The position numbers were made by a program, and so were the translations under genes. A model generated the notes under the pieces. That model was not told where the DNA came from. It saw nothing but the letters and a program-made list of their open reading frames with translations, and did not search any database. A stretch of DNA of 64,000 bases from a virus: IMG/VR virus record IMGVR_UViG_3300043429_000249, positions 1-64,000 of that record; one strand, given 5' to 3'. Of the stretch, positions 1-64,000 are shown piece after piece; the stretch's first letter is position 1; each line of letters begins with the position of its first letter.

Positions 1-1
1 G

Positions 2-43
2 TTTAAGCGGCTATGGGCAGCGTTGACCAAGATAGGAGACTAA
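2..43 (+). CDS. C-terminal end of a DELDA-family small protein (partial)
   Basis: An open frame enters from the left edge and reads FKRLWAALTKIGD before TAA at 41-43. It closely resembles the end of the protein at 10641-10922 (FKQLWAGLPKRGA), and the DNA at 1-36 matches 10880-10915 with only four differences by eye. I infer that a member of the small-protein family described at 549, 4062, 6881, 7102, 10641 and 10922 lies mostly outside the window. Its stop codon forms the left part of the first palindrome. The function of the family is unknown. Confidence 0.65.
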   Translation, partial: FKRLWAALTKIGD

Positions 44-51
44 CATGTTAG
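40..51. repeat. Boundary palindrome copy 1 (CTAACATGTTAG)
   Basis: Perfect 12-bp palindrome. The TAA inside it stops the partial upstream gene and the ATG at its centre starts the 45-185 gene, so it is a stop-start junction. A GGAG at 35-38 lies just upstream as Shine-Dalgarno. Confidence 0.9.
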
Positions 52-185
52 GCAAAGTAAGAGAGTGGGCAGACAAGGCACGGCGCTGGACGACATACTG
101 GCTGATGCGGGCAGCACTAAAGCTGCACGAAGAGACCTTTATCATCATGTGCGATAGCGAAGGGGAATACTCATGGGAACTGTAG
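45..185 (+). CDS. 46-residue early protein starting inside the palindrome
   Basis: ATG at the centre of CTAACATGTTAG, preceded by ATAGGAG. The protein begins MLGKVREWADKARRW and contains RAALKLHEE. The MLGKV start and the AALK-containing segment recur in the next gene (residues from position 290, and DQAGAALKMLL), so this looks like a shortened relative of that protein. It is rich in Trp and charged residues, with no signal or membrane segment. Function unknown. Confidence 0.6.
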   Translation: MLGKVREWADKARRWTTYWLMRAALKLHEETFIIMCDSEGEYSWEL

Positions 186-211
186 TGATCCGCGAAGAAG
201 GAGCAAATCAC

Positions 212-592
212 ATGGAGGCAGAAACACCTGTGAGGGCGGTATTCGCCTTGGCGATTACGGTAACGGTACCAGTTGAAGGACAGCCTAACATGTTAGGCAA
301 GGTCGAGCGTAGGATTACGCACATATGGGAGAAGCTGCTGTTGTATCGGATTGGGGAGAGGGGTCTCCCCTACGACCCACCCCGCTGGCATGTGGAGTAT
401 CAAGTAACTGACAAGCACGGCGTAAATAAGGGTGCATGGTCGCAGGTGGTCGAAGCACCCGACCAAGCAGGGGCAGCACTAAAGATGCTGCTGCACTGGA
501 AGAAGCTGGACGCACGGAACGAGCGTCGATGGAAGAAGGAGCAAGCCGGTGGCGAAGGTGCAGATCAAGCGGGTGAGGAAGCTGAAAGCTGA
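212..592 (+). CDS. Early hypothetical protein with internal palindrome
   Basis: 126 residues from ATG 212, which has an excellent upstream GAAGGAGCAA. An in-frame ATG at 290, in the centre of a palindrome copy and behind GAAGGA, is an alternative start that gives MLGKVERRI, like the 45-185 protein. The middle section (WHVEYQVTDKHG) is followed by VEAPDQAGAALKMLLHW, which may be a diverged form of the DELDA-type C-terminal helix of neighbouring small proteins. The C-terminus KKEQAGGEG is the translated Shine-Dalgarno of the next gene. Function unknown. Confidence 0.75.
   Translation: MEAETPVRAVFALAITVTVPVEGQPNMLGKVERRITHIWEKLLLYRIGERGLPYDPPRWHVEYQVTDKHGVNKGAWSQVVEAPDQAGAALKMLLHWKKLDARNERRWKKEQAGGEGADQAGEEAES
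284..297. repeat. Boundary palindrome copy 2 (CCTAACATGTTAGG)
   Basis: Perfect 14-bp palindrome inside the 212-592 frame. Its central ATG (290) is in frame and may be the true or a secondary start. Confidence 0.9.
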
Positions 593-821
593 TCCGGATA
601 CCCGATACTTCGTCGTTGCCGAGCCGTTCGCCAAGTGGCTGCGGCTAGTAACCCTGCGGGAGCCACACCCTGCCCGTGTCTACTACGCAACGTGGCATGG
701 GCTTGGCGTATGGAAATGGCGACCCAAGGTAGGGAACGAGATGTGGATGCACGTCGATGCCCGTGATGAACTGGATGCGTTTAATAAGGTAATCAATTGG
801 AAGGAGCAAAAGAATGGATAA
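549..821 (+). CDS. DELDA-family small early protein
   Basis: 90 residues from GTG 549, chosen because AAGGAGCAAGCCG precedes it. It overlaps the previous gene by 44 bases. An N-terminal basic segment (KVQIKRVRKLK) is followed by a beta-rich aromatic part and the family C-terminus VDARDELDAFNKVINW. This DEL(D/E)A(F/M) motif plus a short helix recurs in at least five other proteins in the window. The end KEQKNG is produced by the Shine-Dalgarno of the next gene. No known domain recognised. Confidence 0.8.
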   Translation: MAKVQIKRVRKLKADPDTRYFVVAEPFAKWLRLVTLREPHPARVYYATWHGLGVWKWRPKVGNEMWMHVDARDELDAFNKVINWKEQKNG

Positions 822-1002
822 CCAAGAAACACCCAAAGAAAAAGCCGTGCGGCTGCTGCGCAAGTATGACGCGCTACGCGCCGAACTGAGGGACATCGAG
901 CAGCAACTAGGCAGGGCTTGCACCGACTACGGCAGGAGCAATGGCGTCTGGGGATTCAACAAGGACCACCTGCGTATGCAGCTGGAACGGGAGGCAGCGT
1001 GA
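814..1002 (+). CDS. Small charged helical protein
   Basis: 62 residues. ATG 814 follows AAGGAGCAAAAGA and overlaps the previous stop by 8 bases. Residues 8-35 (EKAVRLLRKYDALRAELRDIEQQLGRA) form a probable amphipathic helix or short coiled coil. Its TGA overlaps the next ATG (TGATG), suggesting coupled translation. Function unknown. Confidence 0.75.
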   Translation: MDNQETPKEKAVRLLRKYDALRAELRDIEQQLGRACTDYGRSNGVWGFNKDHLRMQLEREAA

Positions 1003-1160
1003 TGGCAGCGTGGATAAACACCCTGATTGACCTTGCTGTATTAGGTGCAGTGTATCTGGGGGTAGGCTGGCTGCTTGATGGCGACTCTACCCTTGCGGGC
1101 TACGCTGTTGGTGTAGCAGGATATAACTTACTCTTAATCTATAAGGGGAGAGCCAGATGA
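1002..1160 (+). CDS. Small two-helix membrane protein
   Basis: 52 residues from ATG 1002, which overlaps the preceding stop as TGATG. Two hydrophobic segments (about residues 6-25, INTLIDLAVLGAVYLGVGWL, and 32-47) are separated by a short DGDST loop, with a basic end KGRAR. This suggests a hairpin inner-membrane protein. It lies far from the lysis genes, so a holin role is not indicated; early membrane modification or superinfection exclusion are possibilities only. Confidence 0.65.
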   Translation: MAAWINTLIDLAVLGAVYLGVGWLLDGDSTLAGYAVGVAGYNLLLIYKGRAR

Positions 1161-1312
1161 CACGGGACCGAGACTATTATCGCGGACTGCGCGATGAAGA
1201 ACTGCTGGAAGAAGCACGGCGTGGCGCGGGCCACAACTGGGAGGAACTGGGCGTTGCGTTATATGAACGCCTAGCCGACCGCCTGCGCGACCACTGGGAT
1301 GGTGAAGATTGA
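1157..1312 (+). CDS. 51-residue acidic early protein
   Basis: ATG 1157 overlaps the previous stop as ATGA. The protein MTRDRDYYRGLRDEELLEEA is highly charged and helical, ending RLRDHWDGED. No domain recognised. Its stop codon is the first TGA of the 10-bp tandem repeats that follow. Confidence 0.65.
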   Translation: MTRDRDYYRGLRDEELLEEARRGAGHNWEELGVALYERLADRLRDHWDGED

Positions 1313-1343
1313 GCGTAGCTGAGCGTAGATGAGCGTAGGTGAG
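1310..1343. repeat. Three 10-bp tandem repeats (TGAGCGTAGN)
   Basis: TGAGCGTAG followed by C, A or G is repeated at 1310, 1320 and 1330, with a partial fourth TGAG at 1340. The repeats begin at the stop codon of the upstream gene, just before an AT-rich stretch (1359-1374) and palindrome copy 3. Spacing by one helical turn is typical of protein-binding iterons or operators; the role is not known. Confidence 0.7.
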
Positions 1344-1378
1344 ACTGCGCCCACCGAGTATAAATAATAATTACTAGG

Positions 1379-1394
1379 CCCTAACATGTTAGGG
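1379..1394. repeat. Boundary palindrome copy 3 (16 bp)
   Basis: Perfect 16-bp palindrome CCCTAACATGTTAGGG, 25 bases before the ATG of the 1420 gene and just after an AT-rich tract containing TATAAATAATAATTA. Here it lies between genes and upstream of the Shine-Dalgarno, so it could act as an operator at an early promoter. Confidence 0.9.
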
Positions 1395-1419
1395 TATATC
1401 AAAGTAGGAGCAAACTACG

Positions 1420-2313
1420 ATGGCATTAGCATGGGATACATATCGGGCGATCCCCCGACTGGCGAACTATACCGAGGCCAAAGAATACCACGACGACATC
1501 CTGCCCATACGGGGTGACGCGCATAAGACCCGCCCGTGCGGGCGACGGGTGCAGAAGTGGTTCAGCATCTGGGAGGACAAGGATGCGATCCATGTGGGGT
1601 ATGGCAGCGGCGAACACGACAATCGCACCAAACTCGTAACCTACCACAAGGCGGGTTCTATCATGGTGCATCACAGCCACCGCTACGGGAATGCGTCCAA
1701 CAACGAGCGACTGCACCGCTTGCTGGGTAAAACGGTTCAGACCCACCAGTATGATGCGTGGATCAATTGTGCCTACTACAACAACGGCAAGCTGGAACGT
1801 GGGTGGCAGCAGTTGCGTTCGGACACGCCGTCTGTGTTCACGCGTGACGGGGATAACCTTGTGTTCGTGAACTACGCCTTCCCTGTTACGCACAAGATCA
1901 ACCGGACGAAGATGAAGGAGTTCATGGAGGCCTATCAGCCGTTTGTGGAATACGTCCGGGGGCTGGCTAAGCTGCAAGGTGGGCGGCTTAATTTCACTAA
2001 CGATACATGCGCCGAAGTGTTCGAGGTGGACCAGTATAACCGCGCCATGTCACCCAACATCCGTTGGGGGAGCAGCAGGGAAGAGGTGCAGGTAAACCGC
2101 CTTAAGTTCTTTGCATGGGCGCGGAGCGATGACCCGATGAATAAGCTGCGGGCGGCGATCACGCTTAACAGCGTTACCTATTGGGCGGGCGACCCCATCG
2201 AGTCGTTCAAGGAGTATGTGATACGCACATATAAGCAAGACGTGCTGGACTGCGTGCAGCATACCGATGGTAAGCTGGTCAAGGATAGGTTGCGTCGCTT
2301 CCTCATGTGGTGA
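1420..2313 (+). CDS. Hypothetical early protein, 297 residues
   Basis: ATG 1420 follows GTAGGAGCAA. It is a soluble mixed alpha/beta protein rich in His, Trp and Tyr (for example VGYGSGEHDNRTK and IMVHHSHRYGNAS near residues 65-95). No membrane segment and no motif that I can assign. It is the first gene after the tandem repeats and palindrome copy 3, and precedes the AAA+/VWA region. The large size and strong start signal make it a real gene; the function is unknown. Confidence 0.8.
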   Translation: MALAWDTYRAIPRLANYTEAKEYHDDILPIRGDAHKTRPCGRRVQKWFSIWEDKDAIHVGYGSGEHDNRTKLVTYHKAGSIMVHHSHRYGNASNNERLHRLLGKTVQTHQYDAWINCAYYNNGKLERGWQQLRSDTPSVFTRDGDNLVFVNYAFPVTHKINRTKMKEFMEAYQPFVEYVRGLAKLQGGRLNFTNDTCAEVFEVDQYNRAMSPNIRWGSSREEVQVNRLKFFAWARSDDPMNKLRAAITLNSVTYWAGDPIESFKEYVIRTYKQDVLDCVQHTDGKLVKDRLRRFLMW

Positions 2314-2332
2314 GAGGGGCGACTAAGAGATA

Positions 2333-2361
2333 TTGCATTATCTGTAACATTGTGTTACATA
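2333..2361 (+). promoter_or_regulatory. Candidate sigma-70-like promoter with embedded inverted repeat
   Basis: TTGCAT (2333-2338) and TACATA (2356-2361) are separated by 17 bases upstream of the AAA+ ATPase gene. The spacer and -10 carry TGTAAC-ATTGT-GTTACA (2343-2359), a perfect 6-bp inverted repeat with a 5-base gap, placed as an operator would be. The hexamers are only partial matches to consensus. Confidence 0.4.
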
Positions 2362-2413
2362 ACAAATACTGGGCGGGGTCGGTGCATTATGATCCTGTTC
2401 GGAACAACCAAGA

Positions 2414-2427
2414 CCTAACATGTTAGG
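2414..2427. repeat. Boundary palindrome copy 4
   Basis: CCTAACATGTTAGG, 18 bases upstream of the ATG of the AAA+ ATPase gene, immediately before its ACGGAGCAG Shine-Dalgarno. Confidence 0.9.
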
Positions 2428-2445
2428 CAAACGGAGCAGACTGTT

Positions 2446-3513
2446 ATGACTACTATTTCTTTCGGTTCTACTGTGTCCCTCAAGCAAGCGGCACAGCTTA
2501 TCATGTCCAACCCGAAGGTTCGCTTCTTGGTTCGCGGCGAGCCGGGCATCGGTAAGTCTACCATGCTATCCTTTATCGCTAAGGCGCTGAGTTCCACGCA
2601 CAACGCTGCGTATATGGACGTGCCGAACATGGACTTGGGTGACATTGCCATGCCGGTGATCGACCACGAAGCGAAGGTGACGCGATATTATCCGAACGCC
2701 CGCTTCCGGCTGCACGAAGGCAAGCCTGTCATCGTCATGCTTGACGAGTTCACGAAGGGTGCCGAGCCTATCAAGAACATGCTGCATCCTCTGCTAGAGG
2801 TAACGGCCCCGCGTCTGGGCGACCTGTTTATTGACGACGACAGCATCGTGTTCATGACGGGCAACCTTCTGACTGACGGCGTAGGCGATAACATGAAAGC
2901 GCATACCCGCAACCGCATCGTGGAGATCACCGTGAAGAAGCCGGACGCTGACCAGTGGCTGGAGTGGGGTGTCAACAACGACATTGACGCATCCGTGTTG
3001 GCGTGGGTGCGGCAGTTCCCGCATGCGCTTTCGTCCTACACTGATGGGGATAACGACAACCCCTACATCTACAACCCGCGCAAGCAGCAAGCAGCCTACG
3101 TATCGCCCCGCTCTTTGGCTATTGCATCTAACATTGTTAGCCAGCGCGACAAGAATGACCCGGATAGCGTCATCTCTGCGTTGAAGGGCGCGATTGGCGA
3201 AGCAGCGGCACGGGACATGGAAGCGTTCATTGCGTATCAGGATCAGCTTCCGACATGGGATAGCATCATCGCGTCGCCTTCCTCTGCCGCTGTGCCTACG
3301 TCAGCAGGTGCATGTGCTGTGTTGGTGTTCGGTGCGATTGCCAAGATCGACAGGCAGTCGATGACGCCGTTCATGAAGTATCTGGATCGGTTCGATGCCG
3401 AGTGGCAAGCGGCGTTCGCCATCAACGTGGCGAAGAACCCGACGAAGCAGTCGGTTGCCTTCTCGTGCGCTGCATTCGCAGACTGGGTTCAAAAGAACGA
3501 AGATTTGTTGTAA
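2446..3513 (+). CDS. MoxR-type AAA+ ATPase
   Basis: 355 residues. Walker A GEPGIGKST is at residues 31-39, Walker B VIVMLDEF has D100/E101, and a sensor-1-like FMTGN ends at N140. This is the pattern of MoxR/RavA/CbbQ-type AAA+ ATPases, which usually work with a VWA-domain partner to remodel or activate target proteins. The partner is probably the VWA protein at 4320-5528, two genes downstream. An HNH-type gene and a DELDA protein lie between them. The start has good signals (ACGGAGCAG). The target in the infected cell is unknown; a pump, protease or helicase-loader role is not indicated. Confidence 0.88.
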   Translation: MTTISFGSTVSLKQAAQLIMSNPKVRFLVRGEPGIGKSTMLSFIAKALSSTHNAAYMDVPNMDLGDIAMPVIDHEAKVTRYYPNARFRLHEGKPVIVMLDEFTKGAEPIKNMLHPLLEVTAPRLGDLFIDDDSIVFMTGNLLTDGVGDNMKAHTRNRIVEITVKKPDADQWLEWGVNNDIDASVLAWVRQFPHALSSYTDGDNDNPYIYNPRKQQAAYVSPRSLAIASNIVSQRDKNDPDSVISALKGAIGEAAARDMEAFIAYQDQLPTWDSIIASPSSAAVPTSAGACAVLVFGAIAKIDRQSMTPFMKYLDRFDAEWQAAFAINVAKNPTKQSVAFSCAAFADWVQKNEDLL

Positions 3514-3561
3514 AGTGTAAAGACTTGTTGTATGGGTATCGCTCCATCAACGGAGGATCAC

Positions 3562-4065
3562 ATGACACGCAAGTATTATCAGGGTGTAGCTGACGCCAAT
3601 CGTCGGCGCACAAAGCACGGCTTCACTGTCGATGCGAGGCTAGGCAAACGCGATCCAGTTTATTCGCTTTGGCTTGGTATTCGGCAGCGTTGCTTTAACC
3701 AGAACCACGCTGCGTATCATCGCTATGGTGGTAGGGGAATTACGATGAGTGACGTATGGGCAAACAACTACGCTGCGTTCCGTGCGGATATTGGTGATCC
3801 CCCTGCACCCAACATGACTCTTGAGCGTATCGACAACGACAAGGGGTATGAACCTAACAATGTTAGGTGGGCGACACGCAAGGAACAGGCGAACAATCGC
3901 GTGACCAACGTGGTGCTGACATGGGAGGGTAAGACAATGACCCTTAGGCAATGGGCCGAACATCTCGGCTGGAAGTATGGGCTTATCGCAAGTCGCTGGA
4001 AGAGGGGATTGCGTGGGGCGGAATTGTTCGCGCCGCGCAAGACCAAGGAAAGGCGGGTGCTGTGA
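3562..4065 (+). CDS. HNH/AP2-type homing-endonuclease-like protein
   Basis: 167 residues from ATG 3562, preceded by CGGAGGATC; an in-frame ATG at 3532 lacks such a site. It has the arrangement RCFNQNHAAYHRYGGRGI, then FRADIG, then LERIDNDKGYEPNNVRWAT and EQANN, typical of phage HNH/AP2-associated mobile endonucleases. The C-terminal part (LRQWAEHLGWKYGLIASRWKRG) looks like a DNA-binding helix-turn-helix. It sits between the functionally linked AAA+ and VWA genes, as free-standing mobile nuclease genes often do. A variant palindrome (3853-3867) lies inside it. Confidence 0.8.
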   Translation: MTRKYYQGVADANRRRTKHGFTVDARLGKRDPVYSLWLGIRQRCFNQNHAAYHRYGGRGITMSDVWANNYAAFRADIGDPPAPNMTLERIDNDKGYEPNNVRWATRKEQANNRVTNVVLTWEGKTMTLRQWAEHLGWKYGLIASRWKRGLRGAELFAPRKTKERRVL

Positions 4066-4307
4066 GAGACCTAATGAACCGGGGGCGGCGGCGTAAAGTG
4101 CTGCCCACCTTGAAGGGTGCGAAGGTGGAGTTCGTCGAGTGCAGACCAAGCAAGCGCGATTCCATGAAGTGGATCGTGTGCCTCTACATCAACGGGTGGC
4201 CGCATGACATAGGCATGTGGGCCAAGGACGAGTTGGATGTGATGAAGCAAGTGTTAGAGATGCAGCGTGGCGGTGTAGTAAAAGGTGCGTTCGATATATC
4301 CAAGTAG
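4062..4307 (+). CDS. DELDA-family small protein
   Basis: 81 residues from GTG 4062, which overlaps the HNH stop as GTGA and is preceded by AAGGAAAGG; ATG 4074 is an alternative. A basic N-terminus (NRGRRRK) is followed by the beta-strand segment MKWIVCLYINGW and the family motif WAKDELDVMKQVLEM. It lies between the HNH and VWA genes. Function unknown. Confidence 0.75.
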   Translation: MRDLMNRGRRRKVLPTLKGAKVEFVECRPSKRDSMKWIVCLYINGWPHDIGMWAKDELDVMKQVLEMQRGGVVKGAFDISK

Positions 4308-4313
4308 GAGCAA

Positions 4314-4326
4314 CCTAACATGTTAG
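4314..4326. repeat. Boundary palindrome copy 5
   Basis: CCTAACATGTTAG, whose central ATG is the start codon of the VWA protein gene; AGGAGCAA lies directly upstream. The right arm ends TTAGA, so symmetry is 12 bp (4315-4326). Confidence 0.9.
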
Positions 4327-5528
4327 ATCAACGAGACAAAGAAGAGCGCAAGCTAAAGAAGGTCAAGATTGGCCTGATGCGCAACCCGAAGTTCGCCCTG
4401 TGGTCGGGTATCATGATGGTCGGCAAGACGGTGCTGGATGATGATATTCCAACCGCCATGACCAACGGTCGGGACGAGCATTATGGCCGCGAGTTCGTCA
4501 AGGACTTGCCTGAAAAGCAATTGGCTTTCGTGGTGCTGCACGAGAACATGCACAAGGCACTGCGTCACCTGACGACATGGCGCAAGCTGTATGAGGAGAA
4601 CCCGCAGCTTGGCAACATGGCTTGCGACTACGTTATTAACCTGATGATCGTCGAGAGCGATCCGCAGGGGCAGTTTGTCGAGATGCCCAAGGACAAGGAC
4701 GGCAACGTCATGGGCTGTCTGGACGTTAAGTATAAGGGCATGACCGCCCGCCAAGTGTTCGACCTGCTTAAGCAGGAGCAGGAGGATGGCGGTGGTGGCG
4801 GTGGGGGCCAAGGCTTCGACCAGCACGACTGGGATGGGGCCAAGGGTCTGTCCGAAGAAGAGAAGAAGGAACTGGAGCGGGAGATTGACCAAGCCATTCG
4901 GCAGGGCATGATCGCGCAGCAGAAGGCAATCGGCCAAGGTGCGGGTAATATGCACCGGGAACTGGGCGAGTTGCTTGAACCGCAGGTGGACTGGCGCGAA
5001 GTGTTGCGTGAGTTCGTTAACTCCATCTGCATGAACAAGGATACGTCATCGTGGCGTAGGGTTAACCGGCGTTTCCTTGGGAATGATACCTACCTGCCTA
5101 CCATGGTCGGTGAGCGTGTGGGTTCGCTTGCTATCGGCATTGACACATCGGGTTCCATCAGTGGGCGGGAGATTAACCGTTTCCTGTCGGAGGTGAAGTC
5201 AATCGCAGAAGATGTGCATCCCGAAAAGATCGACCTGATCTACTGGGACAGCGGAGTGGCTGGACATGAAACTTATGATGAGTTCGATATGTCTAACCTT
5301 GTTAGTTCAACCAAGCCGAAGGGCGGGGGCGGCACTGATCCCCGTGCCATGATGAAGTATATGAAGGACAAGCGCATCCAGCCTGAGTGTATCATCATGC
5401 TGACTGACGGCGAGATTTATGATTGGGGGGATGCGTGGGAAGCCCCTATAATGTGGGTTATCTGTAACGGCTGGCGTAACGGGAGCATCACTGCACCCAT
5501 CGGCAAGACTGTCCATATCAAAGAGTAG
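4320..5528 (+). CDS. Metallopeptidase-like / VWA-domain protein, partner of the MoxR ATPase
   Basis: 402 residues starting inside palindrome copy 5 after GTAGGAGCAA. The N-terminal half carries LHENMHKALRH with an HExxH motif at 74-78 and a downstream NMACDYVIN, as in DUF2201-type putative metallopeptidase domains. A Gly-rich linker (about 157-164) follows. The C-terminal half has a MIDAS-like DTSGS (D275, S277, S279), GGGGTD (T339) and LTDGE (361-365) of a von Willebrand A domain. Such proteins pair with MoxR ATPases, here the 2446-3513 product. Peptidase activity is not shown. Confidence 0.85.
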   Translation: MLDQRDKEERKLKKVKIGLMRNPKFALWSGIMMVGKTVLDDDIPTAMTNGRDEHYGREFVKDLPEKQLAFVVLHENMHKALRHLTTWRKLYEENPQLGNMACDYVINLMIVESDPQGQFVEMPKDKDGNVMGCLDVKYKGMTARQVFDLLKQEQEDGGGGGGGQGFDQHDWDGAKGLSEEEKKELEREIDQAIRQGMIAQQKAIGQGAGNMHRELGELLEPQVDWREVLREFVNSICMNKDTSSWRRVNRRFLGNDTYLPTMVGERVGSLAIGIDTSGSISGREINRFLSEVKSIAEDVHPEKIDLIYWDSGVAGHETYDEFDMSNLVSSTKPKGGGGTDPRAMMKYMKDKRIQPECIIMLTDGEIYDWGDAWEAPIMWVICNGWRNGSITAPIGKTVHIKE

Positions 5529-5565
5529 TTCTGCGTATTCCTTAACCAAGTAGGAGTTAATCCAA

Positions 5566-5964
5566 ATGCACGAAGTTCAGAAGATTGCGATTACCCGTGC
5601 GCTGCGGACGTTGGCTGCGGCGCAGGAACACATCGAGTTTGCTGCGGAGTTTGACGGGCAGACTTATGGGAACCGTGAGTTGAAGCCCAAGAAGGAACCG
5701 AAGCGCAAGACGCATTACCCCTACGGCGAAACGCGCAAGCATTACCTGCCCTACTTTGAAAATGTGAAGGTTGGGGACGTTATCGAAATCCCCTTCGATA
5801 GGTTCGATCCCGGCATCCTTGCCAGCAACGTGAGTGCAGCTTGCGTCAATCGGTTCGGTAAGGGTTCGGTTACGGTGCATCAGAACAAGACCACCGGCAT
5901 GCTGGAGGTTATGATCGAAAACTTGCCCGAAACGAATGACGCACAGGACGAGTTGTTCGCCTAA
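5566..5964 (+). CDS. Hypothetical basic early protein, 132 residues
   Basis: ATG 5566 follows GTAGGAGTTAA. A basic stretch (LKPKKEPKRKTHYPYGETRK, about residues 40-59) is followed by a beta-rich segment with VKVGDVIEIPFDRF and a C-terminal EVMIENLPE. The TAA stop at 5962-5964 is part of palindrome copy 6. No known domain. Position directly behind the VWA gene suggests shared regulation with it. Confidence 0.75.
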   Translation: MHEVQKIAITRALRTLAAAQEHIEFAAEFDGQTYGNRELKPKKEPKRKTHYPYGETRKHYLPYFENVKVGDVIEIPFDRFDPGILASNVSAACVNRFGKGSVTVHQNKTTGMLEVMIENLPETNDAQDELFA

Positions 5965-5973
5965 CATGTTAGG
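5960..5973. repeat. Boundary palindrome copy 6
   Basis: CCTAACATGTTAGG. It contains the TAA stop of the 5566 gene, and its right arm (TTAGG) is also the first part of the hairpin at 5969-5992, so the two structures cannot form together in RNA. Confidence 0.9.
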
Positions 5974-5992
5974 GCTACTTCGGTAGCCCTAA
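5969..5992 (+). terminator. 10-bp hairpin with TTCG tetraloop
   Basis: TTAGGGCTAC / TTCG / GTAGCCCTAA forms a perfect 10-bp stem with an extra-stable UUCG loop, right after the 5566 gene. The bases that follow (CTACTTTACATTAATTATT) are only moderately T-rich, so it may be a terminator, an attenuator or an RNA-stability element. The next gene starts at 6036 in an AT-rich leader. Confidence 0.65.
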
Positions 5993-6035
5993 CTACTTTA
6001 CATTAATTATTATAATAACCAACGGAGCAAACATC

Positions 6036-6887
6036 ATGGGTATCACATCATCCGCCGTGCTGGTGGAGTTGAACATCAGCGTCTGGACCGCTGACAAGCT
6101 GGACAAGACCGAGACACAGCGCCTGATCGACGACACGGGCGCATCCACTGACGCCGCTAAAGTATACAAAAACCTGATGGCTGGCACGACCCTGCGTAAG
6201 CAGATCGCAGACTATGCCGCTGGCTGTCGTCTATGGCACAACACCAAGACCCTGCCGTGGTCGGACAAGGGGCCGCGCATCCTGCCAACGTCCCTGTTCA
6301 TGACGTATAAGCAGGAGTTGAACGTGCGCCGTGATACGTTCCTTAAGCTGACGGAGGAGTTCCGGGCAGAGTATAACAACCTCATCCGTATCGCAGCGCA
6401 GGCACAAGGCAGCATGCACAAGCCCGAAGACTACCCGCCCATTGACGAGGTGATGAACAAGTTCGGCTTTAAGGTTGTCTTTAGCCCCGTGCCGGAGAGC
6501 GGTGACTTCCGTCTGGACATACCGCAGCAGGAGTTAGACGAGGTGCGGCAGGGTTATGAACAAGCGTTTGATAGCCGACTGGCTGACGCCATGCGCACCC
6601 CGTGGGAGCAGCTACACAAGCTACTGACCGCCATGTCCGCCAAGCTGACCGAAGGTGACGCCGAGACGAAGCGTCGCTGGCACGATACGTTCCTGACCAA
6701 TGCGCAGGAACTGTGCGGTATGCTGACGCACTTGAACATCACGGCTGACCCGAAGCTAGAGGCTGCCCGTAGGCAGCTAGAGGTAGCGTTGATCGGTGCA
6801 GACATCGACGACATCAAGGAGAACGAAGCGACCCGTGCTGACCTGAAAGCCAAGCTGGATACTATCCTAAAGGGGTATGAGTGGTGA
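6036..6887 (+). CDS. Hypothetical alpha-helical protein (possibly DUF3150-like)
   Basis: 283 residues, ATG 6036 after ACGGAGCAA. It is largely alpha-helical and soluble, with long charged helices (about 90-120 and 180-280) and the motif LNISVWTADK near the start. Proteins of similar size and helical make-up (DUF3150) sit beside MoxR/VWA gene pairs in other phages. I suspect this relationship from context but cannot demonstrate it. The end overlaps the next start. Confidence 0.75.
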   Translation: MGITSSAVLVELNISVWTADKLDKTETQRLIDDTGASTDAAKVYKNLMAGTTLRKQIADYAAGCRLWHNTKTLPWSDKGPRILPTSLFMTYKQELNVRRDTFLKLTEEFRAEYNNLIRIAAQAQGSMHKPEDYPPIDEVMNKFGFKVVFSPVPESGDFRLDIPQQELDEVRQGYEQAFDSRLADAMRTPWEQLHKLLTAMSAKLTEGDAETKRRWHDTFLTNAQELCGMLTHLNITADPKLEAARRQLEVALIGADIDDIKENEATRADLKAKLDTILKGYEW

Positions 6888-13953: not shown

Positions 13954-14467
13954 TGAAGAGATCGAAGAACCGCAGGAGATGCACCCTGCCGTGCAGTTGC
14001 TGCTGGCGCGGATGGACAGCCACCCAGATGAGTTTGTCGGTCGTGGCCTTCATCGCTGGGAAAGCGTGTATAGCGACATTAACCACGTCGCTTCGCCCCA
14101 CGAGAAGAAGGCGATGAAGGCCAAGCTGCGTGAGATTAAGATGGGTCGCATCCATAAGGAGATCATGGGGCTTCTGCTAAGAGATGCGCCAAACGAGCCG
14201 GAAGAGGCGCAAGACGCGGGAGTCACGCTTGCCCGACAACACCTACAACAGCAGCAGGACTACCAACGCATATCGGCGCAGCTGGCGCAGATGCAGGTAG
14301 ATGCGCAGGCACGAGCCTTGCAGCAGTTCCAGAACACGTTTCCGCGCAGCACGGACCTCTGGAACTCATCGTCAATCGGCACCACCATGCCATCCCGATA
14401 CCCGACACCCGTAGTCGGTAAGGGATTAGTCGAAACAGCTATGGATACGTTTAGGAACAAAAAATGA
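13946..14467 (+). CDS. LLLxRMDSHP protein with Gln-rich coiled coil
   Basis: 173 residues, ATG 13946 after AAGGAGCAAGCTG. N-terminal VQLLLARMDSHPDEFVG and a helical MGLLLRDAP segment match the 11173 protein. A Gln-rich coiled coil (about 98-128) and a low-complexity tail follow. Function unknown. Confidence 0.75.
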   Translation: MDNEEIEEPQEMHPAVQLLLARMDSHPDEFVGRGLHRWESVYSDINHVASPHEKKAMKAKLREIKMGRIHKEIMGLLLRDAPNEPEEAQDAGVTLARQHLQQQQDYQRISAQLAQMQVDAQARALQQFQNTFPRSTDLWNSSSIGTTMPSRYPTPVVGKGLVETAMDTFRNKK

Positions 14468-15063
14468 CCGAATATCAATTCACGAAAGACTGGTTTGGTT
14501 GGGCACCGCCCGTATGGGAGCAGCTTATTCCACACCTGCCGGGGGAACCGGGCAACCGCACCTTCATTGAGATCGGTTCCTTTGAGGGCCGCAGCATGGT
14601 CTGGACCGCTGAAAACATGATGCAGACGGGAGATGAAATCTTCTGCATCGACACATGGGAAGGCGGCGAGGAACACGGCGATCAAAATATGAGCGAGGTG
14701 GAGAAGCGGTTCGACCACAATTCCGCAATCGTCTACGGCAACCACGACATTTCGATCCTTAAACATAAGGGGACTTCCACCAGCTATCTGGCTAGGTTCA
14801 TTGAAGGCGGGGAAGCAGCCGACTTCATCTACATCGACGGGAGCCACATCGCCAAGGATGTGCTGACCGACGCCTGTATGGCTTGGGCGCTGCTCCGCCC
14901 CAAGGGTATGATGGTCTTTGACGACTATATGTGGGGCAACCCGCGGGACATCCTGCACCGCCCCAAACCTGCAATCGACGCCTTCTGCAACATTTTCGCG
15001 GAAGAAGCGGAGATCGTCCACGTTGGCTATCAACTGGTCGTACGCAAGAAGGGAGAAGGGTAA
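14464..15063 (+). CDS. Class I SAM-dependent methyltransferase (Methyltransf_24-like)
   Basis: 199 residues, ATGA overlap. FIEIGSFEGRSMVW is the SAM-binding motif I, IFCIDTWEGG fits motif II, and DFIYIDGSHIAKDVLTD and MMVFDDY follow in the order of the Methyltransf_24/CmcI-like families. Substrate unknown; members often modify sugars or small molecules, which fits the glycosyltransferase-like gene at 15583. Confidence 0.85.
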   Translation: MTEYQFTKDWFGWAPPVWEQLIPHLPGEPGNRTFIEIGSFEGRSMVWTAENMMQTGDEIFCIDTWEGGEEHGDQNMSEVEKRFDHNSAIVYGNHDISILKHKGTSTSYLARFIEGGEAADFIYIDGSHIAKDVLTDACMAWALLRPKGMMVFDDYMWGNPRDILHRPKPAIDAFCNIFAEEAEIVHVGYQLVVRKKGEG

Positions 15064-15242
15064 TGGATACTGTGTACATCGTACTGATCGTTGGGTTGGC
15101 CGCTATCTCTGGGTTCTTTTTCGGGATGGCGTACAACTTCAAGGTTGTCGGACAGATCAAACACGAGAACGAGCGGCTCAACCACGAGCTGCATAGACTG
15201 ACTGACCGCGATGCACGTGGTCGCTTCAAGGGAGGTAAGTAG
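15063..15242 (+). CDS. Single-span membrane protein with coiled coil
   Basis: 59 residues; ATG 15063 overlaps the previous stop (TAATG). MDTVYIVLIVGLAAISGFFF is an N-terminal membrane segment; residues 33-48 (IKHENERLNHELHRLT) form a coiled coil and the end GRFKGGK is basic. The layout resembles an inner-membrane spanin, but the position among early genes argues against a lysis role. Confidence 0.65.
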   Translation: MDTVYIVLIVGLAAISGFFFGMAYNFKVVGQIKHENERLNHELHRLTDRDARGRFKGGK

Positions 15243-15403
15243 TGGCAAAAGGTAAGGGCAAAGCAAAGACCGCTGTTGGTCAGGTTAAGATCGTTCCCAA
15301 GCGGGCACCGTTTCGCAAAACCTGCACCACCTGTGGTTCAAGCTGGCTGGGCGACCTGATCTACGATTGCGGCCATGACGCCGTGATTGAGCAGGACATC
15401 TGA
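15242..15403 (+). CDS. Small zinc-ribbon-like protein
   Basis: 53 residues from GTG 15242, behind GGGAGGTAA. A basic N-terminus (AKGKGKAKTAVGQVKIVPKR) precedes CTTCGSSWLGDLIYDCGHD, with two Cys, one Cys and His placed as in a compact zinc site. Possibly nucleic-acid binding. Confidence 0.65.
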   Translation: MAKGKGKAKTAVGQVKIVPKRAPFRKTCTTCGSSWLGDLIYDCGHDAVIEQDI

Positions 15404-15404
15404 C

Positions 15405-15590
15405 ATGCCGTTTGTATCGCGTAAAAGGGTCGAGTGGACGCCGGAAATGGAGCGGGAGCTTTGGAACCTGTGGACCTACGGCGTCCACAAAAACGAAATC
15501 GCTGAGCGCTTAGGTATGAGCGTAGCGGCAACCGAGCAGCGGTATTACCGCATGAAACGGCAGAAAGCGAAGGAGCAAGCCGGTGAATGA
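15405..15590 (+). CDS. GcrA/SANT-like helix-turn-helix protein
   Basis: 61 residues. EWTPEMERELWNLWTYGVHK then EIAERLGMSVAATEQRYYRMK matches the W-x(n)-LW-x-G-x(n)-IA-x(2)-LG pattern of GcrA-like and Myb/SANT-type DNA-binding domains. Its end KEQAGE is the translated AAGGAGCAAGCCG site of the next gene. May regulate phage or host transcription. Confidence 0.72.
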   Translation: MPFVSRKRVEWTPEMERELWNLWTYGVHKNEIAERLGMSVAATEQRYYRMKRQKAKEQAGE

Positions 15591-16362
15591 CGAAATCAAG
15601 GTAAAACCTGTGGAGACTAAGCGACCTAGCATTATGATCGCTACTCCCATGTACGGTGGTATGTGTACGGGGACCTATGTGCAGGGCTTGTTGATGACCA
15701 TGCAGAAGATGCGTGAGATCGGCGTCAACGTGGCATGGTGCCAGATCATGAACGAAAGCCTGATTACCCGTGCGCGGAACGATCTGGTGCGCCTCTTTCT
15801 TGAGAGTGAGCACGACTACCTTATGTTCATCGACGCTGACATTGGGTTCGACGGGGAGGCAGTCGCGCAGCTTATGCTGGCCGACAAGGACGTATGCTGT
15901 GGCATCTACCCCAAGAAGGAAGTGAACTGGGATAGCGTTAAGCGCGCTGCACAGACTAGCCAAGCAGACCTAGAGGACTACGCCGGGGCGTTTGTCTTTA
16001 ACATGATCGGCGGTGCCCATCAGGAGACGGACGAGACAGGCTGCATCGAAGTGCGCCATGGCGGCACAGGCTTCATGCTCATCAAGCGGGGGGTGTTCGA
16101 GTTTCTGAAACCCTATGTGCCTACCTACCGCGTGTCGTCATTTAAAGACGAGAGTGGCGAATACGTAAAACCACTCACCTATGAGTTCTTCGCTACCAGC
16201 ATCGACAATAGCGGCGCGCTGCTGTCGGAAGATTATCACTTTTGCGAGCTGTTTCGCAAACATGGCGGACAAATCCATGCCCACCCATTTGTCCGCCTGA
16301 CCCATACAGGGACCTATATCTTTGATGGGGACATTTTGAAGAGCGGTGGCAACCTAAAGTAA
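15583..16362 (+). CDS. Glycosyltransferase-like protein (GT-A fold)
   Basis: 259 residues from GTG 15583 behind AAGGAGCAAGCCG. SIMIATPMYGG at the start, SLITRARNDLVRLFLES, then YLMFIDADIGFD with the DxD-type nucleotide-sugar/metal motif (D84, D86 region) and GGTGFMLIKRGVFE, as in GT2-like families. SEDYHFCELFRKHGG resembles the acceptor-side motif. It could glycosylate phage DNA, protein or host surface sugars. A related protein is in the late module at 54045. Confidence 0.82.
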   Translation: MNDEIKVKPVETKRPSIMIATPMYGGMCTGTYVQGLLMTMQKMREIGVNVAWCQIMNESLITRARNDLVRLFLESEHDYLMFIDADIGFDGEAVAQLMLADKDVCCGIYPKKEVNWDSVKRAAQTSQADLEDYAGAFVFNMIGGAHQETDETGCIEVRHGGTGFMLIKRGVFEFLKPYVPTYRVSSFKDESGEYVKPLTYEFFATSIDNSGALLSEDYHFCELFRKHGGQIHAHPFVRLTHTGTYIFDGDILKSGGNLK

Positions 16363-16374
16363 GGAGCAAGTGAA

Positions 16375-16959
16375 ATGGCTAAGAAGAAATTGGGATACGG
16401 TGAAAAGGCAGCCCGCATCATGGAGATGCTTAACCAAGGGGTGCCAGCGAAGCAAATCCGCCGGGAGCTGGGCGTAAGCCCTGCGTATATCTACGCCCTT
16501 AAAAAGCAGATGATCCATGCGGATACGCTGGAGCTAACCGAAGACATGAAGGAAACGCTGCACGTTATGTCGCAGGGTAAGGGTAAACCCAAGCCGGGGG
16601 AGTATCTCGTGGTTGAGGGTATGGTTAGTCCACAGGCAGCCTCCGGGCTAGTGTCGGCACCGCCGGTTACGGGCGTATCGGACCCCAATAACGTCAACGC
16701 TATCCTCAACGAGCGCGGTAAACGGTACGGAACTTTCTGGGGGCATGCCCAAATTACCCAAGACCTTAAGGCGGTGATGAGCGAGTTCTGTAGGCAGCGC
16801 AATAAGTCTTTTGACGTGGATCAGCTTGAAGCCCTTGAGATGATCTTCCACAAAATCGGGCGCATCCTAAACGGCGACCCGGACTACGCTGATAGCTGGA
16901 TTGATATTGCCGGATACGCTAAGCTGGTGGCTGATCGTCTCGAAGGGAAAGTCCGATAA
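16375..16959 (+). CDS. HTH plus DUF6378-type protein
   Basis: 194 residues, ATG 16375 after AAGGAGCAAGTGAA. Residues 8-35 form a helix-turn-helix (NQGVPAKQIRRELGVSPAYI). The C-terminal half, ILNERGKRYGTFWGHAQ and onward through ALEMIFHKIGRILNGDP and YADSWIDIAGYAKLVAD, is the conserved DUF6378 domain found in many phages. Role unknown; a DNA-binding N-terminus fused to this domain is suggestive of a regulator. Confidence 0.8.
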   Translation: MAKKKLGYGEKAARIMEMLNQGVPAKQIRRELGVSPAYIYALKKQMIHADTLELTEDMKETLHVMSQGKGKPKPGEYLVVEGMVSPQAASGLVSAPPVTGVSDPNNVNAILNERGKRYGTFWGHAQITQDLKAVMSEFCRQRNKSFDVDQLEALEMIFHKIGRILNGDPDYADSWIDIAGYAKLVADRLEGKVR

Positions 16960-16960
16960 A

Positions 16961-17632
16961 ATGACAGCGTGGTCGTACAGCAGCATCAAGACCTTTGACC
17001 AGTGCCCGAAGAAGTACTTTCACCTTAAGGTGGCTAAGGACGTCAAGGACGAGGGTAACGAAGCCTCTATCTATGGCAACGAAGCCCATGAAGCTGCTGA
17101 ACACTACATCAAGCACGGCACCCCGATACCGGACAAGTTCAAGATTATGCGGCCAGTCGTAGAGACGCTGGCTAAGTTTCCGGGGGAGAAGCATACGGAG
17201 ATGAAGCTGGGGGTAAAGAAAACCCCGGATGGCTTCAAACCATGCGACTTCTTCGATCCTGACGTCTGGTATCGGGGTATCGTGGACCTGCTGATCGTGG
17301 ACGGGTGGAACGCCCACATGATCGACTATAAGACAGGGAAGAACGCCAAATACGCCGACATGAAGCAGCTGGACCTGATGGCAGGTGCGGTATTCGTGCA
17401 TTTCCCTGACGTGATGCGGATCAAGTCGGGGCTGGCTTACGTGGTAAGCAACGAGTTCCCGAAGAAGACGCATGTCCGTACTGACTTAGGTATATACATG
17501 AACGTGTTCGATACGCAGCTTACGCAGCTTGAAGACGCGATGCAGGCTGGGGTGTTTAATCCGAAGAGCGGCCCTTTATGTGGCTGGTGTCCGGTGACTA
17601 GCTGCGAGCATCATAGACCAAGGAGAAGGTAA
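16961..17632 (+). CDS. RecB/Cas4-like PD-(D/E)XK nuclease
   Basis: 223 residues from ATG 16961, right after the previous TAA. YSSIKTFDQCPKKYF at the start, GNEAHEAAEHY (H43), GIVDLLIVDG (D109) and MIDYKTGK (D122, K124) are the motifs of the PD-(D/E)XK RecB/Cas4 family. C15 with the C-terminal CGWCPVTSC could bind an iron-sulphur cluster, as in Cas4 and AddB. Likely an exonuclease for recombination or replication-end processing. Confidence 0.88.
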   Translation: MTAWSYSSIKTFDQCPKKYFHLKVAKDVKDEGNEASIYGNEAHEAAEHYIKHGTPIPDKFKIMRPVVETLAKFPGEKHTEMKLGVKKTPDGFKPCDFFDPDVWYRGIVDLLIVDGWNAHMIDYKTGKNAKYADMKQLDLMAGAVFVHFPDVMRIKSGLAYVVSNEFPKKTHVRTDLGIYMNVFDTQLTQLEDAMQAGVFNPKSGPLCGWCPVTSCEHHRPRRR

Positions 17633-17865
17633 TGGAGCAACAAGTATCAGACGAGGTGCAAGCAGCGATGAGCCTTAAGCTCATGGAAAACGTGCGCGAG
17701 CTTATCCGCGAAGAGATCAGGGCTGCACTGGAAGACTTTGATTTTATGTCCCGGACACGGGGATATGAAATAACTAACACCGTAATGCGGCACATGAACT
17801 GGGGCGACTATAACTTTAAACAGGCTGTACGACAGGTTGTAGCCGAGCAGATGCACAAGGTCTGA
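17632..17865 (+). CDS. Small acidic helical protein
   Basis: 77 residues; ATG 17632 overlaps the previous stop behind AAGGAGAAGG. Long N-terminal helix (SLKLMENVRELIREEIRAAL), then a segment rich in aromatic residues. Function unknown. Confidence 0.7.
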   Translation: MEQQVSDEVQAAMSLKLMENVRELIREEIRAALEDFDFMSRTRGYEITNTVMRHMNWGDYNFKQAVRQVVAEQMHKV

Positions 17866-17868
17866 CCG

Positions 17869-18093
17869 GTGATACCGAAGCCCGGTACGATGTTCGCCTT
17901 GGCGGTGGATGCACCCAATGCGGATATGGTCATCGCTTATCATGGGTGGCTGTATAAGTTCAAATACTGGGACATTAACACAGACCAGATGATCCTGACT
18001 TCCGTCGCCACCGGGAATGAGGTATATATAGACCTGACGACGTTTAAATTAGGTTACTTTAAGGAACTGGCTGATGCCCATGAAAGTGCGTAA
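17869..18093 (+). CDS. Small beta-rich protein
   Basis: 74 residues from GTG 17869. It reads PKPGTMFALAVDAPNADMVI then LYKFKYWDINTDQMILTSV, alternating as beta-strands and ending in the helix YFKELADAHE. Start site is weakly supported. No similarity recognised. Confidence 0.6.
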   Translation: MIPKPGTMFALAVDAPNADMVIAYHGWLYKFKYWDINTDQMILTSVATGNEVYIDLTTFKLGYFKELADAHESA

Positions 18094-18367
18094 CTACCGC
18101 CGCGAATACGATGAGTATCAGGGGCGTCCAGACCAGATCAAGAAGCGCGCACAGCGTAACGCTGCCCGTGCCAAGATGATGAAGGCTGGCAAGGTCCACA
18201 AGGGCGACGGCAAGGACGTGGCACACGTCAAGGCGATTGACAAAGGCGGTTCCATCAAGGACGGTCTGCGCGTCGAGAGCAAATCGACTAACCGTTCATT
18301 TAAACGTGACGCGAAGAGGAACCTTGTTTCCGAGACGAGCAATCGGGAACGCAAAAGGAAGAAGTAA
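18074..18367 (+). CDS. Basic HNH-derived protein
   Basis: 97 residues; ATG 18074 or 18080. Strongly basic: YDEYQGRPDQIKKRAQRNAA is followed by HKGDGKDVAHVKAIDKGGS and GLRVESKSTNRSFKRD. This is the layout of small phage HNH-related proteins (DVxH, then N or GGS, then LRVxSxSxNRS), though the usual paired His is reduced here to AHV, so nuclease activity is doubtful. Ends by overlapping the helicase start. Confidence 0.7.
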   Translation: MPMKVRNYRREYDEYQGRPDQIKKRAQRNAARAKMMKAGKVHKGDGKDVAHVKAIDKGGSIKDGLRVESKSTNRSFKRDAKRNLVSETSNRERKRKK

Positions 18368-19926
18368 TGCAGATTATTGACGATAAGGTGCTAGTCGTCA
18401 GGACGCAAAACCCCGATCCGATCCTAAGCACAATCAAAAAGTCGAAGCTATTGGAGACCCATCAGGGCGTCTCCAAGGTAGCCGTTTACTGGGGGATGAA
18501 GGAAGCCCGTGCGCTGGCTGCGTTGCGTAGCTTTGAGGTCCCATCCCGAATCCTTAAGGACTATGCGTGGACTGGGCGGCTGACGCCGTTTGACCATCAG
18601 AAGACCACCGCGTCCTTCCTTACGCTTCATGACCGGGCCTTTTGCTTTAACGAGCAGGGTACGGGTAAGACGGCCAGCGTCATCTGGGCAGCGGATTATA
18701 TGATGCGGCGCAAAGAGGTCAACCGCGTCCTCGTTCTTTGCCCCTTGTCTATTATGGACAGCGCGTGGCGACAGGACCTGTTTAAGTTTGCTATGCACCG
18801 CTCGTGCAGCGTTGCGCATGGTACGGCCAAGCAGCGGGAAAAGATCATTAACGCTGGCTCCGAGTTCGTCGTCATTAACTTTGACGGGCTGGCCGTGGTC
18901 GAGGATGCCATCATCAAGGGTGGCTTTGACCTGATCGTGGTGGACGAAGCAAACGCATATAAGAACCCGCAGACCAACCGCTGGAAGGTGCTGAACCGTA
19001 TCGTTAACGCACTGAGTCCGCGTCTATGGATGCTTACTGGTACGCCAGCAGCACAAAGCCCAGTGGATGCGTACGGTCTGGCTAAGCTGGTTAACCCGAA
19101 CTGCCCGAAATATTTCACCCATTTCCGCGATAGCGTCATGTACAAGGTGACGCAGTTTAAGTGGGCGACACGACCGAACGCAGAGCAGACGGTGCATAAG
19201 GTACTGCAACCCGCTATCCGGTTCGAAAAGAAAGACTGTCTGGACTTGCCGGAAGTCACACACGTCGAACGGGAAGCGCCGCTCACGGCGCAGCAGATGA
19301 AATACTACAAACAGCTCAAGTCCGAGATGCTGATCGAAGCAGCGGGGGAAGAAGTCAGTGCGGTCAATGCGGCGACTAAGCTGAACAAGCTGCTCCAGAT
19401 CAGCGGGGGTGCGGTCTATACGGATGATGGGTCCGTGCTGGAGTTTGACGTATCCAACCGCCTGAATGCCGTGCTGGAGGTGGTCGAAGAGGCAGCCAAC
19501 AAGGTGCTGGTCTTTGTGCCGTTCACGCACACCATCGAGCTACTACGGGAACGTCTGGAGAAGGAGGGTATCTCCTGCGATGTCATTAACGGTAAGGTAC
19601 CTGTAACCAAGCGCAGCCAGATCGTCACCCAATTCCAGACCCAAAAACACCCAAATGTACTGCTCATCCAGCCACAGGCAGCGAGCCATGGGCTTACCCT
19701 TACGGCGGCAGACACAATTATCTGGTACGCCCCGGTGACGTCAGTGGAGACCTACCTACAAGCCAATGCCCGGATCAACCGTCCGGGGCAGAAGAACGCG
19801 ATGACCATCGTGCACATCCGGGGTAGCGACGTAGAGGCAAAGCTCTACCACATGCTGCAAAGCAACATCGACAACCACCAGAAGATCATCGACCTGTATC
19901 GACAAATATTAGGTACTACCCCTTGA
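18367..19926 (+). CDS. SNF2-type superfamily 2 helicase
   Basis: 519 residues. Q-like LTPFDHQKTTASF, Walker A NEQGTGKT (G98 to T102), motif II VVDEANAYKN (DEAN 193-196), motif III MLTGTPAAQ (223-230), a C-terminal domain with VFVPFTHTIELL, LIQPQAASHGLTLTAAD and motif VI QANARINRPGQ. This matches SNF2/Rad54-like translocases rather than DnaB helicases. With the family A polymerase and the primase-helicase it forms the replication module. Overlaps the previous gene by one base. Confidence 0.93.
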   Translation: MQIIDDKVLVVRTQNPDPILSTIKKSKLLETHQGVSKVAVYWGMKEARALAALRSFEVPSRILKDYAWTGRLTPFDHQKTTASFLTLHDRAFCFNEQGTGKTASVIWAADYMMRRKEVNRVLVLCPLSIMDSAWRQDLFKFAMHRSCSVAHGTAKQREKIINAGSEFVVINFDGLAVVEDAIIKGGFDLIVVDEANAYKNPQTNRWKVLNRIVNALSPRLWMLTGTPAAQSPVDAYGLAKLVNPNCPKYFTHFRDSVMYKVTQFKWATRPNAEQTVHKVLQPAIRFEKKDCLDLPEVTHVEREAPLTAQQMKYYKQLKSEMLIEAAGEEVSAVNAATKLNKLLQISGGAVYTDDGSVLEFDVSNRLNAVLEVVEEAANKVLVFVPFTHTIELLRERLEKEGISCDVINGKVPVTKRSQIVTQFQTQKHPNVLLIQPQAASHGLTLTAADTIIWYAPVTSVETYLQANARINRPGQKNAMTIVHIRGSDVEAKLYHMLQSNIDNHQKIIDLYRQILGTTP

Positions 19927-19949
19927 CACTGTAAAATGTTAAGATAATC
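19923..19949 (+). promoter_or_regulatory. Candidate promoter element TTGACACTGTAAA (copy 2)
   Basis: TTGACA (19923-19928) at the end of the helicase gene, sharing 13 identical bases with copy 1 at 10277. GATAAT (19944-19949) lies 15 bases downstream as a possible -10. It drives the 19974 to 24701 genes if functional. Confidence 0.5.
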
Positions 19950-19973
19950 TGGGTGTCGGTGAAAGGAGCAAAC

Positions 19974-20387
19974 ATGTCAGATGATATTAAAGACCTGCCG
20001 GTCGATGAACTCGTGCGCATCTACCGCAAAATCCGCAAGGCTGTGGAGGACCGCGAAGAAGCGTTCAAGAACGAGATCAACACGCTGAAAGGGCAGCTGG
20101 AGACAGTCGCCTCGACGCTGTTGGATATATGCAACCAGCAAAACGCTGATAGCATTAAAACGAAGCACGGCACGATTTCCCGCCGGGTGACCCAGCGCTA
20201 CTGGACTACCGACTGGGGAACTCTATACGACTTCATCAAGGAAAACGATGCGCCGTTCCTCTTGGAGCAACGTATCCACAACGGGAACATGAAGCAGTTT
20301 TTGGATGATAACCCGGAAGCGTTCCCACCGGGTCTCCAGTGTGACCGTAAATACGCAGTCACCGTACGTAAACCCACGACTAAATGA
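19974..20387 (+). CDS. Phage coiled-coil protein with conserved YWTTDW-type domain
   Basis: 137 residues, ATG 19974 after AAAGGAGCAAAC. N-terminal coiled coil (residues 8-55), then DSIKTKHGTISRRVTQRYW and TDWGTLYDFIKENDAPFLL, QRIHNGNMKQFLDDNPEAFP and VRKP. Phages often carry this arrangement (coiled coil, KTxHGT, then DWxxFxxYIxxNxAxxLL and xPPG) before ssDNA-binding or recombination genes; its exact role is unclear to me. It precedes the candidate SSB. Confidence 0.75.
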   Translation: MSDDIKDLPVDELVRIYRKIRKAVEDREEAFKNEINTLKGQLETVASTLLDICNQQNADSIKTKHGTISRRVTQRYWTTDWGTLYDFIKENDAPFLLEQRIHNGNMKQFLDDNPEAFPPGLQCDRKYAVTVRKPTTK

Positions 20388-20397
20388 GGCACTACCA

Positions 20398-21372
20398 ATG
20401 AGCAATCTTACCATTTTTAAACAACCCGGTGCAGTTTCCACCGCTACCCGCCGCGGCATGACCGCTTTGGGTCAGTCTCTGGTTCAGCAAAGCACGATGC
20501 GCCGCATCGCTACCAACACCAATGGCACGTTTAAGCGTATCATTAACGGGGAGCAGATCGGCAACGCCATCCGTGGCGAGTTTAACGCCATCATCGTTGA
20601 CGTGCTGCCGAAGGTTTCGCGCCAGTTTTACGCTGGCAAGTACGACCCCAATGCGAAGCCGACGCTGCCTGACTGCTGGTCGAACCTTGGGGATAAGCCG
20701 GAAGCCGGTGCGCCTAACCCGCAGTCCAAAAACTGCGCCGACTGCAAGCAGAACATCAAGGGTTCGGGCGATAACGGTGGTCGCGCCTGCCGCTTCCAGC
20801 GCCGCATTGCTATCCTTCTCGAAGGTGATCCGACCGGTGACGTGTACCAGTTCAACATTCCGGCTAAGTCGCTGTTCGGTAAGGGCACTGGTAACGTGCA
20901 TCCGTTCGAAAGCTATGTGACCTATCTGGCCGGGAACAACGAAAGCCCGGACACGGTTGTCACCAACATCAGTTACGACCTGAACGCTGACAGCATGGAG
21001 CTGCTGTTCACGCCGCTTCGCGGCATCAGTGACGAAGAGTACGAGCTGGTGATCGCGGCGCAGAACGACCCGGAGACCAAGAAGTACATCCAGCTTACCG
21101 TTGCGCAAGCAGACGGTGTGACTGCGAAGCCCGCAGCCAAGGCTGAACCCGCCCCGCAGGTTGTCCGTTCTGACGAGCCGGATGATGAAGAGCCTGCCCC
21201 CGCACCCGCACCTGTTGCCGCAGCAAAGCCCAAGAACCCCTTTGACGCTGACGAAGCGGAAGTCCTTGAAGAACCGGTTAAGCGCACGGTTAAGAAGGAA
21301 GAAGCAGCTGTGGAGCCTAAGGCTGACCTGTCGTCGATTATCGACGCATGGGGCGCAGACGACGAAGGGTAA
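20398..21372 (+). CDS. Candidate phage ssDNA-binding protein with acidic tail
   Basis: 324 residues from ATG 20398. The core contains a four-Cys site (CADCKQNIKGSG then ACRFQRRIAI, plus DCWSN) and a beta-rich domain with DVYQFNIPAKSLFG. After residue 240 come Ala/Pro/Glu-rich linkers, and the protein ends DAWGADDEG, the short acidic aromatic tip seen in SSB and T7 gp2.5. From these features and its place between helicase and primase I infer an ssDNA-binding protein. Confidence 0.65.
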   Translation: MSNLTIFKQPGAVSTATRRGMTALGQSLVQQSTMRRIATNTNGTFKRIINGEQIGNAIRGEFNAIIVDVLPKVSRQFYAGKYDPNAKPTLPDCWSNLGDKPEAGAPNPQSKNCADCKQNIKGSGDNGGRACRFQRRIAILLEGDPTGDVYQFNIPAKSLFGKGTGNVHPFESYVTYLAGNNESPDTVVTNISYDLNADSMELLFTPLRGISDEEYELVIAAQNDPETKKYIQLTVAQADGVTAKPAAKAEPAPQVVRSDEPDDEEPAPAPAPVAAAKPKNPFDADEAEVLEEPVKRTVKKEEAAVEPKADLSSIIDAWGADDEG

Positions 21373-21376
21373 TACT

Positions 21377-21607
21377 GTGAGCCAAGGTTACAGCCTTAAA
21401 CTCCGCGACCTTAACCTTAGGGCATCCAGCAAACTGCTGGGTGTCCGCCTCGGGCGGGTGTGCATAAAGCACGATATCCCCGCCAGTCTGGTAGCAGAGC
21501 GGATGGGTGTATCTCGACAGACGGTCTATAACTGGTTCCGGGGCGTATCAAATCCCGGAACCAGCCTGACGGCTCGTGTCGAACAGTATATCTCGTCGCT
21601 TAACTAA
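21377..21607 (+). CDS. Cro/CI-type helix-turn-helix regulator
   Basis: 76 residues from GTG 21377, just behind the previous stop. IKHDIPASLVAERMGVSRQT then VYNWFRGVSNPG is a standard lambda-repressor-like helix-turn-helix. Without an oligomerisation domain it resembles Cro. A candidate binder of the CTAACATGTTAG palindromes or of the 2343-2359 repeat; not shown. Confidence 0.82.
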   Translation: MSQGYSLKLRDLNLRASSKLLGVRLGRVCIKHDIPASLVAERMGVSRQTVYNWFRGVSNPGTSLTARVEQYISSLN

Positions 21608-21655
21608 GCGGGTTCCATCTAGTCGAGAAGCAGGCTTCGACCTGCCGGGGGAGCA

Positions 21656-24526
21656 ATGACCACTTTTGACCTCTTAGATGCAGTGCAGCCAGCCGGTGGC
21701 TGGTATGCCGTGGTTGGCATCAAGGGCGTCGATAACACCAAGCAGTACCTTGTCGAGACGCGACAGGAAGTTGACGATATTGCCGCGATGCTGGTGCAGC
21801 AGCAGCGTAACGTGTTCTTCGGAGTAGCGAAGTATAAGGATGGATCAGGGCGCAAGAAGAGCAATGTTCAAGCGCTTAAGTCCTTCTGGCTGGATATCGA
21901 CTGCGGGCCAACCAAAGCCGTAGTGAACGAAAAGACGGGGAAACCGGGAGGCTATATAGATCAAACCGCCGGGTTAACCGCACTTAAGAAGTTTTGCGCT
22001 CATATCGGCCTGCCCAAGCCGATCATCGTCAATTCGGGGCGCGGGTTACACGTATACTGGCCGCTGACACAGGAGATTACGCCTGACCGGTGGGAGCCTG
22101 TAGCGCACCGGCTGCGTGACCTGTGCGTGACCCATGACCTGTACGTAGACCCCGCGGTCTTCGAAACAGCGCGTGTCCTTCGGATACCGTGTACGTACAA
22201 CTTTAAAGACAATCCAGCTACTACCGTATCAGTAATGACGGTAGGTCAACCCGTCTCATACGACGACCTCGTTAAACTACTGGGCGTTAAACCTAAGGCG
22301 AAGCTGCCAGCGGCACGGGAGCTGACCGCGCTGGGTAAGATGTTGCAGGAGTCATCAAGCAAGTCCTTTGCCAAGATCATGCGCCGCAGCGCTAAAGGCG
22401 ACGGATGCGCGCAACTGCTGGACTGCTACCAGAATCGGGACAGTCTGTCGGAGGCACGTTGGTTTGACGCCCTGTCAGTGGCTAAGTTCTGCTCTGACCA
22501 AGATAAGGCGATCCATAAGCTGTCCGAGGGGCACCCAGACTACGATCCCGGCAAGACAGTGCAGAAGATCGCACATATCGAGGGGCCGCATAACTGCGCG
22601 ACGTTCGACCGGAATAACCCCGGCCTGTGTGCGTCTTGCCCGCACTTCGGTAAGATCAAAAACCCTATTGTCCTTGGCATGGAAGTTAAAGCTGCCAGCG
22701 AAGAGGACTACGCTGCCACAGAGTACGTTAACCAAGATACCGGTAAGAAGGAGACGGTAGGTATACCGCCGTACCCGAAGCCTTTTTACTGGGGCGAAAA
22801 CGGAGGTATTTGGAAAAAGCTAGCCGATCCCGAGGCAGACCCGGTGTTTGTTTATCAGGATCACTTATATGTCGTGAAGCGCATGCACGATCCGGCAGAG
22901 GGGAATGTTGTTGTTATGCGGCACCACACGCCGCTGGACGGGGTTAAAGAGTTCGTCGTCCCTAACAAACACGTCACTGACAAGACGGAGCTGCGCAAGG
23001 TGCTGTCGATGCACGACGTCATGGTCAGTGCCAAGCAGTATGACATTATTTTTGACTACATCATCACAGCCAACGGGCTGTTGCGAACCAAGGAAAGGGC
23101 AGAGCGTATGCGTACGCAGTTCGGCTGGGCCGACAACGATAGCAAGTTTATCATCGGGGATCAGGAGATCACCGCGCAGGGGAATTACTATAGCCCCCCT
23201 TCATCAGTTACGGAGAGCATCGCGCCACATCTAGCCCCGGCAGGGGACATGAAAAAGTGGCAGGAGGTCTTTAACCTCTATAATACACCGGGGCTGGAAG
23301 CCCATGCGTTTGCTGCGCTGACTGCCTTTGGTGCGCCGCTCCTGCGGTTCACGGGCCAATCGGGTGCAGCCATCAACGTCATTCACCCTAACTCTGGTAC
23401 CGGCAAGACGACCATCCTCCATATGTGTAACAGCGTATGGGGACACCCCCGTGACCTGTGTTCGACGCAGAAGGATACGGACAACGCACGTATCCTGAAA
23501 CTGGGTATCATGAACAACCTGCCCTACTGCGTGGACGAAATTACCAACATGTCGGGGATGGCTTTTTCGGACCTGATCTACGCTATGTCGAATGGTAAGG
23601 GCAAAGACCGTATGGAAGCCAGTGGCAATAGGTTGCGGGCTAACACCACCAAATGGCAGACCATCTCCCTGATGTCGTCGAACGCTGCCTTTTACGAAAA
23701 GCTACAGGGGCCGAAAAACACCCCGGACGGCGAAATGATGCGCATGATCGAGTATAAGATCGACTATGCGAATGTGCTTGACGTGAACCACGCGAAGGAA
23801 ATGTTCGACCACCAACTGCTGGAAAACTACGGGCATGCCGGGCCGATCTTTGCTGCATGGCTGGTTAATAACAAGGAAGAGGCCGAAGCCACCGTGCGGT
23901 CCATTCAGGCAAAGATCGACCGTGAACTAAAGCTGACGCAGCGGGAACGCTTCTGGTCGGCAGTCGTTGCCGCCAACATTACGGGCGGCCTAATCGCCGT
24001 GAAGTACCTTAAGTTGATGAACTGGGACATGCAGCGCATCTATGAATGGGCGACTAAGATGATCTTGGCCCTACGTGAAGATGTGAAGCCGCCAGCTACA
24101 GACGTTGCCAGCATCGTGGGTGACTATTTGAACCGGCATATCAATAACGTGCTGGTGGTGGATGACGGCGTAGATCAACGCACGAACATGGCCATGATGC
24201 CGAAGATGGAGCCGCGTGGCGAACTCCTGATCCGGTTCGAACCTGATACGAAGAAACTGTTTATCGCAGCGAAGCCCTTCAAGCAGGACTGCGTGTCTAC
24301 GCAGGTGAACTACAAGGAGACGCTGGAAACCTTGAAGAAGAACGGTGTGTTCGTCGGCACAGGGGTGAAGCGCCTGTCAAAGGGCATGAAGGTTACCACA
24401 CCCGGCGTCTATTGCCTAATCTTTGATACAACGGTCGGCGGCTTTATCGACATTAAGGAGCTGGTTGGGGTGGACGACACCGACACACAAAGCGCGGACC
24501 AGACGGATGCTGGTGGAGGGAGTTAA
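21656..24526 (+). CDS. Primase-helicase (AEP primase plus DUF927-like ATPase)
   Basis: 956 residues, ATG 21656 after GGGGGAGCA. The N-terminal archaeo-eukaryotic-type primase has FWLDIDCG (D80, D82), VNSGRGLHVYW (S127, H132) and RVLRIPCTYNFKD. A Cys cluster (CATFDRNNPGLCASCPHFG, about residues 317-335) probably binds zinc. The C-terminal helicase has Walker A NSGTGKTT (about 577-585), Walker B PYCVDEI (about 621-627) and sensor SLMSSN. Such fusions prime and unwind at phage forks. Ends by overlapping the next gene. Confidence 0.92.
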   Translation: MTTFDLLDAVQPAGGWYAVVGIKGVDNTKQYLVETRQEVDDIAAMLVQQQRNVFFGVAKYKDGSGRKKSNVQALKSFWLDIDCGPTKAVVNEKTGKPGGYIDQTAGLTALKKFCAHIGLPKPIIVNSGRGLHVYWPLTQEITPDRWEPVAHRLRDLCVTHDLYVDPAVFETARVLRIPCTYNFKDNPATTVSVMTVGQPVSYDDLVKLLGVKPKAKLPAARELTALGKMLQESSSKSFAKIMRRSAKGDGCAQLLDCYQNRDSLSEARWFDALSVAKFCSDQDKAIHKLSEGHPDYDPGKTVQKIAHIEGPHNCATFDRNNPGLCASCPHFGKIKNPIVLGMEVKAASEEDYAATEYVNQDTGKKETVGIPPYPKPFYWGENGGIWKKLADPEADPVFVYQDHLYVVKRMHDPAEGNVVVMRHHTPLDGVKEFVVPNKHVTDKTELRKVLSMHDVMVSAKQYDIIFDYIITANGLLRTKERAERMRTQFGWADNDSKFIIGDQEITAQGNYYSPPSSVTESIAPHLAPAGDMKKWQEVFNLYNTPGLEAHAFAALTAFGAPLLRFTGQSGAAINVIHPNSGTGKTTILHMCNSVWGHPRDLCSTQKDTDNARILKLGIMNNLPYCVDEITNMSGMAFSDLIYAMSNGKGKDRMEASGNRLRANTTKWQTISLMSSNAAFYEKLQGPKNTPDGEMMRMIEYKIDYANVLDVNHAKEMFDHQLLENYGHAGPIFAAWLVNNKEEAEATVRSIQAKIDRELKLTQRERFWSAVVAANITGGLIAVKYLKLMNWDMQRIYEWATKMILALREDVKPPATDVASIVGDYLNRHINNVLVVDDGVDQRTNMAMMPKMEPRGELLIRFEPDTKKLFIAAKPFKQDCVSTQVNYKETLETLKKNGVFVGTGVKRLSKGMKVTTPGVYCLIFDTTVGGFIDIKELVGVDDTDTQSADQTDAGGGS

Positions 24527-24701
24527 GTACGATATTAACTGGAAAACCTTCCGACGGGGCACGTCTATCTTCATTCCGTGCCTTAACCCGAAGGAGGCAA
24601 AGCGTACCATAACGTGTGTCTGCGGACGCCTGCGTATCAAGATATTGATGAAAATCGTGATCGAGGATGGGATTAGGGGTTTACGAATTTGGCGTCAGTA
24701 G
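24507..24701 (+). CDS. Small basic protein, last gene of the + block
   Basis: 64 residues from ATG 24507, overlapping the primase end by 20 bases. INWKTFRRGTSIFIPCLNPK, then a basic segment and KIVIEDGIRGLRIWR. A similar W-x(n)-SFFIPCLD...VVIEDGVRGLRVWR pattern is common in small proteins of environmental phages; role unknown. Confidence 0.7.
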   Translation: MLVEGVKYDINWKTFRRGTSIFIPCLNPKEAKRTITCVCGRLRIKILMKIVIEDGIRGLRIWRQ

Positions 24702-24744
24702 GTACTATATACCCGGAAGTTTGCTCCTTCCTTGGTTAACACCG

Positions 24745-24780
24745 ATGGCCTCCCAGTCTGCACCGCTGGGGGGCCATTTC
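24745..24780 (+). terminator. Strong hairpin at the convergence of the two gene blocks
   Basis: ATGGCCTCCCAG (24745-24756) pairs with CTGGGGGGCCAT (24766-24777) with one G-U pair around a 9-base loop, then TTTCCTTTTA. It ends the + block. In the reverse direction the stem still forms but without a T-run, so termination of the - block here is less certain. Confidence 0.85.
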
Positions 24781-24783
24781 CTT

Positions 24784-27700
24784 TTAGCGGCCTTCGTATT
24801 TTCGCTTAACTGCGTTGAAGGTGCGGTTAAACTCCTTATACACCTCGTTCATATCCGCATGATACTCCTCGATGGAGAGGTATTCGTCGTTGCGGTAAGC
24901 CTTGCTCATGTCTTTCAGCTGGTCCTTGGCTAGGGCATAGGCCTCCATGACTTCGGCGTCCGTCTTCACAGGGTACTTGCGTTCGTTGGCCTTAAAATCC
25001 CGGTCATCCCCGGTTTCCACCGCGTCCTTATAGGTCGGGTAAATCTGGTCCATGCCGACCGTATTGCGGTAGAAGTTATTCATCGGTGCATATTCACCGC
25101 CCTTACCCGCGATTTTCATCAGCTCCGGCATTTCACCCGACGCAATATCTGCACCGAAGGCAAACAAGCCGCCGCCGTACTGCTTAGCAAGATACTGATA
25201 CCATTCCGGCTGCCGCGACAAACCTCCAGCCACAGTCGTCGAACCGTTCGACATTGAGTTGACACCCCGGGCAAGCCACTTCCAAGCCTCGTTTGTGTTT
25301 TCACGGCCCATCTCGGAGCGCGGCATAGTCGTATACTTGTTGTCCCGGTAGATGGGGGAACCGAAGAAGCTGACGTTAGCCTCTGCATCGGTCAGCGGCT
25401 GTGCCGCATCGGGCAGAATGATGCTCTTGACCGAAGTCAGGAAGTCCTTGTCTGCCGAACCCTTCACCGGAAGAGCCATATTGCGGAACGCATCCATGGT
25501 GGTGACCGCTGCCTCCATAGGGGTGATGTCACCCTGCATCGCAGCCGCGATTTGTTCGCCAGTGTACTTTGCGAAACCCAGCGAAAAAGCTGTGGGGATA
25601 GCAACGTAGTCGTTAGTACCCGAACCGTAGTAGACTACGACACGGCTTTGGCGGGTGATATCGTTCACATCGAATATGTTCTTGCGGCCATCCTCGTCAT
25701 CGTCGTCGCTGCGGAAGGCGTTCCAAAGCTGGAGCAAAATGCCCAGCTTGATGGCTCCAAGGATCAGCTTCCGCGCATTGCGCGAGGTCATCCCCTGATT
25801 GATGAACTTACGCCCACCTTCGACACCGGCACTAAAGAAGAAGAACCACGTATCCAGCACAGGTGCCCATTCACCACGACGCGTCAGGTTAAGCGAGGAG
25901 TCAAGTGCGAGGAGAGCAGCGCCTTCCTGACTAATGCCCGCATCCAGCGCAGCCCGGTAGGTAGCGAAGCGGGCCTGCATGTCGATAACCTGCGAGATGG
26001 TATCCATGAACTCCAGACCGGAGTTAGCCATAGCCAGAGCCGCCTTATCGGGACGGCCTTCCTGCATAGCCTTGATGGCTCCCAGTGCCTGATCGAAGGC
26101 TTGGATATGGTCCGCAGCGTTCATAACCATGGATTGGCCGACAGCACCACCGTCCTTAAGGAACTGGTCGAACAGAAGCGTGGTTTCTTCCATCTCCTGC
26201 GTCGTCGATCCGGGCACGAGGGCGTTAACCGTCTGCGCCAACTTAGACGCAGTTGGGTCCTTACTGGTCATATATGCCCGGGTTACTGCCGCCTGTACCG
26301 GGCTGAACATATACTTGGCTGATTGCGCAGCGATCTTTTTACCTTCGGCAGCGCCGCCCTTTACACCCTGTGCCGCAAGGTTTGTCAGGATAGCTTCTTG
26401 GAAGTCGCGCTGCCATGCAGTGCCAAGCAGGTAAGTCGGGTTGAACCGGGTCTTAAGCGACTTGATGCCGTTGCTGACATCTTGCACGCCCGGGATATGG
26501 ACCGTCTTACCGAATACTTTCGTATCAGTACCCGTGAAGAACGCACCCAACTCCTTTGGCGTCATATTGGAGAAGGCACGGTACAGCGCATTACCAGCAT
26601 CGCTGTTTTGGAAGTCAAGGTAGAAAGTCTCTCCGTCCTTCTTCACCACAAAGGCACGGTCACCGACACGGCTACCGTCAGTAGCACGATCCTTCATCGC
26701 GGTTAGGGCTTCACCCGACAACATGGTCGCACCCGGTGTCTTCTTTTCGGAGTATACCTTGACTACACCTTCGTGCGTCACCGGGTCTTCCAAAGCGTTG
26801 TCCAGAAGCTGCTGCGCCACGCGGTTGCGTTCGATACGGGCAATGGCATACTGCGCATCCGACATCAGGGTAAAGAGCGGGTTAGCAGGCATCGTCTCAC
26901 GGCCCTTGGCCGTCAGATATTCACGGATGCGAGTGCGGCCACCTTGGCGGCGGAAATCTTCACGCGCTTCCTGCATAGCCTTCGTGGGATCGCCATCTTC
27001 GTTCATGTCGCCCTCAAGGGCGAAACCCTTCATCGGCGTGTAAAACGGCTGCTCCTTGCGGGTACGGGTCCATTCTTCCTGCGAGATCATACCCGCTTTG
27101 ACGCGCTCCTTGCCCATATAGTCCACCAGTGCATCGTGCAGCTTGGCGACCTTCTTGAGGTCGGGCAGGAGACCTTCGCGCAGGAAGTGGTCGATGACGG
27201 CATCCGCATCAGCGTTAGTCATACCAGAACCGTCAGTAATCTGACCTTCGCTCCTTTTAAGGACCATCGCGTTACGATCCTTAGCCGCACGTGCCCACAG
27301 GTACATGCCGACATCCTTGGGATCGAGACCAAGCTCTTTGATCTTGTCTTCCAACGGGTCGAGGAACCAGCGACGGAGGCTCATCTGGTTGCCGATCTTG
27401 CGGCTTTCCAGTAGAGCGAACTTGTTCGCTACGTTCATGTTATCGGGCAGCGAAGTCACACCATATACCGCAGCAAGCGCACGGGTATAGTCCGTCGCAT
27501 CCTGATACTTGTAGTTCAGCTTACGAAGCGCAGCGGACCCCATACGACGCACACGGCCTTGCAGGTCCGTGGCGAAGCCAACCGTGTCAATCAGCGGACG
27601 CTGTGGGCTGGCAGGCTGACCACCGGGGATTGGGGGTGCCGGGATGCGTGAATAGAGCGGGCCGATAGACTCATCGACCATATTCTGAAGGGTCTGCGAC

Positions 27701-30700
27701 CCCTTGTCTTCCCGCTGCGCAAACTCACCATTGGCGATGGCTTCCATGACGGCATTTGCATCGCGCAGGTTTTGACTAAAGAAAAAGTCACGGATTGAGT
27801 TCAGGAACTTCTGGATGCGGGTGAAGACGTTCTTCTTGATCGGCAGCCTCTGCCGTTCTTTCATCCATGCACGGAACAGTTCCGCTACACGCTCTTCTTC
27901 ACGGGTCGCTCTGCTTTCTTTACTATAGGCAACGCGCACAACCGACCGAAGGGCGACGTCCTTATTGGCAACGCGCACAAGTGCCTGCCATTCTTGGTCC
28001 GTAAAGAAGCCGTGGTCCTTAAGGTAATGGATAAGCTCATGATACATGACGCCTTCCATTTCCGCCTGATTGCCCATAGCCATGCGGATGATGCTGTCCA
28101 TGGGGTTATAGCTACCGCCCGCCTGACCCCCATTAAGGATGTCCTTAACGATGATGTTGATATCATTGAAGCCAAGTTTAGACAGGGCTTCACGTAGCTT
28201 GTTCCGTGCTTCCTTAACACTCTCCGCTTTTTCTTCGTAGGCTGCACGCTCTTCGGGCGTCATTAGCGACCGCATAGCCTGTTCAGCGTAGCGGTCCTTA
28301 GCCTTTTCCAGTTCTTCTTGGATGCGTTCGGCGGAGGCATTCTTCTGTTCCGCCGCGTTAGTCAGCAACTTGTAAGCCTGTTCGCTGATCTGCGGATCGC
28401 GTTCGCCATCTTCATTGTACATGGCGTTTTCGATATCTTCCAAGACCGCATCATACGGATCAGCCTGCGCCTTCCGCGCACCTTCTTCCTGCTGGGCTAG
28501 GAGGATTTCCCGAATGTTGTTTGCTACTTCATCACGCTGATTTTCGCGCTGATTATCCAGCATTTCATCAAGCGCGGCCATGGCTTCGTCCAGCTTTTCA
28601 GCATTGGGGACGTCTTCCAGACGGGAGTTGATTTCAGCTACATCGTCTTCGTCGATAAGCCCATCTCGCTGATATTGCTTCATGAGCTTGCGAAGTTCTT
28701 TCATGTTCTCCGCGTTATATACCTCTTGGGTAGCATCATCGTACCGTGCGTCATGCTCCTGCATGTCCGGGTGTTCGTCGATTAGGTCTTCGACATCGAC
28801 TTCCTCTTCCGGCGCAGGCTCTTCTTCAAACTGCGGCAGCGTGACGTCTTCTTCGACGGCAGGCTCTCCTTCTGCTACCGGCGCTTCTTCGGCTACCGGC
28901 GCTTCTTCGGCTACCGGCGCTTCTTCGGCTACCGGCGCTTCTTCGGCTACCGGCGCGGGTTGTGCAGCAGCTTCGCGTTCAGCCTGACGCTGGCCCGCTT
29001 CGGGAATCATGCCCTCGATTTCAGCCGCGTCACCGCGCAGGATAGCCATCTCCTGTTCGTCCGGCCCCACCCAGCCGTTCTTGTCGGCCAGTTCGATGAA
29101 GGCTTTGTACTTGTCGCGGATCGCGGGGTTATTGGCGATACGGTTGAAGGCCGTTTGGCGTTTGGTGTCTTGTTCCTGTTGCTGCTGCGCTGCTGCTGCC
29201 TCTTCAGCATCCAAACGCTTCTGGTATTCCCCTTCAGGACCGAACACACTTTCGGCAGCTTCAAAACCATAAGCACGGCTGGCTTCTTCACGGGTCATCG
29301 GTTCCAAACCGCGCCGTTTAAGGTCAGCGTTGATCTTATTGATCTTGTTCTTACCCTTGATTGCCGGGTCGTACAGCGTCGGCTCAATGATATTCATGCG
29401 GGCAACGGCAAGTTCGTTGTCGCGCAGTTCATTCACCTGCCCTGCGGTTGTCTCAAGGTCTGACTGCTGCCGCATCCAGTCACGGATAGTCGCGGTTTCT
29501 TCTGCGTTCGGCCTAAGGCCGTGCATGAACATCAGGTTTTCAAACGCACCAAGGTGGTCGGTAACCGGGGCTTGTAGCGTCTGCTGCAACAGGTCCATAC
29601 GCAGTTCGCGTTCAGCCTGCGCCTCCTGCGCATTTTGATTGATCTCATCTACTACGCTAGTAGGTATAGGAGGAGTAGCAGTAGTCGTTGTTTGCGCGGG
29701 TTGTCCGGGGGCTGGAGCCGTCCCAGCGGGAGGCGCAGTCATAAAGTCCAAGAACTCGTCATGAACTTTCCGGGCTTCATCCAGCACCAGCATGCGGGCG
29801 ATCTTGGTCTCTTCCGGCAGCTTGGCACGGTTCAGGGCACGGGTCTGCCCCTTAAGTAAGGTATCCGCCGCCTCGGTATCACCCGATGCCATCGCGCTCG
29901 TCAAACGACGGTTGATGCTGTTGATGTATGTATTCAGCCCTTCATCAGGCTGCGTGTTACCCAATGACTGGGCCAGACGTTCGCCAATAGCCTGTCGGGA
30001 AAAGGTTTCCGGGATATTCAGGTTACGAGCAGTTTCATCCTGCACGCGCCGCGCTTCGATATCGGCAATGGGCATACGACGCAGCATGCCCTGCTCGTTA
30101 CGGACAACTACATTGCCTTCGGCATCGGGGGCACCGATAACATCAATGCGCTCACGCACAGTCTGCGTCGGATCATCCTGCTTCGCAGTCGCAATCGTGT
30201 AGGATGCGAGTGGAGGCTGGGCAGCTTGCTCCATAGCCTGTTGGCGGTTCTTTGCCGCGCGTTCGCCAAGGATGTTGGAAACCTCAAAGCCGCCACGGAC
30301 CGTGGCACCGACGGCGCCGCCAAGCAGTGCGTTTTCAGTCACGCCTTCCATAGCAGCTTGCTGCGGGTTGTACGCCTGCTGTTCCAGCACGTTCTGTGCG
30401 AGCTGCGTGCCACCTTCCTGCAACGCCTCCGGCGCAAAGCCTCGACCCACCAGACGGCCAGCCGCGGTAGCATCCAATGACGCAGCCGTACGGGCCAGCG
30501 TCTGCTTAACTGTTTCACGTGAAACACGCCCTGCGGTCAGGTCGGTAAGGAGGCTATTAATTCGTTGCTGCGTCGCAGTGCGTGCAGCGGGAGGAAGGGC
30601 ATCCACCATACGCCCTATGGGCAGCAGTTCAGTCAGTCCAATGGCACCGCCACCGAGCTGCACAAACTTACGTGTTGTCGGGTCAACCTTTTGGCCGGTT

Positions 30701-31479
30701 TGCTTTTCGAACTCGTCCATCTGCTGGCGAGCTTGCGTCGCACCCTGCCCGGTACCAAGGATAGCCTGCGCACCACGGGTGATAAACGGGGCGGCCTTGG
30801 TTACTGGAGCCAGACGACGTCCAGCTACTTCCGTAGCCACAAAAGGAAGGATGCTACCTAACCCGCCGCCAAACGCCTCGATATTGCGCTGGAGGGGGTC
30901 AAACTGGGCAGTCTCCGCCTGTTCCAGACCAAGAGCTTTTACAAGTCCTTTACCTGTAGCTTCCGACCGTTTGGCAAGTTCTTCACCCCGTGCACCACCA
31001 ATACCCAAGGTACCCGGAGCCTGAAACAATCCCTCGATGGCACCGCGGGGAATAGAGGCCAGACCACCAGTGATGCGTTCCCCAAGGGTAGGGGCAGCAG
31101 CGCGCTTGCCCGCCTTCTGCATGTACTGGCGTTCTTGACGGATAAGGTCCAGCTTTTCAGCCGTGTCTTCCCGCAGCTTTTGACGCAGTTCCTCACGTGC
31201 AGGTGTACCGCCCAAGAACCGACGCGCGGACTCCAAGAAGCCGCCAACACCTTCGGGAGCCTTACCCAGCTCCTTTTCACCCTTGGCAGCCCGGGCACGG
31301 AGGCGCTTCTCCTCTGCCGCCAACTCGGTTTCGCGCTTCGCCACGTCGCTAGGTACGGCACGGGGAGCTTGTGTTCCACGTGAAACGATAGCCTTAAGAT
31401 CGGCAGCAGTTGCTCCTGCGGGGGCTTCGATGGTGTACCGCTTGCCCCCAAGCTCATAAATGTATCGTTTCAAGGCCAT
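24784..31479 (-). CDS. Giant polyvalent / ejection-type protein with zincin motif
   Basis: 2231 residues, ATG 31479. The N-terminus KRYIYELGGKRYTIEAPAGA looks like a small virion-associated domain. Gly/Ala-rich hydrophobic helical stretches (about 140-420) follow, an EEAPVA repeat (about 841-869), acidic coiled coils, and a zincin motif YHELIHYLKDH (about 1145-1152). The C-terminal part (about 1570 onward, with RFNPTYLLGTAWQRDFQEA) resembles the LPD38-type large polyvalent domain. Such giants are packaged and injected by short-tailed phages. The mix of peptidase and polyvalent domains suggests host-protein attack on entry. Last gene of the - block. Confidence 0.8.
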   Translation of the reverse strand: MALKRYIYELGGKRYTIEAPAGATAADLKAIVSRGTQAPRAVPSDVAKRETELAAEEKRLRARAAKGEKELGKAPEGVGGFLESARRFLGGTPAREELRQKLREDTAEKLDLIRQERQYMQKAGKRAAAPTLGERITGGLASIPRGAIEGLFQAPGTLGIGGARGEELAKRSEATGKGLVKALGLEQAETAQFDPLQRNIEAFGGGLGSILPFVATEVAGRRLAPVTKAAPFITRGAQAILGTGQGATQARQQMDEFEKQTGQKVDPTTRKFVQLGGGAIGLTELLPIGRMVDALPPAARTATQQRINSLLTDLTAGRVSRETVKQTLARTAASLDATAAGRLVGRGFAPEALQEGGTQLAQNVLEQQAYNPQQAAMEGVTENALLGGAVGATVRGGFEVSNILGERAAKNRQQAMEQAAQPPLASYTIATAKQDDPTQTVRERIDVIGAPDAEGNVVVRNEQGMLRRMPIADIEARRVQDETARNLNIPETFSRQAIGERLAQSLGNTQPDEGLNTYINSINRRLTSAMASGDTEAADTLLKGQTRALNRAKLPEETKIARMLVLDEARKVHDEFLDFMTAPPAGTAPAPGQPAQTTTTATPPIPTSVVDEINQNAQEAQAERELRMDLLQQTLQAPVTDHLGAFENLMFMHGLRPNAEETATIRDWMRQQSDLETTAGQVNELRDNELAVARMNIIEPTLYDPAIKGKNKINKINADLKRRGLEPMTREEASRAYGFEAAESVFGPEGEYQKRLDAEEAAAAQQQQEQDTKRQTAFNRIANNPAIRDKYKAFIELADKNGWVGPDEQEMAILRGDAAEIEGMIPEAGQRQAEREAAAQPAPVAEEAPVAEEAPVAEEAPVAEEAPVAEGEPAVEEDVTLPQFEEEPAPEEEVDVEDLIDEHPDMQEHDARYDDATQEVYNAENMKELRKLMKQYQRDGLIDEDDVAEINSRLEDVPNAEKLDEAMAALDEMLDNQRENQRDEVANNIREILLAQQEEGARKAQADPYDAVLEDIENAMYNEDGERDPQISEQAYKLLTNAAEQKNASAERIQEELEKAKDRYAEQAMRSLMTPEERAAYEEKAESVKEARNKLREALSKLGFNDINIIVKDILNGGQAGGSYNPMDSIIRMAMGNQAEMEGVMYHELIHYLKDHGFFTDQEWQALVRVANKDVALRSVVRVAYSKESRATREEERVAELFRAWMKERQRLPIKKNVFTRIQKFLNSIRDFFFSQNLRDANAVMEAIANGEFAQREDKGSQTLQNMVDESIGPLYSRIPAPPIPGGQPASPQRPLIDTVGFATDLQGRVRRMGSAALRKLNYKYQDATDYTRALAAVYGVTSLPDNMNVANKFALLESRKIGNQMSLRRWFLDPLEDKIKELGLDPKDVGMYLWARAAKDRNAMVLKRSEGQITDGSGMTNADADAVIDHFLREGLLPDLKKVAKLHDALVDYMGKERVKAGMISQEEWTRTRKEQPFYTPMKGFALEGDMNEDGDPTKAMQEAREDFRRQGGRTRIREYLTAKGRETMPANPLFTLMSDAQYAIARIERNRVAQQLLDNALEDPVTHEGVVKVYSEKKTPGATMLSGEALTAMKDRATDGSRVGDRAFVVKKDGETFYLDFQNSDAGNALYRAFSNMTPKELGAFFTGTDTKVFGKTVHIPGVQDVSNGIKSLKTRFNPTYLLGTAWQRDFQEAILTNLAAQGVKGGAAEGKKIAAQSAKYMFSPVQAAVTRAYMTSKDPTASKLAQTVNALVPGSTTQEMEETTLLFDQFLKDGGAVGQSMVMNAADHIQAFDQALGAIKAMQEGRPDKAALAMANSGLEFMDTISQVIDMQARFATYRAALDAGISQEGAALLALDSSLNLTRRGEWAPVLDTWFFFFSAGVEGGRKFINQGMTSRNARKLILGAIKLGILLQLWNAFRSDDDDEDGRKNIFDVNDITRQSRVVVYYGSGTNDYVAIPTAFSLGFAKYTGEQIAAAMQGDITPMEAAVTTMDAFRNMALPVKGSADKDFLTSVKSIILPDAAQPLTDAEANVSFFGSPIYRDNKYTTMPRSEMGRENTNEAWKWLARGVNSMSNGSTTVAGGLSRQPEWYQYLAKQYGGGLFAFGADIASGEMPELMKIAGKGGEYAPMNNFYRNTVGMDQIYPTYKDAVETGDDRDFKANERKYPVKTDAEVMEAYALAKDQLKDMSKAYRNDEYLSIEEYHADMNEVYKEFNRTFNAVKRKYEGR
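28874..28955. repeat. 18-bp tandem repeat inside the giant gene
   Basis: GCTACCGGCGCTTCTTCG is repeated four times exactly, plus a partial copy, encoding EEAPVA on the - strand. Low-complexity acidic linker; copy number could vary between isolates. Confidence 0.9.
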
Positions 31480-31497
31480 GACGTACCTTACTTAATC

Positions 31498-32826
31498 TTA
31501 GTCAGATTCGCTAATAATTCTTCCCTGATCTACGATGGCCTGCGAACTAGTCTTTCTGCGACCTTCAAGCCCGAACTCACGACGGTGGGCTTTTTTAGCG
31601 GGGATGTTTGCTTCGCTATATGGCAGTCCAAGCCTATCAAGATACGCTCTACGCACTGCTTGGGCTGACTGAACCGTAGTAGTCGCGTCCGTTAGCGCAT
31701 CTTTAACCTTACCCTTAGCGGGCTTACCTGCACGAACCCAAGCACGCCGTGCCAAAGTCAACTTAGTGGTAGCCTCGTTTTCTTCCTTTTCGAGGCTCTT
31801 TATGTCCTTGATCGCCGTAGCTGTAAGCCGTTTAGGCCCCCCACCACTACCACCATCAGAGCGCAGGCCAGCGCGGTAGTTTTCGCCCGCCTCGTTAGCC
31901 TGAAACTTCCGCCAGTCGTAAGCACGTTCTTTTTCAGCTTCCTCGCTGCGGAACGTACGGCCCGTCTCTTCTTCGTAGCCCTTAATGCCAAGGCCCTGCA
32001 TTTCCAGAGCTTGTGTTGCGCGTTGCGCCGCACGGGTATTCTTACCCTGCTCCAGATCAAGGAGACCTTTCTGGATTTCACGCTCTTCGGCGCGACGGTC
32101 ACGAGCACGTTCGGTCGCTGCACCAAGCGCGGGTACCAACGCAGCGCCGATGTTTTGCAGCGCATACGGAGAGTTACCGGCCATCATACCAAAGCCAGCC
32201 TCAGCCATAAGCTGGGCTATATCCTTGCGCCGCTGATCCTTGCGGTACTCAGGGCTACGCCGACGGAGGTAGTCAGCTTCTGCTTCTTCCTCGTACTTGG
32301 TCTGCGGCGCACCAAAGAGCGCATCACGGATAGCAAGGTTAGCCAGCGGGTCCTTATAGTTGTAGCCGTAATAGGTATCCGTATCACCACCTTTAGCAAA
32401 CGCAACCAGACCGCCACCGGCATAGCCGTCATCAAAGCCACCGTTACGCGACTCGTCGAACATATCATCCGGCAGAGGTAGCGAGGAAAGTCCGCCGCCA
32501 GCTGCGTAAGGAGGAACCATACCACCTTCCGCCATACCAAGTCCGGCAGCTTCAGGCGCAGGCATAGTTGCGGCTTGCGGAGTAGCACCAAGACCTTGAG
32601 GGGCAACCGGCATCTGCGGCTGCGGACTTAAGAGTTGTTGCGCAACGGTCTGTTGGGGTACCTGCTCCTGCGCGGCAGCGGCACGCATACGCTTGATATG
32701 GTCAGCGGCGGCACTAGCAACGAGCACACCATACGGACCCAGCGCACCTATAGCAGCTGCTTGTGCGATCCTTGGGATATCGCCACCGAACTGTTCCGCG
32801 ACTTCCTTATAGTTAAGGTCAAGCAT
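31498..32826 (-). CDS. Internal virion / ejection-type structural protein
   Basis: 442 residues. The N-terminal LNYKEVAEQFGGDIPRIAQ and a hydrophobic AAAIGALGPYGVLVASAAA segment precede a Gly/Pro-rich part with repeated GGGL/AEGGM. A long coiled-coil region (about 200-330) and a basic end follow. Position just upstream of the giant gene in transcription and its Gly-rich and helical make-up suggest an internal core or ejection protein, as with T7 gp14-gp16; this is inference. Confidence 0.65.
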   Translation of the reverse strand: MLDLNYKEVAEQFGGDIPRIAQAAAIGALGPYGVLVASAAADHIKRMRAAAAQEQVPQQTVAQQLLSPQPQMPVAPQGLGATPQAATMPAPEAAGLGMAEGGMVPPYAAGGGLSSLPLPDDMFDESRNGGFDDGYAGGGLVAFAKGGDTDTYYGYNYKDPLANLAIRDALFGAPQTKYEEEAEADYLRRRSPEYRKDQRRKDIAQLMAEAGFGMMAGNSPYALQNIGAALVPALGAATERARDRRAEEREIQKGLLDLEQGKNTRAAQRATQALEMQGLGIKGYEEETGRTFRSEEAEKERAYDWRKFQANEAGENYRAGLRSDGGSGGGPKRLTATAIKDIKSLEKEENEATTKLTLARRAWVRAGKPAKGKVKDALTDATTTVQSAQAVRRAYLDRLGLPYSEANIPAKKAHRREFGLEGRRKTSSQAIVDQGRIISESD

Positions 32827-32829
32827 GTC

Positions 32830-33954
32830 TTAGCCGCCCCTGTACATGTTGTAGAGACCCGCCGCACCCAGACCAGCACCAGCGATCTGGCTGAACGTGG
32901 ACGGCGAAGGTGCGTACGTTGTAGACGTCGAAGACGGCGTGACTGGCACACCCCGCAGCAGGCTGCTGTACTGCTGGAGCATTTCCAGAGGATAATCGCG
33001 CTGACGCAGGAAGTCCTGATAAGCCAAGTCAAGCTGACGCTGCTGCATCTCCTGCGGCATGGCCGCCGCCTGCTGCTGTGCACCGAGCCGTGCGAGGTCG
33101 GCGTTCTGCTGTGCCTGACCGATGTTGGTAAGCGTCTGACCCATCTGACCAGCCTGCGCAAGACCAGCCAGCCCCTGCTGCGCACTGAACTGGCGCGACT
33201 GCTCCGCCATGCGCTGCGCTTCGAGCATAGCCTGCTGATTGGCTAGGGATGCTTGCGTACCATATTGCGCACCAAGACCCTGTGTCTGGAGAGCAGCTTG
33301 GAGGTTCTGCGTACCCGCCTGCTGACGCGCCGCACGATCCCGTTCGAATTGCATCTGGGCGCTTTCGTACGCAGACTGCAAGCCACGGGCCTGAATATCG
33401 CCCATCTGCTGACCGAGATTACGTTCACGCTCCAAGGACGCAAGTAGCTGACGGCTACCACCATAGGACCCCTGACGGGCAGCGCCGAGGTCTTCCGCAA
33501 GCTGGCCGCGCTTCGCGCTGTACACGGCTTCCCGCATCTGCGGTTCCAGCGCCTGCTGGATGAACGGCGACATATACTGCGCAGCTTGCGCACCGCCGAA
33601 CTGCTCCGGGCCTTCCATCTGGAAATAGTTAAGGCGCGGCCCGCGCACCTGCTGGGCATAGAACTGGCTAGGGTCGTATTGACCCGCCTGTAAGGACCCA
33701 AGACCTGCGGCAGTAGCCAGCCCTGTAGCAGAACCGAACTGATCCGGCGTCTGCATCCCAAGTACGTTCTGCTGGACCCGCTGCTGTTCCGGGGTGTACC
33801 CGGCAATACGTTCCTGCCCGTAAGGAGTGTAGCCCTGCGAAAGCAAAGACTGCCCGCGCTGCATCATAGTCTCAAAATACGGGCGTGCGTATTCCGGGAG
33901 GTTAGACTGGGTTACTTCCTGTTTGACCGGTTGACTGCTACCGCCCTTAGCCAT
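32830..33954 (-). CDS. Gln/Ala-rich virion protein (internal core-like)
   Basis: 374 residues from ATG 33954, which has GGAGGTCAAG upstream; a longer frame begins at 34035. It starts MAKGGSSQPVKQEV and continues as a Gln- and Ala-rich helical protein with many GLAQAGQMGQTL-like segments, ending in a hydrophobic AGAGLGAAGLYNMYRGG. Likely a helical virion or ejection protein in the set 24784-35856. No enzymatic motif. Confidence 0.68.
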   Translation of the reverse strand: MAKGGSSQPVKQEVTQSNLPEYARPYFETMMQRGQSLLSQGYTPYGQERIAGYTPEQQRVQQNVLGMQTPDQFGSATGLATAAGLGSLQAGQYDPSQFYAQQVRGPRLNYFQMEGPEQFGGAQAAQYMSPFIQQALEPQMREAVYSAKRGQLAEDLGAARQGSYGGSRQLLASLERERNLGQQMGDIQARGLQSAYESAQMQFERDRAARQQAGTQNLQAALQTQGLGAQYGTQASLANQQAMLEAQRMAEQSRQFSAQQGLAGLAQAGQMGQTLTNIGQAQQNADLARLGAQQQAAAMPQEMQQRQLDLAYQDFLRQRDYPLEMLQQYSSLLRGVPVTPSSTSTTYAPSPSTFSQIAGAGLGAAGLYNMYRGG

Positions 33955-34387
33955 CTTGACCTCCAAGACCCGTTTCAGCCACGGGCAATTCGAACACCTG
34001 CCACAATACACGATAACCGTCATCACGGAAAGCACGGGAGAGGCCCGCCCTACCGGATGCCTCGATTACGTCGCATTCATTATCCGCTGCCCAATGCTGG
34101 AGCATTTTCAGCATGTCGTCTTTCCAGCTAAACCCGTCATTCCCCGCAAGGAAAACCAGATCAAGGCACTTTTTACGCGGATACTGCCAAAACCGCGTCA
34201 CAGTAATCCCAGCAATTTCGTCACCGTCTAACACAATCCAGAGCTGGGCTTCCCCGTTTGCCACGACGGCAAAAATATCCTCCGGGTAGTATCGCCCGAA
34301 CGTATACTCCGCAGCCTTATGCAGATGCGGAAATACCTTAGGCCACAACCCTTCGATAAACTCGGTCGGGACGAGGGACACCTGCAT
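33947..34387 (-). CDS. GNAT-like / T7 gp13-like virion-module protein
   Basis: 146 residues, start overlaps the previous stop (TAATG). The order of segments, AQLWIVLDGDEIAGITVTRF then LDLVFLAG, LKMLQHWAADNECDVIEASG and LSRAFRDDGYR, follows the beta-alpha pattern of GNAT acetyltransferases. T7-like phages place a GNAT-fold protein (gp13) among internal virion protein genes, as here. Whether it is catalytic is unknown. Confidence 0.65.
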   Translation of the reverse strand: MQVSLVPTEFIEGLWPKVFPHLHKAAEYTFGRYYPEDIFAVVANGEAQLWIVLDGDEIAGITVTRFWQYPRKKCLDLVFLAGNDGFSWKDDMLKMLQHWAADNECDVIEASGRAGLSRAFRDDGYRVLWQVFELPVAETGLGGQDG

Positions 34388-35856
34388 TAAGCAAGGCCCC
34401 GACGTAGTTTAGTGTCTTCGCCTCGGTCTGCCCTCTTCCGCGCCTTATGAGCCTTATCCATAAGAGCGTATAGCTTATCCGCGCCGCGCTTAGGGTTACC
34501 CTTACCAATACGTTTCACAGCATGGGCAGGGACAATGACTTCATCACGGGCGACGCGAGCCGGTTGGTCGCTACCGATACGGGCAGGGATACTATCACTT
34601 ACCCCATCCCCCGGACCATCAACCGCTTTACCACCGATCCCACGCAGGATTTCCTTACCAGCGTTGCTGCTACCATTACCGATTTCAGACACCGTGCGAG
34701 CGTCGAGCACAAAGGCTCCGTCCGACAATTCGATTTCGCCACCGTCCGCATAGCCCGTGCTTTGGTCCCCCATAAAGGGTACCCACCGCTGGCCGTAGAG
34801 GGGTGTCGTATCTTTCTTTTTACCTGTACCCGGCATCAAATAGTTTTGGAGGATCGGCGTGCCCGGCGCAGTTGCCGTGCCCGGCTGCACAAGCTCACCA
34901 GTCACATTGCGGATTTCCGGCACGTCGACACCGAAATAGTCCCGTTCCTTGGTAGAGGAAAGCAAGTCGGCAGTAGTCGGTGCAAACGTAGCGGTGCGCT
35001 GTTGCGCAACGTACGGACCAGCATAAGAGTTATCAGGACGCATGGACGAAGGTCCCGCAACACCGGAAGGTGCCATAGCACCGCTGACGCCCTGCATAAG
35101 CCCGGAAGCTGCCAGCATGGGAGCAGCCTTACCGACGATACCGCCGGGGAGACCCGCACGAGCGGTTTGTGCAAAACTACCAAAGAAGCCCGGGTTTGCG
35201 GCTTGGTAGGCCCCTGTCGGAAGTCCAGAAGCTGCGGCAGTCTTAGCGGCATCTGCCGTGATCCCACCAAGCGTTTGGGCTGCGGCGCTCGTGACACCTG
35301 CACCCATATTCGCACCGAGGATGCCTGCTTTGTCGCCCAACAACCCAAACGCATTACCCCCAGCGAGCTTACCCCCCAAACCAGCAGCGCCCGCGAACGA
35401 AGCGCCGCCAAAAGCACCAAGACCAGCCATGAGGCCCTTCTTAAGCGAGCCAGTAGCAGCGGTGTTGCCTAAACCTACGATACCAGCAGCAAGCGGAGCA
35501 CCTACACCAGTAGCCGCAAGGGCTGCACCAAGGATGGTCGGCAGCAGCTTACCGAGGAAGCCAGCCTCCGGGAGGCCCGTATCAGGGTTAATGGTAAGCG
35601 AACCGCCATGCGCCATAGCCAGCCCTTGGAGGCTATTAACCTCGTCCGGCGTCATGTGCACAAGCATGGTATCTTGGCCCCGCCCATGGGACTGAAGCTG
35701 CTGGGCTAATGGGTTCGCAAGCACAGACAGACCACCCTGCGAAGGGAGACCACCGGACCTGCCGGGTACCTGTTGACCAAGCACAGGAGGATTGCCGACG
35801 GTCGCAGGCGCACCGCCAGCTGGGGTGTATGTCGGAGGAGCAGCCTGAATGTTCAT
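34387..35856 (-). CDS. Gly/Ala-rich membrane-interacting virion protein
   Basis: 489 residues, ATG 35856. Pro/Gly-rich N-terminus, then a long Gly/Ala-rich hydrophobic region (about 95-260; for example GFLGKLLPTILGAALAATG) like the glycine-zipper parts of ejection proteins. The C-terminal section YADGGEIELSDGAFVLDAR and DQPARVARDEVIVPAHAVKR recurs in podovirus virion proteins, and the basic tail (HKARKRADRGEDTKLRRG) could bind DNA. Probably one of the proteins that bridge the envelope during DNA entry. Confidence 0.65.
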   Translation of the reverse strand: MNIQAAPPTYTPAGGAPATVGNPPVLGQQVPGRSGGLPSQGGLSVLANPLAQQLQSHGRGQDTMLVHMTPDEVNSLQGLAMAHGGSLTINPDTGLPEAGFLGKLLPTILGAALAATGVGAPLAAGIVGLGNTAATGSLKKGLMAGLGAFGGASFAGAAGLGGKLAGGNAFGLLGDKAGILGANMGAGVTSAAAQTLGGITADAAKTAAASGLPTGAYQAANPGFFGSFAQTARAGLPGGIVGKAAPMLAASGLMQGVSGAMAPSGVAGPSSMRPDNSYAGPYVAQQRTATFAPTTADLLSSTKERDYFGVDVPEIRNVTGELVQPGTATAPGTPILQNYLMPGTGKKKDTTPLYGQRWVPFMGDQSTGYADGGEIELSDGAFVLDARTVSEIGNGSSNAGKEILRGIGGKAVDGPGDGVSDSIPARIGSDQPARVARDEVIVPAHAVKRIGKGNPKRGADKLYALMDKAHKARKRADRGEDTKLRRGLA

Positions 35857-35865
35857 CCCAATTCC

Positions 35866-35922
35866 CTACCTTGTGCCTACGCTTATAGCGGCAATTTGCT
35901 TAAAACCAAAGCCCTTACACAT
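35866..35922 (-). CDS. Possible 18-residue peptide between tail genes
   Basis: ATG 35922 overlaps the stop of the upstream gene (ATGA) and the frame MCKGFGFKQIAAISVGTR ends at TAG 35866-35868 just before the Shine-Dalgarno of the 35856 gene. It may be a translated peptide or only a coupling leader. Too short for any domain call. Confidence 0.35.
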   Translation of the reverse strand: MCKGFGFKQIAAISVGTR

Positions 35923-36629
35923 CACGCAGCTCTCGATACAAAGAACGCTTCGACAATAGCCGACGGTGTAGCCGGAATAGCCGGTGTTACCCCCGCCGAA
36001 TAAGTCACGGCAGGGAGATGTTCCATGACAACACTTGTGCTGGTCGTGCACCACATAACTTCGACCCAGACACCCGCTGCCTCCGCAAACCCGCTGAACG
36101 GCGTAACTGCGACCAAGAAGGACGGGTCGCCTGTGGATTTCCGAGCAGGGATGGTGAACTTACTATTTGAATTGGGCACATCGACGGTAGTCGTACCGTT
36201 ATGGTAGCGCAGCCAGATGTCTACGGACTGGGCATCGTTAGTTGGGTTTTTAAACGATAAGCTGTACGTCAGCATGTAGATGCCGGGAGCCGAAAAGGTA
36301 ATCCGTGTATCGTTCGCACCTGTGATGGAGATGCCATCCGTGAAACTCGTAATCTCAAGTTTCACGGCGTAGGCTTGGTCGATAGCCGCCGCTGTCTGGT
36401 CCACGTTGCTTATGAACTGGTTATGGGGGAAGTAGACGTCCGTCCCGTTCCCATGCAGATTGCCACCGTAGAAATCATCAGCCGTATAGGCTTGCGCATG
36501 GTTCGGCGTGTTGCTGTCCATCTGGGAGAAGTAGGTTTCCAAGACGCGGATAACCTGCCGCATGTACTGTGCATCCCATTGCGCCGGGGGGTTAGGCAGT
36601 GGTGCTGCCTTGAACTTGTCCATCGCCAT
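35922..36629 (-). CDS. Jelly-roll-like virion/fibre protein
   Basis: 235 residues. A helical N-terminus (MRQVIRVLETYFSQMDS) is followed by a beta-rich domain containing TFSAPGIYMLTYSLSFKNP, DIWLRYHNGTTTVD and FTIPARKSTG, resembling the C1q/TNF-type jelly roll used in phage fibres and decoration proteins. It follows the tail hub gene. Likely a trimeric tail-attached protein. Confidence 0.65.
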   Translation of the reverse strand: MAMDKFKAAPLPNPPAQWDAQYMRQVIRVLETYFSQMDSNTPNHAQAYTADDFYGGNLHGNGTDVYFPHNQFISNVDQTAAAIDQAYAVKLEITSFTDGISITGANDTRITFSAPGIYMLTYSLSFKNPTNDAQSVDIWLRYHNGTTTVDVPNSNSKFTIPARKSTGDPSFLVAVTPFSGFAEAAGVWVEVMWCTTSTSVVMEHLPAVTYSAGVTPAIPATPSAIVEAFFVSRAA

Positions 36630-38551
36630 TAGCGGGTTCCATCCGGTCGGGCGTCAAGGCGGGGAGCACCGAGTTGCCATTGGACACCAAGATTTTCGGA
36701 ACGGATTTTGAACGCCATCTGCCTTGCCCGCGCACGCATAAAGACCTGATCGGTATACCGGCCAACCGAGGTTTCGATGACGCGCTGAGTGTCCGCAGGG
36801 TCCGAGCTGAACGCACTTCCGGGGAAGTTCCGGGGTCGAACTTGAAGGGTAACTTCTGGGCTGTTGGCAGTGGAGTTGTTGAAGTCAACGTCAGGCAGGA
36901 TGCGTCGGACGAGCATGAACCTATCGCCGTCGTCGAGGTCGAAGTCAGAAGATTGGATGTAGCTATCCATCGGTGCGCCATCGTCGTCTAAACCATCCTC
37001 ATGGTTGTACACATAGCCATTGCCCGTCGTGACGTTGTTGCCGTCAACGGTGATCGTCGTATTCGCAGCCAGTGGGAACTGGCGCAGCGGAGTATCCAGC
37101 CAAGCCGTGCGGTCCACGTAGCCGTAGTACCAGATGCGCTCCAGATGGTTATAGATCACATAGGCGTTGTTATAATCGCTGTCGGCAGTCGGGTAGAACC
37201 ACCAGACTTCATTCCACTGCTCGTTGGTGCCGCAGACGACCTGATCGGACTGATCGAAGTTAATGTTGCTGAAGATGTGGTCGCGCAGGGTGCAGGGGAG
37301 CGTTTCGACACGGCCCGTATAGGCGTAGAACTTATCCTGCCCCATCCAATAGGTGATGTTGGCCGCAGACGCCATGGCGCGGGGAGACGCGACCGAGATG
37401 TTATCGGCATATTCCTGCAACCCGAACACGTCCAACGTGCCGAGGAACTGGAGGGTATAGAGGTTGGTGTCGGTCCAGATCAGGACTTCCTGCCGGGTAG
37501 GCATACCGCGCACGATGCGCGAACCGCGAGACACACGGAGATCACCAGCCGTGTTGGTCTGGCTTGGTGTCCAGTCCCCCGGCGTATCTTGGTCAGCCCA
37601 GCGGATCAGAAGCGGATCGAAGTCGGCAGCACTTGTCGAGCCAAACGGCACAGCGCCAAGGGCCAGCAGGTGTTTGTCCTGCTGGGATACCAGCAACTGC
37701 ATAACTTTTACGGGAACCGCGTTGGGGTCGAACCCTTCGCCGTCGGCATAGTCCTGCAACGTGATGGCATGCGTACCAAGAGCATTGGTAGGATCAGTGG
37801 TCGTCCCACGGACCCACCAGTAAGGTGCCCCATTGCGGATATTCATCGCAAGATCATTGTCAAAGTTATCGAACCACCAGTCCTGTTGGGGGAGGTTAAC
37901 ACCCCCAGCGGTAGCCCCAAGACCCCAAGCGTCACGACCCCAAGTACCGGCACCCCAACCTACACCTTGGATGCTGATGGCATTACCCGGTTCGATTTCC
38001 ACCTGTACGGTATACCCGGAACCACTGACCGAGGTGGTGGAGGACGCAGAGGTAGAAGTGGTAAAGGTAAAGCTGTTCGCACCCGTCTTGGTAATCGTAC
38101 GGACGCCGTTAATCTCCGTGATCGGGATACCACCAAGAGCCGACACGAACCCAGCAATCTTAACAGGTTCGCCTGTTTGCAGCCATGCAGGTAGAGCAGT
38201 TGTCGTGGTGACGGTGACTAGAGCAACGCCAGTGCTAACCGCAAAGGTATTAGACCCAGCGAGCGCCGTGCCGAACGGGGTGATGTCGTAATAGTAGCCA
38301 CCGTTTTCGATATAGACCTTCTCGTTCGTGCCGACCGCAAGCAGGTTGTCGCTATAGGTCGTAATCCAGTTCCACATCTGGCGGCAGACGCCTTCGTAGG
38401 TTTCAGGCGTAGCCTTGGCCCATCCACCGATCTTTTGTGGATAGCCGGAACGGAACCTGATCTTGTCGCACTCGTACCAGCCGCCCTCGTTGGAGTAATC
38501 GGTCTGGTCTCGGTTGACGCCCGGTTTGAACTGGAGCTTGATGAAGGCCAC
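36629..38551 (-). CDS. Tail hub protein (P22 gp10-like)
   Basis: 640 residues. Starts FIKLQFKPGVNRDQTDYS then GGWYECDKIRFRSGYPQKIGG, followed by beta-propeller-like repeats with IRWADQDTPGDWTPS, RGMPTRQEVLIWTD and YWMGQDKFYAYTGRVETLP. The end MAFKIRSENLGVQWQLGAPR matches the final beta-strands of the P22 gp10 packaged-DNA-stabilising hub. It closes the tail below the adaptor. Sequence similarity to P22 itself is only at the level of architecture. Confidence 0.75.
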   Translation of the reverse strand: MAFIKLQFKPGVNRDQTDYSNEGGWYECDKIRFRSGYPQKIGGWAKATPETYEGVCRQMWNWITTYSDNLLAVGTNEKVYIENGGYYYDITPFGTALAGSNTFAVSTGVALVTVTTTTALPAWLQTGEPVKIAGFVSALGGIPITEINGVRTITKTGANSFTFTTSTSASSTTSVSGSGYTVQVEIEPGNAISIQGVGWGAGTWGRDAWGLGATAGGVNLPQQDWWFDNFDNDLAMNIRNGAPYWWVRGTTTDPTNALGTHAITLQDYADGEGFDPNAVPVKVMQLLVSQQDKHLLALGAVPFGSTSAADFDPLLIRWADQDTPGDWTPSQTNTAGDLRVSRGSRIVRGMPTRQEVLIWTDTNLYTLQFLGTLDVFGLQEYADNISVASPRAMASAANITYWMGQDKFYAYTGRVETLPCTLRDHIFSNINFDQSDQVVCGTNEQWNEVWWFYPTADSDYNNAYVIYNHLERIWYYGYVDRTAWLDTPLRQFPLAANTTITVDGNNVTTGNGYVYNHEDGLDDDGAPMDSYIQSSDFDLDDGDRFMLVRRILPDVDFNNSTANSPEVTLQVRPRNFPGSAFSSDPADTQRVIETSVGRYTDQVFMRARARQMAFKIRSENLGVQWQLGAPRLDARPDGTR

Positions 38552-38561
38552 TTAGTGCTCC

Positions 38562-39188
38562 TTAGGTATAGGCAAACGAAACTTGGCCACGTGCGCCGCC
38601 ACCAGATACTGCGCTGCCGTAATCTGGGCCACTACCGCCGCCACCGCCACCCGGAGCAGTACCAGCAGTAGCACCAGCCCCACCAGCCCCACCACCCGGC
38701 GAGGCGCCAGCACCACCCCAGCTGCCAAATGTTGGGTCAGAATTAGCAAAACCATTAGAACCTGATGTGTTAGTATCGCCGCCAGTCGCCGTTCCTCCAG
38801 CACCACCAGTGGTCGTCGTACCACCGGCACCACCATTAGCGGTCATGCTTACAGAGCCACCAGATACAGTACCGGAAACACTAGAGGCGTTACCGTTGAA
38901 CCCTGTGCCACTGCCGCTGCGACCCGCCACGGTTGCGCCAACCGTATAGGTCATTGTGTTGCCACCAGTGACAGCAATAGTTTTAACCGAGCGGGCACCG
39001 CCGCCGCCGCCGCCGCCAGCTGTGGTAGCATTAAAGCCACCTGCGCCGCCACCGCCATAAATAGTAATGACGACCTGCGTGGCCCCCGACGGGACTGTTT
39101 CGGTAGCCGCCGTCCCGGTGGTGTATGTGTTCGTAACAGGAGTGAAACCCGCCGACGCCGCCAAGATTGCCATTTGAATACCACTCAT
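38562..39188 (-). CDS. Glycine-rich adhesin-like protein
   Basis: 208 residues, more than a third Gly, with GTAATETVPSGATQVVITIY at the start, then runs such as GGGGAGG and AGGGGGGG and a final QVSFAYT. This is the glycine-rich domain found at the tips of phage adhesins (polyglycine-sandwich type). Host-range determinants often lie in such loops. Located between tail collar fibre and hub genes. Confidence 0.75.
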   Translation of the reverse strand: MSGIQMAILAASAGFTPVTNTYTTGTAATETVPSGATQVVITIYGGGGAGGFNATTAGGGGGGGARSVKTIAVTGGNTMTYTVGATVAGRSGSGTGFNGNASSVSGTVSGGSVSMTANGGAGGTTTTGGAGGTATGGDTNTSGSNGFANSDPTFGSWGGAGASPGGGAGGAGATAGTAPGGGGGGSGPDYGSAVSGGGARGQVSFAYT

Positions 39189-39203
39189 CGGATGGCCCTT
39201 ACC

Positions 39204-40478
39204 TTATGACTTCATGATGTAGCAAAGCGCATAGTACGGAGGCAGGTTTGCGTTGGTAGCGCTTGACCCTTCCGTGCTGATACCGACAGAAATACCCGTG
39301 GTCGCAGACGACGTCGATCCGTTTTGAGCGGTGGAGTTAACACCCAACTGCGTCTGCACTGTACCACCGGAGGAAGTTGAACCCGGTAAGTTGTGCGTGT
39401 GGCCCGGATCAGTAACGGTAGCAGTATGGGTGTGGCTGACCAGTGTGGCATTTGCAGAACCGCCCGTCGAACCGACAGCGTAAGTAGACCCCGCACCGAC
39501 CACGAACCGGTCACGGAGGTCGGGAGTGCTATTTGTACCGTCGCAGAGTACCCAGCCAGCCGGAATGGAAGCAGCGGAACCAGACCACAGCAAGATAACG
39601 CCGGATGGCACTGCACTGATCGCAACGTCGCCAGACCCAAGCAGAGAGGTACCGTTGACCGTTTTGATATTCGTACCCGAAACGAGCGTAGCCTGCGCAC
39701 CCAGTGCCGTGCGGGTGTCAGCCGCACTAAGAGCGGAGACGGTGTTGTCTGCGTTGAACCGGGGGAACGTGACCGCGCTCGGGTTGGTGATCGTAAAGAG
39801 ATTACCGCCAAGGGTCGTAGCGCCAAGGTTCGTACGCGCACCCGAAGCAGTGTTAGCCCCCGTGCCGCCATCGGAGATGGCAAGGTCCGTAATACCTGAA
39901 ATTGACCCGCTGGTGATCGTGATATTGCTGATATTGCCGCCAGTAATCGTCACATCGTTCGCGTTCTGGACAGCCAGTGTACCCAGACCAAGATTTGTCC
40001 GTGCACCCGAAGCGGTGTTGGCCCCAGTGCCACCTTGAGCGGTAGCAAGTGCCGTGCCCAGCGTCAGCGATGTCAGGTGGTTAGTTACGTCTACGACGTT
40101 AGTACCATCCGTATAGACCCACATGGTCTTACCAGCGGGGACGGTGATACCCGAGCCAGCCGCAGTCTTAACCACGATGCTGTCAGCGCAGTCGTTCTGA
40201 ACAATATAGGGTTTTTCGATTGACGGTACGACAAGGTTACGGGTCGAACCCCCTGTAGTCCCGGTGCAACGCAGACGCACGTTGCGGGCAGTCTGGGATG
40301 AGTTGGTGTCCGTCAAAGACAGCGTGACGTTGCCGCTGGCAAAGGTGACATCAGCCGAGCCGATAATGGCTTCTTCGATGGCGGTGCCAAGGTTAAGGTT
40401 CGTCACCGTGCCCCATGTCGTCGAGTTCTCACCCGTCGTCATAAGCTGGATTTTAAGGGTGCTGTACGTACTAGCCAT
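39204..40478 (-). CDS. Tail fibre with phage collar (gp12-like) domain
   Basis: 424 residues. Repeats GGTGANTASGARTNLGLGTL at about 142 and 205 mark a fibre shaft. The C-terminal PSGVILLWSGSAASIPAGWV, CDGTNSTPDLRDRFVVGAG and NLPPYYALCYIMK are the Phage_Collar signature of T4 gp12-like proteins. SHTHTATVTDPGHTHN gives the paired HxH motifs that coordinate metal in the receptor-binding tip. Receptor-binding tail fibre. Confidence 0.9.
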   Translation of the reverse strand: MASTYSTLKIQLMTTGENSTTWGTVTNLNLGTAIEEAIIGSADVTFASGNVTLSLTDTNSSQTARNVRLRCTGTTGGSTRNLVVPSIEKPYIVQNDCADSIVVKTAAGSGITVPAGKTMWVYTDGTNVVDVTNHLTSLTLGTALATAQGGTGANTASGARTNLGLGTLAVQNANDVTITGGNISNITITSGSISGITDLAISDGGTGANTASGARTNLGATTLGGNLFTITNPSAVTFPRFNADNTVSALSAADTRTALGAQATLVSGTNIKTVNGTSLLGSGDVAISAVPSGVILLWSGSAASIPAGWVLCDGTNSTPDLRDRFVVGAGSTYAVGSTGGSANATLVSHTHTATVTDPGHTHNLPGSTSSGGTVQTQLGVNSTAQNGSTSSATTGISVGISTEGSSATNANLPPYYALCYIMKS

Positions 40479-40487
40479 CTTCGTTCC

Positions 40488-43400
40488 TTACGTTGGGATT
40501 TCTACCCAAACAACAGTATTGCCGTCCACTACCTGTACCCAGTTCCCACTTTGGGAATCGTTAATCGTTTGCCAGTTCGGCGTCTGAGTGTCGTCTATAC
40601 CAGACCATCCAGCACTTTGCGAGTCATTAACACTCTGCCAGTCCGGTGTCTGGACATCGGTAACTTCCTGCCAGTTCGGTGTCTGAGCGTCGTTAATTGT
40701 CGCCCATACGCCAGCCTGTGCGTCATCGACTGGTACCCACATCGGGACCTGTGCATCGTTGATCGCCTGCCAGTTCGGTGTCTGTGCGTCGTCAACCCCG
40801 TTCCAGTTCGCTGTCTGGGCATCGTTGACAGGAATCCAGTTCGGGTCCTGTGCCGGAGTAATCGGGTTCCACTTGGGGATTTCAACAGTACCGACCTGCC
40901 CAGCAGCGGACACACCGAGAACGGTGAGGATAGCCCTGCCGCTAACAGTAACGGTGCCGACAGACGCCGCAGCCGAAACCCCGGAGACAACGACCATAGT
41001 GCCGGTATCAGCAGTGGCCGTACCAATCGTACCCGTAGCGGCTACGCCAGTAACCTCAACCTGTTGGCCAATTACAACGTCTACGGTGCCGACGGTACCC
41101 GTAGCGGAAACACCTGTGACATCTACATCTGCACGAGCAGCTGTATCGACGGTACCAACCAGACCATCTGCGGCTACGCCCGTTACGCTGACGTTGGTAT
41201 TATTCCGAACTTCGACTTCAAGCCCAGAGAACGGAACAACGGAGAAGCCAGAGAAGCCCAGCAGAGCTGTGTTGTCTACGTTCCCAACGGCCTCGCTGAC
41301 GTCACCGATCTCCCCAGTGGCGGAGACACCAACAAGTTCGGTGTTGGCTTTAGCTTCGACCGTAGCAGTACCGACCGAGCCAGTAGCCGATACGCCGGTT
41401 ACGTAGTATGAAGAGCGAGTCGTTACATCGCCTACAAAACCATTGGCTTCTACACCGGTAACCGTGAAATTCGTATCGGTGGTTACATCAGCGGTGCCGA
41501 CAAGGCCGTTGGCCGAAACACCAGTGACTGAAACGTTAATCCGCTGGGGTGTCTCGACCCCAGAGAAGGGCACGGATGCGAAGGGCGAGAAGCCCAACAC
41601 CATCGTGTTATCGACGTTCCCGACGGCTTCGGTAACGTCACCGATCTCCCCAGTGGCGGAGACACCGGAGACAAACACCGTCTCGACGTTGGTGGTAGCA
41701 GTGCCAACAAGACCGCTAGCCGAAACACCGGTAACTTCGACGTTGGTGTTATTACGAACCGATTCTTCTACGCCCGCAAACGGAACAGCGGAGAAGGGCG
41801 AGAAGCCCAACACCATCGTATTATCAATGTTGCCGACAGCCTCGGTTACATCTCCGATCTGCCCGGTGCCTACGACGCCTGTGAGTGTGGTGTTGGCTTT
41901 AGCTGAGGTATCTACTGTACCGACTGCACCAGAAGCAGAGACCCCAGTAACTGCAACCTGCCTGCCGAGCGCGACAAAGACGGAACCAACAAGCCCCGAA
42001 GCGGAGACACCAGTTACGAGGACGCTGATGCCCGTACCAACCTGAACGGTACCAAGTAGCCCGTTAGCAACCACGCCGGTCAGAGTGGTATTGGCTTTAC
42101 CAGTTTCGGTGGTGTCCCCGATAGCACCAGTGGCAGCAACGCCAGTTACGCTTACATTGGTATTATCCCGCTGTTTGGTCTCGACCCCAGAGAAGGGCAC
42201 GGATGCAAAGGGCGAGAAGCCCAGCACCATGGTGTTATCAACGTTCCCAACGGCTTCGCTGACATCACCAGTTTGCCCAGTGCCTTCAACACCTGTGGGC
42301 GTAGTGTTAGCTTGGCCGGAAGTAGCTACAGTACCGACGGCACCAGAGGCCGATACGCCAGTGACGTAGTAACCAAAACTGAACGATACCGTGCCAATCG
42401 CACCAGTAGCGAAAACGCCGGTTACACTGGTACTTGCGCCAATACCGACCTGAACCGTGCCGACTGATCCATTTGCAAAGACGCCGTTGACTTCGGTATT
42501 GGCTTTAGCGGAAATAGCGACCGTGCCGACTGCACCTGTGGCGGATACGCCAGTTACGCTTACATTGGTATTATCCCGCTGTTTGGTTTCAACGCCGGAG
42601 AAGGGCACAGCTGCGAAGGGCGAGAAGCCCAGCACCATTGTGTTATCAACGTTCCCAACGGCTTCGGTAACGTCACCGATTTGTCCGGTGCCTTCAACAC
42701 CTGTGGGCGTAGTGTTAGCCTTAGCAGAGATGGTTACGGTACCAACTGCACCAGAGGCCGATACGCCAGTGACGTAGTAGCTAAATCTGAACGCTACAGT
42801 GCCAATTGCACCGGTAGCGGAAACACCGGTTACGGTTGTGTTGCTGCCAATACCAACCTGAACGGTACCTACTGACCCACTGGCGAAAACACCGCTGACC
42901 TCGGTATTGGCCTTGCCTGCGATAGCGACCGTACCGACAGTGCCTGTGGCGGATACACCCGTGACGTTGGTGTTAGTATTGTTGCGTTGGCGCTCTTCCA
43001 CACCGGAGAAGGGCACAGCTGCGAAGGGCGAGAAGCCCAACACCATGGTGTTATCAACGTTCCCAACGGCTTCGCTGACGTCACCGATCTGCCCAGTGCC
43101 TACTACACCCGTTAGCGTAGTGTTAGCTTTGGCAGCGACGGTTACGGTACCAACTGCACCCGACCCAGAGACGCCAGTGACGTAGTAGGACGAGCGGAAA
43201 GTTACCGTGCCAGTAAAGCCGGTGGCAGTGACACCATTTACGGTTGTGTTGGCCTTGCCCGATACGGCTACAGTACCGACCAACCCTGAAGCAGATACAC
43301 CCGTAAGAGTGGTGTTAGCTTTAGCGGAAATAGCGACCGTGCCAACTGCACCGGAAGCAGCTACACCCGTGACGTTGGTATTAGTATTGTTGCGTTGGCG

Positions 43401-45821
43401 CTCTTCCACACCGGAGAACGGAACCGCTGAGAAGGGCGAGAAGCCCAACACCATGGTGTTGTCGATATTACCGACGGCCTCGGTTACGTCTCCGATTTGC
43501 CCGGTGCCCGCTACCCCAGTGGCGGTGGTGTTAGCTTTGGCAGCGATGGTTACGGTGCCGACTGCACCCGACGCAGATACGCCAGTGACGTAGTAAGCAG
43601 ACCGGGTAGCTACCGTACCGACTGCACCTGTGGCCGAAACACCTGTGACGTAGTAGGACGAGCGGAAAGTTACCGTGCCAGTAGAGCCGGTGGCAGTGAC
43701 ACCAGTAACAGCGACGTTGGCTTTGCCTGTCTCAGTAGTATCCCCGACAGAACCAACAGCCGAAACACCCGTGACGGAGTAGCTAAACCTAAACGATACC
43801 GTGCCGACTGCACCAGAAGCCGAAACACCTGTAAGGGCGGTATTAGCCTTGGCGGCGACAGCTACTGTACCAACTGCACCCGACGCAGATACGCCAGTGA
43901 CGTAGTAAGCAGACCGGGTAGCTACTGTGCCAACTGCCCCGGTGCCGGAAACCCCGGTAACGGCGACATTAGCTTTAGCGACGACCGTCTCGGCACCGAT
44001 GCTGCCCGTACCTGCGACGCCAGTTACGGTAGTGTTAGCCTTAGCTACGACCGTCTCGGCACCAATGGTGCCCGTAGCGGAAACGCCCGTTACGCTGACG
44101 TTGGTGTTATCTCGCTGTTTGGTCTCTACACCGGAGAAGGGCACGGATGCGAAGGGCGAAAAGCCCAGCACCATCGTGTTATCGACGTTTCCGACAGCCT
44201 CACCGACGTCACCGATTTGCCCGGTGCCTACCACACCAGTTACACTTACGTTGGCTTTAGCAACGACCGTTTCGGCACCAGTGGTGCCTGTAGCGGACAC
44301 GCCCGTGAGGGTGGCATTAGCCTTAGCTACGACCGTCTCGGCACCGGTGGTGCCTGTGGCGGATACGCCTGTAAGGGTGGTATTAGCTTTAGCTACGACC
44401 GTCTCGGCACCGGTGGTGCCTGTAGCGGACACGCCGGTTACGGTGACATTAGCCTTAGCTACGACTGTTTCGGCACCGGTGGTGCCTGTAGCGGCTACAC
44501 CGGTTACGGCTGTGCGGGTGTTAAGGTATGCGGTAACCGTACCGACAGACCCAGTGGCCGATACGCCAGTGACGCTAACGGTAGCATTAGTTCTGGCGAC
44601 TACGGTAACCGTACCGGTGGTGCCTGTAGCAGATACACCCGTAAGAGTGGTGTTAGCCTTAGCTACGACCGTCTCGGCACCGGTGGTGCCTGTGGCGGAT
44701 ACACCAGTTACGCTGACGTTGGTGTTATTGCGTGGTGCAACCTCGACGCCGGAGAAGGGTACAGCTGCAAAGGGCGAGAAGCCCAACACCATGGTGTTAT
44801 CAACGTTCCCGACAGCCTCGGTTACATCCCCGATCTGCCCAGTAGCAGAGACACCTGTAGCGGTTACGTTAGCTCTAGCTACGACCGTCTCGGCACCGGT
44901 GGTGCCTGTAGCGGATACGCCCGTGAGGGTGACGTTGGCTTTAGCAACGACCGTCTCGGCACCGGTGGTGCCTGTGGCAGATACACCTGTGAGGGTTGTG
45001 TTAGCCTTAGCTACGACCGTCTCGGCACCAATGGTACCTGTGGCAGAGACACCCGTAAGGGTTGCGTTAGCTTTAGCTACGACCGTCTCGGCACCAATGG
45101 TGCCTGTAGCTGAAACCCCGGTTACAGCTGTGCTGGTGTTAAGGTATACAGTAACCGTACCAACCGAACCGGTAGCGGAAACGCCGGTAACGGTAACATT
45201 AGCCTTAGCTGCGACCGTCTCAGCACCAATGGTGCCCGTAGCGGAGACACCAGTAACAGTGGTGTTAGCCTTGGCGACTATAGTCTCTGTGCCGATGGAC
45301 CCAGTAGCGAAAACACCAGTAAGGGTGACGTTGGCTTTAGCAACGACCGTTTCGGCACCAGTGGTGCCTGTAGCGGACACGCCCGTGAGGGTGGCATTAG
45401 CCTTAGCAACGACTGTTTCGGCACCGGTGGTGCCTGTGGCGGATACGCCTGTAAGGGTGACGTTAGCCTTAGCTACGACCGTCTCGGCACCAATGGTGCC
45501 TGTGGCGGATACGCCTGTAAGGGTGACGTTAGCCTTGGCGACTATAGTCGCTGTACCAATGGACCCGGTAGCGGACACGCCCGTGGCGTTGACGGAGACA
45601 GAGACAGCCCCGGCAGTGATGACCTCAACACCAGAAAACGGTACCGCGGAGAAGGGCGAGAAGCCCAACACCATGGTATTATCGACATTACCGACCTGCG
45701 TGGTAACAGTGCCGACAGAACCTGTAGCAGATACGCCAGTAGCGTTAACCGATACCGATACCGATCCACCGGCTTGGAGGTCAGCTGCGGCAGGTAGGAG
45801 TGGTTGGTATAACCAACTCAT
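40488..45821 (-). CDS. 1777-residue repetitive fibre-like protein
   Basis: Start MSWLYQPLLPAAADLQAGG, then about 60 repeats (estimated from length) of a 22-residue unit such as TGVSATGTTGAETVVAKAN, interrupted ten times by a cassette containing VDNTMVLGFSPF and VPFSGVE. The last about 125 residues change to a third repeat, W-x(3)-NDAQTPN, and end VVWVEIPT. No enzyme motif. Length and beta-type repeats suggest an extended beta-solenoid fibre or baseplate appendage. The antisense long frames in this gene are by-products of the repeats. Confidence 0.85.
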   Translation of the reverse strand: MSWLYQPLLPAAADLQAGGSVSVSVNATGVSATGSVGTVTTQVGNVDNTMVLGFSPFSAVPFSGVEVITAGAVSVSVNATGVSATGSIGTATIVAKANVTLTGVSATGTIGAETVVAKANVTLTGVSATGTTGAETVVAKANATLTGVSATGTTGAETVVAKANVTLTGVFATGSIGTETIVAKANTTVTGVSATGTIGAETVAAKANVTVTGVSATGSVGTVTVYLNTSTAVTGVSATGTIGAETVVAKANATLTGVSATGTIGAETVVAKANTTLTGVSATGTTGAETVVAKANVTLTGVSATGTTGAETVVARANVTATGVSATGQIGDVTEAVGNVDNTMVLGFSPFAAVPFSGVEVAPRNNTNVSVTGVSATGTTGAETVVAKANTTLTGVSATGTTGTVTVVARTNATVSVTGVSATGSVGTVTAYLNTRTAVTGVAATGTTGAETVVAKANVTVTGVSATGTTGAETVVAKANTTLTGVSATGTTGAETVVAKANATLTGVSATGTTGAETVVAKANVSVTGVVGTGQIGDVGEAVGNVDNTMVLGFSPFASVPFSGVETKQRDNTNVSVTGVSATGTIGAETVVAKANTTVTGVAGTGSIGAETVVAKANVAVTGVSGTGAVGTVATRSAYYVTGVSASGAVGTVAVAAKANTALTGVSASGAVGTVSFRFSYSVTGVSAVGSVGDTTETGKANVAVTGVTATGSTGTVTFRSSYYVTGVSATGAVGTVATRSAYYVTGVSASGAVGTVTIAAKANTTATGVAGTGQIGDVTEAVGNIDNTMVLGFSPFSAVPFSGVEERQRNNTNTNVTGVAASGAVGTVAISAKANTTLTGVSASGLVGTVAVSGKANTTVNGVTATGFTGTVTFRSSYYVTGVSGSGAVGTVTVAAKANTTLTGVVGTGQIGDVSEAVGNVDNTMVLGFSPFAAVPFSGVEERQRNNTNTNVTGVSATGTVGTVAIAGKANTEVSGVFASGSVGTVQVGIGSNTTVTGVSATGAIGTVAFRFSYYVTGVSASGAVGTVTISAKANTTPTGVEGTGQIGDVTEAVGNVDNTMVLGFSPFAAVPFSGVETKQRDNTNVSVTGVSATGAVGTVAISAKANTEVNGVFANGSVGTVQVGIGASTSVTGVFATGAIGTVSFSFGYYVTGVSASGAVGTVATSGQANTTPTGVEGTGQTGDVSEAVGNVDNTMVLGFSPFASVPFSGVETKQRDNTNVSVTGVAATGAIGDTTETGKANTTLTGVVANGLLGTVQVGTGISVLVTGVSASGLVGSVFVALGRQVAVTGVSASGAVGTVDTSAKANTTLTGVVGTGQIGDVTEAVGNIDNTMVLGFSPFSAVPFAGVEESVRNNTNVEVTGVSASGLVGTATTNVETVFVSGVSATGEIGDVTEAVGNVDNTMVLGFSPFASVPFSGVETPQRINVSVTGVSANGLVGTADVTTDTNFTVTGVEANGFVGDVTTRSSYYVTGVSATGSVGTATVEAKANTELVGVSATGEIGDVSEAVGNVDNTALLGFSGFSVVPFSGLEVEVRNNTNVSVTGVAADGLVGTVDTAARADVDVTGVSATGTVGTVDVVIGQQVEVTGVAATGTIGTATADTGTMVVVSGVSAAASVGTVTVSGRAILTVLGVSAAGQVGTVEIPKWNPITPAQDPNWIPVNDAQTANWNGVDDAQTPNWQAINDAQVPMWVPVDDAQAGVWATINDAQTPNWQEVTDVQTPDWQSVNDSQSAGWSGIDDTQTPNWQTINDSQSGNWVQVVDGNTVVWVEIPT
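40876..45780. repeat. 66-bp tandem repeat array coding the long fibre
   Basis: The DNA of the fibre gene repeats with a 66-bp period (22 codons), with nearly identical neighbouring units around 44200-45560, for example GCTACGACCGTCTCGGCACC many times. It invites expansion or contraction by recombination, and assembly of this region may be unreliable. Confidence 0.88.
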
Positions 45822-45825
45822 TTAT

Positions 45826-46170
45826 TTATCCGACTTTACGGATGGACCAAGAGATCGACCTGTCAGTGCCTGTAATCTTGTCCATGGTGACGTCCCAACC
45901 CAACATCAACACAAGAGTCGGGGTGACGAAGGGGCTTGACTGCGCGCCGTCTAGCACCGCTGTGTAGACATTTAGCTGCGAGCCGCCCGAAGTGACCTTC
46001 TCCTTGATTTTAATCTCGTACTCGTCACCAGCAGCCATGGTCGAGACATCAATAAATACCTGATACACGCCGACGTTTGTTACCGAGGCAAGCGTGGTGG
46101 AGCTGTTTACGAGGGAGTACTCGGTGGTTCCGATGGTCGCGGTACCCGTATAAGCAACTGTAATTGCCAT
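45826..46170 (-). CDS. Structural protein, 114 residues
   Basis: MAITVAYTGTATIGTTEYSL, then VFIDVSTMAAGDEYEIKIKE and FVTPTLVLMLGWDVTMDKIT: a small all-beta protein of the kind found beside fibre genes in environmental phages. Upstream partner of the repeat protein in transcription, 4 bases apart. Role unassigned. Confidence 0.65.
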   Translation of the reverse strand: MAITVAYTGTATIGTTEYSLVNSSTTLASVTNVGVYQVFIDVSTMAAGDEYEIKIKEKVTSGGSQLNVYTAVLDGAQSSPFVTPTLVLMLGWDVTMDKITGTDRSISWSIRKVG

Positions 46171-46171
46171 C

Positions 46172-47023
46172 TTAACCCCCCAGCCCGTAGGCGATCATGT
46201 TCGTGCCGGTCGTTGTGGCGGACGATTGCGCCCTACCGTAGATATTTGCGCCCGATGCGACGTTGTTGTACGCGTTCTGAAACGCCGGAATATTGCCGAT
46301 TGCCTCTGTAGCGGAAGCTGCCCAGTACTGGTTCTCAAACAGCAGCTTTTTATTCGTCGCGTCCCCAGCAGATATATCCGTATGAAAGATGCCTGAGTTC
46401 ATCGTGGCGTTATTGATGTTGAAACCGCACTGCCACCACCAGTAGCTCTTAGTGGTAGCCGACCCAAGCTGCGTCCACGCTCCCTCGGAAGTAGTGCCAG
46501 CGGTAATTGTCGTACCCACCCGGTTTGTAGCGTCGAACCCAAAAGCATCGACATAGGAACCAACGCGCACGGCGTCAGGTCGTCTCGGTTCACCGTAAAA
46601 ATACACGCTTACGCGAAAGGTCGTAGCGCTGTTCGACATAGCCCGAAACGCCACGGTTGATCCTGCTTTGATATACAAAGGAAAGTAGTAGTAAATACCT
46701 CCCCCAAACGCGGTATAAGCCACAGCATTACCTGCGATCAGGTAGGGGATAACTGACTGGTATGATGTGCCACCTGCGTTATCGACACCCATCTCACATA
46801 AGATGTTGCGCGTTGCGGAAGCTGTATTGCCCGAGTTGAAGCAGATAAAGACCCCGTAGGTATCCTTCGCCATGTTAGCGGCGGTTGCGACCTGCGCCCA
46901 TGAGCCATAAGTGCCCGCGGTAGTGCCGGGTGTTATAGTTGTCCCGTACGAAGCAGTGGGCTGCGTCGTCAGGGTATTAGAATAATACCATTGAAAGTCC
47001 GGGCCTTGAGGTACGAAGAGCAT
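46172..47023 (-). CDS. Beta-rich virion protein with two related domains
   Basis: 283 residues. The first half has TITPGTTAGTYGSWAQVATA and the second TITAGTTSEGAWTQLGSATT, so two copies of one beta-domain are likely. No signal peptide. Probably part of the tail appendage complex. Confidence 0.68.
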   Translation of the reverse strand: MLFVPQGPDFQWYYSNTLTTQPTASYGTTITPGTTAGTYGSWAQVATAANMAKDTYGVFICFNSGNTASATRNILCEMGVDNAGGTSYQSVIPYLIAGNAVAYTAFGGGIYYYFPLYIKAGSTVAFRAMSNSATTFRVSVYFYGEPRRPDAVRVGSYVDAFGFDATNRVGTTITAGTTSEGAWTQLGSATTKSYWWWQCGFNINNATMNSGIFHTDISAGDATNKKLLFENQYWAASATEAIGNIPAFQNAYNNVASGANIYGRAQSSATTTGTNMIAYGLGG

Positions 47024-47080
47024 TTATCGTACCTCCCCGGTGTAGGCACCGATGGGGGAGATATTGATTACAACGAGCAT
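47024..47080 (-). CDS. Possible 18-residue leader peptide
   Basis: ATG 47080 follows GTAGGGGGAATGAATT and reads MLVVINISPIGAYTGEVR, stopping one codon before the next gene. It lies inside an inverted repeat. Weak evidence; could be a translated leader. Confidence 0.28.
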   Translation of the reverse strand: MLVVINISPIGAYTGEVR

Positions 47081-47109
47081 AATTCATTCCCCCTACCATG
47101 GTGCCTACA
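47041..47109. repeat. Inverted repeat between holin-like and virion genes
   Basis: TGTAGGCACC (47041-47050) and GGTGCCTACA (47100-47109) are exact 10-bp complements 49 bases apart, with inner GGGGGA / TCCCCC also complementary. In RNA this would form a long stem enclosing the leader peptide; it may be a processing, stability or termination element on the - strand. Confidence 0.6.
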
Positions 47110-47121
47110 AGCCTATAGCAT

Positions 47122-47289
47122 TTAACGGGCTACCTTGCCAATCGCGCTACGCATACCATAGAGGCCAAAAGCGTTAAGCAGGACGAGAACGTACTCAGGC
47201 ACCGGGTGCCCAAGAAATTCGGCAGCGGCTACAGCGGCTACGATGGCAGCGGCGATATAAGTCTTCTTGCCATCAAGGAATGACATCAT
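47122..47289 (-). CDS. Holin-like two-span membrane protein
   Basis: 55 residues from ATG 47289, which overlaps the amidase stop as ATGA behind GGGAGATTTGAA. FLDGKKTYIAAAIVAAVAAAEFLG and VPEYVLVLLNAFGLYGMRSA form two hydrophobic segments. Small membrane proteins starting FLDGKKTY are common next to endolysins. The position directly after the amidase supports a holin or other lysis function. Confidence 0.7.
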   Translation of the reverse strand: MMSFLDGKKTYIAAAIVAAVAAAEFLGHPVPEYVLVLLNAFGLYGMRSAIGKVAR

Positions 47290-47756
47290 TTCAAATCTCC
47301 CGTCTCTTTCAGCCATGCCACCACGTCAAAGCTGGGGCACGACTTCTTCCATTCATTGGGTTCGATAACGCCGTCCCCGTCGAGGTCCGGCGACCAGTCA
47401 CGATGTCCGCGAATGGTGATACCGGGATACCGCGCCTTATACGTTCGGATGAGCGTTAAGAGCGACTTCTTTTGCGCTTCGGTGCGCGTGTCCATCGGGC
47501 GGTTCATCTTTTTGTCCATGCCGCCGATATAACAGATGCCAATGTTTCCGGTGTTCTTTCCGCCCACGTGTGCGCCTTTTTCGTCGTCACGCAGAGTACG
47601 CACGCGATTACCATCAAGTTCAACAACCCAATGGTAGCTCGTCTGTCCGAACTTGGCCTTATCCCACGCTGTGATTTGTTCAGCGGAGACATGCCTTCCT
47701 TCTGGCGTTGCCGCACAGTGGATGGTCAGGTGCTTAACCGGTCCCAGCTTTGCCAT
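47286..47756 (-). CDS. N-acetylmuramoyl-L-alanine amidase (endolysin)
   Basis: 156 residues from ATG 47756, behind GGAGGCGTG. KHLTIHCAATPEG (His13), HWVVELDGNRVRTL, GAHVGGKNTGNIGICYIGG and ITIRGHRDWSPDLDGDG followed by KSCPSFDV give the zinc ligands His, His and Cys of the T7 lysozyme/Amidase_2 family. It cuts the peptide from murein during lysis. DLDGDGVIEPNE looks like a calcium-loop insertion near the active site. Confidence 0.93.
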   Translation of the reverse strand: MAKLGPVKHLTIHCAATPEGRHVSAEQITAWDKAKFGQTSYHWVVELDGNRVRTLRDDEKGAHVGGKNTGNIGICYIGGMDKKMNRPMDTRTEAQKKSLLTLIRTYKARYPGITIRGHRDWSPDLDGDGVIEPNEWKKSCPSFDVVAWLKETGDLK

Positions 47757-48133
47757 CACGCCTCCGTAGGAGTACTAGGTTCCTCAGCCGGGGCTTCCAC
47801 GACAGGTGCAGTCCAAGGCAACGGAGGAGTTACCGACGGCGGATTAGCCTGATCTTGGATTTGCCGCGCAACCTCAGCCTCGATGTTAGCGATTTTTGTC
47901 TCGCCCAGAGCAGCCAATGTCCAGCTAACGACCTGTGCTTCCGTAAGCTGATCGTACGGCGTGAAGGGGGCACCCTCATCTAAGGCTACGCTGGCAATCC
48001 CGTAGGTCCGACCGGTATGCGTACCGTCGGTAGCTTCAAGCGTCCAGTGGGTGGTGAACACCACGTCGGTGTTCTCTCCGTGCTGTGGATAACAATCAAG
48101 CCGCGTGATCGTCCATGTGTTGGTAATAGGCAT
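47756..48133 (-). CDS. Virion-associated hypothetical protein before endolysin
   Basis: 125 residues. ITNTWTITRLDCYPQHGENT and VVFTTHWTLEATDGTHTGRT open a beta-domain, followed by a helical part and a Pro-rich tail. Proteins with this start are frequent in phage tail/lysis regions. It overlaps the amidase gene and the upstream structural gene. Confidence 0.7.
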   Translation of the reverse strand: MPITNTWTITRLDCYPQHGENTDVVFTTHWTLEATDGTHTGRTYGIASVALDEGAPFTPYDQLTEAQVVSWTLAALGETKIANIEAEVARQIQDQANPPSVTPPLPWTAPVVEAPAEEPSTPTEA

Positions 48134-48849
48134 TAGCTAACTCCCGCGCCAGAGATGACCCAAACGGTGGACGTCACCTTGAGGACAGTGGCAACGCCGT
48201 ACTGGGCCAGCGTACGCGAGCCGGTGTTGGCCGTCCCGGCCTGACGAAGCGTATCGGTAGTGATGCTGATCGTCTGGTTGCTGCCGCTGTTATTAAAGAT
48301 GGACACCGCCGAACCGATGGGGAAGGCAACTGAGCCGTTCGCCGGGATGACAACGCCACCAGTCGTGATGCTGATGTGCTTACCCATGTCGGTAAGCGCC
48401 AGCGTATAAGCACCGGTCTGCGAATTCTGCGGCAGACCTTTATAGCCCACAGCGTCGTCAAGGTTAGGCGAAGTCACATCACCCGAAGACGTCAGCGCGA
48501 GTAAGTTGTTACCGATGGTGATGCTGCTATCGGTATTCAGGAACACAGATCGGCCAGCAGGGTAGGTAACGAAGACGTCCTTAGTGCCAGCCGAAAAGTT
48601 AACCAGCGAGCCAGCGTTGCTCGACGAAAGCACAGTCGTACGAGATAGCGTCGTACCAGCAGCCGTATAGGTACCGATACCGACTTCCCATTCCGAACCT
48701 GCCGTAATGGTGTAGTAAGTGGTGTTGCCGTTACCGATAGCGGTGCCGAACGAGACGTACCCGATAGGGGCCGTACCGCTGAGGGTAACCGTACCGGTGC
48801 CGGTGGTGGTCGTTGTGTCTTTGACACGATCTGCAAGTACGAATGCCAT
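48133..48849 (-). CDS. Beta-rich virion protein (tail-fibre-like)
   Basis: 238 residues. MAFVLADRVKDTTTTTGTGT, then GYVSFGTAIGNGNTTYYTIT and GTTLSRTTVLSSSNAGSLVN: an N-terminal module shared by many phage fibre and appendage proteins. The rest, with AYTLALTDMGKHISIT and FPIGSAVSIFNNSGSNQTI, is a second beta module like the one that ends some tail spikes. Structural role very likely. Confidence 0.75.
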   Translation of the reverse strand: MAFVLADRVKDTTTTTGTGTVTLSGTAPIGYVSFGTAIGNGNTTYYTITAGSEWEVGIGTYTAAGTTLSRTTVLSSSNAGSLVNFSAGTKDVFVTYPAGRSVFLNTDSSITIGNNLLALTSSGDVTSPNLDDAVGYKGLPQNSQTGAYTLALTDMGKHISITTGGVVIPANGSVAFPIGSAVSIFNNSGSNQTISITTDTLRQAGTANTGSRTLAQYGVATVLKVTSTVWVISGAGVS

Positions 48850-48917
48850 CTCGCGTAGTCCCGTATATTATTGGTCCAGAACATGCCCGCCCCACAAGGA
48901 GGCGGACTATTGTCCTT

Positions 48918-49391
48918 TTAGGCGATACGGATGATCGCCGCTGCGTTGGTCGCCGCTGGGAAGATGATGGTGAAATCACCCAACGTCGAAGTACGATCCG
49001 AACCGAAGTCCAGAGCGCAGACCGCAGCATTGGTCAGCGTGGTGTTCGCCGTGCCGTTAGCCGAGGGAGTGTTGTTGTAGATCAGAGCGCCACGAGCCGT
49101 GATGTTAGCGTTCGTCCACGTCGTGTCGGCAAAGTCGGTGAAACCCGTACCCGCAGACGCCGAGGTGTTCGAAGCCGTCACGCCTTGGTTAACCAGCGTG
49201 TTGCCACCAGCGGTGTAGTTCGTGCCCGTCACTTCGCTCGTGGTATTATACGAGGTCGAGTTAGCGTCGATGTTCGACGCCGACGTGAACAGAGCGATCT
49301 TGAACGTGTCGCCACCGGTATTACGGAAATCGTGTACGGCCAGCATAATCTCGGCCTTAAAGCTGGTGCACATTGCTTGGGTAATCGCCAT
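48918..49391 (-). CDS. Tail/virion structural protein, 157 residues
   Basis: FKAEIMLAVHDFRNTGGDTF and KIALFTSASNIDANST start a conserved phage protein type, followed by NYTAGGNTLVNQGVTA and AALIYNN-like segments (here ARGALIYNNT). The beta-rich composition and the neighbours suggest a virion protein; exact place unknown. Confidence 0.75.
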   Translation of the reverse strand: MAITQAMCTSFKAEIMLAVHDFRNTGGDTFKIALFTSASNIDANSTSYNTTSEVTGTNYTAGGNTLVNQGVTASNTSASAGTGFTDFADTTWTNANITARGALIYNNTPSANGTANTTLTNAAVCALDFGSDRTSTLGDFTIIFPAATNAAAIIRIA

Positions 49392-49403
49392 CTTATGGCC
49401 TCC

Positions 49404-49688
49404 TTATGCGTCTAGGATCGGGATCAACTCTGGATGACCCGCCTTAATGAACTTATTGACCAGAGTTACGTTATGCGACCGGACTGCCTCGTGCATGTAG
49501 AACACAAGCACCTTACGGATGTTATCCTTAAAGGCTTCGGCCTGATCGCGGATCGCCGGATGCGTCTGGCTCCCCACATAAATGATTTTGTCGAGAGCGC
49601 GCTCAGCGACCTCTTCCGGGGTAAAGCCACGTCCCTCAGTCGTCATAACCATGACGGGAGCGACTTCACCTGTTGCCAAATTAAGCAT
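49404..49688 (-). CDS. Small helical protein, 94 residues
   Basis: GEVAPVMVMTTEGRGFTPEE, AERALDKIIYVGSQTHPAIR and ALVNKFI-like end (here TLVNKFIKAGHPELI). Soluble helical protein, widespread between adaptor and tail genes in phages; function unknown to me. SD region AGTCTCCT-like is weak. Confidence 0.7.
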   Translation of the reverse strand: MLNLATGEVAPVMVMTTEGRGFTPEEVAERALDKIIYVGSQTHPAIRDQAEAFKDNIRKVLVFYMHEAVRSHNVTLVNKFIKAGHPELIPILDA

Positions 49689-49691
49689 TCA

Positions 49692-50372
49692 TCACCTCAC
49701 AGGGTAGCGGACTTGCCCGCTACGATACATGTCTTGGCGGTTCTTGCCCTCGCCCAGTTGCTTGAGCATAACCATCGCCTCGTCGTACCGACGCTGGTAA
49801 TTAGCGATAACATCGGCTTCACCTTTCATAAAGGTATACGCCTCAAGTAGTGAACCGTAAAGCAGTACGCTATCGAAGTTGTCACCGAGCCACGTGGTAT
49901 TGGCCGTGACGATGGATTCAGGGTAGTAGAAGTAGTGCAGCTCTACGGCGTAGTTCGCATCGGGCGTTGGACCGAGGATATAAGAGTTTTCATCAAAATA
50001 GGCGTAGCAGTAGGGTAAGCCCGTGTCAGTCGGGTTCGGGAACGCCTGCCGGATGAAGCTAACATCCTTGTTCAACAGATACTCGTAGTTCCCGTCATCG
50101 TCGATCACCGCGATGGAGAAGTTAGCGAGCCAGTCGGAAGGCACCGACAGGTATTTGTTCCCTGACGTGCATGTGCCTGTCACGTTTTTGCGTAGGTCCA
50201 GAAGCTGGACCGTATTGAAGATGCGCTGCTCAGCCTCTTGGATGAACGTGTTAATCTGTTCAGTAGACGTCAACGTAACCGTGCTGGAACCGTCGGAACC
50301 AGTCCACGATGTGTTGGGGAAGTCGTTTTCGACGTATCCCTTGATCGTCTCGAACAGTTGCGCGTAGTTCAT
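49692..50372 (-). CDS. Phage adaptor protein (connector-type)
   Basis: 226 residues. FETIKGYVENDFPNTSW, INTFIQEAEQRIFNTVQL then FDENSYILGPTPDANYAVEL and LLEAYTFMKGEADVIANYQR: the helical bundle with a beta insert typical of phage adaptor proteins that sit under the portal, such as T7 gp11 and P22 gp4 types. It and the 51037 protein may form successive rings or one may be a paralogue. Confidence 0.75.
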   Translation of the reverse strand: MNYAQLFETIKGYVENDFPNTSWTGSDGSSTVTLTSTEQINTFIQEAEQRIFNTVQLLDLRKNVTGTCTSGNKYLSVPSDWLANFSIAVIDDDGNYEYLLNKDVSFIRQAFPNPTDTGLPYCYAYFDENSYILGPTPDANYAVELHYFYYPESIVTANTTWLGDNFDSVLLYGSLLEAYTFMKGEADVIANYQRRYDEAMVMLKQLGEGKNRQDMYRSGQVRYPVR

Positions 50373-50512
50373 CAGCCCATCTTCTTGCTGTGCCCAGTAC
50401 CCTTAGTAGCCGCACCCGTGCCACGGGTCTTCTGCGTCTGGGTATTGGCAACCTTGTTCGGGTAGCCGTTGTTGCCCATCGGGGCAGTGTAGGTCTTTGG
50501 CATCTTATCCAT
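50372..50512 (-). CDS. 46-residue Gly/Lys/Thr-rich peptide
   Basis: ATG 50512 after GGGGAAGGTCAAC; MDKMPKTYTAPMGNNGYPNK and TRGTGAATKGTGHSKKMG. One of several short basic proteins in 50.3-54.1 kb. Abuts the adaptor start (ATGA). Confidence 0.6.
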   Translation of the reverse strand: MDKMPKTYTAPMGNNGYPNKVANTQTQKTRGTGAATKGTGHSKKMG

Positions 50513-50633
50513 TTTTGTTGACCTTCCCCATGTCCTTCTGGACCTTACGGACTTCACGCTTCTGGTTGGCGATCTTCGCCAAGTTGCGTCCCAGCTTCAG
50601 CATCTGGTCGTTCGTTTTGCCACCCTTAGCCAT
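50505..50633 (-). CDS. 42-residue basic helical peptide
   Basis: MAKGGKTNDQMLKLGRNLAK and QKREVRKVQKDMGKVNKNG. ATG 50633, overlapping the next gene by 8 bases. The MAKGG start is repeated in other small proteins of this region. Function unknown. Confidence 0.6.
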   Translation of the reverse strand: MAKGGKTNDQMLKLGRNLAKIANQKREVRKVQKDMGKVNKNG

Positions 50634-50634
50634 C

Positions 50635-51027
50635 TTAGTTCTCCGTCTCGACTGTTACAGTCCCTACGCTTCCTGTTGCTAATAGCGTATTTGGAAGCCC
50701 AGATAAACCCAAAGGATTATTTAGCCCTACGGGGTTCCATCCCCACTGAATAATGCGACTACCATCGCTTGGGTTTCCGTCCACATTAAGCCCTGCTTGG
50801 TAGTACGTCGTATCAGGCCGCGGGTTACGCAACGCCTGAGGATCATCGACGGGGTACATACCCAACTGGAGCTGCGGCTGATCCGGTTCCCAGCATGTGG
50901 GGCACACGAGGATATTGACGTTCTTCGTCTTGATGACGAGCCGTCGAAGCTGCTTGAGCTTATAGCGAAACCCGCAGCGATCACACTGCGAAATTGCCCA
51001 CTTACCAGAGGCAAACCTGTTCGGCAC
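50635..51027 (-). CDS. Zinc-ribbon phage protein with fibre-repeat-like end
   Basis: 130 residues. Two CxxC pairs, CDRCGFRYKLKQLRR and CPTCWEPDQPQLQLG, give a zinc ribbon, then DPQALRNPRPD, a motif common in phage proteins beside adaptor genes. The last residues ATGSVGTVTVETEN copy the 22-residue repeat of the 1777-residue fibre protein (ATGSVGTVTV), which is unexpected for this family. Confidence 0.75.
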   Translation of the reverse strand: MPNRFASGKWAISQCDRCGFRYKLKQLRRLVIKTKNVNILVCPTCWEPDQPQLQLGMYPVDDPQALRNPRPDTTYYQAGLNVDGNPSDGSRIIQWGWNPVGLNNPLGLSGLPNTLLATGSVGTVTVETEN

Positions 51028-51036
51028 TTTACCTCC

Positions 51037-51747
51037 TTAGTAGAACATCTGCCGTGGCGCGATGCGCAACGGAGCCTTTTCACGATCCTCATCGCTCGCT
51101 TGCTGCCACAACTCCTCATACTCCGCTTTGAGTAGAGGGGCGCGCTCAAGGGCACCGGGGACCTTTTTCGACAGGTGATACGCCAGACCAGCCACCATGC
51201 ACGGGAGGAAGCGGAACGGGATGTCCTGCGTGGTCGTACCGCTCCCGACATCCTGAATACGGCGCAGACGCCAGTAGACGAACGTGTAGTAGTTGGACTG
51301 CTCCGGCGCAGGCCAGACATTGATCTGCGGGTTAGCTACTCCATCCACCGGATAGTCTGCACCAGATTGGCGGTTAATCCATACCTGAATGGGGCGACCC
51401 TGCGCGTTTTTGTTCGGGATCGTCGAGTATGTGTCTACGCTGATACGGCTAATGTTAATGTCCGTTTGTCCCTGACCGGACTGCGTACGGATCACATGGT
51501 CGATGAGGTCAATCGTATCCACTGGCAGGTCGTAGGTGATCTGTCCCTGCACCATGGCGATCTGCCCCTGCTCGATGGTCCAGAGGTTAATACCCCGGTT
51601 CGCCCACTCGATAGTCAGCAGGTTCAAGCTGCGCCGCGCCGTACGCAGGTCATAGCCAGACCGAAGCTCGGCACCGCAGCGCTCGAACGCTTCCTCAACA
51701 AGCTCGTTGAGGTTCAGGTTAAATGCCGTGGTGCCACTGGTTGTCAT
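51037..51747 (-). CDS. Head-tail adaptor (P22 gp4 / connector-type)
   Basis: 236 residues. LNLNELVEEAFERCGAELRS, LRTARRSLNLLTIEWANRG, FVYWRLRRIQDVG and FRFLPCMVAGLAYHLSKKVP are the helical core and C-terminal helix of adaptor proteins that bind the portal. With the 49692 protein it connects portal and tail hub. Confidence 0.8.
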   Translation of the reverse strand: MTTSGTTAFNLNLNELVEEAFERCGAELRSGYDLRTARRSLNLLTIEWANRGINLWTIEQGQIAMVQGQITYDLPVDTIDLIDHVIRTQSGQGQTDINISRISVDTYSTIPNKNAQGRPIQVWINRQSGADYPVDGVANPQINVWPAPEQSNYYTFVYWRLRRIQDVGSGTTTQDIPFRFLPCMVAGLAYHLSKKVPGALERAPLLKAEYEELWQQASDEDREKAPLRIAPRQMFY

Positions 51748-52139
51748 CTAAATCTCGCTGTCTTCTTGGCGACGGACTTCGGCTGCTTGACGAACTGCTT
51801 GCCTGCCTTCGTACCTTCGCGCTTAGCCTTGGTTGTAGCAGCATATTCAGAAGAAGTCAGCGCCTGACGCGCTTTCTTGGGCAGGTATCGTTCGCCGGTT
51901 GCCTTGGGGCCTTGGGTCGAGGGTTTGCCGGACTTGGTACCCCAGTCTTCCTTGGTCCACTTCGACAGCGACTTCTGGGCTTCCGTCTTAGGGCCGGAGT
52001 AGCCGCCCCCAGACTTCTTATACCGCTGGGATGCGAGCTGGGCTTTGCGGGCGGACCACTGGCCGGGTTTACCGCCTTTGTCGCTAGCCTTTACAGCGGC
52101 AACAATGCGTTTCCACTTACCTTCGTCCGTCCGCGCCAT
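51744..52139 (-). CDS. DUF5872-type basic protein
   Basis: 131 residues, very Lys-rich. KWKRIVAAVKASDKGGKPGQ, WSARKAQLASQRYKKSGGGY and KEDWGTKSGKPSTQGPKATG are the DUF5872 signature; the tail KAGKQFVKQPKSVAKKTARF is basic. The charge suggests DNA or RNA binding or packaging inside the head. Overlaps the adaptor start by 4 bases. Confidence 0.8.
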   Translation of the reverse strand: MARTDEGKWKRIVAAVKASDKGGKPGQWSARKAQLASQRYKKSGGGYSGPKTEAQKSLSKWTKEDWGTKSGKPSTQGPKATGERYLPKKARQALTSSEYAATTKAKREGTKAGKQFVKQPKSVAKKTARFR

Positions 52140-52151
52140 ACAGATGCACCT

Positions 52152-52301
52152 TTACCGACAGGGTGTGCCATCAGCACGGGGGCACTCATCGACCGAGCCA
52201 TCAACATCACTGGTAGCGACGGGCTGCGGCTGCGGGTCCTTAGCCGGTTCAGAGCAAGCTGCGACGGAGACCAAGATGGCTAGAGCAAAAAACTTCTTCA
52301 T
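52152..52301 (-). CDS. Small lipoprotein
   Basis: 49 residues, ATG 52301 after GTAAGGAGAACACC. MKKFFALAILVSVAAC is a signal peptide with lipobox VAAC (Cys16). The mature part, SEPAKDPQPQPVATSD and two more Cys, is Pro-rich like o-spanins (Rz1) of Gram-negative phages. A possible inner-membrane partner is at 52927. Lysis role is inference; a moron lipoprotein is the alternative. Confidence 0.72.
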   Translation of the reverse strand: MKKFFALAILVSVAACSEPAKDPQPQPVATSDVDGSVDECPRADGTPCR

Positions 52302-52311
52302 GGTGTTCTCC

Positions 52312-52596
52312 TTACTTCTTGAAGCCTTTCAGCACCTGTGCAAACCGGGCACGCTGGCCCAACTTACCGGGAGCCTTAGCGGCCTTAGCGAGCTTCTTAG
52401 CCGGGATCGGTTCACCCTTTTTGGCCCCAAGAGCCGAGCGCAGCGCACCCGGCTTCTTGATCGCCTTGCTAATCCACTTCGTGCTGCCACCCTTGGCGTA
52501 TTCGGTGACGACGTTCGGGTTATCCTTGCGGACGACCTTCTTGCCCTTGGGCATCTTCGACGCCTTCATGTCACCCATGCCACGGCAGGCACGCAT
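52312..52596 (-). CDS. Basic Lys/Ala-rich protein, 94 residues
   Basis: ATG 52596 overlaps the previous TAA (TAATG). MKASKMPKGKKVVRKDNPNV, TEYAKGGSTKWISKAIKKPG and KKLAKAAKAPGKLGQRARF: histone-like composition with one AKGG. A shorter start at the internal ATG (MKASKM) is possible. Part of the basic cluster. Confidence 0.65.
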   Translation of the reverse strand: MRACRGMGDMKASKMPKGKKVVRKDNPNVVTEYAKGGSTKWISKAIKKPGALRSALGAKKGEPIPAKKLAKAAKAPGKLGQRARFAQVLKGFKK

Positions 52597-52922
52597 TACT
52601 TAGCGCCTTTGCAGCGGGTCTTGCCCTTCATGGCAATACCGTCGATGGAGCCGCCCTTGGCGTAGCACTTGCCGCCACCTGCCATCTTCGGCATCATCGC
52701 CTTGGTCTTACCCTTCTTGGCAATACCATTGGCCGACGAACGGAACGAACCCCCCTTAGCCATCTTCTTCATCGAAGCGCCTTCACCCTTTTCGCCGCGT
52801 TGGACGCTATCGGGACGACCCTTAGCCATGGCTTCACGGTCCTTTTGCATAGACGTGAACATGTCACGAGCCTGCTTGTTGCTGGCTTTCGGGAGTTCTT
52901 TTGTACCTTTGTATGCGGGCAT
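52596..52922 (-). CDS. Basic KGG-repeat protein, 108 residues
   Basis: ATG 52922 after GAAAGGTTAACG. MPAYKGTKELPKASNKQARD, then three copies of an AKGGS / IAxKGKTK pattern (MAKGGSFRSSANGIAKKGKT and YAKGGSIDGIAMKGKTRCKG). Internal repeats rich in Lys and Gly suggest nucleic-acid contact. Function unknown. Confidence 0.68.
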   Translation of the reverse strand: MPAYKGTKELPKASNKQARDMFTSMQKDREAMAKGRPDSVQRGEKGEGASMKKMAKGGSFRSSANGIAKKGKTKAMMPKMAGGGKCYAKGGSIDGIAMKGKTRCKGAK

Positions 52923-52926
52923 GACG

Positions 52927-53193
52927 TTAACCTTTCTTTCCGATCTCATCGAGCTTGGCCTCAAGGCGCTCGAAAGCCTTATCAAAACGCTCACCTAACT
53001 TATCGACCGTTACGTTCATCTCCGCACGGGTGACGTGGTCGCGGGCAATCTCTTCGCGCGTCTTATTAAGCAGGATACCGAGGCGATCTACCTCCCCGAA
53101 CCGGCTGTCGATATGATCTAGCTTACCCTTCGCCATGAAGCCGATAAGCCCGACGATAGCGCTGAGGATAACGTTCCACACTAACATTTCCAT
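52927..53193 (-). CDS. Membrane-anchored coiled-coil protein
   Basis: 88 residues. MEMLVWNVILSAIVGLIGFM is an N-terminal membrane segment, followed by a long coiled coil (DHIDSRFGEVDRLGILLNKT to ERFDKAFERLEAKLDEIGKK). This layout fits an inner-membrane spanin or an XhlA-type lysis accessory. The lipoprotein at 52152 is a possible partner. Confidence 0.72.
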   Translation of the reverse strand: MEMLVWNVILSAIVGLIGFMAKGKLDHIDSRFGEVDRLGILLNKTREEIARDHVTRAEMNVTVDKLGERFDKAFERLEAKLDEIGKKG

Positions 53194-53610
53194 TTAGCAG
53201 TTCCACGCTTTAAAATACTCGTCCCATTCCGGCGCATCTTTACTTGCGTACAAGTACTGCGCCGCAAACTCTAACAAGACTGGGTCATCGCGGAAATGCC
53301 CAAGACCCCTGTTACAGTGGTTACATAACATACCCCGGATCGCCCCGGTACTATGGTCATGGTCTACAACGAGGTTTTCTTCCGAACCGCATATAACACA
53401 CTCTGTAGTGGAAGCCTTAAGCTCTTTAAGGTCCTCGTCACTAATTACGTCACGGAACTTACCCCGTGCGATCTCGTTACGGTACGTAGACCGGCAGGAG
53501 CGACACCAACTATCAAAACCTGACTTAGTACGGTTATGCGGCGGGAAATGTTCCGCGTTGAGCGGTTTATCCGTGCGGCATCGGGTGCAAGTTTTGGTAA
53601 GCACGATCAT
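53194..53610 (-). CDS. Recombination endonuclease VII-like (HNH)
   Basis: 138 residues. CTRCRTDKPLNAEHF and WCRSCRSTYR form a first Cys-rich part; CVICGSEENLVVDHDHSTGA and RGMLCNHCNRGLGHFRDDP are the endonuclease VII (T4 gp49-type) core with two CxxC and the HDH catalytic site. It would resolve branched DNA before packaging, or be a mobile HNH gene. Confidence 0.88.
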   Translation of the reverse strand: MIVLTKTCTRCRTDKPLNAEHFPPHNRTKSGFDSWCRSCRSTYRNEIARGKFRDVISDEDLKELKASTTECVICGSEENLVVDHDHSTGAIRGMLCNHCNRGLGHFRDDPVLLEFAAQYLYASKDAPEWDEYFKAWNC

Positions 53611-53611
53611 A

Positions 53612-53872
53612 TCAACAATCCCACTTTCGCAACGACAGCGCCTTACGGGTCGGGCGCCCCTTTTCGTCCTTCATAGGACCGGGCATACCAGACATTCTGG
53701 CGCAGAAGCTCTTCCGACGCGCCGCAGCTTTGGGTGACTTCTTGGCCTGTTTAGAGGAGACTGGCGGTTTCAGGTTCATCCCCTGCTTCTTCGCAGACGC
53801 GCGGCCCTTAGCGTTCAGGCCACCCTTAGGGTTTTTACCTTCCTTGCGGGTCCATGCAGGGGATTTAGCCAT
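53612..53872 (-). CDS. DUF6321-type basic protein
   Basis: 86 residues. AWTRKEGKNPKGGLNAKGRA, then SPKAAARRKSFCARMSGMPG and MKDEKGRPTRKALSLRKWDC are the conserved DUF6321 sequence seen in many environmental phages. Strongly basic; role unknown, likely DNA-associated. Confidence 0.82.
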   Translation of the reverse strand: MAKSPAWTRKEGKNPKGGLNAKGRASAKKQGMNLKPPVSSKQAKKSPKAAARRKSFCARMSGMPGPMKDEKGRPTRKALSLRKWDC

Positions 53873-54045
53873 TAGACAAACCGCCCTTTCGTCTTACCCT
53901 TGGTGGCGCAGCCGTCAGCGCGAGCCGAAGCGGAGCCACCCTTGGCGAGCTTGGTAAGAGGCTTACCCTTATGCTTAGCACGCTCGTGCTTGTGCACAGC
54001 GGAGGCGATCATAGCCTTATCCTGCTTGATGTCTGACTTATCCAT
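53872..54045 (-). CDS. 57-residue basic protein with AKGGS motif
   Basis: ATG 54045. MDKSDIKQDKAMIASAVHKH, ERAKHKGKPLTKLAKGGSAS and RADGCATKGKTKGRF. Shares the AKGGS/KGKTK motifs of the 52596 protein. Its stop overlaps the DUF6321 start (TAATG). Confidence 0.7.
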   Translation of the reverse strand: MDKSDIKQDKAMIASAVHKHERAKHKGKPLTKLAKGGSASARADGCATKGKTKGRFV

Positions 54046-54779
54046 TATGCAGCCTCCTTCTTGGGCACGATCATCGGGTAGAGGACGTCGTTGCCGAAAT
54101 TACCGACGTATTCCTGAACGCCCATGTGGCCGAGCGTGATCGACGGATCGACCCACACTTCAAAGCCCGCATCACGGACGCGATCACAGAAGAGAAAGTC
54201 TTCCCCGATATAACCTTCCTCGGTCAACTCGAAGTCGAAGAGGCAGGGGACAACGCGGTCACTACGCTTATCGTAGTATTTCCACTCGGGGTGAAGTTCG
54301 GTCAGGGTCACGAATACTTCGCGCCGGACCAGCATGAAGGCGGTAGCAACGCGCTCAGCGCGGACCAGACCCATGCGATTCATGGTAAGTTCTTGGTTTT
54401 CGTCGTAGTCGAGGTTGGCGATGTACACCTTGTCCTCGCTACGCGTGCGCGGCACTGCGGCGACAATACCCTTCTTGGGGTCCGACCCCCACGCCATAAG
54501 GCGCAGGATATCATCCGGTTCGAAGTTGATGTCGCTGTCTACGAACAGCAGGTAGTCGCATGTGGACTCCAGCATGTCTTGAGCAAGCAGGTTACGCGCA
54601 CGCGAGACGACGGAGCAGCCACAGATACTACCGATCTGGATGTCGATCCCGTGCTTTGGTGCGGCCTGCGCAAACCGGGCAAGGGAAATCGCCAGCTTCA
54701 AGGAGACCTTGAAGTCGTAGGCGGGAAGAGCGATGAAGATGCTCTTACCCGCTAGATCGTAGCTCTGTTCGTTCTGCAT
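54045..54779 (-). CDS. Glycosyltransferase-like protein (GT-A fold), late module
   Basis: 244 residues. SIFIALPAYDFKVSLKLAIS, SRARNLLAQDMLESTCDYLL and FVDSDINFEPDDILRLMAWG with a DSD metal motif; VATAFMLVRREVF and GEDFLFCDRVRDAGFEVWVD follow. It parallels the 15583 protein (SRARNxL..., FIDADIGF, EDYHFC). Expressed with structural genes, it may glycosylate virion proteins. Substrate unknown. Confidence 0.82.
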   Translation of the reverse strand: MQNEQSYDLAGKSIFIALPAYDFKVSLKLAISLARFAQAAPKHGIDIQIGSICGCSVVSRARNLLAQDMLESTCDYLLFVDSDINFEPDDILRLMAWGSDPKKGIVAAVPRTRSEDKVYIANLDYDENQELTMNRMGLVRAERVATAFMLVRREVFVTLTELHPEWKYYDKRSDRVVPCLFDFELTEEGYIGEDFLFCDRVRDAGFEVWVDPSITLGHMGVQEYVGNFGNDVLYPMIVPKKEAA

Positions 54780-54782
54780 ATA

Positions 54783-55091
54783 TCACCCATAGAAAATGAC
54801 GGTTGACGCCGTGTTCGTCACAGTAGCGTACAAACCATTTTCCGCAAGGATGCCCTGATCCGGTACAAGGAAGTACAACGAACCAGCATTCGCAGCCGTG
54901 GGGGTGTTGACTGTCAGAAGCGTGTTGCCACCATTACCATCGGTAATAACCACCGAACCCGCCGAAGCACCGCACACGGCGTAAATAGCCTTGATGCGGG
55001 TACGGAAGGTGCAGTCAGCATTGCTCTGGGTCTTGAAGACACCAGTAGCTGCCAGCGGCTGGGTGGATTTGACGTCAGTTTGCATAGCCAT
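54783..55091 (-). CDS. Small virion protein, 102 residues
   Basis: VKSTQPLAATGVFKTQSNAD, then AIYAVCGASAGSVVITDG and FLVPDQGILAENGLYATVTN. All-beta, typical of phage structural proteins next to the capsid gene. Not assigned further. Confidence 0.7.
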   Translation of the reverse strand: MAMQTDVKSTQPLAATGVFKTQSNADCTFRTRIKAIYAVCGASAGSVVITDGNGGNTLLTVNTPTAANAGSLYFLVPDQGILAENGLYATVTNTASTVIFYG

Positions 55092-55114
55092 AGGAAGGCC
55101 CTCCTATTGAGCTA

Positions 55115-55480
55115 TTAGGCTGCGCCAAAAACGATAACGCTGTAAGTAGCCGCAGCGGGGTCAATCGGGCTTGCGGTGATGTTCGACGCACGGATCGTAA
55201 CCGTGTCAGTAGCCGACACAAAAGCGTTGAACACGATGCCCGCAGTCGGAGCAGCGGGGAGACCCAGCATAACTTCGTCGTTCACAGCAGCACCAGTGAC
55301 CGTGATGGTCAGGTCAGCCTGCGAAACCGCCGAGATCGACGGGAAGTTCAGCGAAGCTGAAGCAGTGCGGATTTTGGTGATCGAAGCACCGGGGGTAACC
55401 GTGCCGGTTGTCGGGTTAACAGTCGGAACGTTGAAGCCGTTCTGCGAACCTACGGGACCCGAAAAAGTAGTCTGCGCCAT
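55115..55480 (-). CDS. Small virion protein, 121 residues
   Basis: MAQTTFSGPVGSQNGFNVPT and ISAVSQADLTITVTGAAVND then EVMLGLPAAPTAGIVFNAFV. Phage proteins with this start are found downstream of capsid genes and may be decoration or fibre-base proteins. Follows the capsid terminator region. Confidence 0.72.
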   Translation of the reverse strand: MAQTTFSGPVGSQNGFNVPTVNPTTGTVTPGASITKIRTASASLNFPSISAVSQADLTITVTGAAVNDEVMLGLPAAPTAGIVFNAFVSATDTVTIRASNITASPIDPAAATYSVIVFGAA

Positions 55481-55493
55481 AATTTATCTCCGT

Positions 55494-55525
55494 GTAGCAG
55501 CACATCCCCACACCGTCTCTGCTAC
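55494..55525. repeat. Inverted repeat in the capsid-distal gap
   Basis: GTAGCAG (55494-55500) and CTGCTAC (55519-55525) are exact complements in the 149-base gap between the 55115 and capsid genes. It lies just upstream of the 55480 start on the - strand and may be part of its leader or promoter region. No clear -35/-10 seen. Confidence 0.45.
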
Positions 55526-55580
55526 GTCTGCTAGGTCAGTCGGTGCGGGTATAATCCCTAGGTGAGTAGGTATATCACTT

Positions 55581-55615
55581 AAAAGAAAAGAGGGGAAGTA
55601 GTTTCCCACTCCCCC
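55581..55615 (-). terminator. Rho-independent terminator after the capsid gene
   Basis: On the - strand GGGGGAGTGG / GAAA / CTACTTCCCC forms a 10-bp stem with two G-U pairs and a GNRA loop, followed by TCTTTTCTTTT. It separates high-level capsid mRNA from the tail genes. Confidence 0.85.
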
Positions 55616-55629
55616 TCCCCCCTGTTTCC

Positions 55630-56541
55630 TTAGGCAGCGCCTTCGGAACCGTACATGCCCAGCGGGTCCGACCAGCCGAAGCTGTAACGTTCGCGGGCCT
55701 TGTAACGGACGTTGCCCGTATCGAAGTCACCGTCCATGCTCGTAGCCATCGGCGTACGAACAAAGTGCTTCAGACCATTTGGCACGTCGGTGGTCAGGAA
55801 CCACGCATCCGTGTCGGTCAAGAAGTGGTTGACGGCGTAGCCTTCCGGGATCGAGCCGTTCGACTTCAGCGCGTTGATGTCGTTATCGGCAGTCGAAACG
55901 CGAAGTTCGGTTTCGAGCAGTCGAGTAGCAACGAACATCAGGCTCGGCGGAATGACCAACTTCTTCGGCTTAGCTGCAATCAGCAGGCCGCGTTCATCCG
56001 TCCACGCAGCGATCTGAATGACAGCCGCTTCAAGCGACGTTTCGTTCAGGTCCGCAGCAGTGCTGGGGATGTTTGAGTTGGTGCCACCGGAGACCAGCGG
56101 GTGCGAAGCCGAGAACAGCGGTTGACCGTCGCCACCGGGGAAATCGGTGTCGAAGCCGTTGTTCAGGACAGCAGCAGCCTTGGTCTGCTTGGTGTACGCC
56201 ATGGCGCGGGCCAGAGCCTTCGTATAACGCGACGACAGCGAGTCGTAGAGGTTATCTTCGATGGCTTCTTCCGTGAGCGAAAACCCGAGGGCAATCGTTT
56301 CATGGTTGTAGCGAGCCGTGAAGACTTCCTGCGCGTTATCGTAAGCGATAGCCGAACCTTCGTTCTTAACCGGAGCAGCGGAGAAGCCCGACAGCTTGGT
56401 TTCTTCTTCGAACGAACGCTCAGAAGTCTCCGTTTCGAAGATTTCTTTGTGCTCTTCGCCGTAGCGGGCGTATTCCAGACCGAACAGGGCGTTCAGACCG
56501 GGCAGAAGCTCCTTAAGGAGTTGTGCGCGTGAAATTGCCAT
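55630..56541 (-). CDS. Major capsid protein (HK97 fold)
   Basis: 303 residues. LLKELLPGLNALFGLEYARY, YNHETIALGFSLTEEAIEDN, AVLNNGFDTDFPGGDGQPLF and LKHFVRTPMATSMDGDFDTG match phage major head proteins of the Mu gpT/coat type (the N-terminal arm, E-loop and GDGQPLFS motif). The terminator directly behind it and the adjacent scaffold-like gene support the call. Confidence 0.88.
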   Translation of the reverse strand: MAISRAQLLKELLPGLNALFGLEYARYGEEHKEIFETETSERSFEEETKLSGFSAAPVKNEGSAIAYDNAQEVFTARYNHETIALGFSLTEEAIEDNLYDSLSSRYTKALARAMAYTKQTKAAAVLNNGFDTDFPGGDGQPLFSASHPLVSGGTNSNIPSTAADLNETSLEAAVIQIAAWTDERGLLIAAKPKKLVIPPSLMFVATRLLETELRVSTADNDINALKSNGSIPEGYAVNHFLTDTDAWFLTTDVPNGLKHFVRTPMATSMDGDFDTGNVRYKARERYSFGWSDPLGMYGSEGAA

Positions 56542-56553
56542 TATTCAGTCTCC

Positions 56554-57153
56554 TTACACGCCAGTGGGGTTGAGGTACTGGTGCATACCCTGATTCCACT
56601 TGACGATAACTTCGGTGTAAGAACCGGGGTTACCAGCCGTTGCGGTTTCAGGAATGACGTCAACGACACGGACCGGCCACGTGGAAGTGGTGTTGGTCGT
56701 CGCGCTGACTGCGACCTGCGAGTTACCGGTGATGGTCGAACCCGAGTTCTGAACCAGAACAGCGTTGTTACCGACCGAAGTGCGGTTGACGTAGCTGATG
56801 GTCGTACCCGAAGAAACGACAGCAACCTTGTACAGAGCATCCGGGTCGTCCTGCACATAGGCAACGACGTCGGAGATGTTCGTGGTACCGGGATAATATT
56901 GACGGAACGTCTTGCCGAACACCGGATCGGTGTACGAGCAGCCGAGGAACACGCCAACGGGAGTAGCAGCGTTCGTGCCGGTGTCCTTGTCCAGAGTACC
57001 GCCGCTGTTCAGCTTCACGACGTCACCGTAGTAGATGGCCGTCGAGGAGTTGGTAGCAATCGGAATCTGGCGAGTGGCACCAGCAAAAACCTGCCCGCCG
57101 ATCAGATTGATCGGAATCAGCCCGTAGGGGGCCGAAACAGAAGGATATGCCAT
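56554..57153 (-). CDS. Head-associated structural protein, 199 residues
   Basis: VSAPYGLIPINLIGGQVFAG, SSTAIYYGDVVKLNSGGTLD, then VGVFLGCSYTDPVFGKTFRQ and YYPGTTNISDVVAYVQDDPD: an all-beta protein found next to the capsid gene in many phages; decoration or head-completion role is likely. Confidence 0.75.
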   Translation of the reverse strand: MAYPSVSAPYGLIPINLIGGQVFAGATRQIPIATNSSTAIYYGDVVKLNSGGTLDKDTGTNAATPVGVFLGCSYTDPVFGKTFRQYYPGTTNISDVVAYVQDDPDALYKVAVVSSGTTISYVNRTSVGNNAVLVQNSGSTITGNSQVAVSATTNTTSTWPVRVVDVIPETATAGNPGSYTEVIVKWNQGMHQYLNPTGV

Positions 57154-57170
57154 GTTAATAAGCTCCTAGC

Positions 57171-57620
57171 TTACCTGCCTTTGCCAAATGATGTCGAAGA
57201 CTTCTTTTCGCGGAAAAGAGGCATCCGAGCATCGCTTTCACGCATGAAGTTGTTGTCCACGGATTCCATCTGGGACTGATTTTTCCGCGCAAAATATTCT
57301 TTACGCTGCTTCATCAGTTCATTTGGTGCCTTGCACAGCAACAGACCTGCGACTTCGATGTTGTCCTTAAAGCGGCTATCCGGGTCTACGAGCATACGAA
57401 ATTTCGGCTGCTCTTCGATCCGAACCGGCTCCCAACCTTCCCGGAGTTTGGCCGAGATATTGCGGGGGTCGGACTGGCCCAAGGTCGTAACGCGAACCCA
57501 ACGGTATGCGTAGCCGGGTTGCTTGTCAGGTTCGGGCAGGGTCGAAGCCGGTTGCCAAACCTTCGGGCGCTCTTGTTCTACGCGGGTATCCAGTTCGCGG
57601 GTGAGACGTGTTTCTGCCAT
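57171..57620 (-). CDS. Phage head-module protein, 149 residues
   Basis: VWQPASTLPEPDKQPGYAYR, WVRVTTLGQSDPRNISAKLR, EGWEPVR and LLLCKAPNELMKQRKEYF with a charged C-terminus. The sequence type is common between scaffold and capsid genes in phages with this head module; exact function unknown. Confidence 0.75.
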   Translation of the reverse strand: MAETRLTRELDTRVEQERPKVWQPASTLPEPDKQPGYAYRWVRVTTLGQSDPRNISAKLREGWEPVRIEEQPKFRMLVDPDSRFKDNIEVAGLLLCKAPNELMKQRKEYFARKNQSQMESVDNNFMRESDARMPLFREKKSSTSFGKGR

Positions 57621-57621
57621 C

Positions 57622-58572
57622 TTAACGCTCCATCTTCATAAGTTCACGAGCATACTGCTCGGGGGTAAGACCCAGTTTTTTGGCGATTGCCACTTGGGAC
57701 TGCTTGAGTACGATCTTTTTGGAGGATGTACTGCGGGAAGCGGGTGCGACTACGTTAGCAGGCTTAGCCTCTGCGCGATCCGGTTTGTCGGTGTTCGCTT
57801 TGTCATCCCCGAAATATTCCGGGAAACGACGGCGCATCGTTGTGTCGATAGCGCTCCAATATTCGTCGGAACCCACAAACTGCGGGCCACGTTCGCGTTC
57901 GAGCTTCTGGTGAAGCCCAAGAGCAGATGCTGTCATCTCCGGGTCCGTACCCCACCACGTATTGCGCTCTTGCCACGCTTGCGTTTTGGCGTCCGGCTGC
58001 GGAACAGCTACCTGCTGTTGTGGTACTTCTACCTCAGTAGGAGTAGGTTGTAAAGTAGGACGGTAGGTAGAGACCTGCTGTAGTTTGTACTGTGCAGCAT
58101 TCAGCTTCTCCTGCGCTTCCAAAACACGGTCGGTGTCGCCAGCTTCGTAAGCATCCCGATAGGCTCGACGTGCTTCGGCCAGCTCCATTTCGGCGTTTTG
58201 TTTGACGCTCCCCACAAGGGTTTCTTCCCCCTGCGCAAGGGTTTGGCGCAGCTGTTCGGCTTCCTGACGATAGCGCTGTGCTGCGGCCAGTGCTTCCTGC
58301 TGTTCACGCAGTGCACGTTCCTTTTCGCGGCGTTCGTCGTGCCACACCTTCTTCATCTGCTTCAGGCGGACCTTAACTTTTTCGGAGTATTCCGTCAGTT
58401 CGTCCGCTTCAAGCTCTTCGACAATCTCCTTCGGAAGCGGCTCACGGCCACGGTCCTCGGGGGGAGTGTCATCTTCAATGTCGATTTCGGGCTTGCTGCC
58501 TTCATCGGAAACAGGGGTGTTGTCATTTTCGATTTCGAAATCGAAACCGTCGTCGTTAGGCTGCGTAGCCAT
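57622..58572 (-). CDS. Scaffold-like protein
   Basis: 316 residues from ATG 58572, behind AAAGGAGAAGAGTG; GTG 58575 is an alternative. Acidic N-terminus, long coiled coil (about 65-165, with KKVWHDERREKERALREQQE), Gln/Pro linker, and a basic C-terminal helix-turn-helix-like SQVAIAKKLGLTPEQYAREL that fits the coat-binding end of scaffolding proteins. Position before the capsid gene supports it. Confidence 0.8.
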   Translation of the reverse strand: MATQPNDDGFDFEIENDNTPVSDEGSKPEIDIEDDTPPEDRGREPLPKEIVEELEADELTEYSEKVKVRLKQMKKVWHDERREKERALREQQEALAAAQRYRQEAEQLRQTLAQGEETLVGSVKQNAEMELAEARRAYRDAYEAGDTDRVLEAQEKLNAAQYKLQQVSTYRPTLQPTPTEVEVPQQQVAVPQPDAKTQAWQERNTWWGTDPEMTASALGLHQKLERERGPQFVGSDEYWSAIDTTMRRRFPEYFGDDKANTDKPDRAEAKPANVVAPASRSTSSKKIVLKQSQVAIAKKLGLTPEQYARELMKMER

Positions 58573-58605
58573 CACTCTTCTCCTTTGTACGGGTTACTGC
58601 CCGTT

Positions 58606-59040
58606 TCAGCCTCGGCTAATGCCTCGGGGGTCTTCCACAACAGCTTCAACGCTATCGTCGTTGATAATACGGAACTCGCGGCCATGGATTTTGACGCGGC
58701 TACCGGCATGTGGGCGGGTCAAGATGAAGTCGCCTTCCTTGCACCACGGGCCACTCGGGAACCGCTTTTCGTCCTTGAACGCGTCCGGGCCGATCTTGAT
58801 GACGAACAGCACCGGGGTGGTCAGCTCTTCGAACTTCATCGTTTCGTCGGCCTTGAAGATACCGCCAGCCGTCTTGTCTTCGACTTCGGGGATACCGCAC
58901 AGAATGCGATAGCCGGACGGGTCGGGAAGCTGCTTGGCACGATCTTCAATAGGGACTTCGGGTTCTTTGGGGTTAGCCGTAATAGGCTTACCGGCGACAT
59001 TAACGAGCGCAGGTTTGGCTGCGCCAATGATCTCAGTCAT
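58606..59040 (-). CDS. GroES-like co-chaperonin
   Basis: 144 residues from ATG 59040 (start ATGACTGA overlapping the previous stop; ATG 59046 is an alternative). GYRILCGIPEVEDKTAGGIF, FVIKIGPDAFKDEKRFPSGP, CKEGDFILTRPHAGSRVKIH and INDDSVEAVV follow the Cpn10 order: strand, mobile loop (about 61-70), VxxxGP, GDxVL, and DI-like end. Like T4 gp31 it may adapt host GroEL for folding the capsid protein. Confidence 0.85.
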   Translation of the reverse strand: MTEIIGAAKPALVNVAGKPITANPKEPEVPIEDRAKQLPDPSGYRILCGIPEVEDKTAGGIFKADETMKFEELTTPVLFVIKIGPDAFKDEKRFPSGPWCKEGDFILTRPHAGSRVKIHGREFRIINDDSVEAVVEDPRGISRG

Positions 59041-59227
59041 CGTCATGTTCCATACGTTGTGCGGTCTCCTGAAGGATACCGTTTACCACCATCAACCCAC
59101 GGATAATCCCGCAGGCATACTTGTACTCGCCATGGTCTTTGGCGGTACCTCGGGCGAGGTCTTCGCTAATCACGTCGATCTCGCCCTGTACCTTGCTTGA
59201 TAGGTACTGGAGCAGGTCACTACTCAT
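59033..59227 (-). CDS. Small helical protein, 64 residues
   Basis: LLQYLSSKVQGEIDVISEDL, ARGTAKDHGEYKYACGIIRG and LMVVNGILQETAQRM. Small helical proteins with DxAxGxAKDxxEYKxxCGxIRG are widespread beside phage portal genes; function unknown. Overlaps the portal stop and chaperonin start. Confidence 0.75.
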   Translation of the reverse strand: MSSDLLQYLSSKVQGEIDVISEDLARGTAKDHGEYKYACGIIRGLMVVNGILQETAQRMEHDDD

Positions 59228-61713
59228 TCACTCTCCTTAGGTCGCTTGGTTTCAGAAACAGAGGGGTTTGAAGCCATAGAGGCGGCTTCCTTGGCGACCT
59301 GCACACCAACGCGCAGGCCTTCAAGCTCTTGCTGTGCGTCCAACTGAGCCTTGGACGTTGAAATCTTCGCGCCGACCTGAAGACCGGCAATTTCCTTTTG
59401 CGCTTCGATGCGCTTGTCTTCCAGCTCAAGCCGATCCGCTTTTTCGGAGGCTTCGATCTGGAGCTTCTTCTCCTTAAGCTCGACTTCCCGCTGCTTGAGC
59501 TGGAGTTCCTGCATCTGCATCTGAACAATGGGGTCTTGGGCCATTTGTTCGTTCTGCTGCTGTTGCGCTTCGGCTTGGTTCTTCTGGAAGAGCTGCTGAC
59601 CAGCGGCGGCAACCAGACGCGAAATTGCCAGCTCCGTGCTTTCATCCATATCGGTGTCGGGTGCGGGCAACGGCATACCAGCCTGCTCTTCGATCTGGCG
59701 ACGGTATTCAAACGCCAAGTGTTCAGCTATGTGCGCCTGCATAGCCGCCATCATAGCCTGTGCGTTCGGATTCTGGCCCATAAGCTGCGCAATCTTGGGG
59801 TCATTCATTGCGCTAGTGTGCGCCACGATATGCGCCTCATGGTCCTGATACAGGAACGCCTTCACCGGCTTACCATTGATGACATCCATATTTTCGCTGA
59901 CCGGATCACGCGGCTTCATATCGTCGTCGTCCTTGAGCGGAACGAGCTTTTCAGCGTTCTTGATACCCAAGACCTCAAGCATCTGCCGATGCAGGTAAGG
60001 CAAGTCGTACAGCTGCGGCGCACCCTGCGCCAACTGCATGACAGCCTGATACTGGACGATCTTCTGCGCCATTGTGGCAGCATTTGGGTCCGAAACGGGG
60101 ATAACATCGACGCTATCGTAGTCAGACTTCTTGGCCTTGGCAGACCCTTCTTCCGGCTCGTAGCTATACGTCGCTGGCGTATAGTCAGCGATAATAGCCT
60201 TCAGGAGGCGGAACTCCTGCTTCATCGAATAGTGGACGCGAGCCTGCACAGCCGACATCACCTTCAGCGTGCGCTCAAGGATCGCCAGCGTGGTCCCCAC
60301 AGGGGCCTGTGCTGACATGTCGCTGATCTTCATATCAGCCGCAGAGGCGAAGCGACGGCCTTCCTCTACGATGGTGCCAAGGAGGCTGTAAAGAACTTGG
60401 CTCGGCTCCTTATACGGGAGCGGCATGATGTTATCACGCATCGTGCCCGAAGCCACGTCCACATCACGCCATTCAGCAGGTGCAATCGGCGTGTCGTCGC
60501 CCTTTACCCGTAGACCCTTAGTTTTGAAGCCGCCCGGTAGGTTAGATAGAGTACCAGCATCGACAAGCTGACGAATAAGGCTGGTACCAGACTTAGCAAA
60601 AGCACCGATAAGGTGAATAAGGCCAAAAGCGTAGAAGCCAAAACCCGGAACGTACGCATAATGTACGAAGTGATTGCGCTTTTGCTTCTTGTCGTCATCG
60701 GGGTTCCAGTTACGCCGGATCGAGAGGACGGTCTGCGTAGCTTTTTCAATCGTAACGACGTAGGGCAGGGCAATCCCGTCATCCTCTTTTTCGCGGTAAT
60801 TGTCGTCGTCGATCACGAGATCGACGTGCATTTCCAACAGTTTGTAGCGGTCGTCCGCTTCGGCGCGGAAACCCATCTTCTGGGCAATCGCCTTCTCGAT
60901 TTCATCAAAGCTGTCAGACGGCTCGCCAAGGTCGATGTCACGGTAAAACCCAGAGGCTTGGAGCTTATGCAGTTCGTTCGGCGTCTTACGCATAACGTGC
61001 GTGACGCGCGGGCTAGTCTCCAGACTGCTCGCACCATAGGGAACAACGAGGTCTTCCGCTGGCACGTACATCGCCGTCTGACGACCGAACGATGGGTCAA
61101 AATACACCTTCTTGAAGGCATTCCCGGCCAGACCAAGCCCCCACAGCATCCGCTCATGTTCCGGGCGATATTCGACCATCCGCTCGGTCAGCTGGTAGTT
61201 CATATCCTCTTGTACGCGCGAAGCGGCGTCCCGCTTTTCCGGCGTCTCTTTACCGATGATCTGCGTCCGTACCGGCCCTTGAGCCGGGAACGTCTCCATC
61301 ATGGTTTCGGCTTGGAACTTAACCAGCGCTTCTGACAGCAGCGGATGGTACACACCGCATGCACCGGGCCACGGCTCCGTCCGGTCTTCGACCTTCATCC
61401 CCAATAGCTCAAGGCCATCGACATAGGTCTGAACCCAGTCCTTGCGGCTGTTAACGTCTTCTTCAAACTCGCCAAGCAGGTCACCGGCAAGCTCGGTCAG
61501 CTGACCCTCATCAAGGATATCGGCAAGATTTTCGCTAAAATCACCGTCACCGACGTCCCGACCCGGCTCGATTTCGATTTCCATGTCACCTGCACGCAGG
61601 GTCACCTCTTCCGGGTCTTCGATCTCAATCTCCAACGCAGGTTCCATGTTCGCCATGAGGTCTTCGGGGCGAAGCCCCATAGGAGCCGGATTCAAAGCCT
61701 TGTCGATTGCCAT
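59224..61713 (-). CDS. Portal protein (P22 gp1-like)
   Basis: 829 residues, larger than T7-like portals and in the P22 range. Acidic N-terminus, then EDRTEPWPGACGVYHPLLSE, EHERMLWGLGLAGNAFKKVY, FVHYAYVPGFGFYAFGLIHL and LEVLGIKNAEKLV, with a long Gln/Lys coiled-coil barrel at the end (about 660-790). This arrangement is that of large portals with a barrel domain. Directly downstream of terminase. Confidence 0.9.
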   Translation of the reverse strand: MAIDKALNPAPMGLRPEDLMANMEPALEIEIEDPEEVTLRAGDMEIEIEPGRDVGDGDFSENLADILDEGQLTELAGDLLGEFEEDVNSRKDWVQTYVDGLELLGMKVEDRTEPWPGACGVYHPLLSEALVKFQAETMMETFPAQGPVRTQIIGKETPEKRDAASRVQEDMNYQLTERMVEYRPEHERMLWGLGLAGNAFKKVYFDPSFGRQTAMYVPAEDLVVPYGASSLETSPRVTHVMRKTPNELHKLQASGFYRDIDLGEPSDSFDEIEKAIAQKMGFRAEADDRYKLLEMHVDLVIDDDNYREKEDDGIALPYVVTIEKATQTVLSIRRNWNPDDDKKQKRNHFVHYAYVPGFGFYAFGLIHLIGAFAKSGTSLIRQLVDAGTLSNLPGGFKTKGLRVKGDDTPIAPAEWRDVDVASGTMRDNIMPLPYKEPSQVLYSLLGTIVEEGRRFASAADMKISDMSAQAPVGTTLAILERTLKVMSAVQARVHYSMKQEFRLLKAIIADYTPATYSYEPEEGSAKAKKSDYDSVDVIPVSDPNAATMAQKIVQYQAVMQLAQGAPQLYDLPYLHRQMLEVLGIKNAEKLVPLKDDDDMKPRDPVSENMDVINGKPVKAFLYQDHEAHIVAHTSAMNDPKIAQLMGQNPNAQAMMAAMQAHIAEHLAFEYRRQIEEQAGMPLPAPDTDMDESTELAISRLVAAAGQQLFQKNQAEAQQQQNEQMAQDPIVQMQMQELQLKQREVELKEKKLQIEASEKADRLELEDKRIEAQKEIAGLQVGAKISTSKAQLDAQQELEGLRVGVQVAKEAASMASNPSVSETKRPKESE

Positions 61714-63257
61714 CAGTAGTATCCTTGGTTTCTGTGGCTCTTGAAATACTGGATTTCGTCTTCTGCGTCTAGCGCAGTAGTCACATAGCCCCCTTTACGG
61801 AACCGCATGAGCGCTAGGGATACGCTATCCACGTAATCGTCATGTTCGCCACCGGGGAACGACGCCACTTCGTCAATGACTTCTTCGGCCCACTGAGTAG
61901 CAGGTGCCCATACCCGTCCAGACGCAAATAAGTCGCTGACAGCATTTAACCGAGAGATTTTGTCGTTGCCCCTCGACGGGGTAAACTCCTGCACCGGAAT
62001 CCCCATTGCCCTCATCTCGTATATCAAAGGCGCACCGGAAGCCTTCTTTTCGATGATTATGCTGTCCGGCTCCCACTCTTTATACTCCTCGATTGCCGTT
62101 TTCTTTAGCGTCGGGAACTCCATACGGTCCCGGAACGCGTTCAGGAGTATGATATTGGCTTGGTCGATGCCGTTAGCGTCGGGCTGATAAAACACACCCC
62201 ACGTCGTGCAGGCGCTGTAGTCAGCGCGCTGGGTCTTTTCGAACGCCGTATCCCAGCTCTGGAGGATAAAATCACAGTATGGCGGGTCGTCTTTCTCCCA
62301 CTCCTGCCACCATTCACGCTTCACGATGGCTGCGGTGTCAGATGTCGGCGCTTGCTGGTACTGGGCCTGCCATTTGGAGTTGGGAAGCTCCTCTTTAAGG
62401 GCCGCAAGCTCCTTTAATGACCAAAATTCAGGCCAGAGGGGGTTCCCGGACGGGAGGATCGCAGGAAACTCGATCACTTCCCACTCGTCGCCGCCACGTT
62501 GTGCTGCCGCCTTCAGCACTTGACCGGTCAAGTCGCGCTTTGACCACCGTGTCATGACGACAACGATGGCACCGCCCGGCTGGAGACGCTGCCGCGGCCC
62601 CGAGGTGTACCATTCGTACGTCTTATCGTAGATATCAGGGTTAATTTCGGCCAGCGCCGCTTCCTGTTCGGAGTGCGGGTCGTCGATGATAAGCAGGTCG
62701 GCACCCTTACCAGTCACCGCACCCCCGATACCGATAGCGAAATAGTCGCCCTGCTTCGATGTGTTCCATCGACCAGCCGCTTTGGAGTCAGCGGACAGGG
62801 AGAGGTCGGGGAAAATCTGGTGGTACTGGTCCGTATCTACGAGATTTCGCACCTTACGTCCGAACCCGACCGCAAGTTCAGCGGTGTGGGAGCACTGGAT
62901 GACCTTTTTGTGAGGGAACTTTCCCAAGAACCAAGCAGGCAGGAAACAACTTGCGAACTCACTCTTGGTATGTCGCGGAGGCATATTAATAATAAGACGC
63001 TTAAGCTCGCCACGAGCAACACGCTCAAACGCATCAGCCATGATCGCATGGTGCCTGCCTCCGATGAACGTCGGCCAGACCTGCTCAACGAACTTCATGA
63101 ACCGCGTCTGCGCCAACTGCTGCTTCTTAAGCTCCTCCAGCTTCGCCAGCTCAGCCAACAACAGCTCCTGATCCGCCAGCGACAGGGCAGGCAGGATTGC
63201 CGGGATATCCCGGAGCGAGATGTTATCAAGCAGGGCGGAAGTTGGGGAAGAGGCCAT
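61713..63257 (-). CDS. terL: Terminase large subunit
   Basis: 514 residues. Walker A-like NMPPRHTKSE (91-100), Walker B LLIIDDPHSEQE with D192/D193, coupling motif MTRWSKRDL, and nuclease motifs LQSWDTAFEKTQRADYSACT, IIIEKKASGAPLI and GGEHDDYVDSVSLAL. ATPase plus RNase H-like nuclease that packages DNA into the head through the portal. Confidence 0.96.
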   Translation of the reverse strand: MASSPTSALLDNISLRDIPAILPALSLADQELLLAELAKLEELKKQQLAQTRFMKFVEQVWPTFIGGRHHAIMADAFERVARGELKRLIINMPPRHTKSEFASCFLPAWFLGKFPHKKVIQCSHTAELAVGFGRKVRNLVDTDQYHQIFPDLSLSADSKAAGRWNTSKQGDYFAIGIGGAVTGKGADLLIIDDPHSEQEAALAEINPDIYDKTYEWYTSGPRQRLQPGGAIVVVMTRWSKRDLTGQVLKAAAQRGGDEWEVIEFPAILPSGNPLWPEFWSLKELAALKEELPNSKWQAQYQQAPTSDTAAIVKREWWQEWEKDDPPYCDFILQSWDTAFEKTQRADYSACTTWGVFYQPDANGIDQANIILLNAFRDRMEFPTLKKTAIEEYKEWEPDSIIIEKKASGAPLIYEMRAMGIPVQEFTPSRGNDKISRLNAVSDLFASGRVWAPATQWAEEVIDEVASFPGGEHDDYVDSVSLALMRFRKGGYVTTALDAEDEIQYFKSHRNQGYY

Positions 63258-63523
63258 TAATAAATGTCAGGTGCCGTTATGCGGGCAGCGATGAGGTTAA
63301 TAACCCCCATGCGCTCAGCAATGTTAAACTTCCCAGCTTGGCTGATCTTATAGGCCAAGCCATCCTCCGTCAGGCTCGCACGTATGACGAACACGTGATC
63401 TACCGGCTCGTCGTCAGGCTCAGGGTTGCGTATCTCCCACAACACCGCTTCCAACGCATCCTTGGGGTCAACGTCCGACATCTTCTCGGCGCGCATGAAG
63501 CGGCGATGGGCTAGCTCGCTCAT
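63257..63523 (-). CDS. Hypothetical protein beside terminase
   Basis: 88 residues. MSELAHRRFMRAEKMSDVDP, VDHVFVIRASLTEDGLAYKI and ERMGVINLIAARI. Soluble alpha/beta protein. It overlaps the terminase start by one base. A small-terminase role is possible from position but no DNA-binding motif is visible. Confidence 0.72.
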   Translation of the reverse strand: MSELAHRRFMRAEKMSDVDPKDALEAVLWEIRNPEPDDEPVDHVFVIRASLTEDGLAYKISQAGKFNIAERMGVINLIAARITAPDIY

Positions 63524-63843
63524 CAGTCAGTCCACCCTTCGATCTGCGTCTCTTCGTCCTGCGTATCTTCCCGCCCTTCAATCTGCATATCTTCCCACCC
63601 CTCGACCTCCATGTCGTGCAGCCAAGCACCGAGGATGATCTCCAGATGCTTGAAGTTTTCCTCTTTGGTGGTACTTTCTTCGCCTTTTTTGTTGATGACC
63701 TTCGTCTCATCCGCCATCCACGCATCGAACTGCGCACCTTTGGTGATGCGGATGCTGTCCTCGTCGCCCGCAACAATCAGCGCGGGACCCGCGTCGGGCG
63801 CATCTGGCCCAAACCCGTGCAAAAACACCGTATTAATCTTCAT
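63523..63843 (-). CDS. Acidic protein with short C-terminal repeats
   Basis: 106 residues from ATG 63843, behind GAGGAGCAAGCTG. KINTVFLHGFGPDAPDAGPA and ILGAWLHDMEVEGWEDMQIE, ending in repeats of (Q/V)EGWEDMQ type (EGWEDMQIEGREDTQDEETQ). The tail is strongly acidic. Function unknown. Confidence 0.7.
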   Translation of the reverse strand: MKINTVFLHGFGPDAPDAGPALIVAGDEDSIRITKGAQFDAWMADETKVINKKGEESTTKEENFKHLEIILGAWLHDMEVEGWEDMQIEGREDTQDEETQIEGWTD

Positions 63844-64000
63844 CAGCTTGCTCCTCTTCCAGATTGTTAACAATCTGGTCCTCCTCGTCGTCCAGCGTCG
63901 GGCTGGCGATCCCTAACTCTTCATCCAGATTGAGCCTTATGGGGGTTACGTCGATGATATCAGCGTTCAGCAGGCGCTTGACACGCTCCTTAATCGCCTC
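63833..64000 (-). CDS. C-terminal part of an acidic protein (partial)
   Basis: The frame enters from the right edge, reads EAIKERVKRLLNADIIDVTP and ends LEEEQADED at TAA 63833-63835, overlapping the next start. The EEEQAD end is the translated AGGAGCAAGCTG site. Too little to name. Confidence 0.65.
   Translation of the reverse strand, partial: EAIKERVKRLLNADIIDVTPIRLNLDEELGIASPTLDDEEDQIVNNLEEEQADED

Follow-up and report, generated by a model that had tools for sequence, protein, structure and literature searches.

The closest described members of the protein family reported here are short. Gp68 of the isolate HTVC023P has 226 aa, gp57 of the isolate CRP-603 has 223 aa and WJZ48131 of the metagenome-assembled DSL-LC04 has 376 aa. 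HTVC023P gp68 and WJZ48131 combine a GF or WG motif with TGV units and a tryptophan (W) array, and in most relatives a fibre gene lies downstream; CRP-603 gp57 was placed in the family by its repeats and lacks the W array. The protein analysed here shares these features with gp68 and WJZ48131, but carries 62 units and ten GF motifs. No account of the family was found in the literature searched, and the available text of PMC10149686 and PMC10611076 does not discuss these repeat proteins. Beta-solenoids of the phage tailspike and FHA type belong to the same predicted fold class as the present protein, which differs from them in having no PDB sequence match and no detected enzyme domain. A further protein for comparison is gp76 of the Caulobacter phage phiCbK (gp076 gene, L111:9426-17825), which is likewise very long, expanded by duplication and furnished with G.[IV]GT[IV] repeats. 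According to the available part of PMC3556154 it is the most probable candidate for the head filament of this phage, ~200 nm in length, and has glycine-rich regions and a lectin domain, whereas the present protein has no Pfam domain at cut-off. In the part available of a 2025 paper on phage 7-7-1, head-fibre proteins are still called unknown (PMC12796354).

The present protein is encoded in a stretch of 64,000 nucleotides (the window), positions 1 to 64,000 of the IMG/VR record IMGVR_UViG_3300043429_000249. The record has a total of 68,023 bases and carries, among its other genes, those for a large terminase, a portal, a major head protein, a tail collar fibre and a phrog_3287 virion protein. 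The virus infects bacteria.

Repeat anatomy and divergence of the 1777-residue protein

The repeat gene (40488..45821, minus strand) is a single ORF with an ATG start, located 4 bp past the stop of the upstream gene. The initial annotation had described its product as a 1777-residue protein made of three kinds of repeat, namely about 60 TGVSATG units of 22 residues, ten dispersed cassettes and a terminal W/NDAQTPN repeat, and each of these elements was recovered. An N-terminal leader (residues 1-41, MSWLYQPLLPA..., 45699..45821, minus) is also conserved in the closest differing relative, L005 (see below). The TGVSATG array (residues ~26-1645, 40887..45746, minus) comprises 62 TGV-anchored units, mostly of 22 residues, while 500 residue shuffles gave a mean of 5.0 TGV motifs and a maximum of 13. 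Self-identity at lag 22 was 0.350, against a shuffle maximum of 0.139. The units are spaced by 22 residues in 41 cases, by 20 in 8 and by 50 in 8; spacings of 21, 24, 48 and 52 occur once each. A spacing of 50 residues corresponds to one unit plus a 28-residue cassette.

The ten GFSPF/VPFSG cassettes are located, all on the minus strand, at 45624..45695, 44742..44813, 44124..44195, 43404..43475, 42996..43067, 42588..42659, 42180..42251, 41766..41837, 41553..41624 and 41217..41288. They are spaced by 294, 206, 240, 136, 136, 136, 138, 71 and 112 residues, and Tandem Repeats Finder (TRF) reported a higher-order block with a period of 408 bp in 3.6 copies. The first cassette is found at residue 43, whereas in the short relatives the motif lies at the protein start. 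In those of the GF type the cassette motif opens the protein in the form M-[LF]-GF-x-P. The cassettes had been proposed to act as branch or interaction points along a fibre. Rather than as branch points, they are, judged from the sequences compared, better described as internal copies of the motif that opens the N-termini of the shorter relatives. The C-terminal W/NDAQTPN array (40491..40871, minus) contains 12 tryptophans, each spaced from the next by exactly 11 residues across all 11 gaps. This period is exactly half of the 22-residue TGV unit.

The 66-bp DNA units had been taken to be nearly identical, which proved to be incorrect. The 41 units of 22 residues have a mean identity of 60% (median 58%), and 1 of 820 pairs is at least 95% identical. 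Agreement between units is 69% and 74% at the first two codon positions and 37% at the third. This divergence of the DNA units, with third positions so little alike, indicates that the repetition is held at the protein level and that most units are old.

The closest relative that differs from the window protein, L005 (IMG/VR 3300017754_001058), is a 1909-aa ORF that is 59% identical and also has ten cassettes. An assembly artefact, which the initial annotation had named as a refutation of its reading, is unlikely, since a separate contig encodes such an ORF. Over the stretch from cassette 5 to the end, dN was 0.25 and dS 1.64 between the two proteins (dN/dS ~0.15), a ratio that marks the repeat protein as being under purifying selection. 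Cassette spacings in L005 are 356, 180, 180, 246, 138, 138, 138, 71 and 112 residues. The last five agree with those of the window protein within two residues and the first four disagree, so that the layout appears fixed towards the C-terminus and variable towards the N-terminus. A second contig, L006, is 100% identical to the window over 10146 bases and may stem from the same population; its end falls inside the array and it therefore supports only the first 715 residues. An open frame of 670 aa (43927-45939, plus) runs antisense to the repeat gene. Among frames of at least 250 aa no counterpart was found at the matching place in L005, and it is therefore probably a by-product of the codon usage of the repeats. 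Elsewhere in the window an 18-bp tandem repeat (28848-28956) occurs within a 2231-aa gene, the C-terminal part of which matches LPD38 (large polyvalent protein associated domain).

It had further been suggested that the array may change rapidly in length. Such a change was seen in a related lineage, the L010-L022 group, in which one 22-residue unit is present in 2, 3 or 4 copies (3, 7 and 1 contigs, n=11), counts in which, if these are short-read assemblies, collapse of perfect repeats is possible in some contigs. The complete comparable 66-bp copies in this group are identical, and the contigs share long tracts with L011 at 90.7 to 100% identity. Sequence comparison thus supports a changing unit number in this lineage, while the units of the window itself appear old and diverged.

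The TGVSATG family and its gene neighbourhood

When IMG/VR was scanned with a repeat block of 200 aa taken from L005, 593 viral contig stretches matched, of which 517 were found by tblastn to encode relatives; the best 80 of these 517 were taken as the locus set. With the same query 202 stretches were obtained from bacterial and archaeal genomes, and 2 were confirmed, both in Chloroflexi MAGs; the family is thus nearly absent from cellular genomes, which speaks for a phage protein. A Dehalococcoidia MAG (L087, CP070693.1) has a fibre-type gene directly downstream of the repeat gene and would represent a prophage or a misplaced phage contig. Proteins with cassettes were sought in a separate scan; of its 107 stretches 23 were confirmed, at 21 loci. 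Searches of phage records with tblastn yielded few relatives, perhaps because of low-complexity filtering.

The family plan consists of an N-terminal GF...PF or GWG...WG motif, TGV units (about 7 to 68 per relative by pattern count), a W array with a period of 11 residues and a short end. It was found in most of the best 80 loci, in HTVC023P gp68 and in DSL-LC04. The window protein conforms to it, with its 62 TGV units, a C-terminal W array of 11-residue period, ten GF motifs and a GENSGTWG-type gene immediately downstream. The GF motif recurs inside the array in the window protein, in L005, in the L009-L022 group and in L107 and L108; copies of the WG motif occur inside the array of L026, L027 and L109. 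As a putative phage fibre built from repeats the protein falls into a known category, and its unusual trait is the large number of internal copies of the N-terminal motif. Going by the sequences found, it is one of the largest members of the family. In two partial relatives (L026:2-4681 and L027:1-3648) the WG cassettes are dispersed and the chain is interrupted by globular insertions resembling lectin domains by eye, and the L108 contig encodes two different proteins of the family (3-2162 and 7992-9671), one of them with five GF-type motifs.

A family HMM was built from 92 unit pairs of 18 relatives, with the window protein left out, and run on 824 sequences including shuffled controls. It matched the window protein (E 1.7e-300), DSL-LC04 (E 3.5e-54), CRP-603 gp57 (E 5.8e-19) and HTVC023P gp68 (E 2.3e-17), as well as the repeats of gp53 of the isolate CRP-901 (E 1.8e-12). 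Pfam, PHROG and NCBIfam contain no model that matches the window array at cut-off, and a PDB search with the whole protein sequence gave no match at E up to 1. Nine of ten relatives had no PHROG match below E 0.09; CRP-901 gp53 matches a PHROG through its N-terminal part. The assertion that no protein of this architecture had been described consequently holds for named families, while unnamed relatives are common. Taken from sequence searches, the picture is of a family that is widespread among aquatic phages but has no name. A tblastn search of phages with the W array returned 97 records, and nearly all of the 40 listed were tape-measure proteins; at ~25% identity these matches are taken to reflect a common spacing of tryptophans and not homology.

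Directly downstream of the repeat gene in the window lies a tail fibre gene (39204..40478, minus) with a TGENSTTWG N-terminal domain and a collar region, for which matches to tail collar fibre families were obtained, among them phrog_1800 (tail collar fiber protein, E 8.7e-27). The genes upstream match virion structural and tail families. Of the 76 loci in the set whose sequence extended far enough, 66 have a GENSGTWG-type fibre gene immediately downstream, or 32 of 36 if each distinct type is counted once; among the other frames of these loci the pattern occurs in 11 of 1019. The pattern was widened after inspection of missed neighbours, as the first version was too strict (42/76), and is therefore tuned on these loci. 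L007 and L008 were left out of the neighbour counts because their contigs are already represented by L005 and L006; near-identical contigs are numerous among the remaining 80 loci, hence the additional count by distinct type. In the 10 loci in which the pattern missed a fibre neighbour, L005 is included, where the gene is located ~1.6 kb away. Since many phages carry relatives beside a tail-fibre gene, the window protein is probably a virion fibre or stalk that changes in length.

Further upstream in the window, a phrog_28581 protein (50635..51027, minus) ends in one TGV unit and a QWGWNP motif, so that two genes of the structural region have a module in common. In CRP-901 a protein of the same phrog_28581 family carries several TGV units and a WG motif.

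Predicted fold of the array

Two stretches of the window protein were modelled with AlphaFold2 (AF2), with relatives as the alignment. In model 1 (residues 1472-1777, mean pLDDT 62.2) the repeats reached pLDDT values of 78-90, cassette 10 ~44-55 and the W array 29-53, the latter without secondary structure. Values in model 2 (residues 970-1188, mean 57.4) were 55-69 for the repeats and 32-46 for cassette 6, and the five models of this job spanned 38.8 to 57.4. The repeats are beta-rich and solenoid-like in both models, at an overall confidence that is only moderate. The best solved matches are both beta-solenoids, an FHA domain (1rwr) for model 1 (Z 12.1, rmsd 2.6, 137 aligned) and an endopolygalacturonase (7e56) for model 2 (Z 12.5, rmsd 3.3, 186 aligned). 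Foldseek gave a best E of 0.19 for model 1 against the PDB. In BFVD model 1 matched uncharacterised phage proteins, with E values from 7e-6 upwards, and model 2 had no match below E 0.16. Triple beta-spiral fibres are absent from the fold-match lists, an absence that is no test of them. Beta-solenoids rise by 0.48 nm per coil, and if the modelled fold is correct the 62 units would span ~30 nm plus the cassettes.

Prediction of the structure of a block, proposed in the initial annotation as a check, thus returned beta-solenoid repeats together with low-confidence cassettes and W array, from a method that over-calls this fold in repeats. For perfect repeats AF2 gives confident but unrealistic beta-solenoids, as stated in the available part of PMC11795689. 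It could accordingly be argued that the array is mostly a disordered or soluble spacer or decoy and that the solenoid is an artefact of modelling, as the poor pLDDT values of the cassettes and of the W array and the range of the job 2 models would also allow. Neighbouring units of the modelled C-terminal block are only 32-55% identical, however, and are thus not perfect repeats. In addition, hydrophobic residues alternate along the unit at positions 2, 5, 7, 9, 11, 14, 16, 18, 20 and 22, presumed to be buried, and in a comparison of 307 distinct units these positions are charged in 0-9%, while position 19 is charged in 62%; glycine occupies positions 4, 9 and 12 in 100, 96 and 98%. K and R are scarce in the repeat. 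Both the divergence of neighbouring units and this two-residue alternation count against a pure artefact, and a disordered spacer is considered rather improbable.

Curli repeats have ~22 residues and a Q/N ladder as their motif. The similar period of the TGV unit raises the idea that the array forms a curli-like amyloid fibre produced by the infected cell. Model 2 has the CsgA fibril 8enq as one of its poorer matches (Z 6.9, rmsd 7.8, 92 aligned), and pelagiphages of the HTVC023P type carry CsgA/B, CsgF and CsgG (PMC9599517, in the part available). Yet no curlin-repeat (PF07012) match was found in the virus record or in the repeat protein, the TGV repeat lacks the Q/N ladder and the gene sits among virion genes, which together make a curli-like fibre very improbable.

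Probable place of the protein in the virion

The repeat gene product is probably a fibrous structural virion protein of the tail-fibre module, with a beta-solenoid-like TGV rod and with cassettes and W array as contacts. The fibre role already suggested in the initial annotation fits the tail-collar neighbour, the synteny and the beta-rich models, from which presence in the virion may be inferred. The literature searched yielded neither proteomic nor imaging data on virions of this phage or of a clear relative.

A position on the head has to be weighed against this. The protein might be a capsid filament of the kind proposed for phiCbK gp76; such an appendage, long and flexible, would capture a structure of the host ahead of tail docking. 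In phiCbK, gp76 is encoded directly downstream of a phrog_644 gene, gp75, whose product is 42% identical over 119 aa to the window's copy, and in 38 of 68 relatives the repeat gene likewise lies directly behind phrog_644 (within 6 kb in 50 of 68). The C-terminal part of gp76 holds most of its 13 G.[IV]GT[IV] motifs, some of them 22-24 residues apart; 1000 local shuffles gave a mean of 0.17 and a maximum of 3. Alignment of gp76 with the family profile by hhalign extended over several units (E 3.5e-4), and with two homologues added, making three sequences, the score was 38.6, against at most 22.0 for 60 shuffles and 25.0 for the reversed sequence. On the other hand, the hhalign probability for gp76 was 37%, below 50%, and bias-corrected hmmsearch found no family match in gp76. 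Gp76 was not detected in virions by mass spectrometry, according to the available part of PMC3556154. In the window the phrog_644 gene (AMCTSFK; 48918..49391, minus) is located ~3.1 kb upstream of the repeat gene, separated from it by an amidase gene and others, and the nearer neighbour is the tail fibre gene. Phrog_644 moreover occurs also in a tail gene cluster, in GodonK. The support for a capsid filament of the gp76 type is suggestive, the likeness to gp76 being a lead, and such a filament is regarded as unlikely.

Two other proteins, considered because they looked similar or were encoded near phrog_644, were not supported as relatives: GodonK gp96 (hhalign E 0.24, motif count within the shuffle range) and MiniFlayer gp8 (hhalign E 0.77). 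Inspection of the genes behind phrog_644 in MJing1 and CRP-603 showed that the CRP-603 fibre is not a relative, while the next gene is.

A broader speculation, held with little confidence, is that the protein forms the shaft of a long filament on the virion, perhaps attached to the capsid, of an unrecognised class found in freshwater and marine phages and, distantly, in phiCbK-like phages. The spacings of its docking patches would be kept by selection in the C-terminal part and be free in the N-terminal part, and its reach would be tuned by gain and loss of 66-bp units.

For a fibrous protein of the tail-fibre module, the preferred explanation, the following mechanism can be envisaged. The TGV units would build up a long rod resembling a beta-solenoid, in which every 22-residue unit contributes two short strands and the glycines make the turns. 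The aromatic GFSPF/PFSG motif may serve as a docking or interaction patch, of which there are ten here and one, at the N-terminus, in the short relatives, and the flexible C-terminal tryptophan array may provide a second contact region. The protein presumably grew by duplication of single 66-bp units and of whole blocks of units plus cassette; duplication of the 408-bp block would have raised the number of contact points, and the spacing between them would be tuned as units are gained or lost.

A common phage protein family has thus been missed by the models of Pfam, PHROG and NCBIfam, despite adjoining fibre genes, on which the choice of the attacked cell commonly depends. If the protein is a virion filament, unit gain and loss would offer a simple route to an altered reach with an unchanged binding tip, and cultured phages, HTVC023P and CRP-603 among them, would permit a test of the composition of head filaments.
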